Source: Bacteroidales bacterium
Lineage (GTDB): Bacteria > Bacteroidota > Bacteroidia > Bacteroidales > UBA1556
Direction: 5' to 3'
DNA length: 64,000 bases
Assembly: GCA_023146135.1 (NCBI GenBank)
Contig: JAGLCR010000007.1
Location: 62,001 to 126,000 of the forward strand
The first letter of the stretch is position 1; each line of letters starts with the position of its first letter. Below the pieces are notes generated by a model. That model was not told the DNA's origin, made no database searches, and saw only the letters and a program-made list of their open reading frames with translations. The translations under genes and the position numbers were made by a program. Below are positions 1-64,000 of this stretch, one piece after another.

Positions 1-523
1 TTCTTGAATCACCAGCACCCATTACTCCGGCATAGTTTTGTGCCATACGCGAGGGGTCACCCAGGGAACCCGCATACCGTTGCGTTTCTTCCACACTAAA
101 TGTTCGCGCACTTACGGTGGCAATTTCATTTATTGGACGTTCCTTATTTACCTGAGCCACAATATCTACAGTGGCTGTTGTAATTACGTTTTCTTCAAGA
201 CTGATATTTAATACCAATTGCTTTCCACCATACAAATCCAGATTATTAAGGTAGCGATCAGCATATCCCATATAACTTACCTTTAGCGTAATACGGCCTA
301 GAGGAATATCTTTTAATATAAAGTCTCCTTGCGCATCGGATATGGCTCCTTTTATGGGCTTACTTCCCACAATAATAACAGCTGCACCTGTCAATGGTGA
401 TTTGGTAACATCATCAACTATGGTTCCGCGTATGGTTTGAAAAACAACTTGCTCTTTATTATTCTGTGCCATTAATAAGAAGGGCAGAAACAAGAAAAAT
501 GATAAATGAATGATCTTTTTCAT
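1..523 (-). CDS. TonB-dependent receptor, N-terminal part (cut by window edge)
   Basis: The gene reads leftward from an ATG at 521-523 and runs off the left edge, so about 174 N-terminal residues are visible. They show a signal peptide (hydrophobic run ending LLMAQ), then a carboxypeptidase-regulatory-like beta domain at about residues 30-110 (RGTIVDDVTKSPLTGAAV, then GDFILKDIPLG), then the start of the plug domain (VSARTFSVEETQRYAGSLGD). This order is usual for Bacteroidota outer-membrane receptors that import substrates with energy from TonB. The substrate cannot be told from this part. A TAGATTTG box on the minus strand at 565-572 could be its -7 element, with a leader of about 35 nt. No SusD-type partner is visible because the downstream side lies outside the window. 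Confidence 0.85.
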   Translation of the reverse strand, partial: MKKIIHLSFFLFLPFLLMAQNNKEQVVFQTIRGTIVDDVTKSPLTGAAVIIVGSKPIKGAISDAQGDFILKDIPLGRITLKVSYMGYADRYLNNLDLYGGKQLVLNISLEENVITTATVDIVAQVNKERPINEIATVSARTFSVEETQRYAGSLGDPSRMAQNYAGVMGAGDSR

Positions 524-570
524 AGAATAATCATTAATACTATTTATTATGATTTTGCAAAAAGCAAATC

Positions 571-616
571 TACAATAAAAAACATAAGGAGTACTTTGAT
601 AAAAAATACTCCTTAT
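571..616 (-). terminator. Rho-independent terminator of glnN
   Basis: A perfect 10-bp inverted repeat (ATAAGGAGTA at 584-593, TACTCCTTAT at 607-616) with a 13-nt loop lies just past the glnN stop on the minus strand. It is followed in that direction by GTTTTTTATT. Confidence 0.7.
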
Positions 617-650
617 AACATTGAACTTGTGTATAGTGACAACTAATTTA

Positions 651-2840
651 TTATGAAATAAATAAGATTTCACGATATTTAGGAAAAGTCCACATTTCGT
701 CGTCAATTATCATTTCTAGCTTGTCAATATGTCTGCGTATACTTTCAAGGAAAGGTTTTACATCCTTGGAATAGGCATGTGTTTTTTCTAGCTCGCTTTC
801 AATCTTGTTTGCGATTTTACGCTCAGTAATCATGGCATCAACCTTTTCCCTAATATTCGAAATATGACCAGAGATTATTTTAAGGGTTTTCAATTGTAAT
901 CCTGCTTGACGGTCAAAATCTTTGTCGTCCAATAAATCACGCATTCCACGAACGTTTTCAATCAATATATTCTGATATTTTATCGCTGTTGGAATAATAT
1001 GGTTAATTGCCATGTCGCCCAAAACCCTGGACTCAATCTGGATTTTTTTATTGTAGGTTTCCATTCGAATTTCATAACGAGCCTCCAATTCACGTTTTGA
1101 TAGTACTTTAAGGTCTTCAAATAGTTTAACTGTTTCCTTTGATATAAAGGCGGCATGAGCAGTAGGTACATCTGAAATATTGGATAGGCCTCTTTTTTCG
1201 GCTTCTTTAACCCACTCGTCAGAGTATCCATTTCCGTCATAGATAATCTTCTTAGTTTCAATAATATACTTTTTTAAAACCTGAAATATTGCCTCATCTT
1301 TCTTAAGACCTTTTTCTATTAGCTCTTGTACATCGCTATAAAATGTATTTAATTGATTGGCCATTGCCGAATTCAATGCAATCATAGGTGAAGCACAGTT
1401 TTGAGATGAACCCACTGCACGAAACTCAAAACGATTTCCAGTAAAAGCAAAGGGTGAAGTTCGATTTCGGTCTGTATTATCCAATAAAATTTCAGGAATA
1501 CGACCAATATCCATTTTTAATTCTGTTTTTTTATCCGGCGACATTTTTTTCTCAGTAACCGATTCCTCAATTATTTTCAACATCTCATTTAATCGAGAAC
1601 CAAGAAATACTGAAATTATAGCAGGAGGTGCCTCATTTGCACCTAAACGATGTTCATTTCCAGCCGACATAATACTTGCGCGTAGCAAGCTTGAATGATC
1701 GTGAACCGCCTTCATACTATTAATTACAAAAGCAAGAAATCGTAAATTAGATTTCGGGTTTTTGCCAGGCGAAAGTAGGTTTACCCCAGTATCGGTGGCT
1801 AAAGACCAGTTATTATGTTTTCCTGAACCATTTACTTTTGCAAATGGCTTTTCGTGGAATAGAATTCGAAATTTATGCTTTTGAGCTACACGCTCCATCA
1901 CAGCCATCACAAGCTGATTGTGATCAATGGCCAGGTTTACTTCTTCGAAAACAGGGGCGCACTCAAACTGATTTGGTGCAACCTCATTATGACGTGTTTT
2001 TACGGGAATACCTAATTTTAGGCTCTCCATTTCAAACTCGTACATAAAAGCAGTAACACGTTCAGGAATAGCACCAAAGTAATGGTCGTCGAGCTGTTGA
2101 TCCTTTGCTGACGCATGACCCATTAATGTGCGACCTGTCAACATCAAATCAGGGCGTGCATGGAATAATGCTTCGTCAACCAAGAAATACTCTTGCTCCC
2201 AACCCAAGGTGGCATATACCTTCTTTACGTCCTTGTCAAAAAATTTCATCACCTTTTTTGCTGCATTATCTAAAGCCGCATTTGATTTCAATAGAGGTGT
2301 TTTATAATCTAAAGCCTCGCCAGTATAGGAAACAAAAATGGTTGGGATACATAAGGTATGATCAATTACAAACGCAGGTGAAGAAGGGTCCCAAGCAGTA
2401 TAGCCACGAGCTTCAAAAGTATTTCGTATTCCTCCATTTGGAAAACTTGAGGCATCAGGTTCCTGCTGTACTAATAATTCGCCTTGAAAATTTTCAAGTG
2501 CTCCTCCATCGCCTGTTGGCTCAAAAAAAGCATCATGCTTTTCAGCAGTAGCTCCCGTTAATGGTTGAAACCAGTGAGTATAATGCGTTGCCCCTCGATC
2601 TACTGCCCAAGCTTTCATTCCTGATGCAATTTGATTTGCTATGGCACGGTCAATTTTTTTTCCTTCTTTTACAGCACTTTCAACCTCCTGAAAAGCCTCC
2701 TTCGAAAGATAGGATTGCATTTTCTGATGATTAAAAACATTAACTCCATAATAATCAGACGTTTTTACTGAAGGTAATTCTACTTTTCTTACGGTGCGGT
2801 TAAGCACCTCTTCCATGGCTTTAAATCGAAGTACTGGCAT
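651..2840 (-). CDS. glnN: Glutamine synthetase type III
   Basis: The protein has 729 residues, the usual length of type III glutamine synthetase and much longer than type I or II. It makes glutamine from glutamate, ammonia and ATP in the cytoplasm. The GSIII N-terminal region precedes the catalytic fold. Visible motifs are GKHNNWSLATDTG, the segment RLGANEAPPAIISVFLG and the FAFTGNRFEFRAVGSSQN segment near residue 460-480, which carries conserved active-site Arg and Glu. The start is the ATG at 2838-2840; a TATTTTTG box lies upstream on the minus strand at 2867-2874. It is transcribed alone and followed by its own terminator. GSIII is the common ammonia-assimilating enzyme of Bacteroidales. 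No regulator gene (GlnK, NtrX) is next to it. Confidence 0.96.
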   Translation of the reverse strand: MPVLRFKAMEEVLNRTVRKVELPSVKTSDYYGVNVFNHQKMQSYLSKEAFQEVESAVKEGKKIDRAIANQIASGMKAWAVDRGATHYTHWFQPLTGATAEKHDAFFEPTGDGGALENFQGELLVQQEPDASSFPNGGIRNTFEARGYTAWDPSSPAFVIDHTLCIPTIFVSYTGEALDYKTPLLKSNAALDNAAKKVMKFFDKDVKKVYATLGWEQEYFLVDEALFHARPDLMLTGRTLMGHASAKDQQLDDHYFGAIPERVTAFMYEFEMESLKLGIPVKTRHNEVAPNQFECAPVFEEVNLAIDHNQLVMAVMERVAQKHKFRILFHEKPFAKVNGSGKHNNWSLATDTGVNLLSPGKNPKSNLRFLAFVINSMKAVHDHSSLLRASIMSAGNEHRLGANEAPPAIISVFLGSRLNEMLKIIEESVTEKKMSPDKKTELKMDIGRIPEILLDNTDRNRTSPFAFTGNRFEFRAVGSSQNCASPMIALNSAMANQLNTFYSDVQELIEKGLKKDEAIFQVLKKYIIETKKIIYDGNGYSDEWVKEAEKRGLSNISDVPTAHAAFISKETVKLFEDLKVLSKRELEARYEIRMETYNKKIQIESRVLGDMAINHIIPTAIKYQNILIENVRGMRDLLDDKDFDRQAGLQLKTLKIISGHISNIREKVDAMITERKIANKIESELEKTHAYSKDVKPFLESIRRHIDKLEMIIDDEMWTFPKYREILFIS

Positions 2841-3060
2841 ATTTTCTATTTTTTTATATTAAGACGCAAAAATATAATAATTTCCAATACTAGGAGGTTT
2901 ATTTATACCCTAACTTTGATATTTATTCTATTATTATTAACTGAACCCTATTTTATCATACCCCATTGCTAATATTTTATACTATTTTGCTTTTTTGTAT
3001 AAAAAAGAACTCTAAGGGCAAAGTACTTGTTTTTACAAAATAATAGTAATTGAGAGAATA

Positions 3061-3094
3061 TTTGAAGCTGTGATATGCAAAACTATTATCTTTG
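3061..3094 (+). promoter_or_regulatory. Bacteroidota-type promoter for the DUF819 gene
   Basis: TTTG at 3061-3064 and TATCTTTG at 3087-3094 are separated by 22 bp and match the -33/-7 consensus TTTG and TAnnTTTG. The ATG begins only 5 nt after the -7 box, so the transcript would have almost no leader. Confidence 0.6.
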
Positions 3095-3098
3095 AAGT

Positions 3099-4310
3099 AT
3101 GAAATATGCATTATTATTATTGTTTTATCTGCTTACTCCCGCAGTGATCATACACTTTTCGGGCAAATATCTATTACTTCGTAAAGCAGGAAACATTATT
3201 CTAGTGTATATTTTAGGCTTAATTATTGGCAATGGTGGTATGCTTCCAGACATTTCAAATTTAGCTATTGATCATCCGGGCTTTGCTTCTTTTGCGTCTG
3301 CCCTGGGCGTTCGGGCTGATAGCAATATGATGCTTCAAGAAGTAATAACGAATCTCACAATCCCCTTGGCGCTGCCCCTTCTTTTGATGACCTTGAATTT
3401 TAATGGATGGACGCGCATGGCGGGAAGAACCTTTATTTCCATGGTCACAGGGATGGTTTCAGTTATTATTGTTGTACTCATAGGAAATATGATTTTCAGT
3501 CAAATAATTCCTGAATCGTGGAAAATATCGGGCTTGCTCATCGGAGTTTATACTGGGGGCACGCCTAATTTGGCTGCCATAAAAACCATGCTTGACATTA
3601 GTTCTTCAGAGTATATTTTAGTTCACTCCTCCGATTTATTGTTCTCAGGAGTTTACCTTTTGTTCTTAATGAGCTTAGGAAAACCCCTTTTCAAACGTTT
3701 CCTTCCTGAAACGTATTATTATGGAGGCCATTTTATGGCTGGTAAAACAATTGTCTCTGAGGCCGAAGATTATTCTTCTTTTTTTAAACGACATAATCTT
3801 ATTCCTACCCTTAAAGCATTTGGAGTATCCATCACTATATTTGCCATTGGTGGAGTTTTGTCCATGTTGGTTCCAGCAGAGTATTCTATGGTTGTTGCTA
3901 TTTTGAGCATTACACTTATGGGGGTGTCTGCTTCCTTTAATGGGGAGTTGCGTAGATCGCCTAAAACGTATGAGTTGGGTATGTATTTAATTATGGTATT
4001 TAGTCTTGTGGTTGCTAGCATGGCCGATTTCAAACAATTTAATACGGAGGCCATTCCTATATTTTTATATGTGAGTTTCACGATTACGCTATCATTAATC
4101 TTACATCTTACTCTGTCAAGAATTTTTAAGGTAGATGCCGAAACAATGATGATAACTTCCACAGCATTAATTTGTTCTCCTCCTTTTGTTCCTGTTATTG
4201 CAGGCGCTTTAAATAACCGTAAGCTTATAATTTCGGGACTCACCGTAGGAATTGTTGGTTATGCTGTGGGTAATTTCCTTGGTGTTAGTATTGCCTATAT
4301 TTTACGATAA
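3099..4310 (+). CDS. DUF819 family integral membrane protein
   Basis: This is a 403-residue polytopic membrane protein with about 10-11 hydrophobic segments from residue 1 to the C-terminus, which ends in a membrane span. The stretch LTIPLALPLLLMTLNFNGW and the small-residue motif YTGGTPNLAAIKTML are typical of DUF819 (YjcL-like) proteins, which resemble secondary transporters. The substrate is not known. It stands alone: glnN is divergent and the next gene on this strand starts after 72 bp with its own -7 box. A role as a carboxylate or amino-acid carrier is possible but not shown by the sequence. Confidence 0.8.
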   Translation: MKYALLLLFYLLTPAVIIHFSGKYLLLRKAGNIILVYILGLIIGNGGMLPDISNLAIDHPGFASFASALGVRADSNMMLQEVITNLTIPLALPLLLMTLNFNGWTRMAGRTFISMVTGMVSVIIVVLIGNMIFSQIIPESWKISGLLIGVYTGGTPNLAAIKTMLDISSSEYILVHSSDLLFSGVYLLFLMSLGKPLFKRFLPETYYYGGHFMAGKTIVSEAEDYSSFFKRHNLIPTLKAFGVSITIFAIGGVLSMLVPAEYSMVVAILSITLMGVSASFNGELRRSPKTYELGMYLIMVFSLVVASMADFKQFNTEAIPIFLYVSFTITLSLILHLTLSRIFKVDAETMMITSTALICSPPFVPVIAGALNNRKLIISGLTVGIVGYAVGNFLGVSIAYILR

Positions 4311-4382
4311 TCATTTTTTTTAGTATGTTGTTTTGTATTGTTTTTTTGCTACTTTTGAAAAAAACAATATATCTAGATACCT

Positions 4383-5576
4383 ATGATTAGAATAACACTC
4401 ATTATTGTTGGCGTATTTTTGCTTAATAGCATTTATGCCCAATCAGAAACAAGGAAACGATTTCCATTCAAAAAGGCCACGATTACCTATAAAATTACTG
4501 GTGATTACCAAGGCACGCGCACAATTTATATTGACGACTTTGGTGAAAAAATTGCCGACTATTGGAAAGGGAGTTATGAAAAACGCCAACCCGGACCCAA
4601 TGAAAGAGTTGATTTTGAATTTCATGATATTTCTATAGGAAAGCTCAAGTACCAAATCAATGATTTGGAATATAATGCTATAGTTTCGATTAATCCCAAT
4701 TATTTCTATGTTAAGGAAGGTGATCACACCCAAACATCTAATGAAGAGGTTCTTAAAGTAGCGCTATTTAAGAAAACAGACCGTGTAGAAGATATTGAAG
4801 GGGAGTTATGTACGGTGTGGCATCAGCGTATTCGTTTTATGATTGAAGTTGACAACTATATATGGATAAATGATAATAATATTGTTCGCAAATATACATT
4901 TGGATTTCTAACTCAATTACAAGTAATGGGTTCGATTGGAGTAGCCACAATAGAAAAAATCAACTTCGAAGCAGAGATACCAGGGACTGTATTTAGTGAT
5001 ATACCGAGCTTTTTTATATATAATTATATGAACACTAATGATCCTGACGGTAATAGTTTCGATGATCAAGTATTTGGCTCTGATGCTGAAATGGAAAGTT
5101 TTAAGAAAGAATTGGAGCAAAAAGGTTTTGTGGAAAATAGAGATATTCAGGTGGAGGACTTTAATAAAGTGATGCAAGAATTCAGCAATCAATATATTAA
5201 GGAAAAGGTTTCTGCATCTTATGGAAGTGGCTCCATCGGTTGTCATTTTGCTATTACTCAACAAACAGATAGTACAAATGCCGTTTTCGTTTCATTTGAT
5301 ATTCGCACAAGACAAAATCTGGACAAGCAATACATTGATAGTTTTAAGCGAAGCTTCAATCATTTTACTACCATCGAATATAATAAAATTGAAATTGATG
5401 AAAAAAAGGCATTTTACCTCTATGGACTAACTAATGACGATGAGGAGGATATACCAAAATCGGTAATTGTCCTAAATAATAAAGATAAATACTCAATTAA
5501 GTTTATTGCTTACGGAAAGTATAGTCAAGAGGAAATGGTGAAGATGTTAAAGAAATCCAAAATATTAGATTTATAA
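4383..5576 (+). CDS. Secreted protein of unknown function
   Basis: The 397-residue product begins with a clear signal peptide (MIRITLIIVGVFLLNSIYAQ) and has no later membrane span, so it should be periplasmic or exported. The first mature segment (FPFKKATITYKITGDYQGTR, with IYIDDFGEKIADYW after it) resembles the beta-rich start of DUF4412-like Bacteroidota proteins, but I cannot confirm that. Residues about 220-300 are helical and charged. A TACTTTTG box at 4350-4357 with TTG 19 bp upstream may be its promoter. The next gene starts 4 bp after its stop codon, so the two are very likely co-transcribed. No enzyme motif was seen. Confidence 0.75.
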   Translation: MIRITLIIVGVFLLNSIYAQSETRKRFPFKKATITYKITGDYQGTRTIYIDDFGEKIADYWKGSYEKRQPGPNERVDFEFHDISIGKLKYQINDLEYNAIVSINPNYFYVKEGDHTQTSNEEVLKVALFKKTDRVEDIEGELCTVWHQRIRFMIEVDNYIWINDNNIVRKYTFGFLTQLQVMGSIGVATIEKINFEAEIPGTVFSDIPSFFIYNYMNTNDPDGNSFDDQVFGSDAEMESFKKELEQKGFVENRDIQVEDFNKVMQEFSNQYIKEKVSASYGSGSIGCHFAITQQTDSTNAVFVSFDIRTRQNLDKQYIDSFKRSFNHFTTIEYNKIEIDEKKAFYLYGLTNDDEEDIPKSVIVLNNKDKYSIKFIAYGKYSQEEMVKMLKKSKILDL

Positions 5577-5580
5577 AATT

Positions 5581-6924
5581 ATGAAGAAATTAATATTTAT
5601 AATTGTGTTGCTATCTAGTGTTAGCATCGCATCAGCGGCTAAGGGGCCAAAGTTTTTAGGTTCATGGATGTCCGAAAAAATCATTTCAGAGGGGCAATCA
5701 CATAATATGTTTATGGCCATTACCTTCGAAGCAGATAATGATATCATTAACGGGGAGCTAGTTTTTGGAATTTGGGATTATGAAAAGAATACAAAGCGTA
5801 TTCATATTACAAGCTTTTTGGTGAGTGAGTTTACTGGTGATTGGGAGATAATGGAACTTTCAAAGGAACGATTAATTCTAAAAATGGGAGACTACCAATG
5901 GCATTTGTTTAAATATGATGAAAAGAAAATAGCTGCTACAAATGCAAAGTTGAAGCTTAGCGGCCTATGGAAAATGGTGATGAAAACCGATGTTGGAATA
6001 TCTGAAACAGCTTTAGAGGAGGATGTAGAAGAAGAGGCTGTGGAAGAAGGTGCTGTAGAAGAAAGTGCTGCGGAAGAAGAGGTAGTGGAAGAAGTTTCCA
6101 ATGAAAATATGGAGGCATATGAGTCAGAATTTGAAGTAGAATTACCCACAATCTATTTACGGTTTGATAAAAACAACATGGAATTTAAGCTAAATGAAAT
6201 TTATAAGGATTATACCTCCTCATCAAGTGGTAGCTGGATGTATAAGCCCAAGCAAAAGTCCATTTTGTTTATCGCAGGCCGCAGAGGAGTTTTAGCTGGT
6301 AATGCGGAATTAAAAAAATCTGATAAAAACGCTCTGATTTTTGAAAATGCAAATTCAGTTTACACTTTTGAAAAATTAGAAGATGTTAAAGTTGAAGAGC
6401 TTACGTTTGATTATAATTATCTAAATCAGCATCGTAAAGAGGAGAGTTATCCTCCTTGGAGCAATTTTGAAGCACTCATGAAACAGGCTTCTACTACAGG
6501 GGCTTTAGTATATGACAAGGGCGTTTACGATAAAGAAATAGGAATATTTAAGAATAGTGTTGCAATATATAAGCCTTCGGTAGATGATGAAAATGAGCGA
6601 GTAATATTTACCGATTATACTATTGAAGGAAGCGATACTATTGTGGGAGAGGAGATTTCAATAGGCTCTGAATATGGTTCTGAAAACGAATTCTTTCCAC
6701 AAGCGGTTTTAAGCGATTATATTATATTAAAGAAAGAGCAGATTACCGTTCCTGCAGGAACTTTTGAGTGTACTGTAGTAATTGGTTTTAGCGATGATGG
6801 TGCACGCTTTAAGTATTGGATGATAGATGAAAAACCAGCTGTGTTTGCCAAGGTCATATCGCAAAGGAAGAATTATAGAGGCAAAATGGAATATATAATG
6901 TTGGAATTAAACAAGATTAGATAA
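5581..6924 (+). CDS. Secreted protein with an acidic low-complexity linker
   Basis: This 447-residue product has a signal peptide (MKKLIFIIVLLSSVSIASA), a beta-rich N-terminal domain to about residue 135, then a linker at about 145-180 made almost only of Glu, Val and Ala, then a second beta-rich region with the phrase ITVPAGTFECTVV near residue 395, which recurs in DUF3108-like envelope proteins (inference). The N-terminal domain (GSWMSEKIISEG, FGIWDYEKNTKRIHI) and a later part (SGSWMYKPKQKSILF) both look like a lipocalin-type module that measures a substance, perhaps a duplication. It follows the previous gene by 4 bp and ends at a strong terminator, closing a two-gene operon. Function unknown. 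Confidence 0.72.
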   Translation: MKKLIFIIVLLSSVSIASAAKGPKFLGSWMSEKIISEGQSHNMFMAITFEADNDIINGELVFGIWDYEKNTKRIHITSFLVSEFTGDWEIMELSKERLILKMGDYQWHLFKYDEKKIAATNAKLKLSGLWKMVMKTDVGISETALEEDVEEEAVEEGAVEESAAEEEVVEEVSNENMEAYESEFEVELPTIYLRFDKNNMEFKLNEIYKDYTSSSSGSWMYKPKQKSILFIAGRRGVLAGNAELKKSDKNALIFENANSVYTFEKLEDVKVEELTFDYNYLNQHRKEESYPPWSNFEALMKQASTTGALVYDKGVYDKEIGIFKNSVAIYKPSVDDENERVIFTDYTIEGSDTIVGEEISIGSEYGSENEFFPQAVLSDYIILKKEQITVPAGTFECTVVIGFSDDGARFKYWMIDEKPAVFAKVISQRKNYRGKMEYIMLELNKIR

Positions 6925-6951
6925 ACAAATTAAGCCAAGCTTAAAATAAGA

Positions 6952-6991
6952 AACACCTTTAATAATTCAATTTATTAAAGGTGTTTTTTTT
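6952..6991 (+). terminator. Rho-independent terminator
   Basis: A perfect 14-bp stem (AACACCTTTAATAA, loop TTCAAT, TTATTAAAGGTGTT) is followed by a run of T. It ends the two-gene operon of secreted proteins. Confidence 0.85.
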
Positions 6992-7048
6992 ATTAGCCTT
7001 CAATAGAAATAATCCTATTATCTTTGCCCTCCTTAAAAACAATTTATT

Positions 7049-7762
7049 ATGGGCATACCTGTTTTATACAAAGACCTGGGCTTAATGGACTATCAAGAAG
7101 CTTGGGACTATCAAGAAATTCTATTTCATGATATTAAGAATGTGAAATTTCGTAATTTTGAACTGCCTCAATGTGAAGCACTGTCCAAAATGAATTTTCT
7201 TATTTTTTGTGAGCACCCACATGTTTATACCATTGGGAAAAGTGGAAAAGATGACAATCTACTAATCAATGAAAACCAACTCAAGGAAAAAGGTGCAAGC
7301 ATATATCATAGCAATCGGGGTGGCGATATCACCTATCATGGTCCAGGTCAAATTATTGGTTATCCTATCCTAGACTTAGAAGACTTTGGTCATGGCATTC
7401 GATCATATATCGATAATTTGGAACAAGCAATTATTAATTTGTTAGCTGAATACGGTATTCATGGCGAGCGTTTAGACGGAGCCACAGGAGTGTGGTTAGA
7501 TACTACTATTGCTGGAAAAACGCGAAAGATATGCGCCATGGGTGTTCGTGCCAGCCGGCATGTAGTAATGCATGGTTTTGCTCTTAATGCAAACACCAAT
7601 TTAGACTACTTTAATTATATAAATCCTTGTGGCTTTACCGACAAAGGAGTGACATCTTTACAAAAAGAGTTGGGAAAAGAAATGGATGTGGAAGAAGTAA
7701 AACAGAAACTCAAATACCATATTGCCAAGGTGTTTGATATGGATCTTGATCTTGATGAATAA
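7049..7762 (+). CDS. lipB: Octanoyltransferase (lipoate biosynthesis)
   Basis: LipB moves the octanoyl group from acyl carrier protein to lipoyl domains of 2-oxoacid dehydrogenases and the glycine cleavage H protein. The 237-residue product shows the family signature RGGDITYHGPGQIIGYP (residues 90-106), the catalytic Lys near residue 160 in KTRKICAMGVR and the catalytic Cys194 in NPCG. A TATCTTTG box at 7019-7026 fits a -7 element with a short leader. lipA starts 8 bp after its stop, so both steps of lipoyl assembly sit in one operon. The N-terminal extension of about 15 residues (KDLGLMDYQEAW) is normal for Bacteroidota LipB. Confidence 0.96.
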   Translation: MGIPVLYKDLGLMDYQEAWDYQEILFHDIKNVKFRNFELPQCEALSKMNFLIFCEHPHVYTIGKSGKDDNLLINENQLKEKGASIYHSNRGGDITYHGPGQIIGYPILDLEDFGHGIRSYIDNLEQAIINLLAEYGIHGERLDGATGVWLDTTIAGKTRKICAMGVRASRHVVMHGFALNANTNLDYFNYINPCGFTDKGVTSLQKELGKEMDVEEVKQKLKYHIAKVFDMDLDLDE

Positions 7763-7770
7763 TTAGTATA

Positions 7771-8625
7771 ATGGAACGAAAAGATATTGTACGCAAACCC
7801 AAATGGATGAAGAGTCCATTACCATCGGGGAAAACATATATAACAGTAAAAGAAGTTGTAAAAAAGAATAAGCTTCATACGATTTGTACAAGTGGAAACT
7901 GTCCCAATATGGGGGAATGCTGGAATGCTGGCACTGCTACCTTTATGATTTTAGGTGATATATGTACCCGTTCGTGCAAATTTTGTGATGTGAAAACGGG
8001 TCAACCTTTGGCTGTTGACATGCAGGAGCCTGCACGTGTAGCCGACTCGGTTGCTAAAATGAAAATAAAGCATTGTGTTTTAACCTCTGTTGATCGTGAT
8101 GATCTGGAGGATGGTGGAGCTGATATATGGGCACAAACCATAATTGAAGTAAAAAAGCAGAATCCTGGAGTTACAATTGAAGGATTAATCCCTGATTTTG
8201 ATGCACGGCCAGAGCTTATTAATAAGGTAATTGATGCTGGTGCAGAAGTAATTTCACACAACATGGAAACCGTACGTCGCTTAACGCCAAGCACTCGTTC
8301 AAGAGCAAAATACGAACGAAGTTTAGACGTACTGCGCATCATATCGGCTTCAAAAGCTCGATCTAAGTCAGGAATTATGCTTGGCATTGGTGAAAAACCT
8401 GAAGAAGTGATGGAGACTTTAGGCGATATGCGCAAAGTTGGGGTGGAGGTTGTAACAATTGGACAATACCTGCGCCCTAGTCCTAAGCATCTGCCTATCA
8501 CCGAGTTTATTCGCCCTGAGGTATTCAAAAAATACGAACGAGTGGGTTTGGAAATGGGTTTTCGTTATGTGGAGAGTGGCCCTTTAGTGCGCTCATCATA
8601 CCATGCCGAGAAGCATGTTAAATAA
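7771..8625 (+). CDS. lipA: Lipoyl synthase (radical SAM)
   Basis: LipA inserts two sulfur atoms into protein-bound octanoyl groups. The 284-residue product carries both cluster motifs: the auxiliary [4Fe-4S] site Cys39-x4-Cys44-x5-Cys50 and the radical SAM site Cys65-x3-Cys69-x2-Cys72. The C-terminal RSSYHAE segment supplies the Ser that ligates the auxiliary cluster. The length is typical. It is the second gene of the lipBA operon and completes de novo lipoylation after LipB. Confidence 0.97.
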   Translation: MERKDIVRKPKWMKSPLPSGKTYITVKEVVKKNKLHTICTSGNCPNMGECWNAGTATFMILGDICTRSCKFCDVKTGQPLAVDMQEPARVADSVAKMKIKHCVLTSVDRDDLEDGGADIWAQTIIEVKKQNPGVTIEGLIPDFDARPELINKVIDAGAEVISHNMETVRRLTPSTRSRAKYERSLDVLRIISASKARSKSGIMLGIGEKPEEVMETLGDMRKVGVEVVTIGQYLRPSPKHLPITEFIRPEVFKKYERVGLEMGFRYVESGPLVRSSYHAEKHVK

Positions 8626-8731
8626 GATTCGTAAATTAACATAAGTTATTCTTTTTTCTACAAATAAACCTTTGAAATTGATATATTTGCCGCTCGAAAG
8701 AAAAAGTATTAAACACTATAAATTAAACAAT

Positions 8732-11542
8732 ATGACAAAATCACTATTCTCATTTTTAGCATTTGTACTATTTGCTGGAAATATGTTTGCTCAAACTACA
8801 GTAAACATGGAGTCCAATGCGGCTATTCCGATGGATCCTTCAGTGCGCCATGGCGTGCTCGAAAATGGATTAACCTACTACATTAAGGTGAATGAAAAAC
8901 CTGAAAATCGTGCTGAGTTTTACCTCGTTAATAACGTAGGTGCTATGCAGGAAACACCAGGTCAAAATGGATTTGCTCACCTAACTGAACATATGTGTTT
9001 TAATGGAACTAAGAATTTTCATAAGAAAGACATTATTAATTATTTGCAATCAATAGGTATGAAATTTGGCCCTGAGATTAACGCCTATACGGTATATGAT
9101 CAAACCATTTATACTTTGAATAAAGTGCCTATTGAGGATAAAGCGCATATCGACACTTCCTTGATGATTTTGTTTGATTGGGCTACCAACGTAAGTATGG
9201 ATACCGAAGAGATAAATGCCGAGCGTGGCGTGGTACGTGAAGAACTTCGTACTCGTCGTAGCTCTAATATGCGTTTACGCGACAAAACAAATAAAGTATT
9301 ATTTCAAGATTCGAAATATGCTGTGCATAATATTATAGGAACTGTTGATGTAATTGACAATTCTCCATGCGATACTTTACGTGCTTACTATAATGAGTGG
9401 TACCGTTCAGATTTACAAGCTATTGTAGTTGTTGGTGATTTTGATATCGATGCTATGGAAGTTAAGGTGAAAGATATGTTTGCCAAACTACCCGTACATA
9501 AAAATGCTCGTGAGCGTCAATATTTTCAGATTCCTAATCATAAGGAAACCCGTGTGATTATCGCTAAAGATCCAGAGGCTCCAATGGTGATGACTTGGAT
9601 TTATGTAAAGCACGATGTGGATTCGAAGCGTGATGTATCATACTACCGTGAAGAATATATGCAAAATCTATATGCCACTATGGCCAATGCTCGTTTGGGT
9701 GAGGAGTCAATGAAGCCAGACCCGGCTTTTGCACAGGCCGGTATTTTTTATACCAACCTTATTCGTACCAAAGATGCTCATATATCAATTGCGATAAGTA
9801 GTAAGGATAAAATTATGGTAGGAACTAAGGCTATCATGGTTGAAGCAGAGCGAATCAAACGATACGGTTTCTTGCAATCAGAACTTGATCGTGCTAAGAA
9901 AGAACTTTCAGCAGCTATCGAAAAAGGATATAATGAACGCAACAAACGCACTTCTGATTCATATGCAGAGGTATTAAAAGATAACTACCTAACTCAAGAG
10001 CCTATACCTAGTGATGAGTGGGATTATGAATTTGGGAAACAAGTTTTGGAAACAGTTACTCTAGACGAAATTAATGAACTTATTAGTAAATGGATTGTTA
10101 ATGAGAATCGTGTAGTTGCTATTACAGGTCCTGATAAAGAGGATATTATTTACCCAACAGAAGCAGAAGTACTTGCATTATTTGAGGAAGTTGAAGCAAT
10201 GGATATTGCACAATATGTTGATGCTGATGCTAATAAACCTTTGGTAGCTGTTGTTCCAACGGCTGGCACTATAGTTAAAGAAGAAATTGATAGTAAGAAT
10301 AAGATAACACGTTGGACTTTAAGTAATGGCGTAAATGTGGTAATCATGCCTACAACCTTTAAGGATGATGAGATATTAATGACTGCACAGAGTTTAGGCG
10401 GTTATTCAAAATATGGTCAAAAGGACGATATCTCTTCTAAAATTGCTGCTGAAGTAATTAATCAGAGTGGTGTTGGTGAATTTGATTTTATTGAGTTGCA
10501 AAAGAAACTTGCAGGAATATCTGCTAGTTCTACTCCATATATTGGGCAATTGACAGAGGGTTTTAATGGTTCTTCTACCATTAAAGATTTTGAAACTATG
10601 CTACAATTAACTTACTTATACTTCACTGCACCGCGTACTGATAAAGATGCTTTTGCTAGTTATAAACAACGAGAAATTACTGTATTAGAGAATAAGAGCT
10701 TAGATCCACAAGCAGGGTTTATCGATTCTATTCGTGTCAACTTGGCCTCGCATAGCCCTCGTGCTCGAATGATGACTCCTGAAATGTTTGACGAAGCAAA
10801 GTTAAGTCGTATTAAATATATTTTCCAAGATCGTTTTGGTGATCCTTCAGGATTTACATTCTATTTTGTTGGAAATATTAATACCGACTCTATGAAAACA
10901 GCCATTCTTACTTATCTTGGAGGATTGCCAAAAGCAAATCGTACCGAAACATGGAATGATCTTGCTATTCGCATGCCAAAGAGCAAAACTAAAGTGAAGT
11001 TCGAGCGTAAAATGGAGACAGCTAAAGCTAGTGTATTTGTCGGTTTTACAGGTGATATGAAGAAATACACCATCGAAGACCGTTTGATGCTTCTAGCTGT
11101 TAAGGAGTATTTAAGTCTAAGATATACTGAGACGCTTCGTGAAGAAATTGGTGGTACCTATGGTGCAAGTTTATGGACTAATATGAAGCATTATCCAGCT
11201 ACTGAGTATCAGTTGGGAATCTATTTTGATTGTGATCCTGAGAAAATGGATACCATGGTACAAGTAGTTTACAATGTGGTAACAGAATTACAAACAGAGG
11301 GTGCAGATGATACTAAAGTAGATAATATTCTTAAGAATAAGCTAAAAGAGCATACTGAGAGTATTAAGAAAAACAGGTATTGGTTAAACATCATTAAGAG
11401 CGACGATTTTGATAATGAAGATTATAAGAACTTTGATTATAATAAATTCTGGGAAGGCTTAACTTCAAAGAAAATTCAAAAGGCTGCTAAGAAATTCTTA
11501 GATGCCAATAGTGTAATTGAGATTATTCAAACGAGTAAATAA
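8732..11542 (+). CDS. M16 family zinc peptidase, two-domain (insulinase/pitrilysin type)
   Basis: This is a secreted or periplasmic peptidase of 936 residues. I start it at the ATG at 8732 because that gives a proper signal peptide (MTKSLFSFLAFVLFAGNMFAQ); a longer reading from TTG 8672 would contain the TATATTTG promoter-like box at 8682-8689. The inverted zinc motif is HLTEH (His83, Glu86, His87), with the third ligand Glu164 in NAERGVVREE, 77 residues after His87 as in pitrilysin. A second M16 half without the zinc motif follows from about residue 530 and carries RYTETLREEIGGTYG near 800. The substrate is unknown; family members degrade short peptides. A terminator follows. Confidence 0.93.
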   Translation: MTKSLFSFLAFVLFAGNMFAQTTVNMESNAAIPMDPSVRHGVLENGLTYYIKVNEKPENRAEFYLVNNVGAMQETPGQNGFAHLTEHMCFNGTKNFHKKDIINYLQSIGMKFGPEINAYTVYDQTIYTLNKVPIEDKAHIDTSLMILFDWATNVSMDTEEINAERGVVREELRTRRSSNMRLRDKTNKVLFQDSKYAVHNIIGTVDVIDNSPCDTLRAYYNEWYRSDLQAIVVVGDFDIDAMEVKVKDMFAKLPVHKNARERQYFQIPNHKETRVIIAKDPEAPMVMTWIYVKHDVDSKRDVSYYREEYMQNLYATMANARLGEESMKPDPAFAQAGIFYTNLIRTKDAHISIAISSKDKIMVGTKAIMVEAERIKRYGFLQSELDRAKKELSAAIEKGYNERNKRTSDSYAEVLKDNYLTQEPIPSDEWDYEFGKQVLETVTLDEINELISKWIVNENRVVAITGPDKEDIIYPTEAEVLALFEEVEAMDIAQYVDADANKPLVAVVPTAGTIVKEEIDSKNKITRWTLSNGVNVVIMPTTFKDDEILMTAQSLGGYSKYGQKDDISSKIAAEVINQSGVGEFDFIELQKKLAGISASSTPYIGQLTEGFNGSSTIKDFETMLQLTYLYFTAPRTDKDAFASYKQREITVLENKSLDPQAGFIDSIRVNLASHSPRARMMTPEMFDEAKLSRIKYIFQDRFGDPSGFTFYFVGNINTDSMKTAILTYLGGLPKANRTETWNDLAIRMPKSKTKVKFERKMETAKASVFVGFTGDMKKYTIEDRLMLLAVKEYLSLRYTETLREEIGGTYGASLWTNMKHYPATEYQLGIYFDCDPEKMDTMVQVVYNVVTELQTEGADDTKVDNILKNKLKEHTESIKKNRYWLNIIKSDDFDNEDYKNFDYNKFWEGLTSKKIQKAAKKFLDANSVIEIIQTSK

Positions 11543-11565
11543 GTTATAACATACTATATTTTATG

Positions 11566-11597
11566 GCCCTACAATCTCTGGATTGTGGGGCTTTTTT
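11566..11597 (+). terminator. Rho-independent terminator of the M16 peptidase gene
   Basis: An 11-bp stem with one G-T pair (GCCCTACAATC / GATTGTGGGGC) and a short loop is followed by TTTTTT. Confidence 0.75.
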
Positions 11598-11618
11598 ATG
11601 GGCAATGCATTCCCCACA

Positions 11619-11760
11619 TCAGGCCGAGTAATTTTCCATGCATTACGCTTCGCTTCATGCTTGAAAAATTGTACCGAGGCAGGACGTTGGCAGGACGGAA
11701 GCAAAGCGTCACGCCTCGATACAATTTCCTTCATTGCATTTCGGAAATTACTCAGCCTGA
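11619..11760. repeat. Long imperfect inverted repeat in the 388-bp convergent gap
   Basis: The gap 11543-11930 holds no credible gene. The left arm (about 11619-11680) begins TCAGGCCGAGTAATTTTCC and the right arm (about 11713-11760) ends GGAAATTACTCAGCCTGA. The inner parts also pair: AATTGTACCGAGGC with GCCTCGATACAATT. A further partial copy of the right-arm tip, AAAATTACTCGGCATGA, follows at 11771-11787. The stretch is visibly richer in GC than its surroundings. The small open frames through it on both strands are by-products of the palindrome. It is read as a dispersed intergenic repeat. Confidence 0.7.
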
Positions 11761-11861
11761 CAGCAAGTGCAAAATTACTCGGCATGACTTGGTTCGTTGC
11801 AATGCAGCACAATAAATGCTACGCTCCCCTCGTGTCATACTGAGGCATGACGAGAGGCCAC

Positions 11862-11905
11862 AAAAAAAAGCACCAAAGTCCTAAGCTGGACTTCGATGCT
11901 TTCTA
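11862..11905 (-). terminator. Rho-independent terminator of the C69 dipeptidase gene
   Basis: On the minus strand a 15-bp imperfect stem (AAAGCATCGAAGTCC / GGACTTTGGTGCTTT) is followed by TTTTT. It lies 26 bp past the stop codon of the dipeptidase gene. Confidence 0.75.
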
Positions 11906-11930
11906 TACATTCTATAACTTAGATAGTAGC

Positions 11931-13640
11931 CTAATGACTAGGCCCTTTAACTTTTAGTTTATCACCCGTTTCGCCAACGATCTTACGATACCAAGCCTCC
12001 CCATAACCGGGCTGCTCAAGATTTGGACTTACGTATTTATAATTTTCAGGAACATCCTTTGGAGTCTTAACATTGCCATCCATATACTTTACAAACAAAT
12101 AATTATAAAGCTTTTTCCAAGTATTGAAAGTACGCTCAGCGGCACTATTTGAATAATTAGTTAAGAAGGCAACTGCCTGCTCAGGATTTGTTTCATACAA
12201 TGCTTTTGCAGCAGCATCAATACCTTTGGTATAATCAATAAACTCTTTTTCAAGTTTTAACTGCATCGCTTCCACCTCTGGGTGAATCAAGTTATAGCGA
12301 GTATAAGCAAAATTTTGTACTTGATTGAAAATCCAGAATCCAGAAGTTTCAGAATAATTCATCAAGTCGCCATTACCCACAGCAAAATTTTGAGGAACCT
12401 CCGTCATACTAGAATAAAAAGGCATATAAACTGTACCCGAAGCATCATCAACACCCCACCAATGAATACCACCAATGGCATCTGGTAAATCAGAACGCAT
12501 TTGAGAAATAAATGAGAAGCCTGTTTGCTGAGTTGCTGTAGCACGTTCGTTGCAATAACGCACGCTATCAACTTCCCATGTTAATGGACGCCAACGATAA
12601 GGGTTAGCAAATGCTCCAGCACCCATATCTTTACTCATATCCAAGTCAGTTCCTTCCAAATGATCACGCATAAACATCATCATATCATGCACCGAGATTT
12701 TACGATCAGGCTTAATATAAAGAGGCATTCGGTTGGAAGCATAATTATTTTTCCCAGAATGTTGAATATTTCCTTTTACATATTCCCAATAGGCAACATT
12801 ACCTTCAATTTCGGTACTTACCTTGTGAAACATTGAATAAACACGCATTTCGCAGAAACGTGCACCACCAAAATCAACAGGAGCATAAGTGTCTGAAAAG
12901 CTAAACTGCTTGTCGGCACCCTTGAACCAACCTTTGTTTTTCGCAAAAGAAATTACATCATTACTATTAAAAAACATTGCATCAGCATCATCCCACTTAT
13001 TTGATTTTTGAAAATCGAAAGTAGTAATACGTGCTTGATTTGCATGGCCTGAAATATAACCATCAGGAATACGAACAGCTACCCAAACAGCACCTTTTTC
13101 TCCCTGACCTTTACCAATCATTTCCATTATCCACACTTCATTTTTATCAGCTATAGAAAAGGATTCGCCTGAACTATAATAACCATGTTGGGCTACTAAA
13201 TCAGTCATTATCTTCATTGCTTCACGTGCATTTTTTGCACGTTGTAGCGTGATATAGATTAAACTGCCATAATCCATTATTGCACCATCTTGAGAGCCTA
13301 ATTCTTTAAGCCCTCCATAGGTTGTTTCACCAATACTCAACTGGTGCTCATTCATATTTCCAACCACATTATAGGTTTCGGTGGCTTGAGGAATTTCTCC
13401 TAATAATTTTCCTGTATCCCACTCATACACTTTCATCATAGTGCCAGCAGGCCATGTAGCCGCAGGCCAATGGTAAAGTTCACCATACAAAAGGTGAGAA
13501 TCGGCTGCATAGCTAATCATAGTTGAGCCATCGGTCGAAGCTCCTTTGGTTATTAAATAATTGGTACATGCTTGTACGCTGTTTGATGAGAATAGCAGTA
13601 TTGCTGACAACATCAAGCCTATTAGTTTAATTTTATTCAT
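11931..13640 (-). CDS. C69 family dipeptidase (exported)
   Basis: Family C69 enzymes are N-terminal nucleophile hydrolases that cleave dipeptides. The 569-residue product has a signal-like start (MNKIKLIGLMLSAILLFSSN) running into SVQACTNYLITKGASTDGST. Cys25 in ACTNYL is the expected nucleophile, exposed after removal of the leader. Other family features are NEHQLSIGETTYGG and YGSLIYITLQRAKNAREAM. The C-terminal half (ERTFNTWKKLYNYLFVKYMDG) is also typical. A minus-strand TATATTTG box at 13681-13688 could be its -7 element. It is likely transcribed on its own: the upstream envC-like gene ends 107 bp away. It probably scavenges peptides in the periplasm. Confidence 0.93.
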   Translation of the reverse strand: MNKIKLIGLMLSAILLFSSNSVQACTNYLITKGASTDGSTMISYAADSHLLYGELYHWPAATWPAGTMMKVYEWDTGKLLGEIPQATETYNVVGNMNEHQLSIGETTYGGLKELGSQDGAIMDYGSLIYITLQRAKNAREAMKIMTDLVAQHGYYSSGESFSIADKNEVWIMEMIGKGQGEKGAVWVAVRIPDGYISGHANQARITTFDFQKSNKWDDADAMFFNSNDVISFAKNKGWFKGADKQFSFSDTYAPVDFGGARFCEMRVYSMFHKVSTEIEGNVAYWEYVKGNIQHSGKNNYASNRMPLYIKPDRKISVHDMMMFMRDHLEGTDLDMSKDMGAGAFANPYRWRPLTWEVDSVRYCNERATATQQTGFSFISQMRSDLPDAIGGIHWWGVDDASGTVYMPFYSSMTEVPQNFAVGNGDLMNYSETSGFWIFNQVQNFAYTRYNLIHPEVEAMQLKLEKEFIDYTKGIDAAAKALYETNPEQAVAFLTNYSNSAAERTFNTWKKLYNYLFVKYMDGNVKTPKDVPENYKYVSPNLEQPGYGEAWYRKIVGETGDKLKVKGPSH

Positions 13641-13747
13641 AGTTTTATATATTTATTGTTTCTTTCTTATTTTGAAGGAGCAAATATAATCAATTGAAAG
13701 AAGTGATTGTAATTTAGAGTTAAATAAGAAGCATTATAGCTAAATAA

Positions 13748-14968
13748 CTAGCGTGGTGACAACCATTTTTCAGGATTTTGAGAATCCTTGGTTTTCCGTA
13801 CTTCAAATTTTAAGACCGTTTCACCATTTTCAGTATTAGTCCACACAGTACCAATTTTTTGTTTGGTTTCTAACATATCTCCTTTGCTCACATATACGGT
13901 ACTCAATTTATTGTAAATGGTATAATAATCACCATGTTTTACCAAAACAGCGTAAAACTGAGTAAGTTTTATTACTCTTACAACTTTCCCGCTAAAAACA
14001 GCTCGGGCTGAGGAACCTTTTTCGCAACGAATATCTATTCCATTATTATTTACCTGTACATTGCTGAGCTGCGCATGAGCATGTACTCCATATCTACTAG
14101 TTATAATTCCGCGTGCCGATGGCCAAGTCAGTTTTCCCTTATTGGCAACAAAGCTATTGGATAGTTTTTGCTCTTCGGGGGTTAAAGGTAAGCGCCCTTT
14201 TCCTTTTGAGTTCTTCTGCAATTCCAACTCAATTAAGCGCTCTATTTCCTTATCCATTTTCTTCCACTCCCTTTGTTGTTTACGAACCTGCTTTTTTAGA
14301 TTTGTTTCTTGGGATTTTAAGTCTTGGAATACTTTTTGTTTCTTTTTACTGTCATTTTCTAGGCTACGAGTTTCTTGCTCTTTTACTATTAGCACTCCCA
14401 ATCGCTCATCTTTCTTCACCTTAAGAGCTCTCACTTCTTCCTCTAAAATCCTTGTTAATTCAAGTATCTCTTCAGCTTTTTCTCTCCGATATTCGTTATA
14501 CTCTTTTAGATATTTGGCTCGCCTTACGGCTTGATAAAAATCCTTAGATGCAAATAAAAACATCCATTGATCGTAGCTGTTACGCGATTTATATGATTGG
14601 TAAATTAAAGCAGCATATTCTTCCTTTAGATTTTGTAAATCAGTATTTAATTGTGAAATATATTGACGGTTCTCTTTTATCTGAGCATCAATCATTTGAA
14701 CTTCACTATTATAGGAGCGAATCAGGAGTTTGCGATCTTGTACTTGACTCTTAAGAAGGTTGTACTCGGTTAGGGTTGACTCCTTTTTGTTCTTTGTTTC
14801 ACTCAATAATTTTTTAGTGTAGCTAATCTTTTTTTCAATTTTACGCTGCTTAGCTTTCAGTTGAGTCTTTTTCTTTTGAGCAAAAGTATTTTGTGGGCTT
14901 ATAACCGCAATCATAGCAATTACAAGCATTATTTGAAAAAAATAATTTATCCACGAAAACTTCTTCAT
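13748..14968 (-). CDS. EnvC-like murein hydrolase activator with degenerate LytM domain
   Basis: The 406-residue product has a signal peptide or anchor (to NTFAQ, about residue 30), a long coiled coil from about 33 to 255 rich in Lys and Glu, and a C-terminal LytM/M23-like domain from about 290 to 404. The zinc ligands are gone: the first His of HxGID is Asn (NNNGIDI, near residue 307-311), the YAHL motif reads YNKL, and HLHFEV reads VLKFEV. This is the pattern of EnvC, which has no peptidase activity of its own and activates amidases at the septum. It follows the DUF4292 gene by 80 bp on the same strand, in a block of envelope genes. Whether it controls an amidase here is inference. Confidence 0.88.
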   Translation of the reverse strand: MKKFSWINYFFQIMLVIAMIAVISPQNTFAQKKKTQLKAKQRKIEKKISYTKKLLSETKNKKESTLTEYNLLKSQVQDRKLLIRSYNSEVQMIDAQIKENRQYISQLNTDLQNLKEEYAALIYQSYKSRNSYDQWMFLFASKDFYQAVRRAKYLKEYNEYRREKAEEILELTRILEEEVRALKVKKDERLGVLIVKEQETRSLENDSKKKQKVFQDLKSQETNLKKQVRKQQREWKKMDKEIERLIELELQKNSKGKGRLPLTPEEQKLSNSFVANKGKLTWPSARGIITSRYGVHAHAQLSNVQVNNNGIDIRCEKGSSARAVFSGKVVRVIKLTQFYAVLVKHGDYYTIYNKLSTVYVSKGDMLETKQKIGTVWTNTENGETVLKFEVRKTKDSQNPEKWLSPR

Positions 14969-15048
14969 ATCTACAAAATTAACGCTCTTTATTGGTCAGA
15001 TTTTATTCAGTCTATCAACTTATCAAGACACAAATGTTAACACCTAAA

Positions 15049-15864
15049 TTATAAGCGACTGTACTTTTTCGAAATCCTAAAAGGAAACGTAAGGGGCTTA
15101 TTAATTATTATACTTTTATACTCCAAATCAAGTTTTATTATTTTTTCGCCAACCAATCTAAAAATCATATGATAAGGAAATTCCTGAGAATTGACCTCCC
15201 TAAAATCAAGATATTGAACCACAACTTTTTTATTTGGATTTTTTACCTGACGCACACTTTGCTGTTGAATTTTGAAGTCGCTTTGACTTACCCATAAGTT
15301 CTGAACCAAAACCTTCTCCATATCATCTTGTGAGCTGATATACTTCTTGAGCTTGCGCCTGCTTACTGTGCTTAGTTTGTACTGGTCTGAACTAGCACTT
15401 AAAGTGAATTTATCATTTTCATAATAGTCGAAATCGGATCCAATTAACAATGACTGTAAAATATCAAAATCCAGATCAGTGCCTAACTGTTCATTTAAAA
15501 AACCAATATTTCTACTATAATAGGTTTTCTTTAAACGATTTAGCATAAAAACAGAATCTTGTTTAATGATTACCCTAAAAACTTCAATATTCATTACCGC
15601 AACTATACTAATCCATATTACGCTATCTTTTCGTATACGAAATTGACCTGAAAAATTTTGTTTTTTATCACCTGATTTGTAATTTGCATTAAACTTGCCT
15701 TGAAACCAATCGTAGCTAAATTCGTGCTCCTTCATGGCTAAGAATACGCTGTCAACAGCACGTATTTTTATATTCTTTTTTTCAACTTTTTTTGTGGTAT
15801 CACAGGAGCTGAAAAATAAACTACCCATAATAATAGTCATAAGTACAATTATAATAATCTTCAT
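15049..15864 (-). CDS. DUF4292 family lipoprotein (LolA-like fold expected)
   Basis: The 271-residue product has a lipobox ending in Cys21 (GSLFFSSC), so it should be a lipoprotein. After a Lys-rich stretch the mature part is beta-rich (FQGKFNANYKSGDKKQNFSGQFRIRKDSVIWISI), matching DUF4292, a family found in Bacteroidota beside EnvC-like and TPR genes. Such proteins resemble LolA/LolB, which carry lipoproteins through the periplasm; that role is inference here. It lies 3 bp after the TPR gene stop and upstream of the EnvC-like gene, so translation of the three is probably coupled. Confidence 0.85.
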   Translation of the reverse strand: MKIIIIVLMTIIMGSLFFSSCDTTKKVEKKNIKIRAVDSVFLAMKEHEFSYDWFQGKFNANYKSGDKKQNFSGQFRIRKDSVIWISIVAVMNIEVFRVIIKQDSVFMLNRLKKTYYSRNIGFLNEQLGTDLDFDILQSLLIGSDFDYYENDKFTLSASSDQYKLSTVSRRKLKKYISSQDDMEKVLVQNLWVSQSDFKIQQQSVRQVKNPNKKVVVQYLDFREVNSQEFPYHMIFRLVGEKIIKLDLEYKSIIINKPLTFPFRISKKYSRL

Positions 15865-15867
15865 ATC

Positions 15868-17535
15868 TTATTCATTCTTATTTACTTCCATGTTTAGTAA
15901 TTGTAATTGTTTACTCTGAGGAAAACGCTCTAAACCTTCTTTAATCCATCCCTTTGATTGACCATTCTCTCCTGCCTTAAACAGTACAAAAGCATAAACA
16001 TAATAATAATCCTCATCATTTGGTTTCATACTTATCGCTTCTTTGGCCATAAGTTTTGCATCATCATAGTCTTTATCATTATAGGCTAAAAAGTACGCAT
16101 AGTCTTTCAAGGCTTGAGTATTTTGAGGGTTTCCTTTAATTGCTCTCGAAAAATGATTTTCAGCTGGGCCGTATTTATGCTGACGAAACTCCGCCTCTGC
16201 TAATAGTCCATAAAAATCAGATTTAGATTTTTCATCAAAAACAAAGTTTAAACCCATTTTCAAATGATCTTCGGCCAGCGAATAATTAGAAAGATAAATA
16301 TTTGATTTCCCACTAAACAGATATAGTGCAGGTTGCTGAGGAAATAGTTTTAAAGCACGGCCACTTTCATTTGCCATGTCAGTATAATTTTTCAAGCGAT
16401 CCTCCACAAGCAACATCTGTTCCCATATTAAGTATCGTGAGCTATCTATTGCTATCACTTTTCGGAAATAGATGATAGCATTACTATAATCACCATCACG
16501 ATTCAAGAAATCAGCCTTCATTGCTAAAGCCTTTACACTATTAGGGTTTGCAACTAAAACAGTATCCATTAATTCTTCAGCTTGTTTTTTCATTTTTGAA
16601 TTACTCTCCGAGGCTTCGAAGTATTTCAAAAGGACACGCATTTTTGCGTCCATCTCTAAATTTGGGGTGCCCAATGCAATTTTTATTTCCTGATACGACT
16701 TTGTATTATCTCCCTTAATTCTGTAATAATCGGCCAGTACAAGGTGCACCCGCCCATCATTTGGATCGATTGCTAAAATCTTTTGGATGTACTCATAAGC
16801 CATATCATACTCCCCAATGGCCATGTATATATCCGCAGCCATGCCATAATATTCCTTTACTTCTGGATTAACTTTTATTAAGCGATTAATCTCATTTAAA
16901 GCCATTTTGTATTTACCTAGTTTTAGATATATTTGCTTTCGCTGGAGCACAATCCCTTTTTCAAAACCAAACTGCTTCTCCATGTCATCGTATACTTTTA
17001 ATGCTGATTTATAATCTTCGGCATAAATGTACATATTGGCCAATAGGTAATAATTATCCTTATCAAAAGGATGTGTTTTAACAAGAATTTGGGCTTCTTT
17101 TGCAGCGTTTTTATAATCCTTTTGTTGCTTGTAAATCCCAATTATATTTTTATGATACCAAATATTATTTGGGTCTAAAGCCGAGGCCTTTTTTGCGTAT
17201 TCCAATGCTTTAGATTGTGCTTTTGTAGTCTTAGAATATAAAATGATGCGACTCATTTCATAATAGGCTGCATCATTATTTGGATTGTCTTTCAAGGCTG
17301 CTTTTAGGCTCATATATGCAAGCTCCCGTTCTCCATTAAGGAGTTGTTTACGGGCTTGAAGTACCTTTGAGGTGGACGATACTTCATCAGCACTTCTTTT
17401 GTATTCAAGTGCCGAATCATTGTTTCTATCACCCTTTATTTTTTTTGATGAACTACACGAGGAAGCCAAATAAAGCATAGTGAAAAACAAGAAATATGTA
17501 AGATGTTTTAAGCTCAAAACGATGGTGTTTGTCAA
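15868..17535 (-). CDS. Tetratricopeptide-repeat lipoprotein
   Basis: The 555-residue product starts with a hydrophobic leader ending in the lipobox Cys27 (LYLASSC) followed by Ser and Lys. About a dozen TPR units fill the rest, for example AYYEMSRIILYSKTTKAQSK, ALEYAKKASALDPNNIWYHK and YEYIQKILAIDPNDGRVHL. It should be a periplasmic scaffold on a membrane. The minus-strand TATCTTTG box at 17550-17557 puts the transcription start close to the ATG and marks the head of the TPR-DUF4292-EnvC operon. The partner proteins are unknown; the neighbours point to cell-wall or outer-membrane assembly. Confidence 0.88.
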   Translation of the reverse strand: MTNTIVLSLKHLTYFLFFTMLYLASSCSSSKKIKGDRNNDSALEYKRSADEVSSTSKVLQARKQLLNGERELAYMSLKAALKDNPNNDAAYYEMSRIILYSKTTKAQSKALEYAKKASALDPNNIWYHKNIIGIYKQQKDYKNAAKEAQILVKTHPFDKDNYYLLANMYIYAEDYKSALKVYDDMEKQFGFEKGIVLQRKQIYLKLGKYKMALNEINRLIKVNPEVKEYYGMAADIYMAIGEYDMAYEYIQKILAIDPNDGRVHLVLADYYRIKGDNTKSYQEIKIALGTPNLEMDAKMRVLLKYFEASESNSKMKKQAEELMDTVLVANPNSVKALAMKADFLNRDGDYSNAIIYFRKVIAIDSSRYLIWEQMLLVEDRLKNYTDMANESGRALKLFPQQPALYLFSGKSNIYLSNYSLAEDHLKMGLNFVFDEKSKSDFYGLLAEAEFRQHKYGPAENHFSRAIKGNPQNTQALKDYAYFLAYNDKDYDDAKLMAKEAISMKPNDEDYYYVYAFVLFKAGENGQSKGWIKEGLERFPQSKQLQLLNMEVNKNE

Positions 17536-17848
17536 ATTATTTATTGAGGCAAAGATAGTGGAAAAATAGGGTGTTTTTGCAGTAAAATAGCCGATAAATC
17601 AAGAGCAAGGAAAGCCCTATGCCAATGCATGATCTGTCACGAATCGCTCTCGTAATTTTTCAACGCATTATTGTTCAATGTATTAATATTTTAGCTGACT
17701 TAGCCAATTATTCTAATCCTTATAAACTCAATTCTTATGAAAACACCACTTCAATTGCCCCAATTGGCAAAGGACATGTATTTATATCGTATTACTACTA
17801 AAAAAACAGGCTGTTGAAAGTGGGTGCTTTATTGTGAATTAATTAGTC
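17536..17848. other. Gene-free stretch with a TATCTTTG box
   Basis: No convincing gene is present. The only sign of function is the minus-strand TATCTTTG at 17550-17557 upstream of the TPR gene. A 60-codon plus-strand frame at 17619-17801 has no domain and ends in a poly-Tyr tail; I do not call it. Confidence 0.5.
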
Positions 17849-17895
17849 TATTCCTTACAGAAGGCAAAAACAATGCTGTGCCTTCTGAAGGAATA
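17849..17895. terminator. Hairpin just past the nucleotidyltransferase gene
   Basis: TATTCCTTACAGAAGGCA (17849-17866) pairs with TGCCTTCTGAAGGAATA (17879-17895) over 17 bp with one bulge. It lies 7 bp past the stop codon on the minus strand. There is no T run after it, so it may be a terminator or an mRNA 3' end stabiliser. Confidence 0.5.
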
Positions 17896-17902
17896 TTTTA
17901 TC

Positions 17903-18904
17903 CTACTTCAGAGTAGAAAAATCACCAATACTCAAATCAGCAGCAGCCATTTTGTAAATCACCGAATTACCTATCATTGAGTTATCGATAAAACCTCCTT
18001 CAATTTCACTACCGTTTCCGATAATTGAATTGGAAACCACCGAATTACGAATCATCGTATTCGCTCCTATGGAAACATGGGGTCCAACCACTGAATTTTC
18101 AATAATTACGCCCTCTCCAATATAGCAAGGCTCAATAATCTGTGTATTGTTCAGCTTTACGGAATCGGCCATCAACTTTTCATCTTTACTCAAAGCCAAA
18201 ACTCGGTTATTAGTATAGACAGTTGCATCCTTATTACCGCAATCTAACCATTCGTCCACTTGACCAGAATAAAACTTCAACCCTTTTAGTTTCATATTCT
18301 CCAAGGCATCGGTCAATTGATATTCACCACCTTTCACAATATTATTGTCCATCAAATACTGTAGCTCTTTCTGTAAGTTTTCACCATCACGGAAGTAGTA
18401 TATTCCGATAATAGCTTCATCGGAAACAAATTCGGCTGGTTTTTCCACAAAGTCAGTAATCACACCATCATCTCCTTTTTTTACCACACCAAAAGCAGAG
18501 GGGTCTGCTACTTTATGCGTCCAAATAATACCATCTTTTTCAGCATCTAATTTGAAATCGGCATCGAACAAAGTATCCGCAAAAGCTACAATCACATTTC
18601 CTTGCATCGAATCTGCTGCACAGTTTATTGCATGAGCTGTACCCAAAGCCTCTCGCTGATAATAGATACTTCCTTTCGCACCCAAGCTTTCGGCAATACC
18701 TATTAATGTATTCTCTACTTCGGCCCCAAAATCGCCTATAATAAAGGCAATTTCGTCCACCTCTTGCCCAGCTACTTTTACAATACCTTCTGAGAGGCGT
18801 TGCACGATAGGTTTACCAGCAATATTGATTAATGGTTTTGGTATAGTTAATGTATGAGGTCGCATACGCTTTCCCATGCCTGCCATTGGAATAATTATTT
18901 TCAT
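17903..18904 (-). CDS. Sugar-phosphate nucleotidyltransferase with C-terminal hexapeptide repeats
   Basis: The 333-residue product begins with the nucleotide-binding signature MKIIIPMAGMGKRMRPHTLT followed by KPLINIAGKPI, typical of enzymes that join NTP and sugar-1-phosphate. Other marks are AFADTLFDAD (metal-binding Asp), DFVEKP and GGEYQLTDAL. From about residue 240 to 333 the chain turns into a left-handed beta-helix (NTQIIEPCYIGEGVIIENSV, SIGANTMIRNSVVSNSIIGN). Activated sugar for LPS or capsule is the likely product; the base (GDP, dTDP or UDP) cannot be read from the sequence. It lies on the same strand as the downstream TPR operon but 367 bp away. Confidence 0.88.
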   Translation of the reverse strand: MKIIIPMAGMGKRMRPHTLTIPKPLINIAGKPIVQRLSEGIVKVAGQEVDEIAFIIGDFGAEVENTLIGIAESLGAKGSIYYQREALGTAHAINCAADSMQGNVIVAFADTLFDADFKLDAEKDGIIWTHKVADPSAFGVVKKGDDGVITDFVEKPAEFVSDEAIIGIYYFRDGENLQKELQYLMDNNIVKGGEYQLTDALENMKLKGLKFYSGQVDEWLDCGNKDATVYTNNRVLALSKDEKLMADSVKLNNTQIIEPCYIGEGVIIENSVVGPHVSIGANTMIRNSVVSNSIIGNGSEIEGGFIDNSMIGNSVIYKMAAADLSIGDFSTLK

Positions 18905-19010
18905 GTCTTTTATTTTTTGATAGCATCTAATTCGCTAATGGTTTTATTATTAATCTAGTTTAGATATTGTATATCTGTTAATTCATTTTAATATGAACCA
19001 GTCGAACGGC

Positions 19011-19353
19011 GTAATTTTGCAGCCAGTATCTGAGCTTTTTGTTTCTATTGATAGCCTTCGACAAGCCCTTCGATAAGCTCAGGGACCTTGTTCATGGTAA
19101 CTGAGCCTGTAAAAGCTGGTGACTGAGCCTGCCGAAGTCCCATAAGTACCCTTCATCATACTTCGCCATACTGAGTGATTTTGCAGTCTGTACTTGAGTT
19201 TTGTGTTTTTATTGACGGCCCTTCGACAAGCTCAGGGGCCTTGCGTTTGTGAATATCCTTCTCAAGTCTTCTGCTTCGTCATGTCGAGTGATTTGCCTTT
19301 TCGGCAAATCGTATCGAGACATGTCGAAGCTCGGTAGCTGAGCCTGCCGAAGC
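19011..19353. repeat. Dispersed palindromic repeat cluster filling the gap next to dut
   Basis: The 448-bp gap 18905-19352 has no gene. Two direct copies, 19011-19090 and 19175-19243, share TTTTGCAG, TATTGA and TTCGACAAGCTCAGG-type cores; the first has an extra 11-bp duplication (TTCGACAAGCC). Inverted partners follow: GACTGAGCCTGCCGAAG at 19121-19137 and GTAGCTGAGCCTGCCGAAGC at 19334-19353. A small palindrome, GATTTGCC/GGCAAATC, lies at about 19290-19310. The last inverted copy touches the dut stop codon. The GC level is higher than in neighbouring DNA. Confidence 0.8.
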
Positions 19354-19784
19354 TATACCCCAGTACTCCCAAACCCTCCTGCACCACGTTCAGTTTCCTC
19401 AAGGCTTTCCACTAATTTCCAATCAGCTTGCTCGTGAGCCGCAATCACCATCTGAGCAATACGATCTCCCGTTTTCACTATAAAACTTTCGTTGGATAGA
19501 TTAATTAAAATAACCATAATCTCTCCTCGATAATCGGCATCGATAGTTCCTGGTGTATTTAGCACGGTAATTCCCTTTTTTATGGCCAAACCACTTCTTG
19601 GCCGAACTTGTGCCTCATAGCCCACAGGCAATTCCATAAACAAGCCAGTTTTTACTAAAATACGCTCCATCGGTTGCATAAGAATATCCTTTTCAATAAA
19701 TGCTCTAAGATCTACTCCTGCTGATGCTTTAGTACCATAATTTGGAACAGAATTATTCGATTTATTTACAATTTTTATTTCCAT
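19353..19784 (-). CDS. dut: dUTP diphosphatase
   Basis: The enzyme splits dUTP to dUMP and pyrophosphate, keeping uracil out of DNA and feeding thymidylate synthesis. The 143-residue product has all five trimeric dUTPase motifs: [27 protein letters not shown] (with the catalytic Asp), GDRIAQMVI and the C-terminal [11 protein letters not shown], where the Phe stacks on uracil. A minus-strand TATATTTG box at 19804-19811 is its likely -7 element. The gene ends directly at a repeat element without loss of motif V. Confidence 0.97.
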
Positions 19785-19961
19785 AATTAGTTTGATTTGC
19801 TCGCAAATATAAGGCTTTTAGAAAAGGTAAATACCTTAGTGTTTCAGGCTTTTTTCAATGATTAATTAACATAAAGTTAAACATTAAGGCATTTTGCTTA
19901 TTTTTGCGGCCTTTGACAAACACAGGAAATCTAAATTTATTATTAATCAATATATTACATT

Positions 19962-21503
19962 ATGTTTAAAGGACATCCTAAAGGATTAATTCCAGCCGCC
20001 CTGGCTAATATGGGAGAACGTTTTGGTTTTTACACCATGATGGCAATTTTAGTACTTTTTTTACAAGCAAAATTTGGTTTGAGCGGAACTAACGCTGGTT
20101 ACATTTATTCAGGATTCTATTTTGGTATCTATGGATTTGCTTTGGTTGGAGGTATTATTGCGGATAGAATTCAGAATTTTAAGGGTACTATCTTTGCTGG
20201 TTTATTACTAATGGGAGCTGGCTATGTTATTATGGCTTACCCTACACCTACACCTGTTTCAAGTGTTTCTCTTTACTTAACAATCTCTATTATTGGTCTG
20301 TTCGTTATTGCTTTTGGAAATGGGTTATTTAAAGGTAACTTACAGGCTTTAGTAGGACAAATGTATGATAACGAGAAGTATGAGCCCATGAGAGATTCTG
20401 GTTTCTCTTTGTTCTATGCTTTTATTAATATAGGTGCTATTTTTGCTCCTTTTACTGCTATTGGAGTTCGTAACTGGTGGTTAGGAAAATACAATTTTAC
20501 TTATGATGGTAGTTTGCCTGAGTATTGTCATTCCTTTTTGAATGGTTCTTTGTCATCAGAGTCAGTTGTTAATTTTCAGGCTGCTGCAGAAAAAGCTTCT
20601 GGAACAACAGTAACAGACTTAACGATTTTTTCTAATGAATATCTAAACGTCTTTAATGAAGGTTTTCATTATGCATTTGGGATAGCTATCATTGCAATGG
20701 CTATATCAACAGTTATATTTTTAGTGAATAAAAATAAATTTCCTGATCCTAAAAACGGTAAGTCAGCTGGTGTTGAAATAACCGAAGAGATTAAAATGGA
20801 GGCTAAAGAAGTGGCCCAACGCATGTATGCTTTATTAGCCGTTTTTGGTGTTGTTATCTTCTTCTGGTTTTCTTTCCATCAAAATGGGTTAACACTTACC
20901 TTTTTTGCAAGAGACTATACCGACTTAAGCTTATTGGTTTTCACCATAGGTGGTATCACATTTAAAGGTGCTGAGGTATTTCAAGCTATGAATCCTATAT
21001 TTGTAGTTGTACTAACCCCTATTCTTGTTGGACTATTTGGCTGGTTACGAAACAAAGGTATAGAGCCATCAACTCCAAAAAAGATTGCCATTGGTATGGG
21101 AATTGCCTCTTTAGGTTTTGTAGTCATGGTATTAGGATCTTTCGGACTACCTTTATTTACTGAGATTAGCACCGCTCACGGAGGAATTCCTTTGGCTGAT
21201 GATGCTCGTGTTACTCCTTTCCTTTTATTAGGAACCTATTTTATACTCACAGTAGCGGAGTTATTTATAAGCCCAATGGGTATTTCATTTGTATCTAAAG
21301 TTGCACCTCCACAATATCAAGGCTTGATGCAAGGTGGTTGGCTTGGTGCTACTGCATTAGGAAATGGCCTACTATTTATTGGTGCTATACTTTACGAAAC
21401 TATTCCTATTTGGATGACTTGGAGCATCTTCGTTGTTGCAACTGCAATATCAATGTTTACCATTATGTTTATGGTAAAATGGTTGGAACGTGTTTCGGAG
21501 TAA
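19962..21503 (+). CDS. Proton-dependent peptide transporter (POT/PTR family)
   Basis: The 513-residue inner-membrane protein has about 12-14 spans. NMGERFGFYTM (residues 16-26) is the ExxERF motif of helix 1 that couples proton and peptide binding. GNGLFKGNLQALVG and DSGFSLFYAFINIGAIFAP match the PTR signatures in helices 4-5. It should import di- and tripeptides, fitting the peptidase-rich surroundings. A TATTTTTG box at 19899-19906 suggests its own promoter, and a terminator follows the stop. Confidence 0.92.
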   Translation: MFKGHPKGLIPAALANMGERFGFYTMMAILVLFLQAKFGLSGTNAGYIYSGFYFGIYGFALVGGIIADRIQNFKGTIFAGLLLMGAGYVIMAYPTPTPVSSVSLYLTISIIGLFVIAFGNGLFKGNLQALVGQMYDNEKYEPMRDSGFSLFYAFINIGAIFAPFTAIGVRNWWLGKYNFTYDGSLPEYCHSFLNGSLSSESVVNFQAAAEKASGTTVTDLTIFSNEYLNVFNEGFHYAFGIAIIAMAISTVIFLVNKNKFPDPKNGKSAGVEITEEIKMEAKEVAQRMYALLAVFGVVIFFWFSFHQNGLTLTFFARDYTDLSLLVFTIGGITFKGAEVFQAMNPIFVVVLTPILVGLFGWLRNKGIEPSTPKKIAIGMGIASLGFVVMVLGSFGLPLFTEISTAHGGIPLADDARVTPFLLLGTYFILTVAELFISPMGISFVSKVAPPQYQGLMQGGWLGATALGNGLLFIGAILYETIPIWMTWSIFVVATAISMFTIMFMVKWLERVSE

Positions 21504-21522
21504 TTTGAAATAAAAAATATTG

Positions 21523-21558
21523 AAAGCTGCTTTGGGTTATTCTCGAAGCAGCTTTTTT
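21523..21558 (+). terminator. Rho-independent terminator of the POT transporter gene
   Basis: AAAGCTGCTT (21523-21532) pairs with AAGCAGCTTT (21546-21555) and T residues follow. Its presence argues against the upstream TTG at 21520 being the start of the next gene. Confidence 0.8.
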
Positions 21559-21603
21559 ATTTTTAAATATCCTATCTTTACACCAAATACTAAAAGCACA
21601 GTA

Positions 21604-23430
21604 ATGACCCCAAAGAAAAGGCCTTCGAAAAAAAGATCTAAAAAGAACCCAAACAAACGAAAAAGGACGATTTCCTTTGTGTTGCTAGCTTTCTTTTTAT
21701 TTATCGCTGGTGGCCTTTACTATGTTAATACCAATCTAAACAAACTCATTAGCTCAAAAATATACTCGCTCTATAATCAGTCCGAAGCGGTTAATTATTA
21801 TAATTTACACTTCGATAAACTTAGGGTAAACCTGCTCAGTATGAATATACATGTATATGGTGTACACTTTGAACCAAAGGTTAATGAGCATAAAGATTTT
21901 TTTGCAGAGAACGGAAGCATGGAAGTTAGTATTGGTAAAATCCTTATCGATGATGCCAGTATTATTGAGTTCCTATCGTCCAATAATATTAGTATTAAGG
22001 AATTTGTGGTTAAAGACTCGAAGATAAAGATTCGAAAAACAGCTGCTAAATTTCAACCCTTTGCGTTTATTGTAAAAACAGAACAGCCCGATTCATTGAA
22101 AATTCATATTAGTATCCAAAAAATCAATATCACAAAGGCTGAATTATTGTATTTCAGACATGAAGCCAAGAATACAGAGAATAGTTTTGACGACTTCAAT
22201 ATGGAGATAACAAAATTGGAATTAAATAAAGAACAGTCATTTAATTTCTCTTTGGATGAATTAAATGCTTCTCTAAATGATATTTCGTATCGAGGCAAAA
22301 ACGGCACTTATGTATCGATGCAGCAATTTCAAATGGGAGTGAAGAAATTCACTTCACAGAAAGCTAATGATGCGTTTAGTTTTGATTATAAAGATTTCTT
22401 TTTTCATATTTCAAAGCCACAGTTTGTTACCGCAGATAGTGTTTACACTATTTCGGCAACGGAATTAAATATTAATAAATCAACAAGGCAACTTTTAATT
22501 TCAAATGCAATACTTCACCCAAATTTAAGTAGAAAAGAATTTACAAAGAACTATAAATACCAAAAGCTTCGTCCCGAATTGAATATAGAGCATATTAAAA
22601 TGACCAATATTCATTTTGATAGACTGGTGGATATGGGAGAAGTATTTACAGACTCATTAATTATATCAGGGGTAGTGGCCGATTTGTATAAAAGTAAAAA
22701 AGCCCCCTTGAATAAGCGCAAAATCCCGCACTATCTTGCTTTGCAAATAAAAAGTATAAAACAACCGATGCATATAAATGTTGTTGAGGCTTCCGATGTG
22801 GAAATCAATTTCACGCTTCAACAAGAAGATGGACGCTTGAGTAAAATAGCAATAAATAAAATCAATGGGCAATTGCATAATGTTCAGAACCGAAATTCAT
22901 CTCAAAAACTACTCCTCAATGCCAAAGGCCAAATTGAAAACAGTCTTCCTTTTGCGGTAAAACTCCAGTTTGATTATCATAGAGACTTATTTACCTACAG
23001 TGGTAAAGTTTATAAATCAAATTTAAAAAGAATCAGTACAATGATTCGCACTTTTGCTCCTATTGAAATAAGTAGTGGGGAGCTTAAAAGCATTGTGTTT
23101 AAGGGAGTGGCAAATCGGACGGACAGCCGTGGGGCGATGACATTTCTGTATAATAACTTAAATATTCAGTTGCATAATAAGGAGCCTGAACATAAAGCCA
23201 AATTTGGAAATCAAATTCTTTCCTTTGCTGCCAATACCTATCTACTTTCTAATAATCCTGCTAATCCAAGCTTACCAGCTCGAAATGTTCAATTTGTAGT
23301 TGGCCGCAATATGAATAAAGGATTTATTCATATTTTAGTACAGTCCTTGTTAAATGGAATGAAAGAAACCGTTATTCCATCTAGAGAAAACCGAAAGCGA
23401 TATAAGAAAATGAAAAAGCACGATCGTTAG
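21604..23430 (+). CDS. AsmA-like membrane-anchored protein of unknown function
   Basis: I choose the ATG at 21604 (608 residues) because a longer reading would run through the preceding terminator; a TATCTTTA box lies about 30 bp upstream. The product has a strongly basic N-terminus (MTPKKRPSKKRSKKNPNKRK), one membrane span near residues 23-42 (ISFVLLAFFLFIAGGLYYV), then a long beta-rich periplasmic part. The span is followed by a segment that resembles the start of AsmA/DUF748 proteins (LHFDKLRVNLLSMNIHVYGV, then ISIKEFVVKDSKIKI). Such proteins can form lipid-transport bridges or affect outer-membrane assembly; this is inference from fold-like patterns only. No close neighbour suggests its partner. 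Confidence 0.7.
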   Translation: MTPKKRPSKKRSKKNPNKRKRTISFVLLAFFLFIAGGLYYVNTNLNKLISSKIYSLYNQSEAVNYYNLHFDKLRVNLLSMNIHVYGVHFEPKVNEHKDFFAENGSMEVSIGKILIDDASIIEFLSSNNISIKEFVVKDSKIKIRKTAAKFQPFAFIVKTEQPDSLKIHISIQKINITKAELLYFRHEAKNTENSFDDFNMEITKLELNKEQSFNFSLDELNASLNDISYRGKNGTYVSMQQFQMGVKKFTSQKANDAFSFDYKDFFFHISKPQFVTADSVYTISATELNINKSTRQLLISNAILHPNLSRKEFTKNYKYQKLRPELNIEHIKMTNIHFDRLVDMGEVFTDSLIISGVVADLYKSKKAPLNKRKIPHYLALQIKSIKQPMHINVVEASDVEINFTLQQEDGRLSKIAINKINGQLHNVQNRNSSQKLLLNAKGQIENSLPFAVKLQFDYHRDLFTYSGKVYKSNLKRISTMIRTFAPIEISSGELKSIVFKGVANRTDSRGAMTFLYNNLNIQLHNKEPEHKAKFGNQILSFAANTYLLSNNPANPSLPARNVQFVVGRNMNKGFIHILVQSLLNGMKETVIPSRENRKRYKKMKKHDR

Positions 23431-23486
23431 AAAACGATAAGAAACACGATAGTTTTTAGTATCCTTGCAAAATCAAACTATCAGCA

Positions 23487-24434
23487 ATGCAAGAATATCC
23501 ATGGAAACATCATCGTCGCTTTAATGCTTATGCTCAATATTTTGAGCGTACTTTTGGCGAGCGCATACAGAAGGTTACAATTGATGCCGGCTTTACCTGC
23601 CCAAATCGAGATGGCAAGCTAGCTCGTGGAGGCTGCACTTATTGTAATAATGATGCATTCAATCCATCTTATAATACACCCAGTAAAAGCGTAAAACAAC
23701 AGATTGAAGAGGGAATTGAATTTCATGCGAATCGCTATCGTAGAGCCTCACAATATTTGGCCTACTTCCAAGCATACTCCAATACGTATAAGCCTTTGGA
23801 GGAGCTAAAACGTATTTATGCCCCCGCATTGGAACAAGAAAAAGTGCAAGGAATTGTTATTGGTACCCGCACCGATTGTATGGATGAAGAAAAGTTGAAA
23901 TACTTTGCTGATATCGCCAAAACTCATTACGTAATATTGGAATATGGCATCGAATCCTGCTATGATAAAACCTTGAATCTCATCAATCGAGGTCATGATT
24001 TTCAATCGGCAGTAGATATGATTGAGCTTACTCATTCCTATAACCTAAAAGTGGGTGCTCATATGATATTTGGGTTGCCAGGAGAGAGTAGAGAAGAAAT
24101 GTTGGCTGAGGCCGAGATACTCTCCGAGCTCCCTTTGAACAATATCAAATTCCATCAGCTGCAGATAATCACGGGCACTGCAATGGAAAAGGATTATGCC
24201 AAACATCCTGAACATTATCAGTTCTTCGAATTAGATGAATATGTAAATTTTATGGTTGACTTTGTGGAGCGCTTAAACCCAAATTTTGTAATCGAACGCT
24301 TTGCAGGTGAAGTTCCTCCACGATTTTTGGCTGGACCAGGATGGGGAAAGATTCGTAATGATCAGATTTTACAGAAAATTGAACGCCGATTGGAGGAGCG
24401 CGATACCTGGCAGGGCCGCTTATTTCAATCATAA
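23487..24434 (+). CDS. Radical SAM protein, TIGR01212/YhcC family
   Basis: The 315-residue product has the unusual wide cluster motif of this family, Cys38-x11-Cys50-x2-Cys53 ([18 protein letters not shown]), which binds the [4Fe-4S] cluster for S-adenosylmethionine cleavage. [20 protein letters not shown] and [14 protein letters not shown] are the expected TIM-barrel strands. The biochemical role of YhcC-type proteins is not established. It follows the AsmA-like gene by 56 bp. Confidence 0.92.
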
Positions 24435-24537
24435 TGGACATTATTAGTAACGCATGAAAAATAATTACCTTATTTTTACCTTGCAATTTGGAAGTTGAAT
24501 TTCCAAATAACAAGCTTAAACATTAATTTATTACCCA

Positions 24538-26082
24538 ATGATTAAAGACACCCAAATAGTAGTCACTCCTGAAGAAGCGGCAAAAGAAGAACTTTATACG
24601 GCTAAAGTAGCAGAATCTTTAGCCATTGAGCTAAAAGAAATTACCGCAATCAAAGTATTGAAACGCTCCATTGATGCACGAAAAGGCCAGGTAAAAATAC
24701 TAATGCGCCTTGAGGTTTACATTGGTGAAGAAATGCCTGAGGAAGATTTGGAATTGCATTATCCTGATGTAAAAGATAAGGAGGCTGTGATTATTGTTGG
24801 CTCAGGCCCTGCAGGACTTTTTGCAGCCTTGCGTCTGATTGAATTGGGGATGAAACCTATTATTTTAGAGCGTGGCAAAGAGGTAAGCGATCGAAAATTG
24901 GATATTGCAAAAATTAATCGAGAGAGTATTGTAGACCCCGATTCAAATTATGCTTTTGGTGAAGGTGGTGCCGGAACTTTTTCAGATGGCAAACTTTATA
25001 CCCGCTCAAAGAAGCGAGGCAATGTGCAATCCGTATTAAAAATATTGCAACAGCATGGTGCCGACCCTGATATTATGGTGGATGCACATCCACATATTGG
25101 TACGAATAAACTACCTCGCATTATCCAAAAGATTAGAGAAACAATAGTCAATGCTGGAGGTGAATTCCATTTTAACCATCGAGTAGACGGGCTAATTATT
25201 GATAGTAAACAAATAAAAGGGGTAAAAGTTGGAGATAATAGCTTTAAAGGAAAAGCAGTGATACTTGCTACAGGCCACTCAGCTCGTGATATTTATGAAC
25301 TTCTGCATGAAAACAATATTTTGCTTGAAGCCAAATCATTTGCCATGGGCGTTCGTATTGAGCATCCTCAAAAGCTGATTGACCAAATTCAATATCACTG
25401 TAAAATACGAGACGAATATTTACCTGCGGCAGCCTATAGCTTGGTAAAGCAAGTGGATGGTCGTGGTGTGTATTCATTTTGTATGTGCCCAGGTGGTTTT
25501 ATTGTGCCTGCTGCCACAGCAGATAATGAGGTAGTGGTAAATGGCATGTCACCTTCACGTCGCGATTCAAAATACGCTAATTCAGGAATGGTGGTTGAGA
25601 TACGCACAGAGGACTTAGAACAGTATAAAGAATATGGAGTATTAGCAGGTTTGCAATTTCAAAAGGAGTATGAACAAATGGCTTTTCGTAACGGAGGCAT
25701 GGGTCAAGTAGCTCCTGCACAGCGGATGATGGACTTTGTAAAAGGAAAGGTATCCAATGGGATACCAGATACTTCTTATCAACCAGGAATTATTTCTTCG
25801 CCCATGCATATGTGGTTACCCGAGCATATTGGAAAACGATTACAGGAGGGTTTCAAAATATTTGGCAAGAAAATGAATGGCTATTTAACCAATGATGCTG
25901 TAATTATTGGTGTTGAGTCACGCACTTCCTCCCCTATTCGTATTCCTCGCGAAAAGGAGAATTTACAACATACCGAAATAAAAGGTCTTTATCCCTGTGG
26001 CGAAGGTGCAGGTTATGCAGGTGGTATTGTATCAGCGGCAGTTGATGGGCAGCGAGTGGCGGAGGCCTTATTAGGCAATTAA
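24538..26082 (+). CDS. FAD-dependent dehydrogenase (COG2509-like)
   Basis: The 514-residue product has an N-terminal domain of about 80 residues rich in charged positions, then the FAD dinucleotide motif VIIVGSGPAGLFAALRL (Gly88, Gly90, Gly93). AFGEGGAGTFSDGKLYTRSK is typical of COG2509 proteins, and KAVILATGHSARDIY is the second FAD contact. The C-terminus has GLYPCGEGAGYAGGIVSAAVDG, an FAD-binding end segment. The substrate is not known; the family is widespread but poorly characterised. It stands between a radical SAM gene (103 bp upstream) and a convergent terminator. Confidence 0.88.
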   Translation: MIKDTQIVVTPEEAAKEELYTAKVAESLAIELKEITAIKVLKRSIDARKGQVKILMRLEVYIGEEMPEEDLELHYPDVKDKEAVIIVGSGPAGLFAALRLIELGMKPIILERGKEVSDRKLDIAKINRESIVDPDSNYAFGEGGAGTFSDGKLYTRSKKRGNVQSVLKILQQHGADPDIMVDAHPHIGTNKLPRIIQKIRETIVNAGGEFHFNHRVDGLIIDSKQIKGVKVGDNSFKGKAVILATGHSARDIYELLHENNILLEAKSFAMGVRIEHPQKLIDQIQYHCKIRDEYLPAAAYSLVKQVDGRGVYSFCMCPGGFIVPAATADNEVVVNGMSPSRRDSKYANSGMVVEIRTEDLEQYKEYGVLAGLQFQKEYEQMAFRNGGMGQVAPAQRMMDFVKGKVSNGIPDTSYQPGIISSPMHMWLPEHIGKRLQEGFKIFGKKMNGYLTNDAVIIGVESRTSSPIRIPREKENLQHTEIKGLYPCGEGAGYAGGIVSAAVDGQRVAEALLGN

Positions 26083-26163
26083 GTTTTGTAGGGGGAATAC
26101 CTCTTGCAGGTTTTAGGAAAATATTCTGTAGTGAATAGAGCGCAATTTCAAAATGATAGGGCA

Positions 26164-26194
26164 TAAAAAAAGCACCTAAGTCTCCTTAGATGCT
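26164..26194 (-). terminator. Rho-independent terminator of the ACT-domain gene
   Basis: On the minus strand AGCATCTAAG, a GAGA loop and CTTAGGTGCT are followed by TTTTTTT. It lies 24 bp past the stop of the ACT-domain gene. Confidence 0.8.
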
Positions 26195-26217
26195 ATATTA
26201 TCTTTTGAGTTTATATG

Positions 26218-26883
26218 TTATAAATCTTCGTGCTTCAAACGTTTTAATACAGAGAATGCCGAATCTACATCTTGATCATTTACTATAACCGTAAACTCGT
26301 GTGTAGTGGAAATGATTTCTAAAATATTAATTCCTTCATAAGCCAGTTTTTTCAAAATATGATAATAAATACCATAAACCTGAGCATTTTCTTCAGGTAA
26401 TTTGATGGTTATTGATGAAAGATTTGATATTTTATAAGTTAATAATTCGTTTTCAAATATTTCACTAACTTTATCATGCATCACATCACTCATCACAATA
26501 GTTGTTTCATATATTCCTTGTGAAAAAGCATAAAATATTTCCTTGCGTGAACTAATTTGCTGTAGTAATTTGGTTTGACAGTCGATTAAAGTGTCCGAAT
26601 TTCGGTAGGTATAATCAATCAAATTAGACCGAACGATAATATCACCCAAAAGGCCGATTACTTTCTTTACTCTTAGATTTATCTGAAAATTAATTGTTGG
26701 CTTCAATCGCTTTAGAGCCATTACAATTGCTCCTTGCTTTACGTCCTTATTAAGCTTAGTACTTACCTCGGGTTGAATCTCTCTAGCTAAAGATGATAGA
26801 TTAAGTAATCCACTCGCTAAAGTTTCCTCCAAAAATGGTTTGCGACTAACTATTTCGTTTACTGCTTCGCTAATTGTTATCAC
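26218..26883 (-). CDS. ACT-domain protein of unknown role (aspartate-kinase-like C-terminus)
   Basis: The 221-residue product has a helical N-terminal part that looks like a winged helix-turn-helix (LEETLASGLLNLSSLAREI, then KLNKDVKQGAIVMALKRLK), and a C-terminal ACT-like part from about 150 (VYGIYYHILKKLAYEGINIL, ISTTHEFTVIVNDQDVDSAF). ACT domains bind amino acids and control enzymes or regulators. No kinase domain is present, so an aspartate kinase label would be wrong in function. It may be an amino-acid-responsive regulator, which is inference. It has a clear promoter of its own and a terminator, so it is monocistronic. Confidence 0.75.
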   Translation of the reverse strand: MITISEAVNEIVSRKPFLEETLASGLLNLSSLAREIQPEVSTKLNKDVKQGAIVMALKRLKPTINFQINLRVKKVIGLLGDIIVRSNLIDYTYRNSDTLIDCQTKLLQQISSRKEIFYAFSQGIYETTIVMSDVMHDKVSEIFENELLTYKISNLSSITIKLPEENAQVYGIYYHILKKLAYEGINILEIISTTHEFTVIVNDQDVDSAFSVLKRLKHEDL

Positions 26884-26915
26884 TATGTCCTCCTTTATTT
26901 GTTGTATTTATAACG

Positions 26916-26948
26916 CAAAAGTACAATAAATGTTATTAATACAACAAA
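26916..26948 (-). promoter_or_regulatory. Bacteroidota-type promoter for the ACT-domain gene
   Basis: On the minus strand TTTG (26945-26948) and TACTTTTG (26916-26923) are 21 bp apart, matching the -33/-7 consensus. The start codon is 32 bp downstream. Confidence 0.65.
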
Positions 26949-26979
26949 ATTACAATTATTTAACAAATGGAAAGTTTGA

Positions 26980-27783
26980 TTAATGTACACTAAAAGCATT
27001 GAGTGTAAAGCTGTTAATAAAGGAAAGACATTTTTCTCGTGCTTCGATAAATCCCATATGAGCAATATGTTCTAAAATTAACACTTCGCTATGTTTTGGA
27101 AGACCTATTTGCTTGTTCATCAACTCCATAGGCGTTCGAGAGTCCTTCTTACCTATTATGAATAGCACGGGCACTCTTGCATTTTGTAATAGTTTAAGTT
27201 TGTCGGTTCGTTGACGCATGCCATAGAGCGCTGCAATAATGCCTTCTTTCTCCATCTTTCGTGATTCCGATTGCAGCACCTCTATTTCTTTTTTATAGAT
27301 CTCTTTATTCTCTTTGGTAAATAAATCAGGAATAAAGCTTGAAATAAAATTTTTGTGATTTTCCTTTACTACTTGGATAGCACGGCCACGATTTATTTTT
27401 GCTTCGGTACTATCGGCAAGTGCATGCGAGTGAAACACCCCAAAACCAGTAGTTTGTTTACTATACATTTCGGCAAAAGCCAATGCCACATAACCTCCCA
27501 TGGAATGACCAATGACCACATACTTTGTGATTTGCAAACGATCCAAAAGCTCTTTTACAATTTGTGCCATTAGCTCCATACTATGCACTTCTTCAATATT
27601 TTCGCTTTGGCCATGACCAGGTAAATCAATAGTTACTACTTTTAGTGATTTGCTCATTTGTTCAGAATAATAGTTCCATATATTCTGATTTTCTAAAAAT
27701 CCATGAAGCAACACTATGCAATTGCCCTTTCCATTTACACGATAGTATATTTTCTTGTCTTGATAATTAAAGTAATTGTCCAC
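26980..27783 (-). CDS. Alpha/beta hydrolase
   Basis: The 267-residue cytoplasmic protein has the oxyanion-hole motif LLHGFLEN (residues 25-32), the nucleophile elbow GHSMGG with Ser94, and likely acid and base residues Asp214 (IGKKDSRTP) and His242 (IAHMGF). Its cap region (IPDLFTKENKEIYKKEIEV) is ordinary. The family covers esterases, lactonases and similar enzymes; the substrate cannot be told. It is divergent from the DAHP synthase gene. Confidence 0.9.
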   Translation of the reverse strand: MDNYFNYQDKKIYYRVNGKGNCIVLLHGFLENQNIWNYYSEQMSKSLKVVTIDLPGHGQSENIEEVHSMELMAQIVKELLDRLQITKYVVIGHSMGGYVALAFAEMYSKQTTGFGVFHSHALADSTEAKINRGRAIQVVKENHKNFISSFIPDLFTKENKEIYKKEIEVLQSESRKMEKEGIIAALYGMRQRTDKLKLLQNARVPVLFIIGKKDSRTPMELMNKQIGLPKHSEVLILEHIAHMGFIEAREKCLSFINSFTLNAFSVH

Positions 27784-27904
27784 GCTTTCTCGTTCTTTAT
27801 ATGATCCTATATATAACGCAAAAAATACTTTTTCGTTGCATTTTTATTTAGAAGATAAACTCCGCATAATTTCCGTAATTTTGACCTGAAAACAGAATGC
27901 AAAT

Positions 27905-28990
27905 ATGGGAACAAAACTAGATATACTTCCAATCGACAAATGGTTTAATACCAACGGTAAGCCACTTATTATTAGTGGGCCTTGTAGTGCTGAATCTGAA
28001 GAACAGTTATTGAATACAGGGAGGGAATTGGCAAAAATTTCTGAAGTAAAAATAATTAGAGCAGGAATATGGAAACCACGCACTCGCCCTGATATATTTG
28101 AGGGCGTTGGAGAAATAGGACTTAAATGGCTTAAAAAGTTAAAGGAAGAAACAGGATTAAAAACATGTGTGGAAGTGGCTACACCACAGCATATCGATGC
28201 TTGTTTAAAAAATGATATTGATATTCTTTGGGTTGGAGCTCGTACTACGGCAAATCCTTTCTCCATTCAGGAACTCGCTGATAACTTAAAGGGGGTAGAT
28301 ATTCCTATAATGGTGAAAAACCCCTTGCATCCTGATTTGAAACTATGGATTGGAGCTTTAGAACGTTTTAATCAAGTAGGGATTACTAAATTAGCTGCTA
28401 TTCACCGAGGATTTTATACCTACGAAAAAACACCATTCCGTAATTTACCCATGTGGGAAATCCCCATTGAATTGAAACGCCTTGTACCTAATATAGCTGT
28501 CATTACCGACCCATCTCATATTTGTGGAAATAGAGAACTCTTGCAAAGTGTTTCGCAAAAGGCAATGGATTTAGCAATGGATGGCTTGATGTTGGAATCT
28601 CATATCAATCCTTCAGTTGCCTTAACAGACGCTTCGCAACAATTAGAACCAAAAGACCTTAAGATACTGCTCAATAATCTTGTGCATCGTCAAGAATTCG
28701 GCACCGAAGATTTTGAAAATTTATTGGAAAAATTACGATTTGATATTGATCATATCGATCAAGAACTACTTACAATCCTTACGCGTAGAATGCATAAAAT
28801 AGAGGAGATCGGATACTATAAAAAGGAAAATAATATAACTGTTTTGCAAATGGACCGCCTAAGGCAGATGATGTTGTCCAGACTTAAAGTTGGAAAAGAC
28901 TTAGGGCTAGATAGTAAATTTGTATTAAAACTATTGCAACTAGTACATAAAGACTCCATTCAAATTCAAACAAAAATAATGACTACTTAA
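27905..28990 (+). CDS. Bifunctional DAHP synthase / chorismate mutase (type II)
   Basis: The 361-residue product joins the first step of the shikimate pathway (erythrose-4-phosphate and phosphoenolpyruvate to DAHP) to the branch step from chorismate to prephenate. The synthase part (1 to about 265) shows GPCSAESEEQL, RAGIWKPRTRP, VGARTTANPF and ITDPSHICGNRE. The mutase part (about 275-361) shows LRFDIDHIDQELLTILTRRM with the expected Arg and Glu pattern of the AroQ fold. The fusion gives allosteric control of the synthase by prephenate or chorismate in known relatives. A TAATTTTG box at 27876-27883 precedes it. The aldehyde dehydrogenase gene follows by 30 bp and may be co-transcribed. Confidence 0.95.
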   Translation: MGTKLDILPIDKWFNTNGKPLIISGPCSAESEEQLLNTGRELAKISEVKIIRAGIWKPRTRPDIFEGVGEIGLKWLKKLKEETGLKTCVEVATPQHIDACLKNDIDILWVGARTTANPFSIQELADNLKGVDIPIMVKNPLHPDLKLWIGALERFNQVGITKLAAIHRGFYTYEKTPFRNLPMWEIPIELKRLVPNIAVITDPSHICGNRELLQSVSQKAMDLAMDGLMLESHINPSVALTDASQQLEPKDLKILLNNLVHRQEFGTEDFENLLEKLRFDIDHIDQELLTILTRRMHKIEEIGYYKKENNITVLQMDRLRQMMLSRLKVGKDLGLDSKFVLKLLQLVHKDSIQIQTKIMTT

Positions 28991-29020
28991 GCTTAGTCCA
29001 AATCACCATAAACTACTATC

Positions 29021-30433
29021 ATGGAAGAGTATAAAATATATCTTGCAGGAAAATTTGTTCAAACAAATTCAGAGGTTAAAATTTTTAATCCTTATCACGA
29101 AAAGGCTTTTGCCAAAACATATTTAGCTGGTAAGCAAGAGCTAGAAGAAGCTATAATATCTGGGCAGAAGGTATTGAAAACCATGCGCGACTTACCTTCC
29201 TATGAGCGCTATGATATTTTGATGCAAATAGCTCAAGGATTGAGTGATAACTTGAATGAAATTGCTCAAATTCTTAGTGATGAATCAGGAAAGCCCATGC
29301 GCTATGCCAAGGGTGAGATACAGAGGTCTATTCAAACATTTACTGTAGCAGCAGAAGAGGCAAAACGCTTGCCTGCTGAAGTTATGAGCTTGGATTGGAC
29401 TGCGGCTGGAAAAGGAAAACAGGGCGTCATTCGATATTTCCCAGTAGGCCTAGTTGCTGGAATTTCACCTTTTAATTTTCCCATGAATTTAGCAGTGCAT
29501 AAGATTGCTCCCGCCATTGCAGCAGGATGTCCCATAATATTAAAGCCATCAACCACTACTCCATTATCTACTTTAGCATTGGCCAAAATTATTGATAAAA
29601 CCTCTTTGCCTAAAGGAGCAATTTCCATTTTGCCTATGTCCCGTGCCGAAGGAAATCAATTGGTAACCGATGATCGTTTTAAGCTGCTGTCATTCACGGG
29701 TTCACCTCATGTGGGCTGGTTGATGAAGGCTGAATCAGGACGTAAAAAAGTAGTCCTTGAATTAGGGGGTAATGCAGGTATGGTGATTACCAAATCTGCA
29801 GATTTAGATTTGGCAGTGGAAAAAGCTATTATTGGTGGTTTTGCCTACTCGGGTCAAGTATGTATTCACGCACAGCGTATTTATGTAGCCCAAGAGATAT
29901 TTGAAGAGTTTGCACATAAATTTGTTTCCAAAGTAAAAAACCTTAAAGTTGGTGATCCAACAGATGACAGCACCGAAATATCGGCAATGATTGACGAGAA
30001 TAACGCCAAAAGAGTAGAGGCGTGGGTGAATGAAGCTATTCATGATGGCGCAAAAGTGCTTTGTGGAGGTAATCGACATGGAACTTATTACGAACCAACA
30101 ATTCTTTCCGATACCAAACCTAAAATGAAGGTTTGTGCCCTTGAAGTGTTTGGCCCAGTAGTTACACTAGAGCCTTTTAGTGATTTTGAATCGGTAATTG
30201 ATGAAGTAAACGAAAGTGAATTTGGTTTGCAAGCAGGTGTCTTTACCAATCAAATCGACGAAATGGACTATGCTTTCACTAATTTGGAAGTGGGCGGTGT
30301 AATCATCAACGACTCGCCTATTTTCCGTGTTGATCACATGCCCTATGGTGGCATTAAGGATTCGGGCTTGGGTAGAGAAGGAGTAAAATATGCTATACAT
30401 GATATGATGGAAGCTCGAATTTTAGTTCGATAA
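29021..30433 (+). CDS. Aldehyde dehydrogenase (NAD(P)-dependent)
   Basis: The 470-residue product is a complete ALDH: FNFP with Asn152, KPSTTTPL, FTGSPHVGW in the cofactor site, general base Glu247 in LELGGNAG, nucleophile Cys281 in SGQVCIHAQRIYV, and EVFGPVVTLEPF near the C-terminus. It oxidises an aldehyde to the acid. The Cys context is like lactaldehyde or non-phosphorylating glyceraldehyde-3-phosphate dehydrogenases, but the substrate is not certain. It sits 30 bp after the DAHP synthase gene and ends at a strong terminator. Confidence 0.92.
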   Translation: MEEYKIYLAGKFVQTNSEVKIFNPYHEKAFAKTYLAGKQELEEAIISGQKVLKTMRDLPSYERYDILMQIAQGLSDNLNEIAQILSDESGKPMRYAKGEIQRSIQTFTVAAEEAKRLPAEVMSLDWTAAGKGKQGVIRYFPVGLVAGISPFNFPMNLAVHKIAPAIAAGCPIILKPSTTTPLSTLALAKIIDKTSLPKGAISILPMSRAEGNQLVTDDRFKLLSFTGSPHVGWLMKAESGRKKVVLELGGNAGMVITKSADLDLAVEKAIIGGFAYSGQVCIHAQRIYVAQEIFEEFAHKFVSKVKNLKVGDPTDDSTEISAMIDENNAKRVEAWVNEAIHDGAKVLCGGNRHGTYYEPTILSDTKPKMKVCALEVFGPVVTLEPFSDFESVIDEVNESEFGLQAGVFTNQIDEMDYAFTNLEVGGVIINDSPIFRVDHMPYGGIKDSGLGREGVKYAIHDMMEARILVR

Positions 30434-30453
30434 AAGTTATTCCTATGTAGAAT

Positions 30454-30496
30454 AAACCCTCAAGAAGACAGTCTCTTATTGAGGGTTTTGTTTTTT
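30454..30496 (+). terminator. Rho-independent terminator of the aldehyde dehydrogenase gene
   Basis: AAACCCTCAA pairs with TTGAGGGTTT around a 15-nt loop, followed by TTTTGTTTTTT. Confidence 0.8.
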
Positions 30497-30608
30497 CAAT
30501 TTTGTTTTCAATGACTAATACATATCATAAAACCTAGACTTCAATTATCTATATCTTGCGAGCTATTAAGTACATAAATAGAGAATAAATAATTAAACTA
30601 GAAAGACA

Positions 30609-31163
30609 ATGAGAAAAACAATTTACGTATTAGGAATGGTAGCACTGATGGCTACTTTTACTGCTTGCAATTCAGCAGCAGAAAATACAGATACCAAAAA
30701 AGTTGAAACTGCTGATGCTGATGCAAAATGTGGAGAGGGTAAATGTGGTGAAGGCAAATGTGGTGGTGCCGATGCAGAAGGAGAAAAAGAAGATCATTTT
30801 GCAGATATCGATACCGATGGTAATGGCGAAATTACTAAAGAAGAGTTTGTAGTTCATGTGACTAAGGAATTCAAATCAGTTGATAAGAATGAAGATGGAA
30901 AAGTTACCACTGAAGAATGTGGACATTTTGATATGTTAAATACCGATGGCGACGATCTTATATCTTCCGAAGAGTTTGAAGCTGGTCATGATACAATGTT
31001 CTCAAAAATGGACAAAGATGGAAGCGGAACTGTTTCTCGTGAAGAAATGGAAGCGCAAATGAAAGCCATGAAAGAGAATACTAGCGATGATGCAGAAAAA
31101 AAATGTGGAGATGCTACAGCAAAAGATGAAAAAAAATGTGGCGAAGGCAAATGCGGTAAATAA
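30609..31163 (+). CDS. EF-hand lipoprotein flanked by EGKCG repeats
   Basis: The 184-residue product has a leader with lipobox Cys20 (ATFTAC), so it should be a surface or periplasmic lipoprotein. KCGEGKCGEGKCGG (residues 40-53) gives Cys41, 46 and 51, and the C-terminus is KCGEGKCGK (176-184; Cys177, 182). Between them are four EF-hand loops at 68-79, 92-103, 111-122 and 135-146, each with Asp/Asn at position 1 and Glu at 12, so four calcium sites are likely. EGKCG repeats are the hallmark of HvfA-type peptides, which DUF692 (MNIO) enzymes modify into copper-binding oxazolone/thioamide groups. No MNIO gene is in the window, so modification is not shown. It has its own terminator. Confidence 0.85.
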   Translation: MRKTIYVLGMVALMATFTACNSAAENTDTKKVETADADAKCGEGKCGEGKCGGADAEGEKEDHFADIDTDGNGEITKEEFVVHVTKEFKSVDKNEDGKVTTEECGHFDMLNTDGDDLISSEEFEAGHDTMFSKMDKDGSGTVSREEMEAQMKAMKENTSDDAEKKCGDATAKDEKKCGEGKCGK

Positions 31164-31181
31164 TATTTTTTAGTAAAAATA

Positions 31182-31221
31182 AAAGAGGGTTTGATTGTAA
31201 TATCAGACCCTCTTTTTTTTT
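31182..31221 (+). terminator. Rho-independent terminator of the EF-hand lipoprotein gene
   Basis: AAAGAGGGTTTGAT and ATCAGACCCTCTTT form a stem with a short loop, followed by nine T. Confidence 0.85.
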
Positions 31222-31283
31222 GTAGATAATATTGGACCATATGCTTTTTTTAGTAATTTTAGGGATTACTAAAAAACGATACT

Positions 31284-31709
31284 ATGGCAAGTCCTCATAA
31301 AAGACACGGTAATTCAATTCTAGCTGAATGGCTATTAAAATTTGTTCTGATTTTCTTTATAGCTTCAATATTTTTTGATGAATATGCTATTAAGTTTTTG
31401 ATTGCTAATGGGGGTTCTCTATCGGGTTTTATGACCTATCTAAAAATTGCACTTATTTTGGTTTTCGGAATAGTAATTTCAGCAATCAGTCAATCATCAT
31501 TTAAGATAGTTGGCTTTGTATCCATAATTATTGGATCGCTTTTCAAGATTATCATGAAAATTTCAGATGAAATATTCATGGCAGTTGATATTATTAATCT
31601 AGCCGATGAATTTCTTTTAATTGGAGTAGCTACATTCTATTTATATCGTCATCATAGACATGAGAAACAAACCAGGAAGGTAGTTAAGAAAAAATCACAA
31701 CGTGCTTAA
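31284..31709 (+). CDS. Small four-span membrane protein of unknown function
   Basis: The 141-residue product has four hydrophobic segments (about 14-32, 48-66, 70-90 and 103-118) and a basic tail (YRHHRHEKQTRKVVKKKSQR) expected to be cytoplasmic. I recognise no family; it is not clearly DoxX. It lies between the EF-hand lipoprotein gene and a convergent terminator shared with kbl. Separate terminators suggest it is not in one operon with the lipoprotein gene. Confidence 0.7.
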   Translation: MASPHKRHGNSILAEWLLKFVLIFFIASIFFDEYAIKFLIANGGSLSGFMTYLKIALILVFGIVISAISQSSFKIVGFVSIIIGSLFKIIMKISDEIFMAVDIINLADEFLLIGVATFYLYRHHRHEKQTRKVVKKKSQRA

Positions 31710-31713
31710 AGCA

Positions 31714-31748
31714 AAAACCCTTCAAAAATTAAACTTTTGAAGGGTTTT
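31714..31748. terminator. Bidirectional terminator between the small membrane protein gene and kbl
   Basis: AAAACCCTTCAAAA and TTTTGAAGGGTTTT form a perfect 14-bp stem with a 7-nt loop. T runs occur in both directions, fitting the convergent genes. Confidence 0.8.
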
Positions 31749-31767
31749 AATAATATATTTTTTGCAC

Positions 31768-32955
31768 TTATATAACACCAAGATCTTTACCAACTTTAGT
31801 AAATCCAGCAATACATTGATCTAAATGAGCTTGTTCATGGGCAGCTGATAGCTGAACTCGAATACGAGCCTCACCCTTAGGCACTACTGGGAAGAAGAAG
31901 CCTATTACATAAATTCCTTCATCCAAAAGCTTAGTCGCAAATTCCTGAGCTAGTTTAGCATCATAAAGCATCACAGCGCAAATAGCTGATTTTGTAGGTT
32001 TAATATCAAATCCTGCCGCTTTCATTCTCTCCATAAAATAATCAGTATTGTCATGCAGTTTTTCTTGTAGGGTGTTGGTTTTATCTACCATATCAAACAT
32101 ACGAATACCTGCAGCAGCAACCATTGGAGGAATAGAATTGGAAAATAAATATGGACGAGAGCGCTGGCGCAACATCTCAATAATTTCTTTCTTACCAGTA
32201 GTAAATCCACCAATTGCACCACCAAAGGCTTTTCCAAGGGTTCCCGTAATAATCTCTGCTTTCCCTTTCATTTCAAACAACTCAGTTACCCCACGACCTG
32301 TTTTGCCAACTACACCTGCCGAATGACTTTCGTCAATCATTATCATGGCATCATACTTATTGGCCAATTCCAAAATTTTATCCATTGGGGCCACATTTCC
32401 ATCCATGCTAAAAACACCATCAGTTACAATTAAACGAAAGCGCTGTGCTTGTGCCTTTTTTAATTGGATTTCCAAATCCTCCATATTGGCGTTTTTGTAA
32501 CGGTAGCGCTGTGCTTTACACAAACGAACTCCATCAATAATAGATGCATGGTTTAATGAGTCCGAAATAATAGCATCTTCAATTCCTAATAAAGGCTCAA
32601 ATACTCCACCATTGGCGTCGAATGCTGCTGCATAAAGAATAGTGTCTTCTGTGCCAAAGAAATGAGCTATTTTCTGCTCTAGCTCTTTATGTAAATCCTG
32701 CGTGCCACAGATAAAACGTACTGATGACATTCCATATCCATGACTGTCCATGGCATCTTTTGCAGCATTTATCAACTCAGGATTATTTGATAATCCTAAG
32801 TAATTATTCATACAGAAATTTAATACTTTAGATCCATCTTCCAAAGTAATTTCAGCTTGTTGAGGAGCTACAATTACACGCTCGTCTTTATATAAACCAG
32901 CTTCTTTTATATCACCTATCTCTTTTTGTAGAAAATCTTGAAAATTATTATACAT
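31768..32955 (-). CDS. kbl: 2-amino-3-ketobutyrate CoA ligase (glycine C-acetyltransferase)
   Basis: This PLP enzyme makes glycine and acetyl-CoA from 2-amino-3-ketobutyrate and CoA, the second step of threonine breakdown. The 395-residue length is exact for Kbl. Visible are NNYLGLSNNPEL, SSVRFICGTQDLHKELE, DESHSAGVVG and the PLP lysine Lys242 in GTLGKAFGGA. No threonine dehydrogenase gene is adjacent in the window. Related alpha-oxoamine synthases (BioF, HemA, SPT) are the main alternative; the sequence FICGTQDLHKELE and the length favour Kbl. A minus-strand TATCTTTA box lies upstream. Confidence 0.9.
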   Translation of the reverse strand: MYNNFQDFLQKEIGDIKEAGLYKDERVIVAPQQAEITLEDGSKVLNFCMNNYLGLSNNPELINAAKDAMDSHGYGMSSVRFICGTQDLHKELEQKIAHFFGTEDTILYAAAFDANGGVFEPLLGIEDAIISDSLNHASIIDGVRLCKAQRYRYKNANMEDLEIQLKKAQAQRFRLIVTDGVFSMDGNVAPMDKILELANKYDAMIMIDESHSAGVVGKTGRGVTELFEMKGKAEIITGTLGKAFGGAIGGFTTGKKEIIEMLRQRSRPYLFSNSIPPMVAAAGIRMFDMVDKTNTLQEKLHDNTDYFMERMKAAGFDIKPTKSAICAVMLYDAKLAQEFATKLLDEGIYVIGFFFPVVPKGEARIRVQLSAAHEQAHLDQCIAGFTKVGKDLGVI

Positions 32956-33103
32956 CTTGCTATGTTTTTAGATTTTTAATAGGGGGTAAAGATACCATAT
33001 TTTAATGATTTATAAGTTTGTTAACTTATTAAATCTATGCCAATCTTACCTTTTTTGTTCATGATATAATGGCTTATTTTAGAAAAAACCCTAGTTTCGC
33101 ACC

Positions 33104-34909
33104 ATGCAAAATCTAAATGAGCTCAGAGAGCACTACATAACTTATCAGATTAAAGAACAAAAGGCATTGAATAATGCTAAAAAGAACATATTTTGGATTT
33201 CCATAGTACGTTTAGCCGCTTTTCTAGGTTTAATAATAGGGGTTTATGTATTATTTCAACAAGATTCGAATTATACTCTATATTGGGCATTATTAGGCGT
33301 TGTGCTTTTTTTAGCCTTGGTAAAACTGCACGCACGCTTCTTTGCGGCAAAGCGTTTAACCGAAAACCGATTACGAGTAATTGAGGAGGAACTAAAATCA
33401 TTGGAAGGTAACCAATCGGCATTCGATGATGGAAGTCGATATATGCACCGGAGTAAAGATTATGCTTATGATTTAGATGTTTTTGGTCCACAATCTTTAT
33501 ATCAAAAATGCAATCGTACCACTACCATTGGTGGTGGAGGCATGTTGGCCCATTGGTTTAATTTCTCGGAGTACGAAACAGCTAAAATAAAACACAAACA
33601 AGAGTCGGTTGAGGAGTTAGCTAGTTTATTTGAAGAGCGACTTGATTTTCGTGCTCAAGGACTAATGTTAGATGAGGAGAAAGGGGAATATCGTGCGCTA
33701 ATTCGATGGATGAACGAGCCGGATTTATTCTTTGGCAAGCCCTTATTTATTGTGCTAATATGGATTGCATCACTCATTAATATTGTGGGAATTATGCTTT
33801 ATTTTGGAGGAATTATCAATGGCAATTTACCCGGAACAAGTCTATTTATCAGCTTGATGTTTGTAGGTTTCTACACAAAAAAGATTCAACGAATCCACAT
33901 GTCGGTAAGCTCTAAGGTTAAACTCTTGACTAAGTATATCAAGTTGCTGCAAATAATTGAGCAAACACCTTTTACAACATCTTATCTAAACGACTTGCAA
34001 TTTGAGTTGGGTGATAAAAAAGCTAATGCAAGTACTCAAATTGGCAAGCTATCCAAAATATTGTCAGCATTGGATACTCGATTAAATGTGTTTGCAGGAA
34101 TATTAGTTAATGCTATTTTTCTTTGGGATATTCTTCAGGTACTTCGGATGGAAAAGTGGAAGGCTGAGCATAAAAAAGACCTAATAAAATGGTTTACAGT
34201 TTTAAGTAGTTTTGACGCGCTAAACGGAATATCTACGCTTCATTATAATCATCCAGATTGGGTTTTCCCAACACTCTCCGAAAAGGATTTTGAACTTACT
34301 GCTGAAGACCTGAAACATCCATTAATGCAAGACACTAATTGTGTAGGTAATAATTTTAGTATTCCAAATCGTCCCCATTTCAAAGTTATTACAGGTGCAA
34401 ATATGGCTGGTAAAAGTACATTTCTGCGCAGTTTGGGTACTAATATGCTTCTTGCTATGATGGGAGCACCAGTAAGTGCCAAAAGCATGATTATTAATCC
34501 CATAGAAATTATAAGTAGTATACGTACCAAAGATTCTTTGGCAAAAAATGAGAGTTATTTTTATGCGGAAATAAAGCGTCTAGAAGTAATAATTAACCGA
34601 CTTAAAAAAGGAGAGCGGCTTTTTGTTTTCTTAGATGAAATTTTGAAGGGTACAAACTCCAAAGATAAGGAGCAGGGCTCAAAAGCTTTGCTAAAACAAT
34701 TAGTAGAGCTTAAGGCTGTGGGAGTAATAGCAACTCATGATTTAAACTTAGGAGTTATTTCTCAAGAATTCAAAGACTATGTAGAAAATATTTGTTTCGA
34801 AGTAGAAATTCTTGATGGAGGTTTGCATTTTGATTACAAAATTAGACCCGGGATTGCTCAAAATCTTAGTGCTACTTATTTGATGAAACAAATGGGGATC
34901 ACCGTATAG
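33104..34909 (+). CDS. Membrane-anchored MutS-like ATPase
   Basis: The 601-residue product has two membrane spans near the start (about 29-51 and 58-76), two more at about 213-260 (LFIVLIWIASLINIVGIMLYF, LFISLMFVGFY), a helical lever-like part, and a C-terminal MutS ATPase domain. That domain has the Walker A motif GANMAGKSTFLRSLG near 430, the MutS-typical SKIRTKDSLA-like segment (SSIRTKDSLAKNESYFYAE), the Walker B FVFLDEILKGTNS near 507, and ATHDLNLG. The mismatch-binding and connector domains of MutS are absent. Bacteroidota often carry such proteins annotated as MutS family, but the membrane spans make a standard mismatch-repair role unlikely. Its function is unknown. Confidence 0.88.
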   Translation: MQNLNELREHYITYQIKEQKALNNAKKNIFWISIVRLAAFLGLIIGVYVLFQQDSNYTLYWALLGVVLFLALVKLHARFFAAKRLTENRLRVIEEELKSLEGNQSAFDDGSRYMHRSKDYAYDLDVFGPQSLYQKCNRTTTIGGGGMLAHWFNFSEYETAKIKHKQESVEELASLFEERLDFRAQGLMLDEEKGEYRALIRWMNEPDLFFGKPLFIVLIWIASLINIVGIMLYFGGIINGNLPGTSLFISLMFVGFYTKKIQRIHMSVSSKVKLLTKYIKLLQIIEQTPFTTSYLNDLQFELGDKKANASTQIGKLSKILSALDTRLNVFAGILVNAIFLWDILQVLRMEKWKAEHKKDLIKWFTVLSSFDALNGISTLHYNHPDWVFPTLSEKDFELTAEDLKHPLMQDTNCVGNNFSIPNRPHFKVITGANMAGKSTFLRSLGTNMLLAMMGAPVSAKSMIINPIEIISSIRTKDSLAKNESYFYAEIKRLEVIINRLKKGERLFVFLDEILKGTNSKDKEQGSKALLKQLVELKAVGVIATHDLNLGVISQEFKDYVENICFEVEILDGGLHFDYKIRPGIAQNLSATYLMKQMGITV

Positions 34910-34920
34910 GACCTTCTAAC

Positions 34921-35916
34921 TTACAATTTTGTTGCAACGATACTAGCTGAAAGCTCCAACATACAATGGCAAGCCCCACCATCTCGGCAATCGGAGCATT
35001 CACCACTATGTACAACATAGTCAGCATTTATTCCCAATGGCATCCAGCGCCCAGGATGCATGGGGCGAATTGGTGGGTAAATGCCGAGAGCTCTTTTCCC
35101 AAGTGCTGCGGCTATGTGTAAAGGGCCTGTACTCGCAGCAATTAAGCCGTCCGCAGCATCAATAAAACTAACAAATTGCTGTAAACTCATGGTCCCAGAA
35201 ATGTCTATTACATTTTTGGATTCAAGTAATACATCTCTAAAAAGCTCACCTTCTTCTTCGGTACCACTGAGAAATAATTTATACTTTTTGGAAGGTAGGA
35301 TTTCAATGAGCTCCTTGAAATTCTCTAAACCCCACTCACGCGCACTTCCTTTGGATTTTGGGTGTAAAATTAGATTGAATCTCTTAGGGTCTAATAACTC
35401 AATAAAATTGATATCTAAAGGTTTAACATTATCGAAACCATAATATTCTACCAACTCGCTCAAACTAAAACTACGGTTAATTCCTATGGGTTTTAGAAGC
35501 TTGGTGTTTAGTTGAGATTCATGTAAGTCCGAATTTTTGCGAGAGAAGTTAAGTAGTTTATTACATGTTGTCCAATGAAAGGGTCTGTGCGCAGTTCCAA
35601 TTCGGTTTTTTATTCCTGCACTTTTTGCGATCCTTGCAATGTCTTTATTCGGAAAAACATGAATAATTGTGTCTATAGAATACTCTTTGAACACATTAAT
35701 TTGTTCATTAGTCGCAAGTTTATCTATGTCTGACCAATTTATAAACTGATCTACATGCTTAGAGATTGATATTATATCTTTAGTATAACTTTTACCAAGA
35801 AATAATATTTTCGAATCAGGATAATACTCCTTAATGATACCAGCCAATGGTAATGTAAGAATCACATCGCCGATAGCATCGGTACGACTAATTAATATGT
35901 TAGGAGAATTAGTCAT
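34921..35916 (-). CDS. Glycosyltransferase family 9 (heptosyltransferase type)
   Basis: The 331-residue product resembles ADP-heptose:LPS heptosyltransferases: ISRTDAIGDVILTLPLAGI at the start, HPKSKGSAREWGLENFKELI in the middle and the donor-site ASTGPLHIAAALGKRALGIY near 260-280. It should add a sugar to the LPS core in the cytoplasm. Near the C-terminus is a Cys cluster (GECSDCRDGGACHC). It overlaps the preceding GT2 gene by 8 bp, so the two are translationally coupled. The exact sugar cannot be read. Confidence 0.9.
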   Translation of the reverse strand: MTNSPNILISRTDAIGDVILTLPLAGIIKEYYPDSKILFLGKSYTKDIISISKHVDQFINWSDIDKLATNEQINVFKEYSIDTIIHVFPNKDIARIAKSAGIKNRIGTAHRPFHWTTCNKLLNFSRKNSDLHESQLNTKLLKPIGINRSFSLSELVEYYGFDNVKPLDINFIELLDPKRFNLILHPKSKGSAREWGLENFKELIEILPSKKYKLFLSGTEEEGELFRDVLLESKNVIDISGTMSLQQFVSFIDAADGLIAASTGPLHIAAALGKRALGIYPPIRPMHPGRWMPLGINADYVVHSGECSDCRDGGACHCMLELSASIVATKL

Positions 35917-36667
35917 TATTCTTATTTAATTCACGTAATTTCAGATACTTATTAAATGTTGCCCAAGCTGAAAGAGAACATATAACAAAGCCATAATAGC
36001 CATCTAATATTCCAAGTTTAAAGAAATAGTCGCGTATAAACTTCCAATTTGACTTGATAATTGCAATTGCCATATTTGATTTTCGACCCTTTTTATGAGC
36101 TTCAAAAGCACCAATACTTGTAAATTTGTTTATTTGATCAATATGCTGCTCAATACTGTAGTAGGAATAGTGCAAAAGCTCTCCCTTAAGGTGTTCGGAT
36201 TTTATTCCTTCGTCCATCTCTATCTTATCATGTGGGTTAATACCAGCCCAACGACCTTTTGATTTCTTTAGCAATCGTAATTTTTGATCAGGATACCAAC
36301 CCGAATGGCGTACCCACTTTCCCAAATAATTGGTTAAGCGATTAAAATAATAGGCTTCAGATAAGGGACTGTCAAGTGCAGTCTTTATACTGTTTAGCAG
36401 TTCTTTATCGGGAGCCTCATCTGCATCAAGTGATAATACCCACTCATTGTTTGCAAGAGCTAAGGCACGATTTTTTTGTTGAATATGCCCATCAAAATTA
36501 TGTGCTGAAAATGTGACCTTATATTGCTCACATAACTCTTTCGTCCGATCTGTTGAAAAAGAATCGAGCACAATAATTTCACTAGCAATAGATTGTATTG
36601 ATTGCAAGCATCGCTCAATATTTTGCTCCTCATTATAGGTTATGATGACTACTGACAGTTTTTCCAT
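35909..36667 (-). CDS. Glycosyltransferase family 2 (LPS core type)
   Basis: The 252-residue product has the GT-A start LSVVIITYNEEQNIERCLQ, the metal-binding LSLDADEAPD (DxD-like) near 78-88, and RHSGWYPDQKLRLLKKSKGR, typical of WaaE/KdtX-like LPS core glycosyltransferases. It is cytoplasmic. It starts 3 bp after trkH on the same strand and overlaps the GT9 gene, so LPS core genes and potassium uptake share one transcript. Confidence 0.9.
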   Translation of the reverse strand: MEKLSVVIITYNEEQNIERCLQSIQSIASEIIVLDSFSTDRTKELCEQYKVTFSAHNFDGHIQQKNRALALANNEWVLSLDADEAPDKELLNSIKTALDSPLSEAYYFNRLTNYLGKWVRHSGWYPDQKLRLLKKSKGRWAGINPHDKIEMDEGIKSEHLKGELLHYSYYSIEQHIDQINKFTSIGAFEAHKKGRKSNMAIAIIKSNWKFIRDYFFKLGILDGYYGFVICSLSAWATFNKYLKLRELNKNND

Positions 36668-36670
36668 AAT

Positions 36671-38137
36671 TTATTTCCTCCAAAAACCAGGTGACAAAAA
36701 TACAAGAATTGTAAATAGCTCCAAACGACCCAATAACATTAAGAATGAAATAATCCATTTCCCAAGAATTGGAATGTCGTGATAGTTTTCTGTTGGTCCT
36801 ACCATGCCTATACCAGGACCAATATTGCCCAAAGAAGCAATACTCGCTCCCATGGCCGATTCAAAATCTAGTCCAACTGCAGAAAGCAAAATAGAACCTA
36901 TAACAAAGAATAAGGCATAAAAAAGTCCAAATGACATAATGCTAAAAATAATCTCGTCTTTTACAGAGTGTCCATTATAACGCACAGGAATAAAGGCTCT
37001 TGGATGAACTAGCTTGCGTAAGTGTACTGCAGAAGCTTTGAACATAAGTAATATTCTAATGGATTTCATGCCACCACCAGTCGACCCTGCACTTCCACCA
37101 GTAAACATTAAAATAAAAATGATAAACCAAGCAAAGTGTGGCCATAAAAGATAGTCACTACTCACAAAACCAGTTGTTGTGATAATGGAGATAACTTGAA
37201 AAAGCGAGTCTCGAAATATTTTGCTCGCATCAATTTCCATATTAAGGTAAAGAACTGTTGATATAATTATGGTTGATATAAATATCAATGATGCATAAAA
37301 TCGAAATTCTTGATTATTCAAAATCTTGCGTGCTTGACCATGCAGTCCAAAATAATGTAAAGTGAAATTCATTCCTGCCAAGAACATGAATAGAATAATT
37401 ATGTATTGGATATATGGAGAATAATTAGCTATACTAGCATTTTGAGTAGAAAAGCCACCTGTTGCCATTGTCCCAAATGCATGACAAAGAGCATCAAATA
37501 ATGACATATCACCAAACATAAGGAGAATTGTTTGAATAAACGTTAGTAGCACATATATTCCCCATAAGCGCTTTGCAGTTCCAGTGATACGAGGGTGAAG
37601 TTTGTCTGGAACTGGCCCAGGAACTTCGGCCACAAAAAGTTGCATTCCACCTACTCCAAGCAGAGGAAGAATAGCCAAGGAAAGAACGATAATACCCATT
37701 CCACCAATCCAGTGTGTCATGCTACGCCAAAACAATACTCCATGTGGAACCGCTTCTATATCATTGAGTATGGAGGCTCCTGTAGTGGTAAAGCCAGACA
37801 TAGTTTCGAAAAACGCATCCGTAAAATTATCCACACTACCACTAAGTAAAAATGGTAAGGTGCCAAATAAAGAAAATACTACCCATGCCAAGCTTACAAT
37901 CATAAATCCTTCGCGTTTACCCACATGAGTATGAGTAGTTTTCCTGAAAGTAAGAAGAAAGCCAAATGCTCCAACTCCTAGTGTGATTAGACCTGAGTTC
38001 AATATTGCCATAAAATCATTGCTACCGTAATACCATGAAAATGGTAATGATAGCCATATAGCAAGGCCCTCAATCATTAGTAAAAGTCCTAGAACCTTTA
38101 CTACCTCATTTATATTTATATCTCTGGAGCTCAGCAT
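36671..38137 (-). CDS. trkH: Potassium uptake protein TrkH
   Basis: TrkH is the membrane pore of the Trk/Ktr potassium uptake system. The 488-residue protein has about 10 spans and four pore loops with selectivity-filter glycines: ETMSGFTTTGASIL, GTMATGGFSTQNAS, SIITTTGFVSSDYL and ASIASLGNIGPGIG. MTHWIGGMGIIVLSLAILPLL is a conserved TrkH segment. It follows trkA with no gap and should act with it; TrkA gates TrkH by nucleotide binding. Confidence 0.95.
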   Translation of the reverse strand: MLSSRDININEVVKVLGLLLMIEGLAIWLSLPFSWYYGSNDFMAILNSGLITLGVGAFGFLLTFRKTTHTHVGKREGFMIVSLAWVVFSLFGTLPFLLSGSVDNFTDAFFETMSGFTTTGASILNDIEAVPHGVLFWRSMTHWIGGMGIIVLSLAILPLLGVGGMQLFVAEVPGPVPDKLHPRITGTAKRLWGIYVLLTFIQTILLMFGDMSLFDALCHAFGTMATGGFSTQNASIANYSPYIQYIIILFMFLAGMNFTLHYFGLHGQARKILNNQEFRFYASLIFISTIIISTVLYLNMEIDASKIFRDSLFQVISIITTTGFVSSDYLLWPHFAWFIIFILMFTGGSAGSTGGGMKSIRILLMFKASAVHLRKLVHPRAFIPVRYNGHSVKDEIIFSIMSFGLFYALFFVIGSILLSAVGLDFESAMGASIASLGNIGPGIGMVGPTENYHDIPILGKWIISFLMLLGRLELFTILVFLSPGFWRK

Positions 38138-39478
38138 TTATACGAATAGTTTACTAATCTTAGTAATACCTGAAGGCATAGTAAATATTACCACCTTATC
38201 ATTTTCTTGAATATGAGTTTCGCCAAGTGCGATGATGCCCTGCCCATTTCGTACAATTCCACCAATGATGACATCAGAGGGAAGTCGCAATTGGTGAATT
38301 GGTTTTTTTGTGATATATGATCCTTTTTTTGCAATAAGCTCTAACACTTCAGCCTCAACACCACTCAAGCACTTTATAAGCGATACGTTTTCGCCCAATG
38401 TAAAGTTTTCTACATAGCTGGCAGCAATCAGCTTTTTATTAATAATGGTATCAATTCCTATATTTTGTGCTACATCGATGAAGTCAATATTGTCAACCAG
38501 AGCAATCGTTCTTTTAACACCGAGGCGTTTAGCTAAAAGGCAAGTTAAAATATTTGTTTCAGAGTCGCGAGTAACTGATATAAAGGCATCCATAGATGAA
38601 ATACCCTCATCTTCAAGCAGTGCTAAATCACGAGAATCTCCATTTAATATTAAGGTATTATTAAGGGTGTCACTAAGATTATAACAACGGTTCTTGTTAA
38701 TCTCGATTAGCTTAATATTCATTTCACCTTCCAATCGTTGAGCGGCCAATCGTCCTATACGACCTCCACCAACAATCATAATATTATTAATATCAAGTCT
38801 TACTCTACCCCCCATTTTCATTATTTGCTCAATACCTTCAGGTTTAGTGATAATATAGGCTAAATCATTGGTGTGAAAGCGAAAATCACCACGAGGAATA
38901 ATTGTTTTTCCTTGGCGATGTACCGCCACTGCGCGAAAATTCAGGTCCTTATGTTCTTCTGCAATTTCATTAAGTGATTTATTAATCACCATTGCACGCT
39001 CGTCTAATTTTATGGAGAAGAGGGATAGTTTTCCTTCAGAAAAATCAAATATTTCATCGGCTGCCGACTGTTTAAGTAATTTAACAATTTCATCAGAGGC
39101 AATATTCTCAGGACTTATGAGATTATCTATTCCCAATTCACGAAAAAATAATTTATTCTCAGTCCTAAGGTTATCAATATTTGAAACTCTTGCTATTGTA
39201 CGTTTTGCTCCTAATTTTTTTGAGATAACCGCTGTAACAATATTGGGTTGCTCGTCGTGCATTACCGAAATAACCAAGTCGGCCTTGCTAGCTTTTGCGT
39301 CTCGTAGAATTTCTACCTGTGTAGCATCGCCAACAATCGTTAATAGATCGAGGTGAGAATCAATTTCCTCAATAAACTCTTTATTGGGGTTAATCATAGT
39401 AATATTGTGATTTTGACCTGCCAAAAGCTTGGCAATATATGCTCCCAATTCACCGTCACCTGCAATTATTATATTCAT
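38138..39478 (-). CDS. trkA: Trk system potassium uptake protein TrkA
   Basis: This cytoplasmic gating protein of 446 residues has two tandem RCK units. Each has a Rossmann NAD-binding motif: MNIIIAGDGELGAYIAKLLA at the start and NIMIVGGGRIGRLAAQRLEG near 230. Each is followed by a TrkA-C domain. A minus-strand TATCTTTG box at 39483-39490 lies only 4 bp before the ATG, which implies a leaderless transcript. The downstream order is trkH, GT2, GT9. Confidence 0.95.
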   Translation of the reverse strand: MNIIIAGDGELGAYIAKLLAGQNHNITMINPNKEFIEEIDSHLDLLTIVGDATQVEILRDAKASKADLVISVMHDEQPNIVTAVISKKLGAKRTIARVSNIDNLRTENKLFFRELGIDNLISPENIASDEIVKLLKQSAADEIFDFSEGKLSLFSIKLDERAMVINKSLNEIAEEHKDLNFRAVAVHRQGKTIIPRGDFRFHTNDLAYIITKPEGIEQIMKMGGRVRLDINNIMIVGGGRIGRLAAQRLEGEMNIKLIEINKNRCYNLSDTLNNTLILNGDSRDLALLEDEGISSMDAFISVTRDSETNILTCLLAKRLGVKRTIALVDNIDFIDVAQNIGIDTIINKKLIAASYVENFTLGENVSLIKCLSGVEAEVLELIAKKGSYITKKPIHQLRLPSDVIIGGIVRNGQGIIALGETHIQENDKVVIFTMPSGITKISKLFV

Positions 39479-39568
39479 TATCCAAAGATATTTTTGTGCA
39501 TGATGCTAAAGTACAGTTTTTTTTGTGCTCAGCAATTAAGACTAAGAAAAAATAAGACGATCGACACT

Positions 39569-40564
39569 TTAGAAATGACGAAATCCAATAATTTCACGTG
39601 CCTCTTTAATGGTTTTCACAGCACTTTCACGAGCTTTTTCAGCCCCCATTTTGGCCACTTTCGAAAGGTAAGCCTCATTGGCCGATAATTCCAAAATACG
39701 CTCCCGAATTGGGGCGGTGAAATTAATCATATCATCTGCTAGTTGCTTTTTGAAATCACCATAGCGAATTTCACAGTTATTGTAAAGCTCATCAAAGTGG
39801 GCTAGTGTTTCAGGCTCAGAAACGATACTCATTAAAGTAAAAAGGTTTTGAATAGGTTCTGGCTTCTTCTGATTAGGCTCCGTAGGACCAGCGTCACTTA
39901 CAGCGCGCATAACCTTTTTGCGCAATACTTTAGGGTCTTCGTTTAGGTAGATTGCATTGGCAGCACCTTCCGATTTTCCCATTTTCCCATTTCCATCCAA
40001 ACCAGGTACTTTAACCAAGGTTTCCCCAAAATTAAAGGCTGTTGGAATAGGAAAGAATTCTTGTTTGTACATACGGTTAAATCTTCGGCCAAATGTACGC
40101 ATCATCTCTAAATTCTGCTCTTGATCCTTTCCCACGGGCACTTTGGTAGCTTTATGTAAAAGCACATCGGCAGCCATAAGTGTGGGGTAAGTTAGTAAAC
40201 CTGCATTTACATTATCAGGTTGTTGACGTACCTTATCTTTAAATGACGTAACACGTTGCAACTCTCCAACATAAGCATTCATATTTAGCAAAAGATAAAG
40301 CTCAGTTGTTTCAGGTATATCACTCTGAACATAAAGTGTTGCTTTTTCAGGGTCAAGGCCTGCCGCTAAATATTCAACTAAAACTTGCTTCACGCTTCCG
40401 TGTAAATCGCCTGGTGTAGGATGGGTGGTTAATGAGTGATAATCAGCTATAAAAAAATAGCAATTATGAGTTTCTTGCATGCGCAAAAAATTCTTCACCG
40501 CACCAAAATAGTTTCCTAAATGTAAATTTCCGGTTGGCCGGATTCCGCTAACAACTGTTTCCAT
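39569..40564 (-). CDS. trpS: Tryptophan-tRNA ligase
   Basis: This class I synthetase charges tRNA-Trp. I begin it at the ATG at 40562-40564 (331 residues), because the alternative GTG at 40568-40570 overlaps the -7 box TATTTTTG at 40570-40577. GIRPTGNLHLGNYFGAV holds the HIGH-type motif and GKMGKSEG the KMSKS-type motif. The length and the PVGKDQEQNLEM segment are typical. The transcription start must fall at or next to the ATG. It is likely a single-gene unit. Confidence 0.96.
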   Translation of the reverse strand: METVVSGIRPTGNLHLGNYFGAVKNFLRMQETHNCYFFIADYHSLTTHPTPGDLHGSVKQVLVEYLAAGLDPEKATLYVQSDIPETTELYLLLNMNAYVGELQRVTSFKDKVRQQPDNVNAGLLTYPTLMAADVLLHKATKVPVGKDQEQNLEMMRTFGRRFNRMYKQEFFPIPTAFNFGETLVKVPGLDGNGKMGKSEGAANAIYLNEDPKVLRKKVMRAVSDAGPTEPNQKKPEPIQNLFTLMSIVSEPETLAHFDELYNNCEIRYGDFKKQLADDMINFTAPIRERILELSANEAYLSKVAKMGAEKARESAVKTIKEAREIIGFRHF

Positions 40565-40569
40565 GGGCA

Positions 40570-40600
40570 CAAAAATACGGTAAAATGGTAAATGGGCAAA
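40570..40600 (-). promoter_or_regulatory. Bacteroidota-type promoter of trpS
   Basis: On the minus strand TTTG (40597-40600) and TATTTTTG (40570-40577) are 19 bp apart. The -7 box lies 5 bp from the trpS ATG. Confidence 0.65.
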
Positions 40601-40642
40601 TTATTATTTTGCTATGTGAAAACGCATGGCCTAATCTATATA

Positions 40643-42133
40643 CTAGAGATTAATTATGGTAGAAACAAGCTCTTTATTTCTGAAAGAAATCATATGGATA
40701 CTTCCATTTACTAGATAACCAGTTTGTGGTATTAAATAATATTGTCCGTTTTTTCCTCCAAAGCGCGGGTCAGTAATAAGCGTATGTGTATCTTGCTTTC
40801 CCTCTTGCGAAACGATTTCAATCACATCACCCTTCCAATAAATAACGGGTGGAGTTATGACAGACCTTTTAATTCCATCATGTCGAGCCCAAGAGTCAAG
40901 ATAGATAACTGCAATTTGATTTGATGGTAATACGGTAGCCCAAACACGATGCGCTTTTGCATTATCATTTGTTGATTTTTGCTCATCACGTTCTATTGAA
41001 TATATCCATTCAATCTGTTGCTGGCTGTTGAATTTTATAAGTTCTGAATTTTTATTCGTGTACAAATCACTATATACTGGGGCGGTTCCTTCTCCAACGG
41101 CTTCGCTTTTATAGAGTACACTTTCAATTAGTAGAAAGAAGTTTCCAAAAGCATCGCTCATTAGTTGGTTAGTAACAAAAGATCCACTATAATGTTTGAT
41201 ATTAAAAGTAGATGTTAATATTCCTTCAGCAGTGCATTTTGAAATAAACTGACCATCAGGGTCAGAAACATTTACTCCAGATTTTTTATAATCGTAGTAT
41301 AAACCTCCAAAAATTAGATTCCCGTCATTATCAATCATAGTTTTATATGTCGATATTACTCCTATTTCACCAATTTTATGAGCTGACTCGCTTATTAATT
41401 TTAGCTCTGGTGTAAAGGTAAAAACCATTTCCCTATCAGGTAAACCCTTTTTAGCATAAACTTTTTTTAGCAAGAAACTAGTACCATTATTATTAATATA
41501 TACATTATTAATAAGAGTTTTTAATGATGGGTAAGGCAATTCTATCTTCTTTGTTACGAGCTCATTCAGCTTATTATCATATACAGTGAGGACAATTTTC
41601 TCATTCGTTTTTTTGACACGAGGCATATTACTTAAAACAAGTATTTTCGTATAATCAGGACTAGCAACAACTTCGAATCTTCCTGAATTGAACATCCCTG
41701 TCCCTTGTATGGATGTAATTTTTTTTGCTTCGCCTTTATTTCCTTCTTCATCAATAATATAGGAATATAAGCTCATTTTTTTCGTTTTGGTATTATAACC
41801 ACTTTTGAAAAGAACAATATTACCGTCTATTGGAAAAATACCTTTGAAATAGTTTGGCTCAGCACCATTCATAGTCTCGTCAATCATAAATGAATTCAAT
41901 GGTTTTCCATTGCTATCATATGATACCAATTGCAAATCGAGTCTTAAAGGAGCTTTTAAATTTGATGATTCTAATAAAATATAATGCTTTCCATTTAAAT
42001 CAAAACTAGATAATTTAGGTTTAGGGCTTTCAAGATTAAAACGAGGTTCAACGAATGTAATTTTCTGAGCTGTTGTTGTCAAGCTTATTGAAGCAATAAC
42101 TATTAACAACAGAATTGATTTTATATTTATCAT
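40643..42133 (-). CDS. Secreted protein of unknown function (possible beta-propeller)
   Basis: The 496-residue product has a signal peptide (MINIKSILLLIVIASISLTT, cleavage near TAQ) and a mature part made of short repeated beta segments, such as VASPDYTKILVLSNMP, DNDGNLIFGGLYYDYK and SDAFGNFFLLIESVLYKS. This looks like a propeller of 6-8 blades, which is inference. No enzyme motif was found. It begins 10 bp after the stop of the 207-residue secreted-protein gene and is probably co-transcribed with it. Confidence 0.7.
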   Translation of the reverse strand: MINIKSILLLIVIASISLTTTAQKITFVEPRFNLESPKPKLSSFDLNGKHYILLESSNLKAPLRLDLQLVSYDSNGKPLNSFMIDETMNGAEPNYFKGIFPIDGNIVLFKSGYNTKTKKMSLYSYIIDEEGNKGEAKKITSIQGTGMFNSGRFEVVASPDYTKILVLSNMPRVKKTNEKIVLTVYDNKLNELVTKKIELPYPSLKTLINNVYINNNGTSFLLKKVYAKKGLPDREMVFTFTPELKLISESAHKIGEIGVISTYKTMIDNDGNLIFGGLYYDYKKSGVNVSDPDGQFISKCTAEGILTSTFNIKHYSGSFVTNQLMSDAFGNFFLLIESVLYKSEAVGEGTAPVYSDLYTNKNSELIKFNSQQQIEWIYSIERDEQKSTNDNAKAHRVWATVLPSNQIAVIYLDSWARHDGIKRSVITPPVIYWKGDVIEIVSQEGKQDTHTLITDPRFGGKNGQYYLIPQTGYLVNGSIHMISFRNKELVSTIINL

Positions 42134-42143
42134 AATTATTAGA

Positions 42144-42767
42144 TTATTGATTATTTATAATATACCATGCATTATACTCATCTATAATATCATATAAGTG
42201 AACTAAACCATATCCTTTTTCCTTTTTAAGAATCTTTTGCGATAGCTCCTTATAATCTGCTACATAAGCTGACATTTTCTTGGAGAAGTTAAAGCCAAAT
42301 TTTTCATTTGTTAGTGGTTTAGGATATTTTGAATCGCGCCATTTATAATAAACCATTGTTTGTGCTCTTTCTTCGTTATTAGGAACACTTGCCTCTTCAT
42401 AGAAAATAAATAAAGTTAATTCACCATCTTTAACTACTTTTAGAAATCGCAATGGTTTTGAAAAAAGCCCTCCACTATAATTAATCGTGCGATATAATAC
42501 ATCACTTACTAAATAAGCCGTTAATTCTTTTGGGCTATAAACTTTAGCAGGCTTTTTATCGGTTTCATTAATAAAGAATTCGCATTTTTTCTGATTATTG
42601 ACCACATTACTATAGCGGATGTACCCGTACAAAGTATCGCCTTTGTTTTTGATTATATAGCCAGGGTATTTATAGCCAATAGTAAGACCGTCGGCACTGA
42701 TAGTTTTGGAAATACTTGTGAAGGAAAGGATAATTAAAATGAGTGCAATTTTTTTGAATAATTTCAT
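42144..42767 (-). CDS. Secreted protein of unknown function
   Basis: The 207-residue product has a signal peptide (MKLFKKIALILIILSFTSIS) and a mature part with beta-rich and helical segments (GYKYPGYIIKNKGDTLYGYI, then VYYKWRDSKYPKPLTNEKFG). I do not recognise a family. It is the first of a two-gene unit with the propeller-like protein. A hairpin upstream at 42803-42837 ends the previous operon. Confidence 0.68.
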   Translation of the reverse strand: MKLFKKIALILIILSFTSISKTISADGLTIGYKYPGYIIKNKGDTLYGYIRYSNVVNNQKKCEFFINETDKKPAKVYSPKELTAYLVSDVLYRTINYSGGLFSKPLRFLKVVKDGELTLFIFYEEASVPNNEERAQTMVYYKWRDSKYPKPLTNEKFGFNFSKKMSAYVADYKELSQKILKKEKGYGLVHLYDIIDEYNAWYIINNQ

Positions 42768-42791
42768 GACCTATTTTTTACTGCACAAAGG

Positions 42792-42837
42792 TAAAAAAAT
42801 ACGTGGAGATTCTACGATTTTATCGTAGAATCTCCAC
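42792..42837 (-). terminator. Rho-independent terminator of the methylmalonyl-CoA decarboxylase operon
   Basis: GTGGAGATTCTACGAT and ATCGTAGAATCTCCAC form a perfect 16-bp stem with a short loop. On the minus strand it is followed by GTATTTTTTTACC, a T run. Confidence 0.85.
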
Positions 42838-42891
42838 CTTATGTTTTTAGGACAAGCAATTTATGTGAAAGCTATTTTAGTTTTTACTTAT

Positions 42892-44211
42892 TTAAAGAAG
42901 AAAGCTCAGTAAAATACCCGCAGCCACAGCACTGCCAATCACACCTGACACATTAGGCGCCATAGCATGCATTAGCAAGTGGTTATTTGGGTCATATTTA
43001 AGTCCTTCAGTTTGCACTACTCGTGCACTATCAGGCACTGCCGATACGCCTGCAGCTCCCACCAGGGGATTGATTTTACTTCCTTCTTTCAAGAATAGGT
43101 TCATCACTTTTGCAAACAAAATACCACCTGCCGTAGCTACAATAAAACTTGCTGCTCCCAGACCGAATATCATTAAGGAAGAGGTGTTTAGAAATACTGT
43201 TGCTTGCGTTGAGGCACCAACAGTTACTCCGAGTAAAATCGTTACAATATCAATCATTGAAGTGCGTGCAGTTTCGGCTAGACGCTTAGTTACACCGCTC
43301 TCTTTAAGTAAATTACCAAAAAATAGCATACCCAAAAGAGGTATCGAGCTGGGAGAAATAAATGCAGTTAGTAAAAATCCAATAATAGGAAAAAGAATTT
43401 TTTCGAAACGAGGAACTACTCTAGGTGGTTTCATTTTGATAATACGTTCTTTACTATTAGTAAGTAAGCGCATTATTGGGGGTTGAATCACAGGAACCAA
43501 TGCCATATAAGAATAGGCAGCAATAGCGATTGGACCAATTAAGTTTTTCACCACTTGGCCATCATAGAGATTTACACCATTGGCCAGCTTAGAAGACAGA
43601 AATATTGCCGTTGGGCCATCTGCACCACCAATAATGCCTATGGCTCCTGCCTCAGGTGGTAGAAATCCTAAAAGAAGAGAACCTAAAAAAGTAATGAAAA
43701 TACCAATTTGTGCTGCAGCGCCAAGCAACATGAGTTTTGGGTTAGAAATTAGAGAAGAAAAATCTGTCATTGCTCCAATTCCTAAAAAAATCAGCGGTGG
43801 ATAAATCCCCAAAGTCACCCCTTTATAGAGATAATTAAGCACACTTCCTTTTTCATAAATACCCAATTGAAGACCAGCATCTTCTAAAAAGGGGATATTT
43901 CCAATCAATACACCAAATCCAATCGGTATTAGTAGTAATGGTTCATAGTCGTATTTTATGGCTAGAAAGATAAAAAATAAACCTACAAATATCATTACTA
44001 AATGCCCCGAACTTATATTCTTAAAACCTGTGTAGGAAAAGAATTTTGCAACACCATCAGTATTGCTTTCAGTTTGAGTTTGGGTAGTTGTAATTTCCTT
44101 TGATGCATTTTTATCAGTGTGCTTTAGGTCTGCCAAACCAAAACTTTGTGAAATAATAGCAATAATTGCTACTGCCCCAAAGATGGTTAGTAATTTTTTC
44201 CAATTGTTCAT
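42892..44211 (-). CDS. Sodium-pumping decarboxylase beta subunit
   Basis: The 439-residue membrane protein carries the decarboxylation that drives sodium export. It has an N-terminal span (residues 7-26), a Thr/Ser-rich connector, and then about 9 spans. IGIIGGADGPTAIFLSSKLA is the signature of OadB/MmdB/GcdB subunits. The N-terminal extension (to about residue 70) is longer than in OadB of enterobacteria, which is common in Bacteroidota. It is the last gene of the operon. The accompanying carboxyltransferase and epimerase point to methylmalonyl-CoA as substrate. Confidence 0.93.
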   Translation of the reverse strand: MNNWKKLLTIFGAVAIIAIISQSFGLADLKHTDKNASKEITTTQTQTESNTDGVAKFFSYTGFKNISSGHLVMIFVGLFFIFLAIKYDYEPLLLIPIGFGVLIGNIPFLEDAGLQLGIYEKGSVLNYLYKGVTLGIYPPLIFLGIGAMTDFSSLISNPKLMLLGAAAQIGIFITFLGSLLLGFLPPEAGAIGIIGGADGPTAIFLSSKLANGVNLYDGQVVKNLIGPIAIAAYSYMALVPVIQPPIMRLLTNSKERIIKMKPPRVVPRFEKILFPIIGFLLTAFISPSSIPLLGMLFFGNLLKESGVTKRLAETARTSMIDIVTILLGVTVGASTQATVFLNTSSLMIFGLGAASFIVATAGGILFAKVMNLFLKEGSKINPLVGAAGVSAVPDSARVVQTEGLKYDPNNHLLMHAMAPNVSGVIGSAVAAGILLSFLL

Positions 44212-44223
44212 CCTGGTCTCCTT

Positions 44224-44649
44224 TTAAGATAAGTTAATATCGATCAAAGTATCATCTTGCAAAACGGCATCTCCTATACTCACATGTATTTTGCTGATGG
44301 TTCCAGCCTTATCAGCCAACACCACATTTTCCATTTTCATAGCTTCATACATCAAAAGTTTATCCCCCACTGCTATGGTATCGCCTACTTTTACCATTAT
44401 CTGCATAATGTTTCCTGGTAGAGGACATTTTACTTGCAGGCTTCCAGTACCAGCCTCTTTTTTCTTAATTGGTTTATGGGTTTGTACTGCTGCTCGAACT
44501 AGTGTAGGTGTTTTCTTTACTTGAATTTCTTGATCAAGCTCAACGGAATAATGCGAACCATTAATCTCAAGTTCTACGATATTCCGTTCTTGATTTAGAA
44601 CCTCCACATCATATTTATGACCTCTTATTTTAAAACTGAATTTCTTCAT
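44224..44649 (-). CDS. Biotin carboxyl carrier subunit of the decarboxylase
   Basis: The 141-residue product ends in a biotinyl domain with the attachment motif EAMKMENV, Lys105. The N-terminal part (FSFKIRGHKYDVEVLNQERN) is a small beta domain. A Lys/Thr-rich linker at about 45-70 joins them. It moves CO2 as carboxybiotin between carboxyltransferase and the beta subunit. It lies between the OadG-like and beta genes, 12 bp before the latter. Confidence 0.93.
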   Translation of the reverse strand: MKKFSFKIRGHKYDVEVLNQERNIVELEINGSHYSVELDQEIQVKKTPTLVRAAVQTHKPIKKKEAGTGSLQVKCPLPGNIMQIMVKVGDTIAVGDKLLMYEAMKMENVVLADKAGTISKIHVSIGDAVLQDDTLIDINLS

Positions 44650-44691
44650 TATACTCTATTTTTTATGACGTTAACGGACGTCAGTTTTTGT

Positions 44692-45039
44692 TTATCGTTG
44701 ATAATTATTCATGCTGTATATTTTTGAATTCCAAGGCGAATAACGTTTCGAAACTTTTTTAATAGTAATGGTTCCGCTTTCTAAATCGTGATGTTCATTC
44801 AGAATATAAAACATGGCTGTAGCAATAGCTGCACTTTCGTCTCCGCTTAAATCAAGAGTATCTTTTTCTGCACAGTTTTTTCCTTGACTTCGCAGTTGAT
44901 AACGAGTATAGGCGTTAAGCAATTTTGGAACTAAAGAATAAACGCCAAATAAAAATGTAAGGGCAGAAAGCACAATCAAGTAGCCAATTACACTCACCAT
45001 TATTCCAAATTCCATATCTACCAATAGTATTGTATTCAT
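44692..45039 (-). CDS. OadG-like gamma/delta subunit of the sodium-pumping decarboxylase
   Basis: The 115-residue product has one membrane span at about residues 14-36 (MVSVIGYLIVLSALTFLFGVY) and a charged cytoplasmic tail with a conserved acidic Ala-rich segment (SGDESAAIATAMFYIL). OadG-type subunits stabilise the complex. The call rests on size, topology and position between the carboxyltransferase and carrier genes. Confidence 0.85.
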   Translation of the reverse strand: MNTILLVDMEFGIMVSVIGYLIVLSALTFLFGVYSLVPKLLNAYTRYQLRSQGKNCAEKDTLDLSGDESAAIATAMFYILNEHHDLESGTITIKKVSKRYSPWNSKIYSMNNYQR

Positions 45040-45051
45040 TTGTTTTTAGTT

Positions 45052-46608
45052 TTAAAGTGGAATATTTGAATGTTTTTTAGGAGGATTTGTCTCCTTTTTA
45101 CCTGCAAGGGTTTTTAATCCACGAATAATCCTAAAACGAGTATTTCGTGGTTCAATCACATCGTCGATATAGCCAAATTTGGCAGCCTCGTAAGGATTGG
45201 CAAACTTGTCGGTATATTCCTTTTCCTTTTCAGCAATATAATCCGCAGCATCTTCGGCCGTCATCTTATTTACATGTCTTGATTCCAATACCTCAACTGC
45301 ACCTTTAGCTCCCATTACTGCAATCTCGGCAGTGGGCCAAGCATAGTTTAAGTCACCACGCAATTGTTTCGAGCTCATTACATCATGAGCTCCTCCATAC
45401 GACTTACGTATTGTAATCGTGATTTTTGGCACGGTAGCTTCACCATAGGCAAACATTAATTTTGCCCCATGGGTTATAATTCCGCCATGCTCTTGACGAC
45501 TTCCAGGAAGGAATCCGGGTACATCTACCAAGGTAATAACAGGCACATTAAAAGCATCGCAGAAACGAACAAAGCGAGCTGCTTTACGTGAGGCATCAAT
45601 ATCTAATACACCTGCAAGATAATTGGGCTGATTGGCAACGATTCCCACAGGAAAACCATCAAATTTGGCAAAGCCTGTAATGATGTTTTTTGCAAAATGA
45701 CGTTGATATTCCAAAAACTCTTGTTTATCCACAATGGTGTAAATAATATCCTTCATATCATAAGCTTCCGATGGGTTTTCGGGAATGATTTCGTTTAATT
45801 CATCATTCAATCGGTCAATGGGGTCGGAGCATTGTGTTTGAATTGGATCTTCCAAATTATTTTGAGGAAGAAACTCAAGAGCTTTGCGAATAAGCATAAT
45901 ACCCTCGTCTTCGTCGTCGGCCCGAAAGTGTGCTACTCCTGATTTTGTAGCATGTACGCTTGCACCACCAAGATCTTCTGTTTCAATAATCTCACCAGTT
46001 ACCGTTTTCACTACTTTGGGTCCTGTAACAAACATATAACTTGTTTTGTCACTCATAATCACTACATCGGTTAGTGCGGGAGAATATACCGCACCTCCTG
46101 CACAAGGTCCAAAAATTGCTGATATTTGTGGAATTACTCCAGAAGCCATAATATTGCGTTGGAAAATTTCGGCATAACCTGCCAATGAGTTTACCCCTTC
46201 CTGAATACGTGCTCCGCCACTATCGTTAATTCCAATAATTGGTGCTCCTACTTTCATGGCCATATCCATAACCTTGCATATCTTTTGTGCATAGGTTTCA
46301 GAAAGTGAACCTCCAAAAACCGTAAAATCTTGCGAATAAAGAAATACAATTCGACCATCGATAGTCCCGTGTCCCGTAATTACACCGTCGCCAGCAAAAT
46401 GCTGCTTATCCATTCCAAAATTGGTACTTCGATGTTCAACAAACATATCAAACTCCTCGAAACTACCTTCGTCTAAAAGCAAATCAATACGCTCGCGAGC
46501 AGTATATTTTCCTTTTTTATGTTGGGAATCAATTCGCTTTTGTCCTCCACCCATTGCGGCTTCTTCTCGCCTATTGATGAGTTGTTTTATTTTATCTTGA
46601 TTTTTCAT
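45052..46608 (-). CDS. Methylmalonyl-CoA decarboxylase / propionyl-CoA carboxylase carboxyltransferase subunit
   Basis: The 518-residue product is a complete acyl-CoA carboxyltransferase with two crotonase-like halves. Visible are [58 protein letters not shown] and [20 protein letters not shown]. It moves a carboxyl group between methylmalonyl-CoA (or propionyl-CoA) and biotin. With the beta, OadG-like and carrier genes it forms a sodium-translocating methylmalonyl-CoA decarboxylase. It follows the epimerase gene after 127 bp. A short hairpin (GGAGGTGTTGAACCTCC) lies in that gap. Confidence 0.93.
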
Positions 46609-46735
46609 TGTTATTTTTATAACATTAGATTTTCAAAAAATGGAGGTGTTGAACCTCCTTGATGTTTTACGTATTTAGATGCAATTCGTGTAAATACAAT
46701 TCGTGAACTGTAATTACTGCAACCTTAAAATACGA

Positions 46736-47146
46736 TTACTCTTTTGTCTTTGAACAAAGTTCAGTCAATACGCCACCCGTTGATTTGGGGTGAAGAAAAC
46801 CGATGCTTAGTCCTTCAGCTCCTTTACGACTTTGTTTATCAATTAGACGAATGCCTTTTTTCTCCACTTCTTTAAGTGCTTGGTCGGTGTCTGATACGGC
46901 AAAAGCCATATGATGCATTCCTGGTCCTTTTTTAGCCACAAACTTCCCAATAGGTCCGTCAGGGTCGGTAGACTCTAAAAGCTCTATTTTAGTATCTCCA
47001 ACTTGAAAAAAGGCAGTTTTTACTTTTTGATCAGCGACCTCTTCAATGGCATAACATTTAAGTCCCAATACCTTTTCGTAGTATTCGATACTTTCTTGTA
47101 AGTTGTTTACAGCTATCCCAATATGTTCAATATGTGTGGGTTTCAT
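46736..47146 (-). CDS. mce: Methylmalonyl-CoA epimerase
   Basis: This metal-dependent enzyme of the glyoxalase fold interconverts (R)- and (S)-methylmalonyl-CoA. The 136-residue product begins HIEHIGIAVNNLQESIEYYE, with metal His, and has GPGMHHMAFAV (His) and GGVLTELCSK (Glu) at the other metal positions. It is the first gene of the operon, with a strong promoter upstream. It links methylmalonyl-CoA from succinyl-CoA to the decarboxylase that makes propionyl-CoA. Confidence 0.95.
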   Translation of the reverse strand: MKPTHIEHIGIAVNNLQESIEYYEKVLGLKCYAIEEVADQKVKTAFFQVGDTKIELLESTDPDGPIGKFVAKKGPGMHHMAFAVSDTDQALKEVEKKGIRLIDKQSRKGAEGLSIGFLHPKSTGGVLTELCSKTKE

Positions 47147-47169
47147 AATGTTTTATATTTATTGAATGG

Positions 47170-47204
47170 CAAAGATAATCAGCTTTATTTGATTGACCAA
47201 CAAA
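47170..47204 (-). promoter_or_regulatory. Bacteroidota-type promoter of the mce-decarboxylase operon
   Basis: On the minus strand TTTG (47201-47204) and TATCTTTG (47170-47177) are 23 bp apart. The ATG of mce lies 23 bp downstream. Confidence 0.65.
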
Positions 47205-47322
47205 AAGAGTAATTATTTGTTATTTTAATAACATTAGATTATTTATACGAAATTATGTGACCATTAAGTCTAGTTATAGATGAATACAGCCGCTTTTTTT
47301 GGTGTTAAATTAGATTCAAAGT

Positions 47323-47985
47323 TTATTTTTTAATAGCATAACTAATAAACTTTGGGTGAGAATAATCAGTACAGTCTACTTTGAACCACCCTAAATGATT
47401 ATTGTATATAAAACCAATATACCGAGTATTATTTAGCGAATACCATGACCCACCATCATAGCCATTAATTGTACCTTGCAATGGAATAGGCATTTCCCAT
47501 AAAGGTTTCCATCGATGATAAATATTGTTTGCAAAAGAGAATTCATCAGTATTGCCTTCTATATTATCACCTGTTTTATATGCAGTTACTGAATACATGT
47601 CGGTGGTTGATCCCAAGCCTACGTAATATGTTTTTTTTGAAAAATGAAATCCCATATCGTCAAATGCATAAACTTGAAGCCTTTGGATAATACTGCTATC
47701 TTTATCCTTAATCACTTGTAAACTATCACTATTAATGTACTTTATTTGAATTCGAAATGGAATACTATCTTGCCCAAAGTGTAGAAAAAAACTAGTGTCA
47801 GCATTGGCTACCCAATTACTAGCTTCCCAAATGGGATTAAGTTCAATTGGAGTGGGAAACTCGTAATATTCAAAATTACTATCCCAATTACCTGCGATAA
47901 TGCTGTCAGGAGTTAAAGGGTCTTTGTCTTTACCGCACGAATATAGGAAAAGGAGAATGCTTAGAAATGGAATAGATATTTTCAT
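47323..47985 (-). CDS. Lipoprotein of unknown function
   Basis: I place the start at the ATG at 47983-47985 (220 residues), which gives a short leader with lipobox Cys17 (FLYSCGKDKD); a longer frame adds 8 residues that are not leader-like. The mature part is beta-rich with several Trp and Tyr (GNWDSNFEYYEFPTPIEL, WKPLWEMPIPLQGTINGY). I recognise no family. It is alone, between mce and the MBOAT gene. Confidence 0.65.
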   Translation of the reverse strand: MKISIPFLSILLFLYSCGKDKDPLTPDSIIAGNWDSNFEYYEFPTPIELNPIWEASNWVANADTSFFLHFGQDSIPFRIQIKYINSDSLQVIKDKDSSIIQRLQVYAFDDMGFHFSKKTYYVGLGSTTDMYSVTAYKTGDNIEGNTDEFSFANNIYHRWKPLWEMPIPLQGTINGYDGGSWYSLNNTRYIGFIYNNHLGWFKVDCTDYSHPKFISYAIKK

Positions 47986-48098
47986 AATTATTCTTGTTTT
48001 ATACAACAATAGTGTAAAGATAAGATATTTAGGTGAAGGTTGCCTTCTTAATATAAATTGTACTTATCAGTTTAATCAGTATTATTTGAGTTCTATCA

Positions 48099-49772
48099 CT
48101 AAAACTGAAAATATATAAACGCCTGCATCTCCGATGACATCGATTGGTAAACCAAAAACACAACCGTTGCAAAAATTGCAGCTTGGGCAATAAAATGCTG
48201 TCGGATAAACCAACCACGATAATGGTCTTTGGTGGCATAGGGTAGCCAATGAAATACAAAACCCGTAAGCATCACCAGGAATGGCCATTTATAGGAAATC
48301 AGTATTTGAGGTATTAGAGACAGCTCAGTGGTGCTGAATATTTGGTGCAACATTCCATTTACCACTTCCATACTTTCGGAACGGAAAAATACTCGTGTAA
48401 AAGTGATAAAGGTAAAGGTGATAGCAATTTTCCAAACTATGGCTAATCTATGATTTGATTTTTCCCAAGGGCTAATCTTTCGCCAAAATTTGTAAACGAC
48501 CAGTCCAAGTCCGTTTAGTCCACCCCAGATAATAAATTGCCAACTAGCACCATGCCATAAGCCACCCAAAAGCATGGTAAGCATTAGATTAATATTGGTG
48601 TTTACTTGCTTTTTAAATGCCGGAAATTTCCAAGAGAAAAACCAAAGAATAAAGCCTACACTGACCATGGCAGGGAAAATCCACCAATACCCAACCAAGA
48701 GTGTGATAAATAGCAGAATAATGGTAAGCATGATGTAGCTAAAAACGGAGCCTCCACGATTTCCTCCCATGGGGATATAGAGGTAATCTTTGAGCCAAGT
48801 GGAAAGTGAAATGTGCCAACGCTTCCAAAAGTCGCCCACATTCTGGGCTTTGTATGGTGAGTTGAAGTTGCGAGGCAAGGTAAATCCCAGGAGTAATGCC
48901 ACACCAATTGCTATGTCGGTATAACCTGAAAAATCAACATAAACCTGTAAAGAATAACCAAATAGCGCGAGCAAGTTTTCCACTCCCGTGAAATGTAATG
49001 GTGCGTCAAACACTCGGTCCACAAAATTGACAGCGATATAATCGCCAATGAAAATCTTTTTTACCAAACCCTTCATTATCCAGAAAATGGCCAAGCCAAA
49101 CTGCTCTCTTGTGAGTTTATAGTCCTGATACATCTGTGGTATAAACTGCGCTGCACGCACAATGGGCCCAGCAACCAACTGAGGGAAGAAGCTCACATAG
49201 AAACCAAAATCAATTAGGTTTTTCACGGGCTTCACCTCCCCACGATATACATCTATGGAGTAAGAAATAGTTTGAAAAGTATAGAATGATATTCCAACAG
49301 GAAGCAATATTTTGTCTACCGTAAAGTGGGTATTCATATATTCATTGACATAAACTGCCATATAGTTTACCACCTCGAAGTTGGTGCCAAACATATCGTT
49401 TACACTTAATACAAAAAAGTAGGCGTATTTGAAATAAACCAATAATCCAAGATTGATTAGCAAACTGGCTGTGATAAGCAGTCGTTTGGATAATAGTTTC
49501 TTGGAGGCGTAAACCCATTTACCAATATAATAATCGGTAAGGGTGGATAAAAGCAGAATATAAAAGAAATGCTCGCTGGTTTTATAATAGAAAAATAAAC
49601 TAACCACAAATAGGTAGCCCGCACGCATACTGCGATTTTTGTTTTTGTAAACAAAGGAGTATCCCGTAAGCACGAGTGCAAAAAATACCCAAAAGCTAAA
49701 ACGAGTAAATATCCACGAGTCGCCTTGGTGGTAAAGGAATATTTTTTCTAATATGGCTTGTAAATCCATCAT
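48099..49772 (-). CDS. MBOAT family O-acyltransferase (AlgI/PatA type)
   Basis: I start at 49770-49772, where ATG overlaps the TGA of the upstream SGNH gene (ATGA), giving 557 residues; an in-frame reading 58 residues longer would run inside that gene. The protein has about 11-12 spans. The MBOAT core has DFWKRWHISLSTWLKDYLYI with GDFWKRWH (about 340) and the invariant His in GGLWHGASWQFIIWG (about 440). MBOAT proteins of this type pass acetyl groups across the inner membrane for O-acetylation of alginate, cellulose, peptidoglycan or other polymers. The neighbours (SGNH proteins and a LysM protein) suggest an envelope polymer, perhaps peptidoglycan. Confidence 0.92.
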   Translation of the reverse strand: MMDLQAILEKIFLYHQGDSWIFTRFSFWVFFALVLTGYSFVYKNKNRSMRAGYLFVVSLFFYYKTSEHFFYILLLSTLTDYYIGKWVYASKKLLSKRLLITASLLINLGLLVYFKYAYFFVLSVNDMFGTNFEVVNYMAVYVNEYMNTHFTVDKILLPVGISFYTFQTISYSIDVYRGEVKPVKNLIDFGFYVSFFPQLVAGPIVRAAQFIPQMYQDYKLTREQFGLAIFWIMKGLVKKIFIGDYIAVNFVDRVFDAPLHFTGVENLLALFGYSLQVYVDFSGYTDIAIGVALLLGFTLPRNFNSPYKAQNVGDFWKRWHISLSTWLKDYLYIPMGGNRGGSVFSYIMLTIILLFITLLVGYWWIFPAMVSVGFILWFFSWKFPAFKKQVNTNINLMLTMLLGGLWHGASWQFIIWGGLNGLGLVVYKFWRKISPWEKSNHRLAIVWKIAITFTFITFTRVFFRSESMEVVNGMLHQIFSTTELSLIPQILISYKWPFLVMLTGFVFHWLPYATKDHYRGWFIRQHFIAQAAIFATVVFLVYQSMSSEMQAFIYFQF

Positions 49773-51061
49773 CGCTGAATGTCGTTTTTGTTCAACAACG
49801 AGGCCGTAGTTTGCTCTTTGTTTTGGCGAGCAAGATAATCCCCAAAATCGCGAATAATAGAGTCGAAAATCAAATCGCCCATCAAAATATAACCTGCACG
49901 AGTAAAATGAATACGATCTTTTTTGGACAAACCATAGCGTTGCCATACCACAATAGAATTTAGCCCACCCATTACTTCAAACATATCCCACAATGCTGTA
50001 TTCTGTTTTTTGGCAAGTCGTTTCATGCTTTCTTGCACCTTTATTCCATTGCGATTGAGGTAGCGACGGCGGATATAACTATCATTATTGGTTGTATAGA
50101 TTATGCTCACATTGGGATTTGCTTTGCGTATTTCTTTTACCAATTTGTCATAATTATGCTCGTAGGCGGTTTGCGAAAAATTCTTGCCGTAGGCATCATT
50201 AATTCCCAAGCCTAGAATTACTAAGTCGGGTTTAATAGTTGCCAATTGTTGACTCAATAAATTACAGCGTAAAAAACTTGGAACAGCAGCTCCATTTATT
50301 CCCAAATTATGAAAAACCACTCCAGCATCATCGGTTTCCAAATTTATTCCATAAAGCTGAAAACCTGTTTGCGTACTATCAGATTTAAGAAACTTAATTC
50401 CCAAACTATCGATATAATGAGTTAATTGAAATTCGGTAAATCCACCAACAAGATCGGTATGCTGCGATTTAACCAGTCCGCTATCCAATAGAATAGTATA
50501 ACTAGTTGTTGATATTTCATGGTAAACCTTAATGCGATTAAAATGGTATTTAATATCGTTTTCAGGCTCGAAACAGATAGCAATTGAAGCGGCGCTATCC
50601 TTAGTATAGGCACTTATACCAGCCATTCCTAATGAACATACTTTTTTCTTTTCCACATTTCGGCACGAAGTCCAATTACCACTTTTTTCGAAATGATAAC
50701 CGTAAGGAGTATTTGTATGAGCCAATCGATAAGGAAAAACAAAGCCCCGACCTGCATTTTGATTCCCTTGAAAGCTTTGAAATCGTTTGCGCATTTGCCC
50801 TGACATTACATCAGCTTGAATATGCGAGCCTCCAATCTGTACTATATTTACTTGGCCTTTTCCTTCCAAAATCAAAGTGCTAAGCTTAGCGTGAAAAGCA
50901 TCCATAGCATCTTTATTTCCTGGGAGCTCGATACGGCTACTATCGTATTGTACAAAATTGTAATGACTTATGGCAAATGGATATTGAGAATATTGAGCAT
51001 GGGAAAACTGTGCTAAACAGATTAGCAAAATGATGATTCCGTATGTTGCTTTTTTTATCAT
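49769..51061 (-). CDS. SGNH-fold protein (GDSL-like), partner of the MBOAT acyltransferase
   Basis: The 430-residue exported product has a signal peptide (MIKKATYGIIILLICLAQFS, cleavage near HAQ). The block I motif is IGGSHIQADVMSGQ (Ser79), block III is LGLGINDAYG with Asn near 295, and block V is KKDRIHFTRAGYILM with Asp and His near 395. The Gly in place of the first Asp of GDS occurs in some SGNH families. It could be an acetyltransferase (PatB/AlgX-like) or esterase (Ape1-like) in the periplasm. It overlaps the MBOAT gene by 4 bp. Confidence 0.88.
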   Translation of the reverse strand: MIKKATYGIIILLICLAQFSHAQYSQYPFAISHYNFVQYDSSRIELPGNKDAMDAFHAKLSTLILEGKGQVNIVQIGGSHIQADVMSGQMRKRFQSFQGNQNAGRGFVFPYRLAHTNTPYGYHFEKSGNWTSCRNVEKKKVCSLGMAGISAYTKDSAASIAICFEPENDIKYHFNRIKVYHEISTTSYTILLDSGLVKSQHTDLVGGFTEFQLTHYIDSLGIKFLKSDSTQTGFQLYGINLETDDAGVVFHNLGINGAAVPSFLRCNLLSQQLATIKPDLVILGLGINDAYGKNFSQTAYEHNYDKLVKEIRKANPNVSIIYTTNNDSYIRRRYLNRNGIKVQESMKRLAKKQNTALWDMFEVMGGLNSIVVWQRYGLSKKDRIHFTRAGYILMGDLIFDSIIRDFGDYLARQNKEQTTASLLNKNDIQR

Positions 51062-51096
51062 TATTCGTTTCCTTTTTCTTCTCTAGTGACTAAGCG

Positions 51097-51225
51097 ACGT
51101 CAGCCCTTCTACAAGCTCAGGAACCTTCCTTCGACTGGTTCAGGAACCTGTAGTCGGTGGCTGAGCTTGTCGTTAATCGGCGGCTGAGCTTGTCGTTAAT
51201 CGGTGGCTGAGCCTGTCGAAGCCCA
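51097..51225. repeat. Dispersed repeat with a 23-bp tandem array
   Basis: Three tandem 23-bp units lie at 51154-51176, 51177-51199 and 51200-51222 (core CGGTGGCTGAGCTTGTCGTT); the third ends in GTCGAAG instead. Upstream the inverted partner CTTCTACAAGCTCAGGAACC (51107-51126) and CTTCGACTGGTTCAGGAACC follow. The same cores occur in the cluster next to dut. The 219-bp gap 51062-51280 between the two SGNH genes has no gene. Confidence 0.8.
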
Positions 51226-51280
51226 CCAATCTTCCAAGCACTTAGCCAAACGCAAATCACTCACCTGTTAGTTATCAGGT

Positions 51281-52750
51281 CTAACGAGGCTTCTCTATCA
51301 TCAGCGCATTATAAAACATATTGGCAATCAGCTTAGCCCCGCGAGGAGTAAAGTGTGTGTAATCACTTCCTGCCAAAGCAGGTTCAGCATTTACCCATGA
51401 AGGCATCGAATTATGACCACCCATCGCCTCATACATATCCCAATAAGCAAAACCTGCTTTGAATGTGGCCTTTTTCAACTCATCTCTTACTAAGGGTAAA
51501 AAGCCATAGGTAACATAGTTCTCTTTTACTTTCTGTGACATATCCGAAGGTCCAATCACCACAAAACTAGCATCAGGTCGCATGCGTTTCAACGTCCTCA
51601 ATTGACTTCCAAACCAACGACCATAATTAATTGCAGCTGTGCTATCTTTAATATATGGCATTACATTGCCTCCAAATTGGAGAATGAATAACTTCACATT
51701 AAGATTGGCATACATTTTATTTAGGTGTCCATATTCCATTTTATTAAAAATAGTGCCAGAGCTACCTCGCATTCCGATATTTGTTAGGCTAATTCCACTC
51801 ACTGCATCCAATGCTATTCCATATATATCAGGACTATCGTAACCCGAAAATTTTATGGCAAGATTTTTTGTTTCACTAGCCAAAGTATAGGTGTATCGGG
51901 CATAATCCACATTTGCTAATAAACTATCATGAGCCACTTCTACACCATCTACCCATAGCGAAATAGCTACCGAACGATTAGAATTACCATAGAAAACTTG
52001 AACTTTTTGAAACTTACGAACTCGCCCATAGGCCAAGTTGGATTCTTCAAATATCACTTCACCTTGATATAGTAAGCTGTCCTTATAAATGGAGTCATTG
52101 CTTATAGGTGCAAAGCGAGAAAATGCAGCTAAAGCACCAAAGCTTTTATGCAGTACATCAGGATTTTTACGGCCAAAAATAGCATAGCGAGACCAGTTGC
52201 CCACATTACTTTGTTTTATTGAAAAATAGGAATCGTAGGGTTGTTTTACAGGCAATAATCCGGGTCCATTTCCTCCATACTTTGTTTGTAGCTTGTTTCG
52301 GATATAGCTACTTATTCGATCACCTTCGATTTGCGAATCGCCATAATGCATAATCCGAATCAGGCTTTTCTTAGTGGATAAACCATCCAAGGCAGCAAAG
52401 AATTTCTTTAAGCTAGCTTTATTCCCTTTGGGAAATTGAAGCCGATAAACATTTGCCGCTAGTGCTTTTGCATCGGCTCGAATAGTGTCCTTTATAATAC
52501 TCGTACTATCTATAGTAGCCTTTGCTATCTCCGTGATATCTGGCAGCGAGTCCATGTCAATATTCAGATTTACAATATTGCTAATGTCTGCATATTCAAC
52601 AGTGTCTTTACCTAGTAGGTCGTCAAGAGAAAGCATTTTTAAAGTAAAAGGTCCCACATCAATCCCATCTTTGGGCATAAACAAAACCGTTGGGAGCAAA
52701 AACAAGCCAGCCAATAAGAAGAATAAAACTGTTTTGAGAGGCTTTATCAT
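51281..52750 (-). CDS. SGNH-fold acetyltransferase or esterase (GDSL-like), anchored
   Basis: The 489-residue product has a hydrophobic N-terminus (FFLLAGLFLLPTVLF, about 10-25) that may anchor it or be cleaved. An Asp/Thr-rich region at about 40-95 precedes the SGNH domain. Block I is IMHYGDSQIEGDRI (Ser139), block III is QFGGNVMPYI with Asn near 335, and block V is GSDYTHFTPRGAKLIANMF with Asp and His near 465. It overlaps the LysM gene by 4 bp, so both are translated together. Its exact direction, transfer or hydrolysis of acetyl groups, cannot be read. Confidence 0.88.
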   Translation of the reverse strand: MIKPLKTVLFFLLAGLFLLPTVLFMPKDGIDVGPFTLKMLSLDDLLGKDTVEYADISNIVNLNIDMDSLPDITEIAKATIDSTSIIKDTIRADAKALAANVYRLQFPKGNKASLKKFFAALDGLSTKKSLIRIMHYGDSQIEGDRISSYIRNKLQTKYGGNGPGLLPVKQPYDSYFSIKQSNVGNWSRYAIFGRKNPDVLHKSFGALAAFSRFAPISNDSIYKDSLLYQGEVIFEESNLAYGRVRKFQKVQVFYGNSNRSVAISLWVDGVEVAHDSLLANVDYARYTYTLASETKNLAIKFSGYDSPDIYGIALDAVSGISLTNIGMRGSSGTIFNKMEYGHLNKMYANLNVKLFILQFGGNVMPYIKDSTAAINYGRWFGSQLRTLKRMRPDASFVVIGPSDMSQKVKENYVTYGFLPLVRDELKKATFKAGFAYWDMYEAMGGHNSMPSWVNAEPALAGSDYTHFTPRGAKLIANMFYNALMIEKPR

Positions 52751-54336
52751 TTTACTTTTTTGATTTTAAGTTTCTGACCAACTTTAATATTTCGAGCATT
52801 TTCAATTTTATTCCATCGAAGAATATCATCTGAACTTACACCAGGATACTTTTTGGCAATGGTATAAGGTGATTCTCCAGAGCGCACGGTATACCAAAAG
52901 AAATCCTTACCCAAGGGTTCTTCTTTTTTAGGTGCTCGGCTTGCTGTTTGTGATGATGATACTGATTTGCCAACACGCTTTTGTTTTTGCTCAAAACTCA
53001 TTGCATCGATACCACTGTAATAAGAGGCTTTATTCTCAGGAACATAGATTTTCAATTTTTTGCCTAGCTTCAGTCTTCGAGGGTCATAAATATTATTCCA
53101 ATCTTCAATTTGCCGTACTTTCACACCATACCAAGAAGCGATATAGCCTAAATTATCGCCCGATTTAATAGTGTAGTGCATCAGCTTACTATTGTCGGGT
53201 GGTAGCTCGGGCTCATAACGAGCATAGTGCCGCCCTTTTGCTGCAGGAGGAAGTACTACAGGCTTTTTTAGGTCAAATAAAATGGTATCTTTATAATGAT
53301 AAATTGAATCTTCCAATTCGTTGAATTTTGCTAAGCTTCCTACAGGCAAGTAAATATGAAAAATCTCGTTAACGGCAGGTACAATATCAAATTTATACTT
53401 GGGATTTAGATATCGTAATTCTTCAATTGGAATATCTAAGAGGTCTTGGATTTGTACAAAGTGTAAACGTTGTGAAACTGCAATGGTGTCAATTTCAATG
53501 GTAAATTTCCATTGTGGCTTCACAATATGTAGTTCTTTCGAAAACTGAATAAGCATACTCGCTGCCGTAAAGGCGGGTACTATATCACGCCCATAATCAG
53601 GTAATGAATTATAAATACTGTCAAAAATCAATTGATTATTATTTCTACGTATGGCTTTATTAACGTTTGTAGGTCCACATGCAAAAGCGGCTATGGCCAA
53701 GTCCCAGTTTTTATATAAGTCGTAGTAACTCTTAAGTTCTTTTGCTGCAGCCTTACTGGCTTGCGATACATCACGACGTTCATCCACATAGGAGTCAACT
53801 CGTAGTCCTTGTCGACGAGCATTAGCATACATTAATTGCCAAATACCACCCGCTCCCAATTTGTTTGTGGCATTTATATTTAGGCAAGACAATGCTAGCG
53901 GAAGGTTTTTTAACACTAATGGAATACCTTCTTCTTGTAATGCTTCTTCAAAAATAGGACTCAAGTAATCGTTGTATGCGAGAGCAATTCCAACATTATT
54001 ACTTTTTAAGTAGGAGTTCAAAATTTCTTCAACCCAGATAGAGTTTTGGAGTGAAATTTTGGACTCTAATTTGTTATAATACACTAGATACTTATCAGCT
54101 GTTAGCCCTAAATAGTTTTCATTTTCAGCAGAGGCTTTTGTGTTACCATCTGATAGATGCTGTTTGATTACCCAATTGTTTTTTAGAGAGTCTTGATTTG
54201 TGCTCCAAAATTGAAAATAATAATCTTCTTTAACACCACTTTTTTCAGAGGTGTTTTTTTGTGCATTTCCAAATGCAACAAAGAATAATAGTAATATACT
54301 TAATAAACTGTATTTCAATGTATAGTAGCTTTTCAA
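52747..54336 (-). CDS. LysM protein with catalytically degenerate lytic transglycosylase domain
   Basis: The 529-residue exported product has a signal peptide (cleavage near AFGNAQ, residue 26), an SLT/MltD-like domain at about 120-270, and two C-terminal LysM domains (about 388-436 and 482-528; MHYTIKSGDNLGYIASWYGV and YTVRSGESPYTIAKKYPGVS). In MltD-type enzymes the catalytic Glu is in a VESGFNP-type motif before GAAGLWQFM. Here the aligned segment is LALSCLNINATNKLGAGGIW, with Leu149 at the Glu position, so hydrolytic activity is unlikely. The protein should bind peptidoglycan. It is the first gene of the LysM-SGNH-SGNH-MBOAT group. Confidence 0.85.
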   Translation of the reverse strand: MKSYYTLKYSLLSILLLFFVAFGNAQKNTSEKSGVKEDYYFQFWSTNQDSLKNNWVIKQHLSDGNTKASAENENYLGLTADKYLVYYNKLESKISLQNSIWVEEILNSYLKSNNVGIALAYNDYLSPIFEEALQEEGIPLVLKNLPLALSCLNINATNKLGAGGIWQLMYANARRQGLRVDSYVDERRDVSQASKAAAKELKSYYDLYKNWDLAIAAFACGPTNVNKAIRRNNNQLIFDSIYNSLPDYGRDIVPAFTAASMLIQFSKELHIVKPQWKFTIEIDTIAVSQRLHFVQIQDLLDIPIEELRYLNPKYKFDIVPAVNEIFHIYLPVGSLAKFNELEDSIYHYKDTILFDLKKPVVLPPAAKGRHYARYEPELPPDNSKLMHYTIKSGDNLGYIASWYGVKVRQIEDWNNIYDPRRLKLGKKLKIYVPENKASYYSGIDAMSFEQKQKRVGKSVSSSQTASRAPKKEEPLGKDFFWYTVRSGESPYTIAKKYPGVSSDDILRWNKIENARNIKVGQKLKIKKVK

Positions 54337-54555
54337 AATTATAGGAAATTCCTTAAAAATAATGGCTAAAAGTATCTATAATTAGTTCATTCAAAAGAAT
54401 TGATTTTTATAGTTTTTCAACAACCTAAACTTGATATTTTTCATCCTAAATAATTGGTGTAATATTTAGCATGTTTTGTGTATATAAATATAAGGCTAAG
54501 CGAAAACAATTTTCCTTAGTTTTGCATCATACACATAAATTACTAGTTTGTATAT

Positions 54556-55911
54556 ATGAAGAAACTTTTATTCATTGCATCCGTTTTATTATTAGTCACA
54601 CAGGCTTGTGTTACCTCACGTAGTTTATCTAAAAAAGGTACAAAACTTGAAGAAGCTGGGCAATATACTGCTGCTGCTGACATGTATTATCAATCCATAA
54701 AAAAGAATCCTAGAAATACAAATGCTCTAATTGGAATGAACCGGACAGGGCAGCGTGTTTTGGCTGATTACCTCCAAGTATTTTCCAAGTATGCTTTGGC
54801 AGAGGATTATAAAAGAGCAACTTATGCGTATATTGATGCTATAACTTATCAGCAAAAAATAAAGGAAATAAATATTGATTTGAAGATCCCTCCAAAACAT
54901 GAAGATAAGTATGAAGAGGTAAAATTGGCATATATTTCTAATTTATATGAGGACGGTTTAAAGTTTATTTCCTTAGAGGAGTTTACCAAAGCAGAGGAAA
55001 ACTTCAACGAAGTATATAAATTTAGTCAGAACTATAAGGATGTTGCGGAATTGAGAAACATTGCTTTCCTAGAGCCATTTTATCGTAAAGCAGAAAGATT
55101 AAAGGATGAAAAGCAGTACCGTGAGTCCTATAATATCTATGCTAAAATATTGGATCGTGTTGGAAATTATAAGGAAACAAGAGATCATCAGGAATATGTG
55201 CTAAGAAAAGGTCAAATACCAATTGCGTTGTCGAGTGTAAAAACCGGTAGATATCGAGCTTATGCAAAAAGCTTTAAGCAATATGTGCTGAGTGCGATAA
55301 TGGATATCAACGACCCGTTTATTCGCATTGTTGATCGTGACGATATTGATAAAGTACTGCAAGAGCAGGATCTAGCACTAAGTGGTAGAGTAAATTCAGA
55401 TCAACAGGTAGAAGTTGGTGAAATTGCGGGAGCCAAATATGCCGTTGTTTTTGATGTGCCTAGTTATGGGATAGTAGAACGACCTCTACGAAAACGTAGC
55501 AAGCCGGCTTTTGAACAATATACTGAGAAATACTATGATAAAGCTGAAGGTAAAACTTCTTATAAAACACTTTATCGAAAAAAAACCTATAGTTTGTATT
55601 CAGCATTTCGAAAGGTTACAATGTCGATTAGCTATAGAATTATTTCGTTAAGTACAGGCGAAGTAATGGGAACTGATATAATAACAAAGGCATATGAATC
55701 AGAGGTATTATATGCAGTATATTCTGGAAATAAATCGAGATTATATCCAAGCAACGATGGTCATGTGAGCACTTCTAGATCCGAATATAATAGTTTGCAG
55801 AGGTTGTTTAAAGGGAATCGTAAACTAGCTTCTCGCGAGGAACTTACTGCCGAAATATATCAAATATCGAGTAAATTAACAGCTGAGAAAATCGTTAAAA
55901 AATTCCAATAA
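54556..55911 (+). CDS. CsgG-like lipoprotein
   Basis: The 451-residue product has a leader with lipobox Cys18 (LLVTQACVTS). The N-terminal half holds TPR-like helices (KLEEAGQYTAAADMYYQSIK, DEKQYRESYNIYAKILDRVG). The C-terminal part has VDRDDIDKVLQEQDLALSGR followed by VGEIAGAKYAVVFDV, near residues 255-300, which is the CsgG/LpoB-type pattern (ERxNLDKVLKEQ... IGxLxGADYxV). CsgG is an outer-membrane secretion pore lipoprotein and LpoB an activator of peptidoglycan synthases; this protein need not have either job. A TAGTTTTG box at 54517-54524 precedes it. The next gene's ATG overlaps its stop codon (TAATG). Confidence 0.78.
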   Translation: MKKLLFIASVLLLVTQACVTSRSLSKKGTKLEEAGQYTAAADMYYQSIKKNPRNTNALIGMNRTGQRVLADYLQVFSKYALAEDYKRATYAYIDAITYQQKIKEINIDLKIPPKHEDKYEEVKLAYISNLYEDGLKFISLEEFTKAEENFNEVYKFSQNYKDVAELRNIAFLEPFYRKAERLKDEKQYRESYNIYAKILDRVGNYKETRDHQEYVLRKGQIPIALSSVKTGRYRAYAKSFKQYVLSAIMDINDPFIRIVDRDDIDKVLQEQDLALSGRVNSDQQVEVGEIAGAKYAVVFDVPSYGIVERPLRKRSKPAFEQYTEKYYDKAEGKTSYKTLYRKKTYSLYSAFRKVTMSISYRIISLSTGEVMGTDIITKAYESEVLYAVYSGNKSRLYPSNDGHVSTSRSEYNSLQRLFKGNRKLASREELTAEIYQISSKLTAEKIVKKFQ

Positions 55912-57284
55912 TGATCAAGCATTTTATTTTCATTTCTATCATTATTCTTTTGTCTGCTTGCGGGGCTTCTAAACTGGCCAAGCAGCGAGCTTTGGAGATG
56001 GAAGCTGCTCCCTCTTGGGTAAAATCTCGCCCAACAACAAGTATATATTATGTTGGAATTGGCAAGGTTAGCAAACTGAGTGATCCAGAGGATTATCAAG
56101 CTATTGCTAAAAGAGCGGCACTTAATGATTTGGCCTCAGAAATAAGTGTTAATATTCAGTCAAATAGTCTTATGTCGTCCTATGAAGATAATGCCGGCTA
56201 TAAATCAGAATTTACGCGATATATTCAAATGGAGATGACCAAAGATTTGGCTGGTTATCAAATGCAAGCTGATTTCGAAACCCAAGATCAGTATATGATT
56301 TATTATCGCTTATCGAAAGTTAAATGGGCTGAAATACAAGCAAAGCGGAAAGCAGATGCTGCTAGCAAAGCGGAAAATCTATTTTTGCAAGGACAAAAAG
56401 AAAAGCAAGAACTTAACTATGCTGCTGCCATAAAATCCTATTTGAATAGCCTTTTGGAATTGAAAAAGTATTGGAATGAAGCTGTATACTATAATGTGAA
56501 TGATGAAAAACGACGTCTTGATTTAGATATTAGACAGAAATTAACTGAAACACTTGCCGATATTCAATTGGTAGTTAAATCTGCCAAAATTGATATTAAT
56601 TTTCAAAATCATTTTAAGAATAATCTTCAAATAGAAGTTGTAAATAGCAAAGGTCAGTTGTTAAAGAATTTTCCCATTAAGATAAGTTATCGTAAAGTGT
56701 CAATCCCTTTCCAGACTGAGATTTATTCCTCAAAGCAAACTTTGAATTTGGTAATTGAAAACGTGATGTATAAGCCTAATTCAATGTATGTGATTATCGA
56801 GATTCAAAAGAATAAAGCTTTACCAATTAAAATAGAAAATAAGTGGTTTTTGAAGTTTGTTAATGATGCTTTTCAAGTAAACCCTATTGAAGTGCCCATT
56901 AATTATCTGCTTCCAAAAATTTATATTGATGATCAAAACAATCAATCTACCTATTATCATTACTTAAAAGACGCTATTCAACAATCATTTGCAAAACAGC
57001 ATTATGGGTTGGTGTTTTCAAAGGAAACCGCAGATTTAATATTTAATATTAAATCTCATGAATCAGTATCTAACACTGATTCACAAGTAAAAACGGCTAA
57101 CTTATCTTATTCCATTGAAGTAAAAAACCAAAAGAAGAATAAGCTTGTTTATACATTTTCTTCAGAAACATATAAAGGAGTAGCTTATACAGCTGAGTCG
57201 GCAAAAGAAAAGGCTTATATAAAAGCATCGGAAGATGTAAACGATAATTCATTTAAGAAACTATTGCAGGAAATAAGAAAGTAG
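55911..57284 (+). CDS. LPP20-family lipoprotein
   Basis: The 457-residue product has lipobox Cys17 (ILLSACGAS). The segment APSWVKSRPTTSIYYVGIGK, with AIAKRAALNDLASEISVNIQ after it, is the LPP20-type domain (cf. FlgT/LPP20 proteins). The region after 160 has a TPR-like helix pair and, from about 220 onward, beta-rich modules with DIQLVVKSAKIDINFQNHFK. Its start overlaps the stop of the CsgG-like gene by one base. Such proteins sit on the outer membrane; the partner is expected to be the CsgG-like protein (inference). Confidence 0.78.
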   Translation: MIKHFIFISIIILLSACGASKLAKQRALEMEAAPSWVKSRPTTSIYYVGIGKVSKLSDPEDYQAIAKRAALNDLASEISVNIQSNSLMSSYEDNAGYKSEFTRYIQMEMTKDLAGYQMQADFETQDQYMIYYRLSKVKWAEIQAKRKADAASKAENLFLQGQKEKQELNYAAAIKSYLNSLLELKKYWNEAVYYNVNDEKRRLDLDIRQKLTETLADIQLVVKSAKIDINFQNHFKNNLQIEVVNSKGQLLKNFPIKISYRKVSIPFQTEIYSSKQTLNLVIENVMYKPNSMYVIIEIQKNKALPIKIENKWFLKFVNDAFQVNPIEVPINYLLPKIYIDDQNNQSTYYHYLKDAIQQSFAKQHYGLVFSKETADLIFNIKSHESVSNTDSQVKTANLSYSIEVKNQKKNKLVYTFSSETYKGVAYTAESAKEKAYIKASEDVNDNSFKKLLQEIRK

Positions 57285-57334
57285 TAATAGTTCATGGAGA
57301 GAATTTCGTCAACTTATTGCTTTTGGCCTATTAA

Positions 57335-57366
57335 TTGCATTAGTCAAGAAACATTGATTAACTTTG
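57335..57366 (+). promoter_or_regulatory. Bacteroidota-type promoter of the third lipoprotein gene
   Basis: TTG at 57335-57337 and TAACTTTG at 57359-57366 are 21 bp apart. The ATG is 46 bp downstream. It suggests the third gene can also be expressed alone. Confidence 0.55.
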
Positions 57367-57412
57367 TAGCACAAACTAAGAACAAAACAATAAATAACTA
57401 AATATTACAATT

Positions 57413-58006
57413 ATGAAAAATTTTACAACTAGAATAAGCCTTATAGCGATGCTCGTTATTAGCGCTTTTGTTATTTCCTCTTGTGGAGGGTCAAAAAAAA
57501 TAGATAAGGATACTGCAGAACGTACTGGTGGCTTCCATGAATTAACACTTCCTTGCGCTGATAAGGGCAAAAGTGACAAAAAGTTTTTTAGAGCAAGCAG
57601 TGTAGGTCACAGTCGTGATTTGGCAACCTCTCGCGAGAAAGCTTTGTTAATGACTAAACAACGTTTAGCTACTTTAATTAATTCAACCCTAAAGTCGGTA
57701 ACAGAACGTTATGCCAACGAAATGGATGCAGGTCAAGGCGGAGAATTTTCTCAAACTTTTGAAAACCTTACTCGCGATGTAGTAAAGCAACAACTATCTG
57801 ATGTAATAATTATTTGTGAGAAAACTGGTCAAAAAGACGATGGTTCTTACGAAACATACATGGCCATAGAAATGGATAAGGATGTTATACTCAAAGGAAT
57901 TAATGCAGGAATTTCACGAGATAAGAAAATGGAAGTGCTTTATGATAAAGAGCGTTTCAAGAAAACTTATGAAGATGAAATGACTAAGATGGGTGGAGGA
58001 AACTAG
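57413..58006 (+). CDS. Small LPP20-like lipoprotein
   Basis: The 197-residue product has a leader with lipobox Cys24 (AFVISSCGGS). The mature part (FFRASSVGHSRDLATSREKA, LLMTKQRLATLINSTLKSV) has the helical repeat seen in LPP20-type domains, followed by VIIICEKTGQKDDGSYETYM. It looks like a shorter relative of the upstream LPP20-family lipoprotein. A strong terminator follows. Function unknown; it lies 128 bp after the LPP20 gene. Confidence 0.72.
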   Translation: MKNFTTRISLIAMLVISAFVISSCGGSKKIDKDTAERTGGFHELTLPCADKGKSDKKFFRASSVGHSRDLATSREKALLMTKQRLATLINSTLKSVTERYANEMDAGQGGEFSQTFENLTRDVVKQQLSDVIIICEKTGQKDDGSYETYMAIEMDKDVILKGINAGISRDKKMEVLYDKERFKKTYEDEMTKMGGGN

Positions 58007-58025
58007 ACTTAAGTCAATATGAATC

Positions 58026-58055
58026 AAAAAGCTCTCCCAAAAGGAGAGCTTTTTT
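58026..58055 (+). terminator. Rho-independent terminator after the lipoprotein cluster
   Basis: AAAAGCTCTCC pairs with GGAGAGCTTTT around a short loop, followed by T residues. Confidence 0.85.
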
Positions 58056-58345
58056 AATATACATACCTGAGCAATTGTTGTTTAGTATCCCCTACTATCC
58101 GTAAAAAATCGTTTTGGAATAAATTATTATATCTTTAATCAACCTTTTTAGTAGTTTCGTTGTCTAACAAAAACATTTGATTTTATCAATTGTTTTTGGG
58201 CTGATTTGAAGGCTTTATGAGGTCTTTTTTTGGCGAGTGGTAATTAATTTAGATTTATTAATTTGATAAATATAGTATTTAAGGTGCTTAGAAGTGAGTT
58301 TTCAGGCAACCTTTTTAATGTATATTTATCTTTGGAGAAGATTTG
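58056..58345 (+). promoter_or_regulatory. Upstream region of the ECF sigma operon
   Basis: This AT-rich gap has no gene. The only clear signal is TATCTTTG at 58327-58334, 11 bp before the ATG of the sigma gene. No good TTTG lies at the expected distance, which would fit a promoter recognised by another sigma factor or by the ECF factor itself. Confidence 0.45.
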
Positions 58346-58897
58346 ATGAGTATTGAGACAAAGATACTTGAGGGTTGTGTAAATGATGAACGTGGAGCTC
58401 AAGAGCAGCTTTACCGACATTTTGCACCCACAATGTTAGGTATTTGTCTGAGGTACACCAAGTCGTATGACGAAGCTAGTGATGTAATGCAAGAAGGCTT
58501 TATTAAAGTTTTTGGAAACATCAAACGCTTCCGACAAGAGGGTTCTTTTGAGGGTTGGATAAAGCGTATTATGGTTAATACTGCTTTAAACCATTATCAT
58601 AAAGCACAAAAGTTGAATTCGCATCGTAATATCGATGAGGTTCGTGAAACAGACATTATTGAAGATGATGCTCCTGTGACAAAAACCCGCTTTTCGCAAA
58701 AGGAAATGCTAGATGCTATACAAAAGCTTCCTCAAGGTTATAGTTCTGTTTTTAATTTGTATGTATTTGAAAAATATAAACATAAAGATATAGCAGAAAT
58801 ATTAAACATTTCGGTAAACACCTCCAAATCGCAATTATCGAAGGCGAGGATTTACTTGAAAAAGCTTCTTGCTCAAATAGAGAAAGAACGAAAATAA
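58346..58897 (+). CDS. ECF-type RNA polymerase sigma factor
   Basis: The 183-residue product (start at the ATG at 58346) has region 2 with MLGICLRYTKSYDEASDVMQ and EGFIKVFGNIKRFRQEGSFE, and region 4 with LPQGYSSVFNLYVFEKYKHK and DIAEILNISVNTSKSQLSKA, a helix-turn-helix for the -35 element. There is no region 3, as usual for ECF factors. The anti-sigma gene starts 12 bp after its stop. It should direct transcription of a small envelope-linked regulon and is expected to autoregulate the operon. Confidence 0.94.
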   Translation: MSIETKILEGCVNDERGAQEQLYRHFAPTMLGICLRYTKSYDEASDVMQEGFIKVFGNIKRFRQEGSFEGWIKRIMVNTALNHYHKAQKLNSHRNIDEVRETDIIEDDAPVTKTRFSQKEMLDAIQKLPQGYSSVFNLYVFEKYKHKDIAEILNISVNTSKSQLSKARIYLKKLLAQIEKERK

Positions 58898-58909
58898 GTA
58901 TAAGAATTA

Positions 58910-60472
58910 ATGAAAGAGCATAACGAAATAGATAAATTATTTGAAGAGTCTTTGGGTAACCTTCAGGGTGAACCCTCTGCTGATTCATGGGAAACATTGG
59001 CTACTTCTCTTGATGCTTCTGCCAATGTTGTGCAGGGCAACCGGAAAAGACGTTTCTTTATTTATGCATTTATAGGCACTGTTGCTGCATTGCTTACTTA
59101 TGTATTTTTCTTTAACAAGAATCATAGTCAAAATATTGACTTAAAGAAAATCCAGCAGGTAGAAGTGCCAACTAATAGTGATAAAAATAAAGCAATTGCA
59201 ACAGCTCAGATTGACGGGATACAAGACAATCAATCTAATTCAGTAGAATTGAATTATTCTGAAGCTAATAATGATGTAAGCAAAATATCACCACAAGTTA
59301 ATTCTCAGCCTATTTCATCAAAATCAAATACAACTAAATCAGAATTAAACACAGTCAATAAAAATATTGAAACAAGTTCAAGCCAAGCAGTTTCGAAAGC
59401 GGTAGTTAAAAACACAGCTGTTTCTAATGCAAAACCAATACAAACTCAAGCTATTTTAGTTCCTGCTTCAACACCAAGCAATGCAAACAAAATGCAAACT
59501 AAAAATGCAGTTTACTCTCATGATATTGACTCTTCGTTGGATGTAAGTAATACACAACAACAGTTAGTTGTAACAAAGGAAGCAAGTGCTAGCCAAGGAA
59601 TACAGGCCAAGAAAGTCGTGGAAAATAGTGAGGCAGATGAGAGCTCCTCTAACGCTCCTTCCCCAGGTGGAATTACGGGTATTCATAATTCTACGGGTTG
59701 GTCTTTAGGTGTTTTTGGAGGCCCAGCATATATCAATTCCAACGAAACCTTTGTTGTTGAAGAAGGTCAGCTTCTTTACCAAACAGAGAAAGAGCAAAAG
59801 ATTATAACTCCCAATTTGAGTATAAACATCAATTACCACTATAATAATTGGTTTATAAGAAGTGGAATCGGCTATGCAGAATATGGTGAAAACCGTAGCT
59901 ATTCCAATAAAATAGAAATGCATGACACTTCGGGCTATGCTACTCAATCCATTAATAATTATTATACTTATGACACTACGGGTTGGATTAAGGACCCTGG
60001 GAATTCTAATGTTTTAATCCCTGTATATGATGCAATATTACATAGCGACACTGTTCATTCATGGGTCTCACAAGATAGCCTATACTATGAACACCAAAGT
60101 ATTTATGCACAAAACAGATTTCGGTATATAGAAATTCCCCTAATGCTTGGTTACGAGTTTAGATACAAAAACCTTGGTTTGGAGTTGGCAACAGGAGTTT
60201 CTGTTGGTTTTAGGGTAAATTCATCAGGAAAATTTATGGATTCAAATAATGAACTAGTAAATATTAATTCATCAAATAGTCCCTATTCGAATACTATGAT
60301 GAACTATATTATTACTATTGGAATTAATTACCATATTGGTAATAGACTGTCAATCACTGCTCAGCCTATTTACAAAACCAACTTGAACAGTATTATTAAG
60401 TCTGGTGTAGGTTCAGACATACGCTATAACAATTTAGGTGTAAACCTTGGAATAAACTACATTATTAAATAG
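58910..60472 (+). CDS. Anti-sigma factor fused to an outer-membrane beta-barrel (dual-membrane type)
   Basis: The 520-residue product has a cytoplasmic N-terminal part (1-48, NEIDKLFEESLGNLQGEPSA) fit to bind the sigma factor, one inner-membrane span at about 49-68 (FFIYAFIGTVAALLTYVFFF), a long Ser/Asn/Gln-rich periplasmic linker (about 70-255) and a C-terminal PorT-like outer-membrane barrel (about 256-520; WSLGVFGGPAYINSNETF, FRYIEIPLMLGYEFRYKNL, NLGVNLGINYIIK). One chain would thus cross both membranes. This matches the Dma anti-sigma factors described in Bacteroides thetaiotaomicron. It lies 12 bp after the sigma gene and 13 bp before the T9SS cargo gene. Confidence 0.88.
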   Translation: MKEHNEIDKLFEESLGNLQGEPSADSWETLATSLDASANVVQGNRKRRFFIYAFIGTVAALLTYVFFFNKNHSQNIDLKKIQQVEVPTNSDKNKAIATAQIDGIQDNQSNSVELNYSEANNDVSKISPQVNSQPISSKSNTTKSELNTVNKNIETSSSQAVSKAVVKNTAVSNAKPIQTQAILVPASTPSNANKMQTKNAVYSHDIDSSLDVSNTQQQLVVTKEASASQGIQAKKVVENSEADESSSNAPSPGGITGIHNSTGWSLGVFGGPAYINSNETFVVEEGQLLYQTEKEQKIITPNLSININYHYNNWFIRSGIGYAEYGENRSYSNKIEMHDTSGYATQSINNYYTYDTTGWIKDPGNSNVLIPVYDAILHSDTVHSWVSQDSLYYEHQSIYAQNRFRYIEIPLMLGYEFRYKNLGLELATGVSVGFRVNSSGKFMDSNNELVNINSSNSPYSNTMMNYIITIGINYHIGNRLSITAQPIYKTNLNSIIKSGVGSDIRYNNLGVNLGINYIIK

Positions 60473-60485
60473 AAGAAAGATCAAT

Positions 60486-61577
60486 ATGATTCAAACATAC
60501 ATACAAAAAAGCACTTTTATACTCTCCATAATTCTTCTGTTTGCAGTACCTATGCATGCACAATATTATAAGGCTAGTAAGATTAGCGAAGAGCTTATGA
60601 TTGAGGTTAATAAGCATAATGAGAGTTTGGGCAACGAAAATGATATGTTTTCCGCCTGTCCCCAAGGTGTTAGTGTTTTTGGGCAAGTTTTTCGTGGTAC
60701 GCATAGCGTAGACCACGGTTTTGTTTTTCTTTATTCATACGATTCAATTAATCATACATATTCTTTCTATGACGCTACAGCAATTAAAAAATTGATTAGC
60801 TCAGATGTTAGTTATTATTATTTTGACACTGTTCCTATGGGAGAGTACACTACCATGGCCGTTTTGTCTTCAACTTTGCCCTATTCAGATCAATATGCGC
60901 CAGCCTATTTAGGCAATACCTTTTATTGGACACAAGCAGCACGTTTTATATTAAACGCGCCAGGATATAATTATCCAATTAATCTTAGCGAAGTTGAGCC
61001 TTCAAATGGGCTTAGCTCTATTTCAGGCCGAGTACTTGAAGGTACGTCTAAGTCTCCTGGAGATCCTATTGCAAACATTCCTCTTTATCTTATTGATGAT
61101 AATAGTATTTTGAGGGGCTATACTTATTCTAACTCTTTGGGGAAATACTCTTTTAATAGTTTACCCTATGGTAAATACCAAGTGTATACTAATCTGATTA
61201 ATTATCAGATTAATCCTTCGGTGGCTACAACAACCATCAATGATTTAGACAAAAAGGAAATTAATATTTATATTGGCAATGGAGTTGTTACTTCATTTGA
61301 GGATGGTAGTATTAGTGATATAAAAGCCATTGTTTTCCCAAATCCAACAAGTGGAAACCTTACTTTAGAATTGAGTTTGAAGCAAGAAGAGGTCCTTAAT
61401 ATTAAAGTATATAATGTATTTGGACAACAGGTTAAAACATGTTTGCTCAACACGCATTTTTTAGCTGGTTCTTATTCACAACAAATAGACCTGTCTTCTT
61501 TGTCTCAAGGTGTTTATTACCTTGTTATTGAGGATAAGTCAAAACAATATAAAGCACTTAAGATTATTAGGCAGTAG
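60486..61577 (+). CDS. T9SS-secreted protein with type A C-terminal sorting domain
   Basis: The 363-residue product has a signal peptide (MIQTYIQKSTFILSIILLFAVP, cleavage near MHAQ), an N-terminal domain with VSVFGQVFRGTHSVDHGFVF and GEYTTMAVLSSTLPYSDQYA, a carboxypeptidase-regulatory-like beta domain at about 180-255 (ISGRVLEGTSKSPGDPIANI), and a T9SS type A sorting domain from about 282 (VFPNPTSGNLTLEL, IKVYNVFGQQV, GVYYLVIEDKSKQYKALKI). It should be exported and left on the cell surface or released. It follows the anti-sigma gene by 13 bp, so it belongs to the same operon. Confidence 0.9.
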   Translation: MIQTYIQKSTFILSIILLFAVPMHAQYYKASKISEELMIEVNKHNESLGNENDMFSACPQGVSVFGQVFRGTHSVDHGFVFLYSYDSINHTYSFYDATAIKKLISSDVSYYYFDTVPMGEYTTMAVLSSTLPYSDQYAPAYLGNTFYWTQAARFILNAPGYNYPINLSEVEPSNGLSSISGRVLEGTSKSPGDPIANIPLYLIDDNSILRGYTYSNSLGKYSFNSLPYGKYQVYTNLINYQINPSVATTTINDLDKKEINIYIGNGVVTSFEDGSISDIKAIVFPNPTSGNLTLELSLKQEEVLNIKVYNVFGQQVKTCLLNTHFLAGSYSQQIDLSSLSQGVYYLVIEDKSKQYKALKIIRQ

Positions 61578-61610
61578 CACCTAGTTTTATCGAAGCTAGC
61601 TCTACCATTT

Positions 61611-62414
61611 TTATTTTATATCAAGGCGATATTTTATTCCAGAATATTCTTTCAATTCCATTCGAACAGAGCCCACAGCTACTTCACTTACAACAAGTAT
61701 CGGCAAATGGTTTTTATCATCTGATACGTAAACAGTCATGGGACTTTCATCTTCAAACACACCACCAGTAAGCATCTTTGGTTTAAATTTAATGCAGCTT
61801 ATTTTGCCGAGATTTGTTTTTATAGTTTCCTTACCAATGTATTCAAATTGAACTTGATAAACTGAATCATCTAGGAAAACGTTTAGTTGAAATTTGTGCC
61901 CATTGGAAAAATTATTGAAATCCCAATTACGTATGTAGTAAAGAGATGAAACCAAATCCTGCACCTCAACTGTGGTATTTACTATACCTTTTTGCCCATT
62001 TTTTAAGTTATGATAGTTAATTATCCCAGTTTCTTGATTGAAACGCACTTCGCGTTGGGTTTTATAGTCGCCTTCTTGGATTCGCTTTTTATAAAAAAGA
62101 GGACGAAGATTTAATTCATTCATATAGGTTTCGAACCGATCACGAATTTTAAAAAACCAATTAAAAGCTCCTTTAGTTCTCCCTTCCATTACAATATGGT
62201 AGGCAGGTTTATTTGCAATGTAAACTCGATTGGGTTTTACCTCACTGATAAGCTCTCCAGCATTTACATTTCCCGTTACAGCCGAACGATAGTAGAGTTT
62301 GAAAGTCAATTTTTCACCTCTTTGAAATGCATTGTTCAACAATATATTATTGTCTTGTGAAATGGCATTTAGGCTAAGTATAAGCCCTACGATAAGAATA
62401 AATAATTTGTTCAT
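61611..62414 (-). CDS. DUF3108 family exported protein
   Basis: The 267-residue product has a signal peptide (MNKLFILIVGLILSLNAISQ) and a beta-rich mature part typical of DUF3108: FQRGEKLTFKLYYRSAVTGN, VMEGRTKGAFNWFFKIRDRF, ETYMNELNLRPLFYKKRIQE. Such proteins are found in the periplasm of Gram-negative bacteria; their role is not known. It is convergent with the T9SS cargo gene (33 bp gap, no clear terminator). Confidence 0.88.
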   Translation of the reverse strand: MNKLFILIVGLILSLNAISQDNNILLNNAFQRGEKLTFKLYYRSAVTGNVNAGELISEVKPNRVYIANKPAYHIVMEGRTKGAFNWFFKIRDRFETYMNELNLRPLFYKKRIQEGDYKTQREVRFNQETGIINYHNLKNGQKGIVNTTVEVQDLVSSLYYIRNWDFNNFSNGHKFQLNVFLDDSVYQVQFEYIGKETIKTNLGKISCIKFKPKMLTGGVFEDESPMTVYVSDDKNHLPILVVSEVAVGSVRMELKEYSGIKYRLDIK

Positions 62415-62509
62415 TTGCTTTAGTTTTTAATGAATGGTGGTAAAATTCCAAAATTCGTTCCAAAAACCGCAAAACAAATAAAACAGGCAAAAAACCTAAT
62501 AGGTTTATC

Positions 62510-64000
62510 TTAATCTTCAGCCATAACTAGGTCCATTTGACGGTTAAGCAAGTTTACTTCTTTCACCTTAACTAAAATTTTATCACCTAGTCGATATTCG
62601 TTACCATTCCTTCGGCCAACGATTCGATAGTTATCCTCATCAAGATAGTAGTAGTCATCATCCATACTACGAATAGAAACCAGTCCTTCGCTTTTTGCTT
62701 CTCCAATTTCGACAAAAAGACCCCATTTACTTACACCTGATATTACTCCATAAAACTCTTCACCCACCTTATCAAGCATAAATTCTGTTTTCTTATACTT
62801 TATCGATTCTCGTTCGGCAACAGCAGCTTTCTTTTCCATATCAGAAGTATGCTCGCAATATTCTTCAAATTCATTTGCATTTACCGAAGGCTTATTATCT
62901 AAGTAGCGCTGAAGTAGGCGATGCACCATCAAGTCGGGATAGCGCCTTATAGGAGAAGTGAAATGAGTATAGTATTTGAATGATAGTCCATAATGGCCAA
63001 TATTTTGTGTTGAGTAAACCGCCTTTGACATCGTACGAATAGCAATGGTTTCAATCATATGCTCCTCTCCTTTTCCTCTAATTTCTTCAAAAAGTTTGTT
63101 TAATGAGCTAACCAAACTTTTGCGCGAAACCAAGCTGATTCGATAACCTAGTTTTCGAATAAACTCAGAAAATGTTTGTAGCTTTTCATCATTGGGGGTG
63201 TCGTGAATTCTATAAACAAAAGTTTTTGCTTTTTGCTTATCTCCTTTTTTTGACATCCCAACATGCTCTGCTACCTTACGATTAGCCAATAGCATAAAGT
63301 CTTCCACAAGCTTGTGCGACTCTTTTTGTTCTTTGATGTACGCACCAATGGGTTTTCCACTATCATCAAGTTTGAACCGAACTTCTTCCGAATGAAAATT
63401 GATACTTCCTTTACGGAATCGTTCTTCGCGAAGCTTACTTGCTAAACTGTGAAGTTGCATGATCTCTGACTTGAAATCGCCTTCGGCTCCTTCAATCATT
63501 TCTTGAACCTCCTCATAAGTAAATCTCCTATCAGAGTCAATTACAGTACGCCCAAACCAATGATTTATTACGTTCGCTTGTTCATCCAATTCGAATACTG
63601 CTGAGAAAGTGAGCTTTTCCTCCTTAGGACGTAGTGAACACACTAGATTTGACAATTGTTCGGGAAGCATTGGAATTACACGATCAACTAAATATATTGA
63701 AGTCCCCCTTTCGTAGGCTTCTTTATCAATCGGTCCTCCGGGTATTACATAATGCGACACGTCAGCAATATGTATTCCTACTTCCCAATTACCATTATCC
63801 AGTTTTTGAAGAGAAAGTGCATCGTCAAAATCTTTCGCATCTAATGGGTCGATGGTGCAAGTAAATATTTTGCGAAAGTCTCTACGTTTTTCAATTTCTG
63901 ATTTTTCAACTTCATTTTTAATTTTTCGAGCCTCTTTTTCCACATGTTTAGGAAAGTTTAATGGAAAATCGTTTGCCGCTAAAATGGATAACATTTCCAC
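62510..64000 (-). CDS. rnr: Ribonuclease R, C-terminal part (5' end cut by window edge)
   Basis: The visible 496 residues are the C-terminal two thirds of RNase R, a 3'-to-5' exoribonuclease that can degrade structured RNA. The RNB catalytic domain shows CTIDPLDAKDFDDAL with the metal-binding Asp residues (Asp51 to Asp60 of this fragment) and VSHYVIPGGPIDKEAYERGT. The C-terminal S1 RNA-binding domain begins near residue 405 (FYGVISGVSKWGLFVEIGEA). Cold-shock domains and the true start lie beyond the right edge. The stop is TAA at 62510-62512. RNase II is less likely because of the overall pattern and host group. Confidence 0.93.
   Translation of the reverse strand: MEMLSILAANDFPLNFPKHVEKEARKIKNEVEKSEIEKRRDFRKIFTCTIDPLDAKDFDDALSLQKLDNGNWEVGIHIADVSHYVIPGGPIDKEAYERGTSIYLVDRVIPMLPEQLSNLVCSLRPKEEKLTFSAVFELDEQANVINHWFGRTVIDSDRRFTYEEVQEMIEGAEGDFKSEIMQLHSLASKLREERFRKGSINFHSEEVRFKLDDSGKPIGAYIKEQKESHKLVEDFMLLANRKVAEHVGMSKKGDKQKAKTFVYRIHDTPNDEKLQTFSEFIRKLGYRISLVSRKSLVSSLNKLFEEIRGKGEEHMIETIAIRTMSKAVYSTQNIGHYGLSFKYYTHFTSPIRRYPDLMVHRLLQRYLDNKPSVNANEFEEYCEHTSDMEKKAAVAERESIKYKKTEFMLDKVGEEFYGVISGVSKWGLFVEIGEAKSEGLVSIRSMDDDYYYLDEDNYRIVGRRNGNEYRLGDKILVKVKEVNLLNRQMDLVMAED

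Follow-up and report, generated by a model that had tools for sequence, protein, structure and literature searches.

The closest described counterparts of the locus studied here are the anti-sigma factors Dma1 and Dma2 of Bacteroides thetaiotaomicron. Deletion of Dma1 and Dma2 frees their sigma factors, and dma2 belongs to a three-gene operon whose other members, located downstream, increase upon loss of dma2 (PMC13088901). As the signal read by Dma proteins, the authors proposed a glycan (PMC13088901). A surface protein with a T9SS sorting domain has been tied to sigma-factor signaling in Porphyromonas gingivalis, where PorA acts upstream of PorXY-SigP; relatives of PorA were reported only in Porphyromonas (PMC7712824). 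In F. psychrophilum, ECF promoters precede genes for T9SS components (PMC9723704).

We analyzed a 64,000-nucleotide stretch of a Bacteroidales genome (hereafter the window; the assembly is 70% complete and comprises 84 contigs). Three ORFs, encoding a sigma factor, a Dma-like protein and a T9SS cargo protein, follow each other head to tail on the plus strand with intergenic gaps of 12 and 13 bp (Table 1). The initial annotation had read them as one operon, in which genes for an ECF sigma factor and for a single chain with head, membrane span, linker and barrel precede a T9SS cargo gene, and both the ORF positions and the profile matches bear this out. The sigma protein is an ordinary ECF factor (Sigma70_r2, E 2.4e-17; Sigma70_r4_2, E 1.3e-14). 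Three lipoprotein-like genes located upstream (54556-58006) look ordinary; the profile matches here are to CsgG (E 7.2e-6) and, weakly, to LPP20. The same genome holds three sigma–Dma loci: that of the window, a locus on contig 23 whose cargo gene is present as a tandem pair, and L163 (L163:7473-11375, contig 67), a second complete sigma–Dma–cargo module that starts ~1 kb to the right of the window end.

Table 1. Positions of the operon and of the predicted parts of its products in the window
Feature	Coordinates	Strand	Basis or remark
ECF-type promoter of the operon, GGCAACC-N16-ATC	58305..58330	+	Starts 41 nt and ends 15 nt before the sigma ATG; predicted from sequence
ECF sigma factor, 183 aa	58346..58897	+	Pfam Sigma70_r2, Sigma70_r4_2 and NCBIfam sigma70-ECF above cut-off
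Putative Dma-like trans-envelope anti-sigma factor, 520 aa	58910..60472	+	Head-TM-linker-barrel by hydropathy and AlphaFold2
Cytoplasmic head, residues 1-46	58910..59047	+	Conserved motif IDxLFxxxLxxxxxxPSxxxWxxI in alignment
Inner-membrane helix, residues 48-68	59051..59113	+	Peak hydropathy 2.11 at residue 50; helical in model
Disordered periplasmic linker, residues 70-258	59117..59683	+	pLDDT <50 nearly throughout
8-strand outer-membrane barrel, residues 260-520	59687..60469	+	AlphaFold2 pLDDT mostly 70-96
Long surface hairpin L2 of the barrel, residues 331-402	59900..60115	+	Longest hairpin; boundaries from one model
T9SS type A surface protein (cargo), 363 aa	60486..61577	+	Putative signal peptide, beta domains, sorting domain
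Cargo ectodomain, residues 60-270, module-specific part	60663..61295	+	Ectodomain matches confined to sigma-Dma loci in genus
Type A sorting domain, residues 283-363	61332..61574	+	PF18962 and TIGR04183

The second protein of the operon has the architecture of the published Dma proteins. Hydropathy reveals only one strong hydrophobic peak, near residue 50, and an AlphaFold2 model built with 21 related sequences places a helix at residues 24-68, a disordered, low-complexity linker that is hardly conserved among orthologues (identity 0.09), and a confident barrel. Structure comparison returned OmpA-type 8-strand barrels as the best matches for this last part (Z 17-18; Z 16-18 over OmpA, OmpW and NspA). 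The Dma profile found no sequence relative among the solved structures of the PDB at E 0.1. The Dma reading of the initial annotation, a single chain with TM segment, linker and barrel, thus agrees with hydropathy and the model, and the strand pattern on which its barrel depended is present as eight OmpA-like strands. By analogy with Dma1 and Dma2, we infer that this protein is an anti-sigma factor whose head probably binds the sigma factor. The head motif is present once in the window protein, and in two or three tandem copies in some relatives (three in L032 and L034; two in L033, L036, L044 and L045). Following standard barrel topology, hairpin L2 of the model is predicted to face the cell exterior.

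The third gene encodes a protein with a clear type A sorting domain (Por_Secre_tail, PF18962, 54.1 bits with a cut-off of 27; TIGR04183, 44.6 bits with a cut-off of 23), and the genome encodes a T9SS (SprA, TIGR04189, 2613 bits with a cut-off of 200). Its N-terminus is hydrophobic, as judged by hydropathy alone on the L163 copy of the window gene. In the AlphaFold2 model, residues ~60-363 mostly have pLDDT >85. A Foldseek search with this model was uninformative, giving low-TM beta-sandwich adhesins and Ig-like proteins, and a comparison of the cargo profile with solved structures returned mainly PKD, sorting-domain and similar generic matches. With 363 aa, the window cargo is shorter than its orthologues (~585 aa) and is devoid of their N-terminal PKD-like part.

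We then asked how regularly a cargo gene accompanies the sigma–Dma pair. All 19 genus loci with a Dma of the window's type are followed by a sorting-domain gene (L043, one of them, has its cargo broken up over two frames). Where cargo-carrying loci have record names, these are of metagenome assemblies. Among 86 loci sampled across the order, 46 have a cargo with the same ectodomain, 10 another sorting-domain gene and 28 none, and two run off the contig. Hence, 56 of the 84 assessable loci, or about two thirds, have a sorting-domain gene behind Dma, a rate that is probably high because most sequences behind the Dma search profile were cargo-linked, and the loci fetched from the order were those with the highest scores. 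In a first-pass comparison within the order, made on a selected sample, such a gene was found behind 71 of 105 Dma barrels versus 29 of 623 ordinary same-strand neighbours (P-value 2e-48). On the sigma-factor tree, the cargo and no-cargo labels are clustered (9 changes versus ~52 with shuffled single labels). No cargo was found in a class-wide sample (0/19 Dma loci), and seven genus loci with another Dma type have no visible cargo gene (L355, L356, L357, L358, L359, L361 and L365, the last being cut by a contig end). The third gene is not there by chance. The initial annotation had called it fixed and proposed counting sorting-domain genes behind sigma–Dma pairs; the count upholds the idea for near relatives, namely the genus loci of this type and most loci in the order, but for the wider family, with its cargo-less class-wide sample and its second genus type, "fixed" is too strong a word.

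Gene orders other than that of the window were also observed. Several of the cargo-less genus loci have a divergent gene with a small lipoprotein-like product. A recurrent cargo-less order consists of Dma, a gene of ~312-337 codons and, where complete, a gene of ~950 codons (L048, L248, L249, L270, L273, L281 and L287); in L048 the ~950-codon gene is uvrA-like by eye. In L089:7938-10613 and L151:3814-6233, a sigma gene of the window's group is directly followed by a T9SS cargo gene, without a Dma between them.

Sorting-domain genes are common in this genome (87 matches), as might suit a cargo gene that merely travels along and is functionally unconnected to the switch, a passenger. The enrichment over ordinary neighbours argues against this, and so does the distribution of the cargo ectodomain. 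When cargo residues 31-275, with the sorting domain left out, were used as a query, four matches were found in the own genome, and each is a cargo gene in one of the three sigma–Dma loci. Likewise, all 22 ectodomain matches from eleven genomes of the genus fall within loci of this kind. Genes of the order found by the ectodomain alone, that is, without reference to Dma, comprise 14 directly behind Dma, six behind another cargo of such a locus, six with no adjoining Dma and three at a contig edge; 20 of the 26 assessable ones are thus Dma-linked and 6 of 26 are not. The ectodomain is exclusive to sigma–Dma loci in the genus, and mostly, though not fully, linked to them in the order.

The promoters provide a further argument. 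Regions upstream of the sigma genes share an ECF promoter-like element, GCAAC-N16–18-(G/A)TC. With the pattern GCAAC-N16..18-NTC, it was located close to the beginning of the sigma gene in all 14 loci of the genus versus 65 of 1492 control genes (4.4%). The sigma ORFs called in L032, L033, L034 and L036 already begin ~30 nt upstream of the promoter; translation there probably starts later, close to where the window gene has its start codon. Additional cargo genes frequently have a promoter copy of their own (12/16 versus 43/742 controls; Fisher test, P-value 9e-12), while first cargo genes directly behind Dma rarely do (3/85), as expected for genes inside the operon. The copies before additional cargo genes suggest that the primary role of the cargo is that of a sigma-factor output, a role absent from the initial annotation. 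They also argue against a passenger gene; on the promoter data and the enrichment over neighbours we reject this candidate explanation, which we disfavour strongly and to which we assign almost no probability. Across the order, the promoter precedes 21 of 45 cargo-linked sigma genes versus 25 of 27 cargo-less ones, and therefore characterizes the sigma group rather than cargo linkage. The narrower pattern GGCAACC-N16-(A/C)TC occurs at 4 sites of the own genome versus 2 for the reversed control, so no wide regulon beyond the module is visible, and the promoter sites examined in the fetched loci led neither to other cargo genes nor to genes of the T9SS.

Promoter copies before additional cargo genes would also be expected if the cargo were only an output. 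The signal sensed by the barrel would then be a different one, for example a glycan or damage to the envelope, and the released sigma factor would respond by making the surface protein. The rise of the downstream genes of the B. thetaiotaomicron dma2 operon upon dma2 deletion, together with the glycan signal proposed by its authors (PMC13088901), is consistent with this, and cargo-less Dmas are common. However, the confinement of the ectodomain to these loci in the genus argues against a cargo that is output only, as does the behaviour of hairpin L2 described below. We consider this reading somewhat doubtful, though it is the most serious of the alternatives.

Hairpin L2 stands out among the loops of the barrel. 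In the closest orthologues, identity is 0.46 for L2, 0.37 for the strands, 0.12-0.22 for the other loops and 0.09 for the linker. At a strand identity of 0.45-0.60, L2 identity is 0.49-0.56 in cargo-linked proteins versus 0.21-0.23 in cargo-less ones, with shuffled loops at 0.20. L2 length does not differ with cargo linkage (medians 58 and 61.5, P-value 0.91). The L2 region is, however, partly conserved in the cargo-less Dma type of the same genus, a point in favour of an output-only cargo, and conservation alone is hence no proof of contact with the cargo. As a mark of cargo linkage, L2 conservation works in comparison with the order and class sets, but it does not separate cleanly from the cargo-less genus type.

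We regard specific co-divergence of L2 with the cargo ectodomain as a stronger sign of possible contact than conservation of L2. Taking as ectodomain a fixed slice before the sorting domain, we found that divergence of L2 is correlated with that of the ectodomain after correction for strands and sigma (68 loci, partial rho 0.45, permutation P-value 0.002), also in a non-redundant set (0.44, P-value 0.001), these P-values being rough because pairs share history and pairwise distances are not independent. The correlation is 0.52 without the genus, and 0.43, 0.54 and 0.74 in the three sigma clusters. As controls, L2 versus the sorting domain and the head versus the ectodomain both gave –0.04, and L1, L3 and L4 are only weakly correlated with the ectodomain (0.17-0.19). 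Within the first sigma cluster, L2 versus the sorting domain reaches 0.38, almost as high as the 0.43 for the ectodomain. Co-divergence that survives correction for strands and sigma, and that does not extend to the sorting domain in the full set, argues against a cargo that is output only. The link drawn by the initial annotation between the barrel and the surface protein thereby gains a tie in sequence, namely that L2 and the ectodomain diverge together; direct contact between the two is what we infer from it.

The initial annotation had also suggested that the barrel might sense a blocked T9SS. In a module that monitors secretion, a jam would leave the cargo in the periplasm, the sensor would detect it there, and the sigma factor would be released. 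PorA, with its proposed feedback with T9SS function (PMC7712824), could serve as a precedent, as could the ECF promoters of T9SS component genes in F. psychrophilum (PMC9723704), and another anti-sigma-like protein of the genus ends in a type B sorting domain. Direct support for such monitoring was not found. The linker is unconserved (0.09); the sorting domain, which is the part handled by the T9SS, does not co-diverge with L2; the module contains no T9SS machinery gene; and the few sites of the narrow promoter pattern, 4 versus 2 in the control, leave no wide regulon in view. We therefore consider secretion monitoring improbable.

The type B-ended protein is sigma-linked and has the same kind of head, while its C-terminal T9SS sorting domain is of type B (CHU_C, E down to 5.6e-18); it occurs in L360, L362, L363 and L364 of the same genus and also in L132, L157, L127, L110, L134 and L136. 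Its genus cluster is conserved and consists of an M16 peptidase, the sigma factor, the type B-ended protein, an M16-like peptidase and a large type B cargo. Because of its cytoplasmic head, the protein cannot be an ordinary cargo, and its type B sorting domain may be a sensor part. A literature search for an anti-sigma factor with a gliding-motility C-terminal domain found no paper.

Overall, the architecture, the gene linkage, the promoter with its repeats before cargo genes and the L2–ectodomain co-divergence are supported by sequence. On balance, we favour an autoregulated module of the Dma kind, with a T9SS surface protein as dedicated output whose ectodomain contacts L2 as the sensor's own product, and hold this to be reasonably probable. 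In such a module, the Dma-like protein would keep the sigma factor on the cytoplasmic side of the inner membrane, repression being assumed from Dma1 and Dma2, and its chain would reach through the periplasm to the barrel in the outer membrane. Upon release, the sigma factor would have itself, the anti-sigma factor and the cargo transcribed from one ECF promoter, and in related loci it would also drive further cargo copies from promoters of their own. The cargo would be exported via the T9SS, and its ectodomain would probably meet L2, so that the cell would read the amount of its own product outside. We favour negative feedback, in which the sigma factor is held as long as cargo is present, but this sign is a guess. 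More tentatively, and with somewhat less than even confidence, we propose that the barrel holding a sigma factor has as its ligand the very surface protein made under that sigma factor. This would be a closed trans-envelope loop with a single protein step, which sets transcription directly and in which sensor loop and ligand co-evolve as cognate pairs.

For Dma-type sensors, a ligand has so far been proposed only as a glycan, and the genome examined here names both a candidate ligand and a candidate binding loop. Should the closed loop be true, a Dma-type sensor would, within the papers searchable, have a candidate ligand for the first time, and T9SS export would be linked to transcription without a two-component system. 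The presence of three sensor–cargo sets in one genome makes cognate and swapped pairs testable side by side. The architecture is that of the published Dma proteins and already known. As far as searchable, mostly non-subscription papers show, what is new is a T9SS cargo that is dedicated to the module, has promoter copies and co-diverges with the sensor hairpin.

Signaling from an outer-membrane protein to an ECF sigma factor is familiar from FecA-FecR-FecI, which relies on two proteins for this, a TonB-dependent receptor and an anti-sigma factor. The present module has a single chain with an 8-strand barrel in their place, shows no FecR or TonB-receptor match in Pfam and does not belong to the FecA-FecR-FecI type. 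It shares with the PorA–PorXY-SigP system of Porphyromonas gingivalis a T9SS sorting-domain surface protein tied to an ECF sigma factor, but the PorA signal passes via a two-component system and a further link to the outer membrane, with no barrel anti-sigma factor. The likeness is closest to Dma1/Das1 and Dma2/Das2 of Bacteroides thetaiotaomicron. As here, an ECF sigma gene adjoins the dma gene, and Dma1 and Dma2 combine an N-terminal anti-sigma part, one membrane helix, a long disordered tether and a C-terminal barrel. The dma2 gene also lies in a three-gene operon, whose downstream genes are raised by dma2 deletion; its third gene is BT_1557 (DUF4943), whereas here this position is taken by the T9SS cargo. 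The module differs further from Dma1 and Dma2 in its additional cargo genes with promoter copies and in a sensor hairpin, L2, that co-diverges with the cargo ectodomain.
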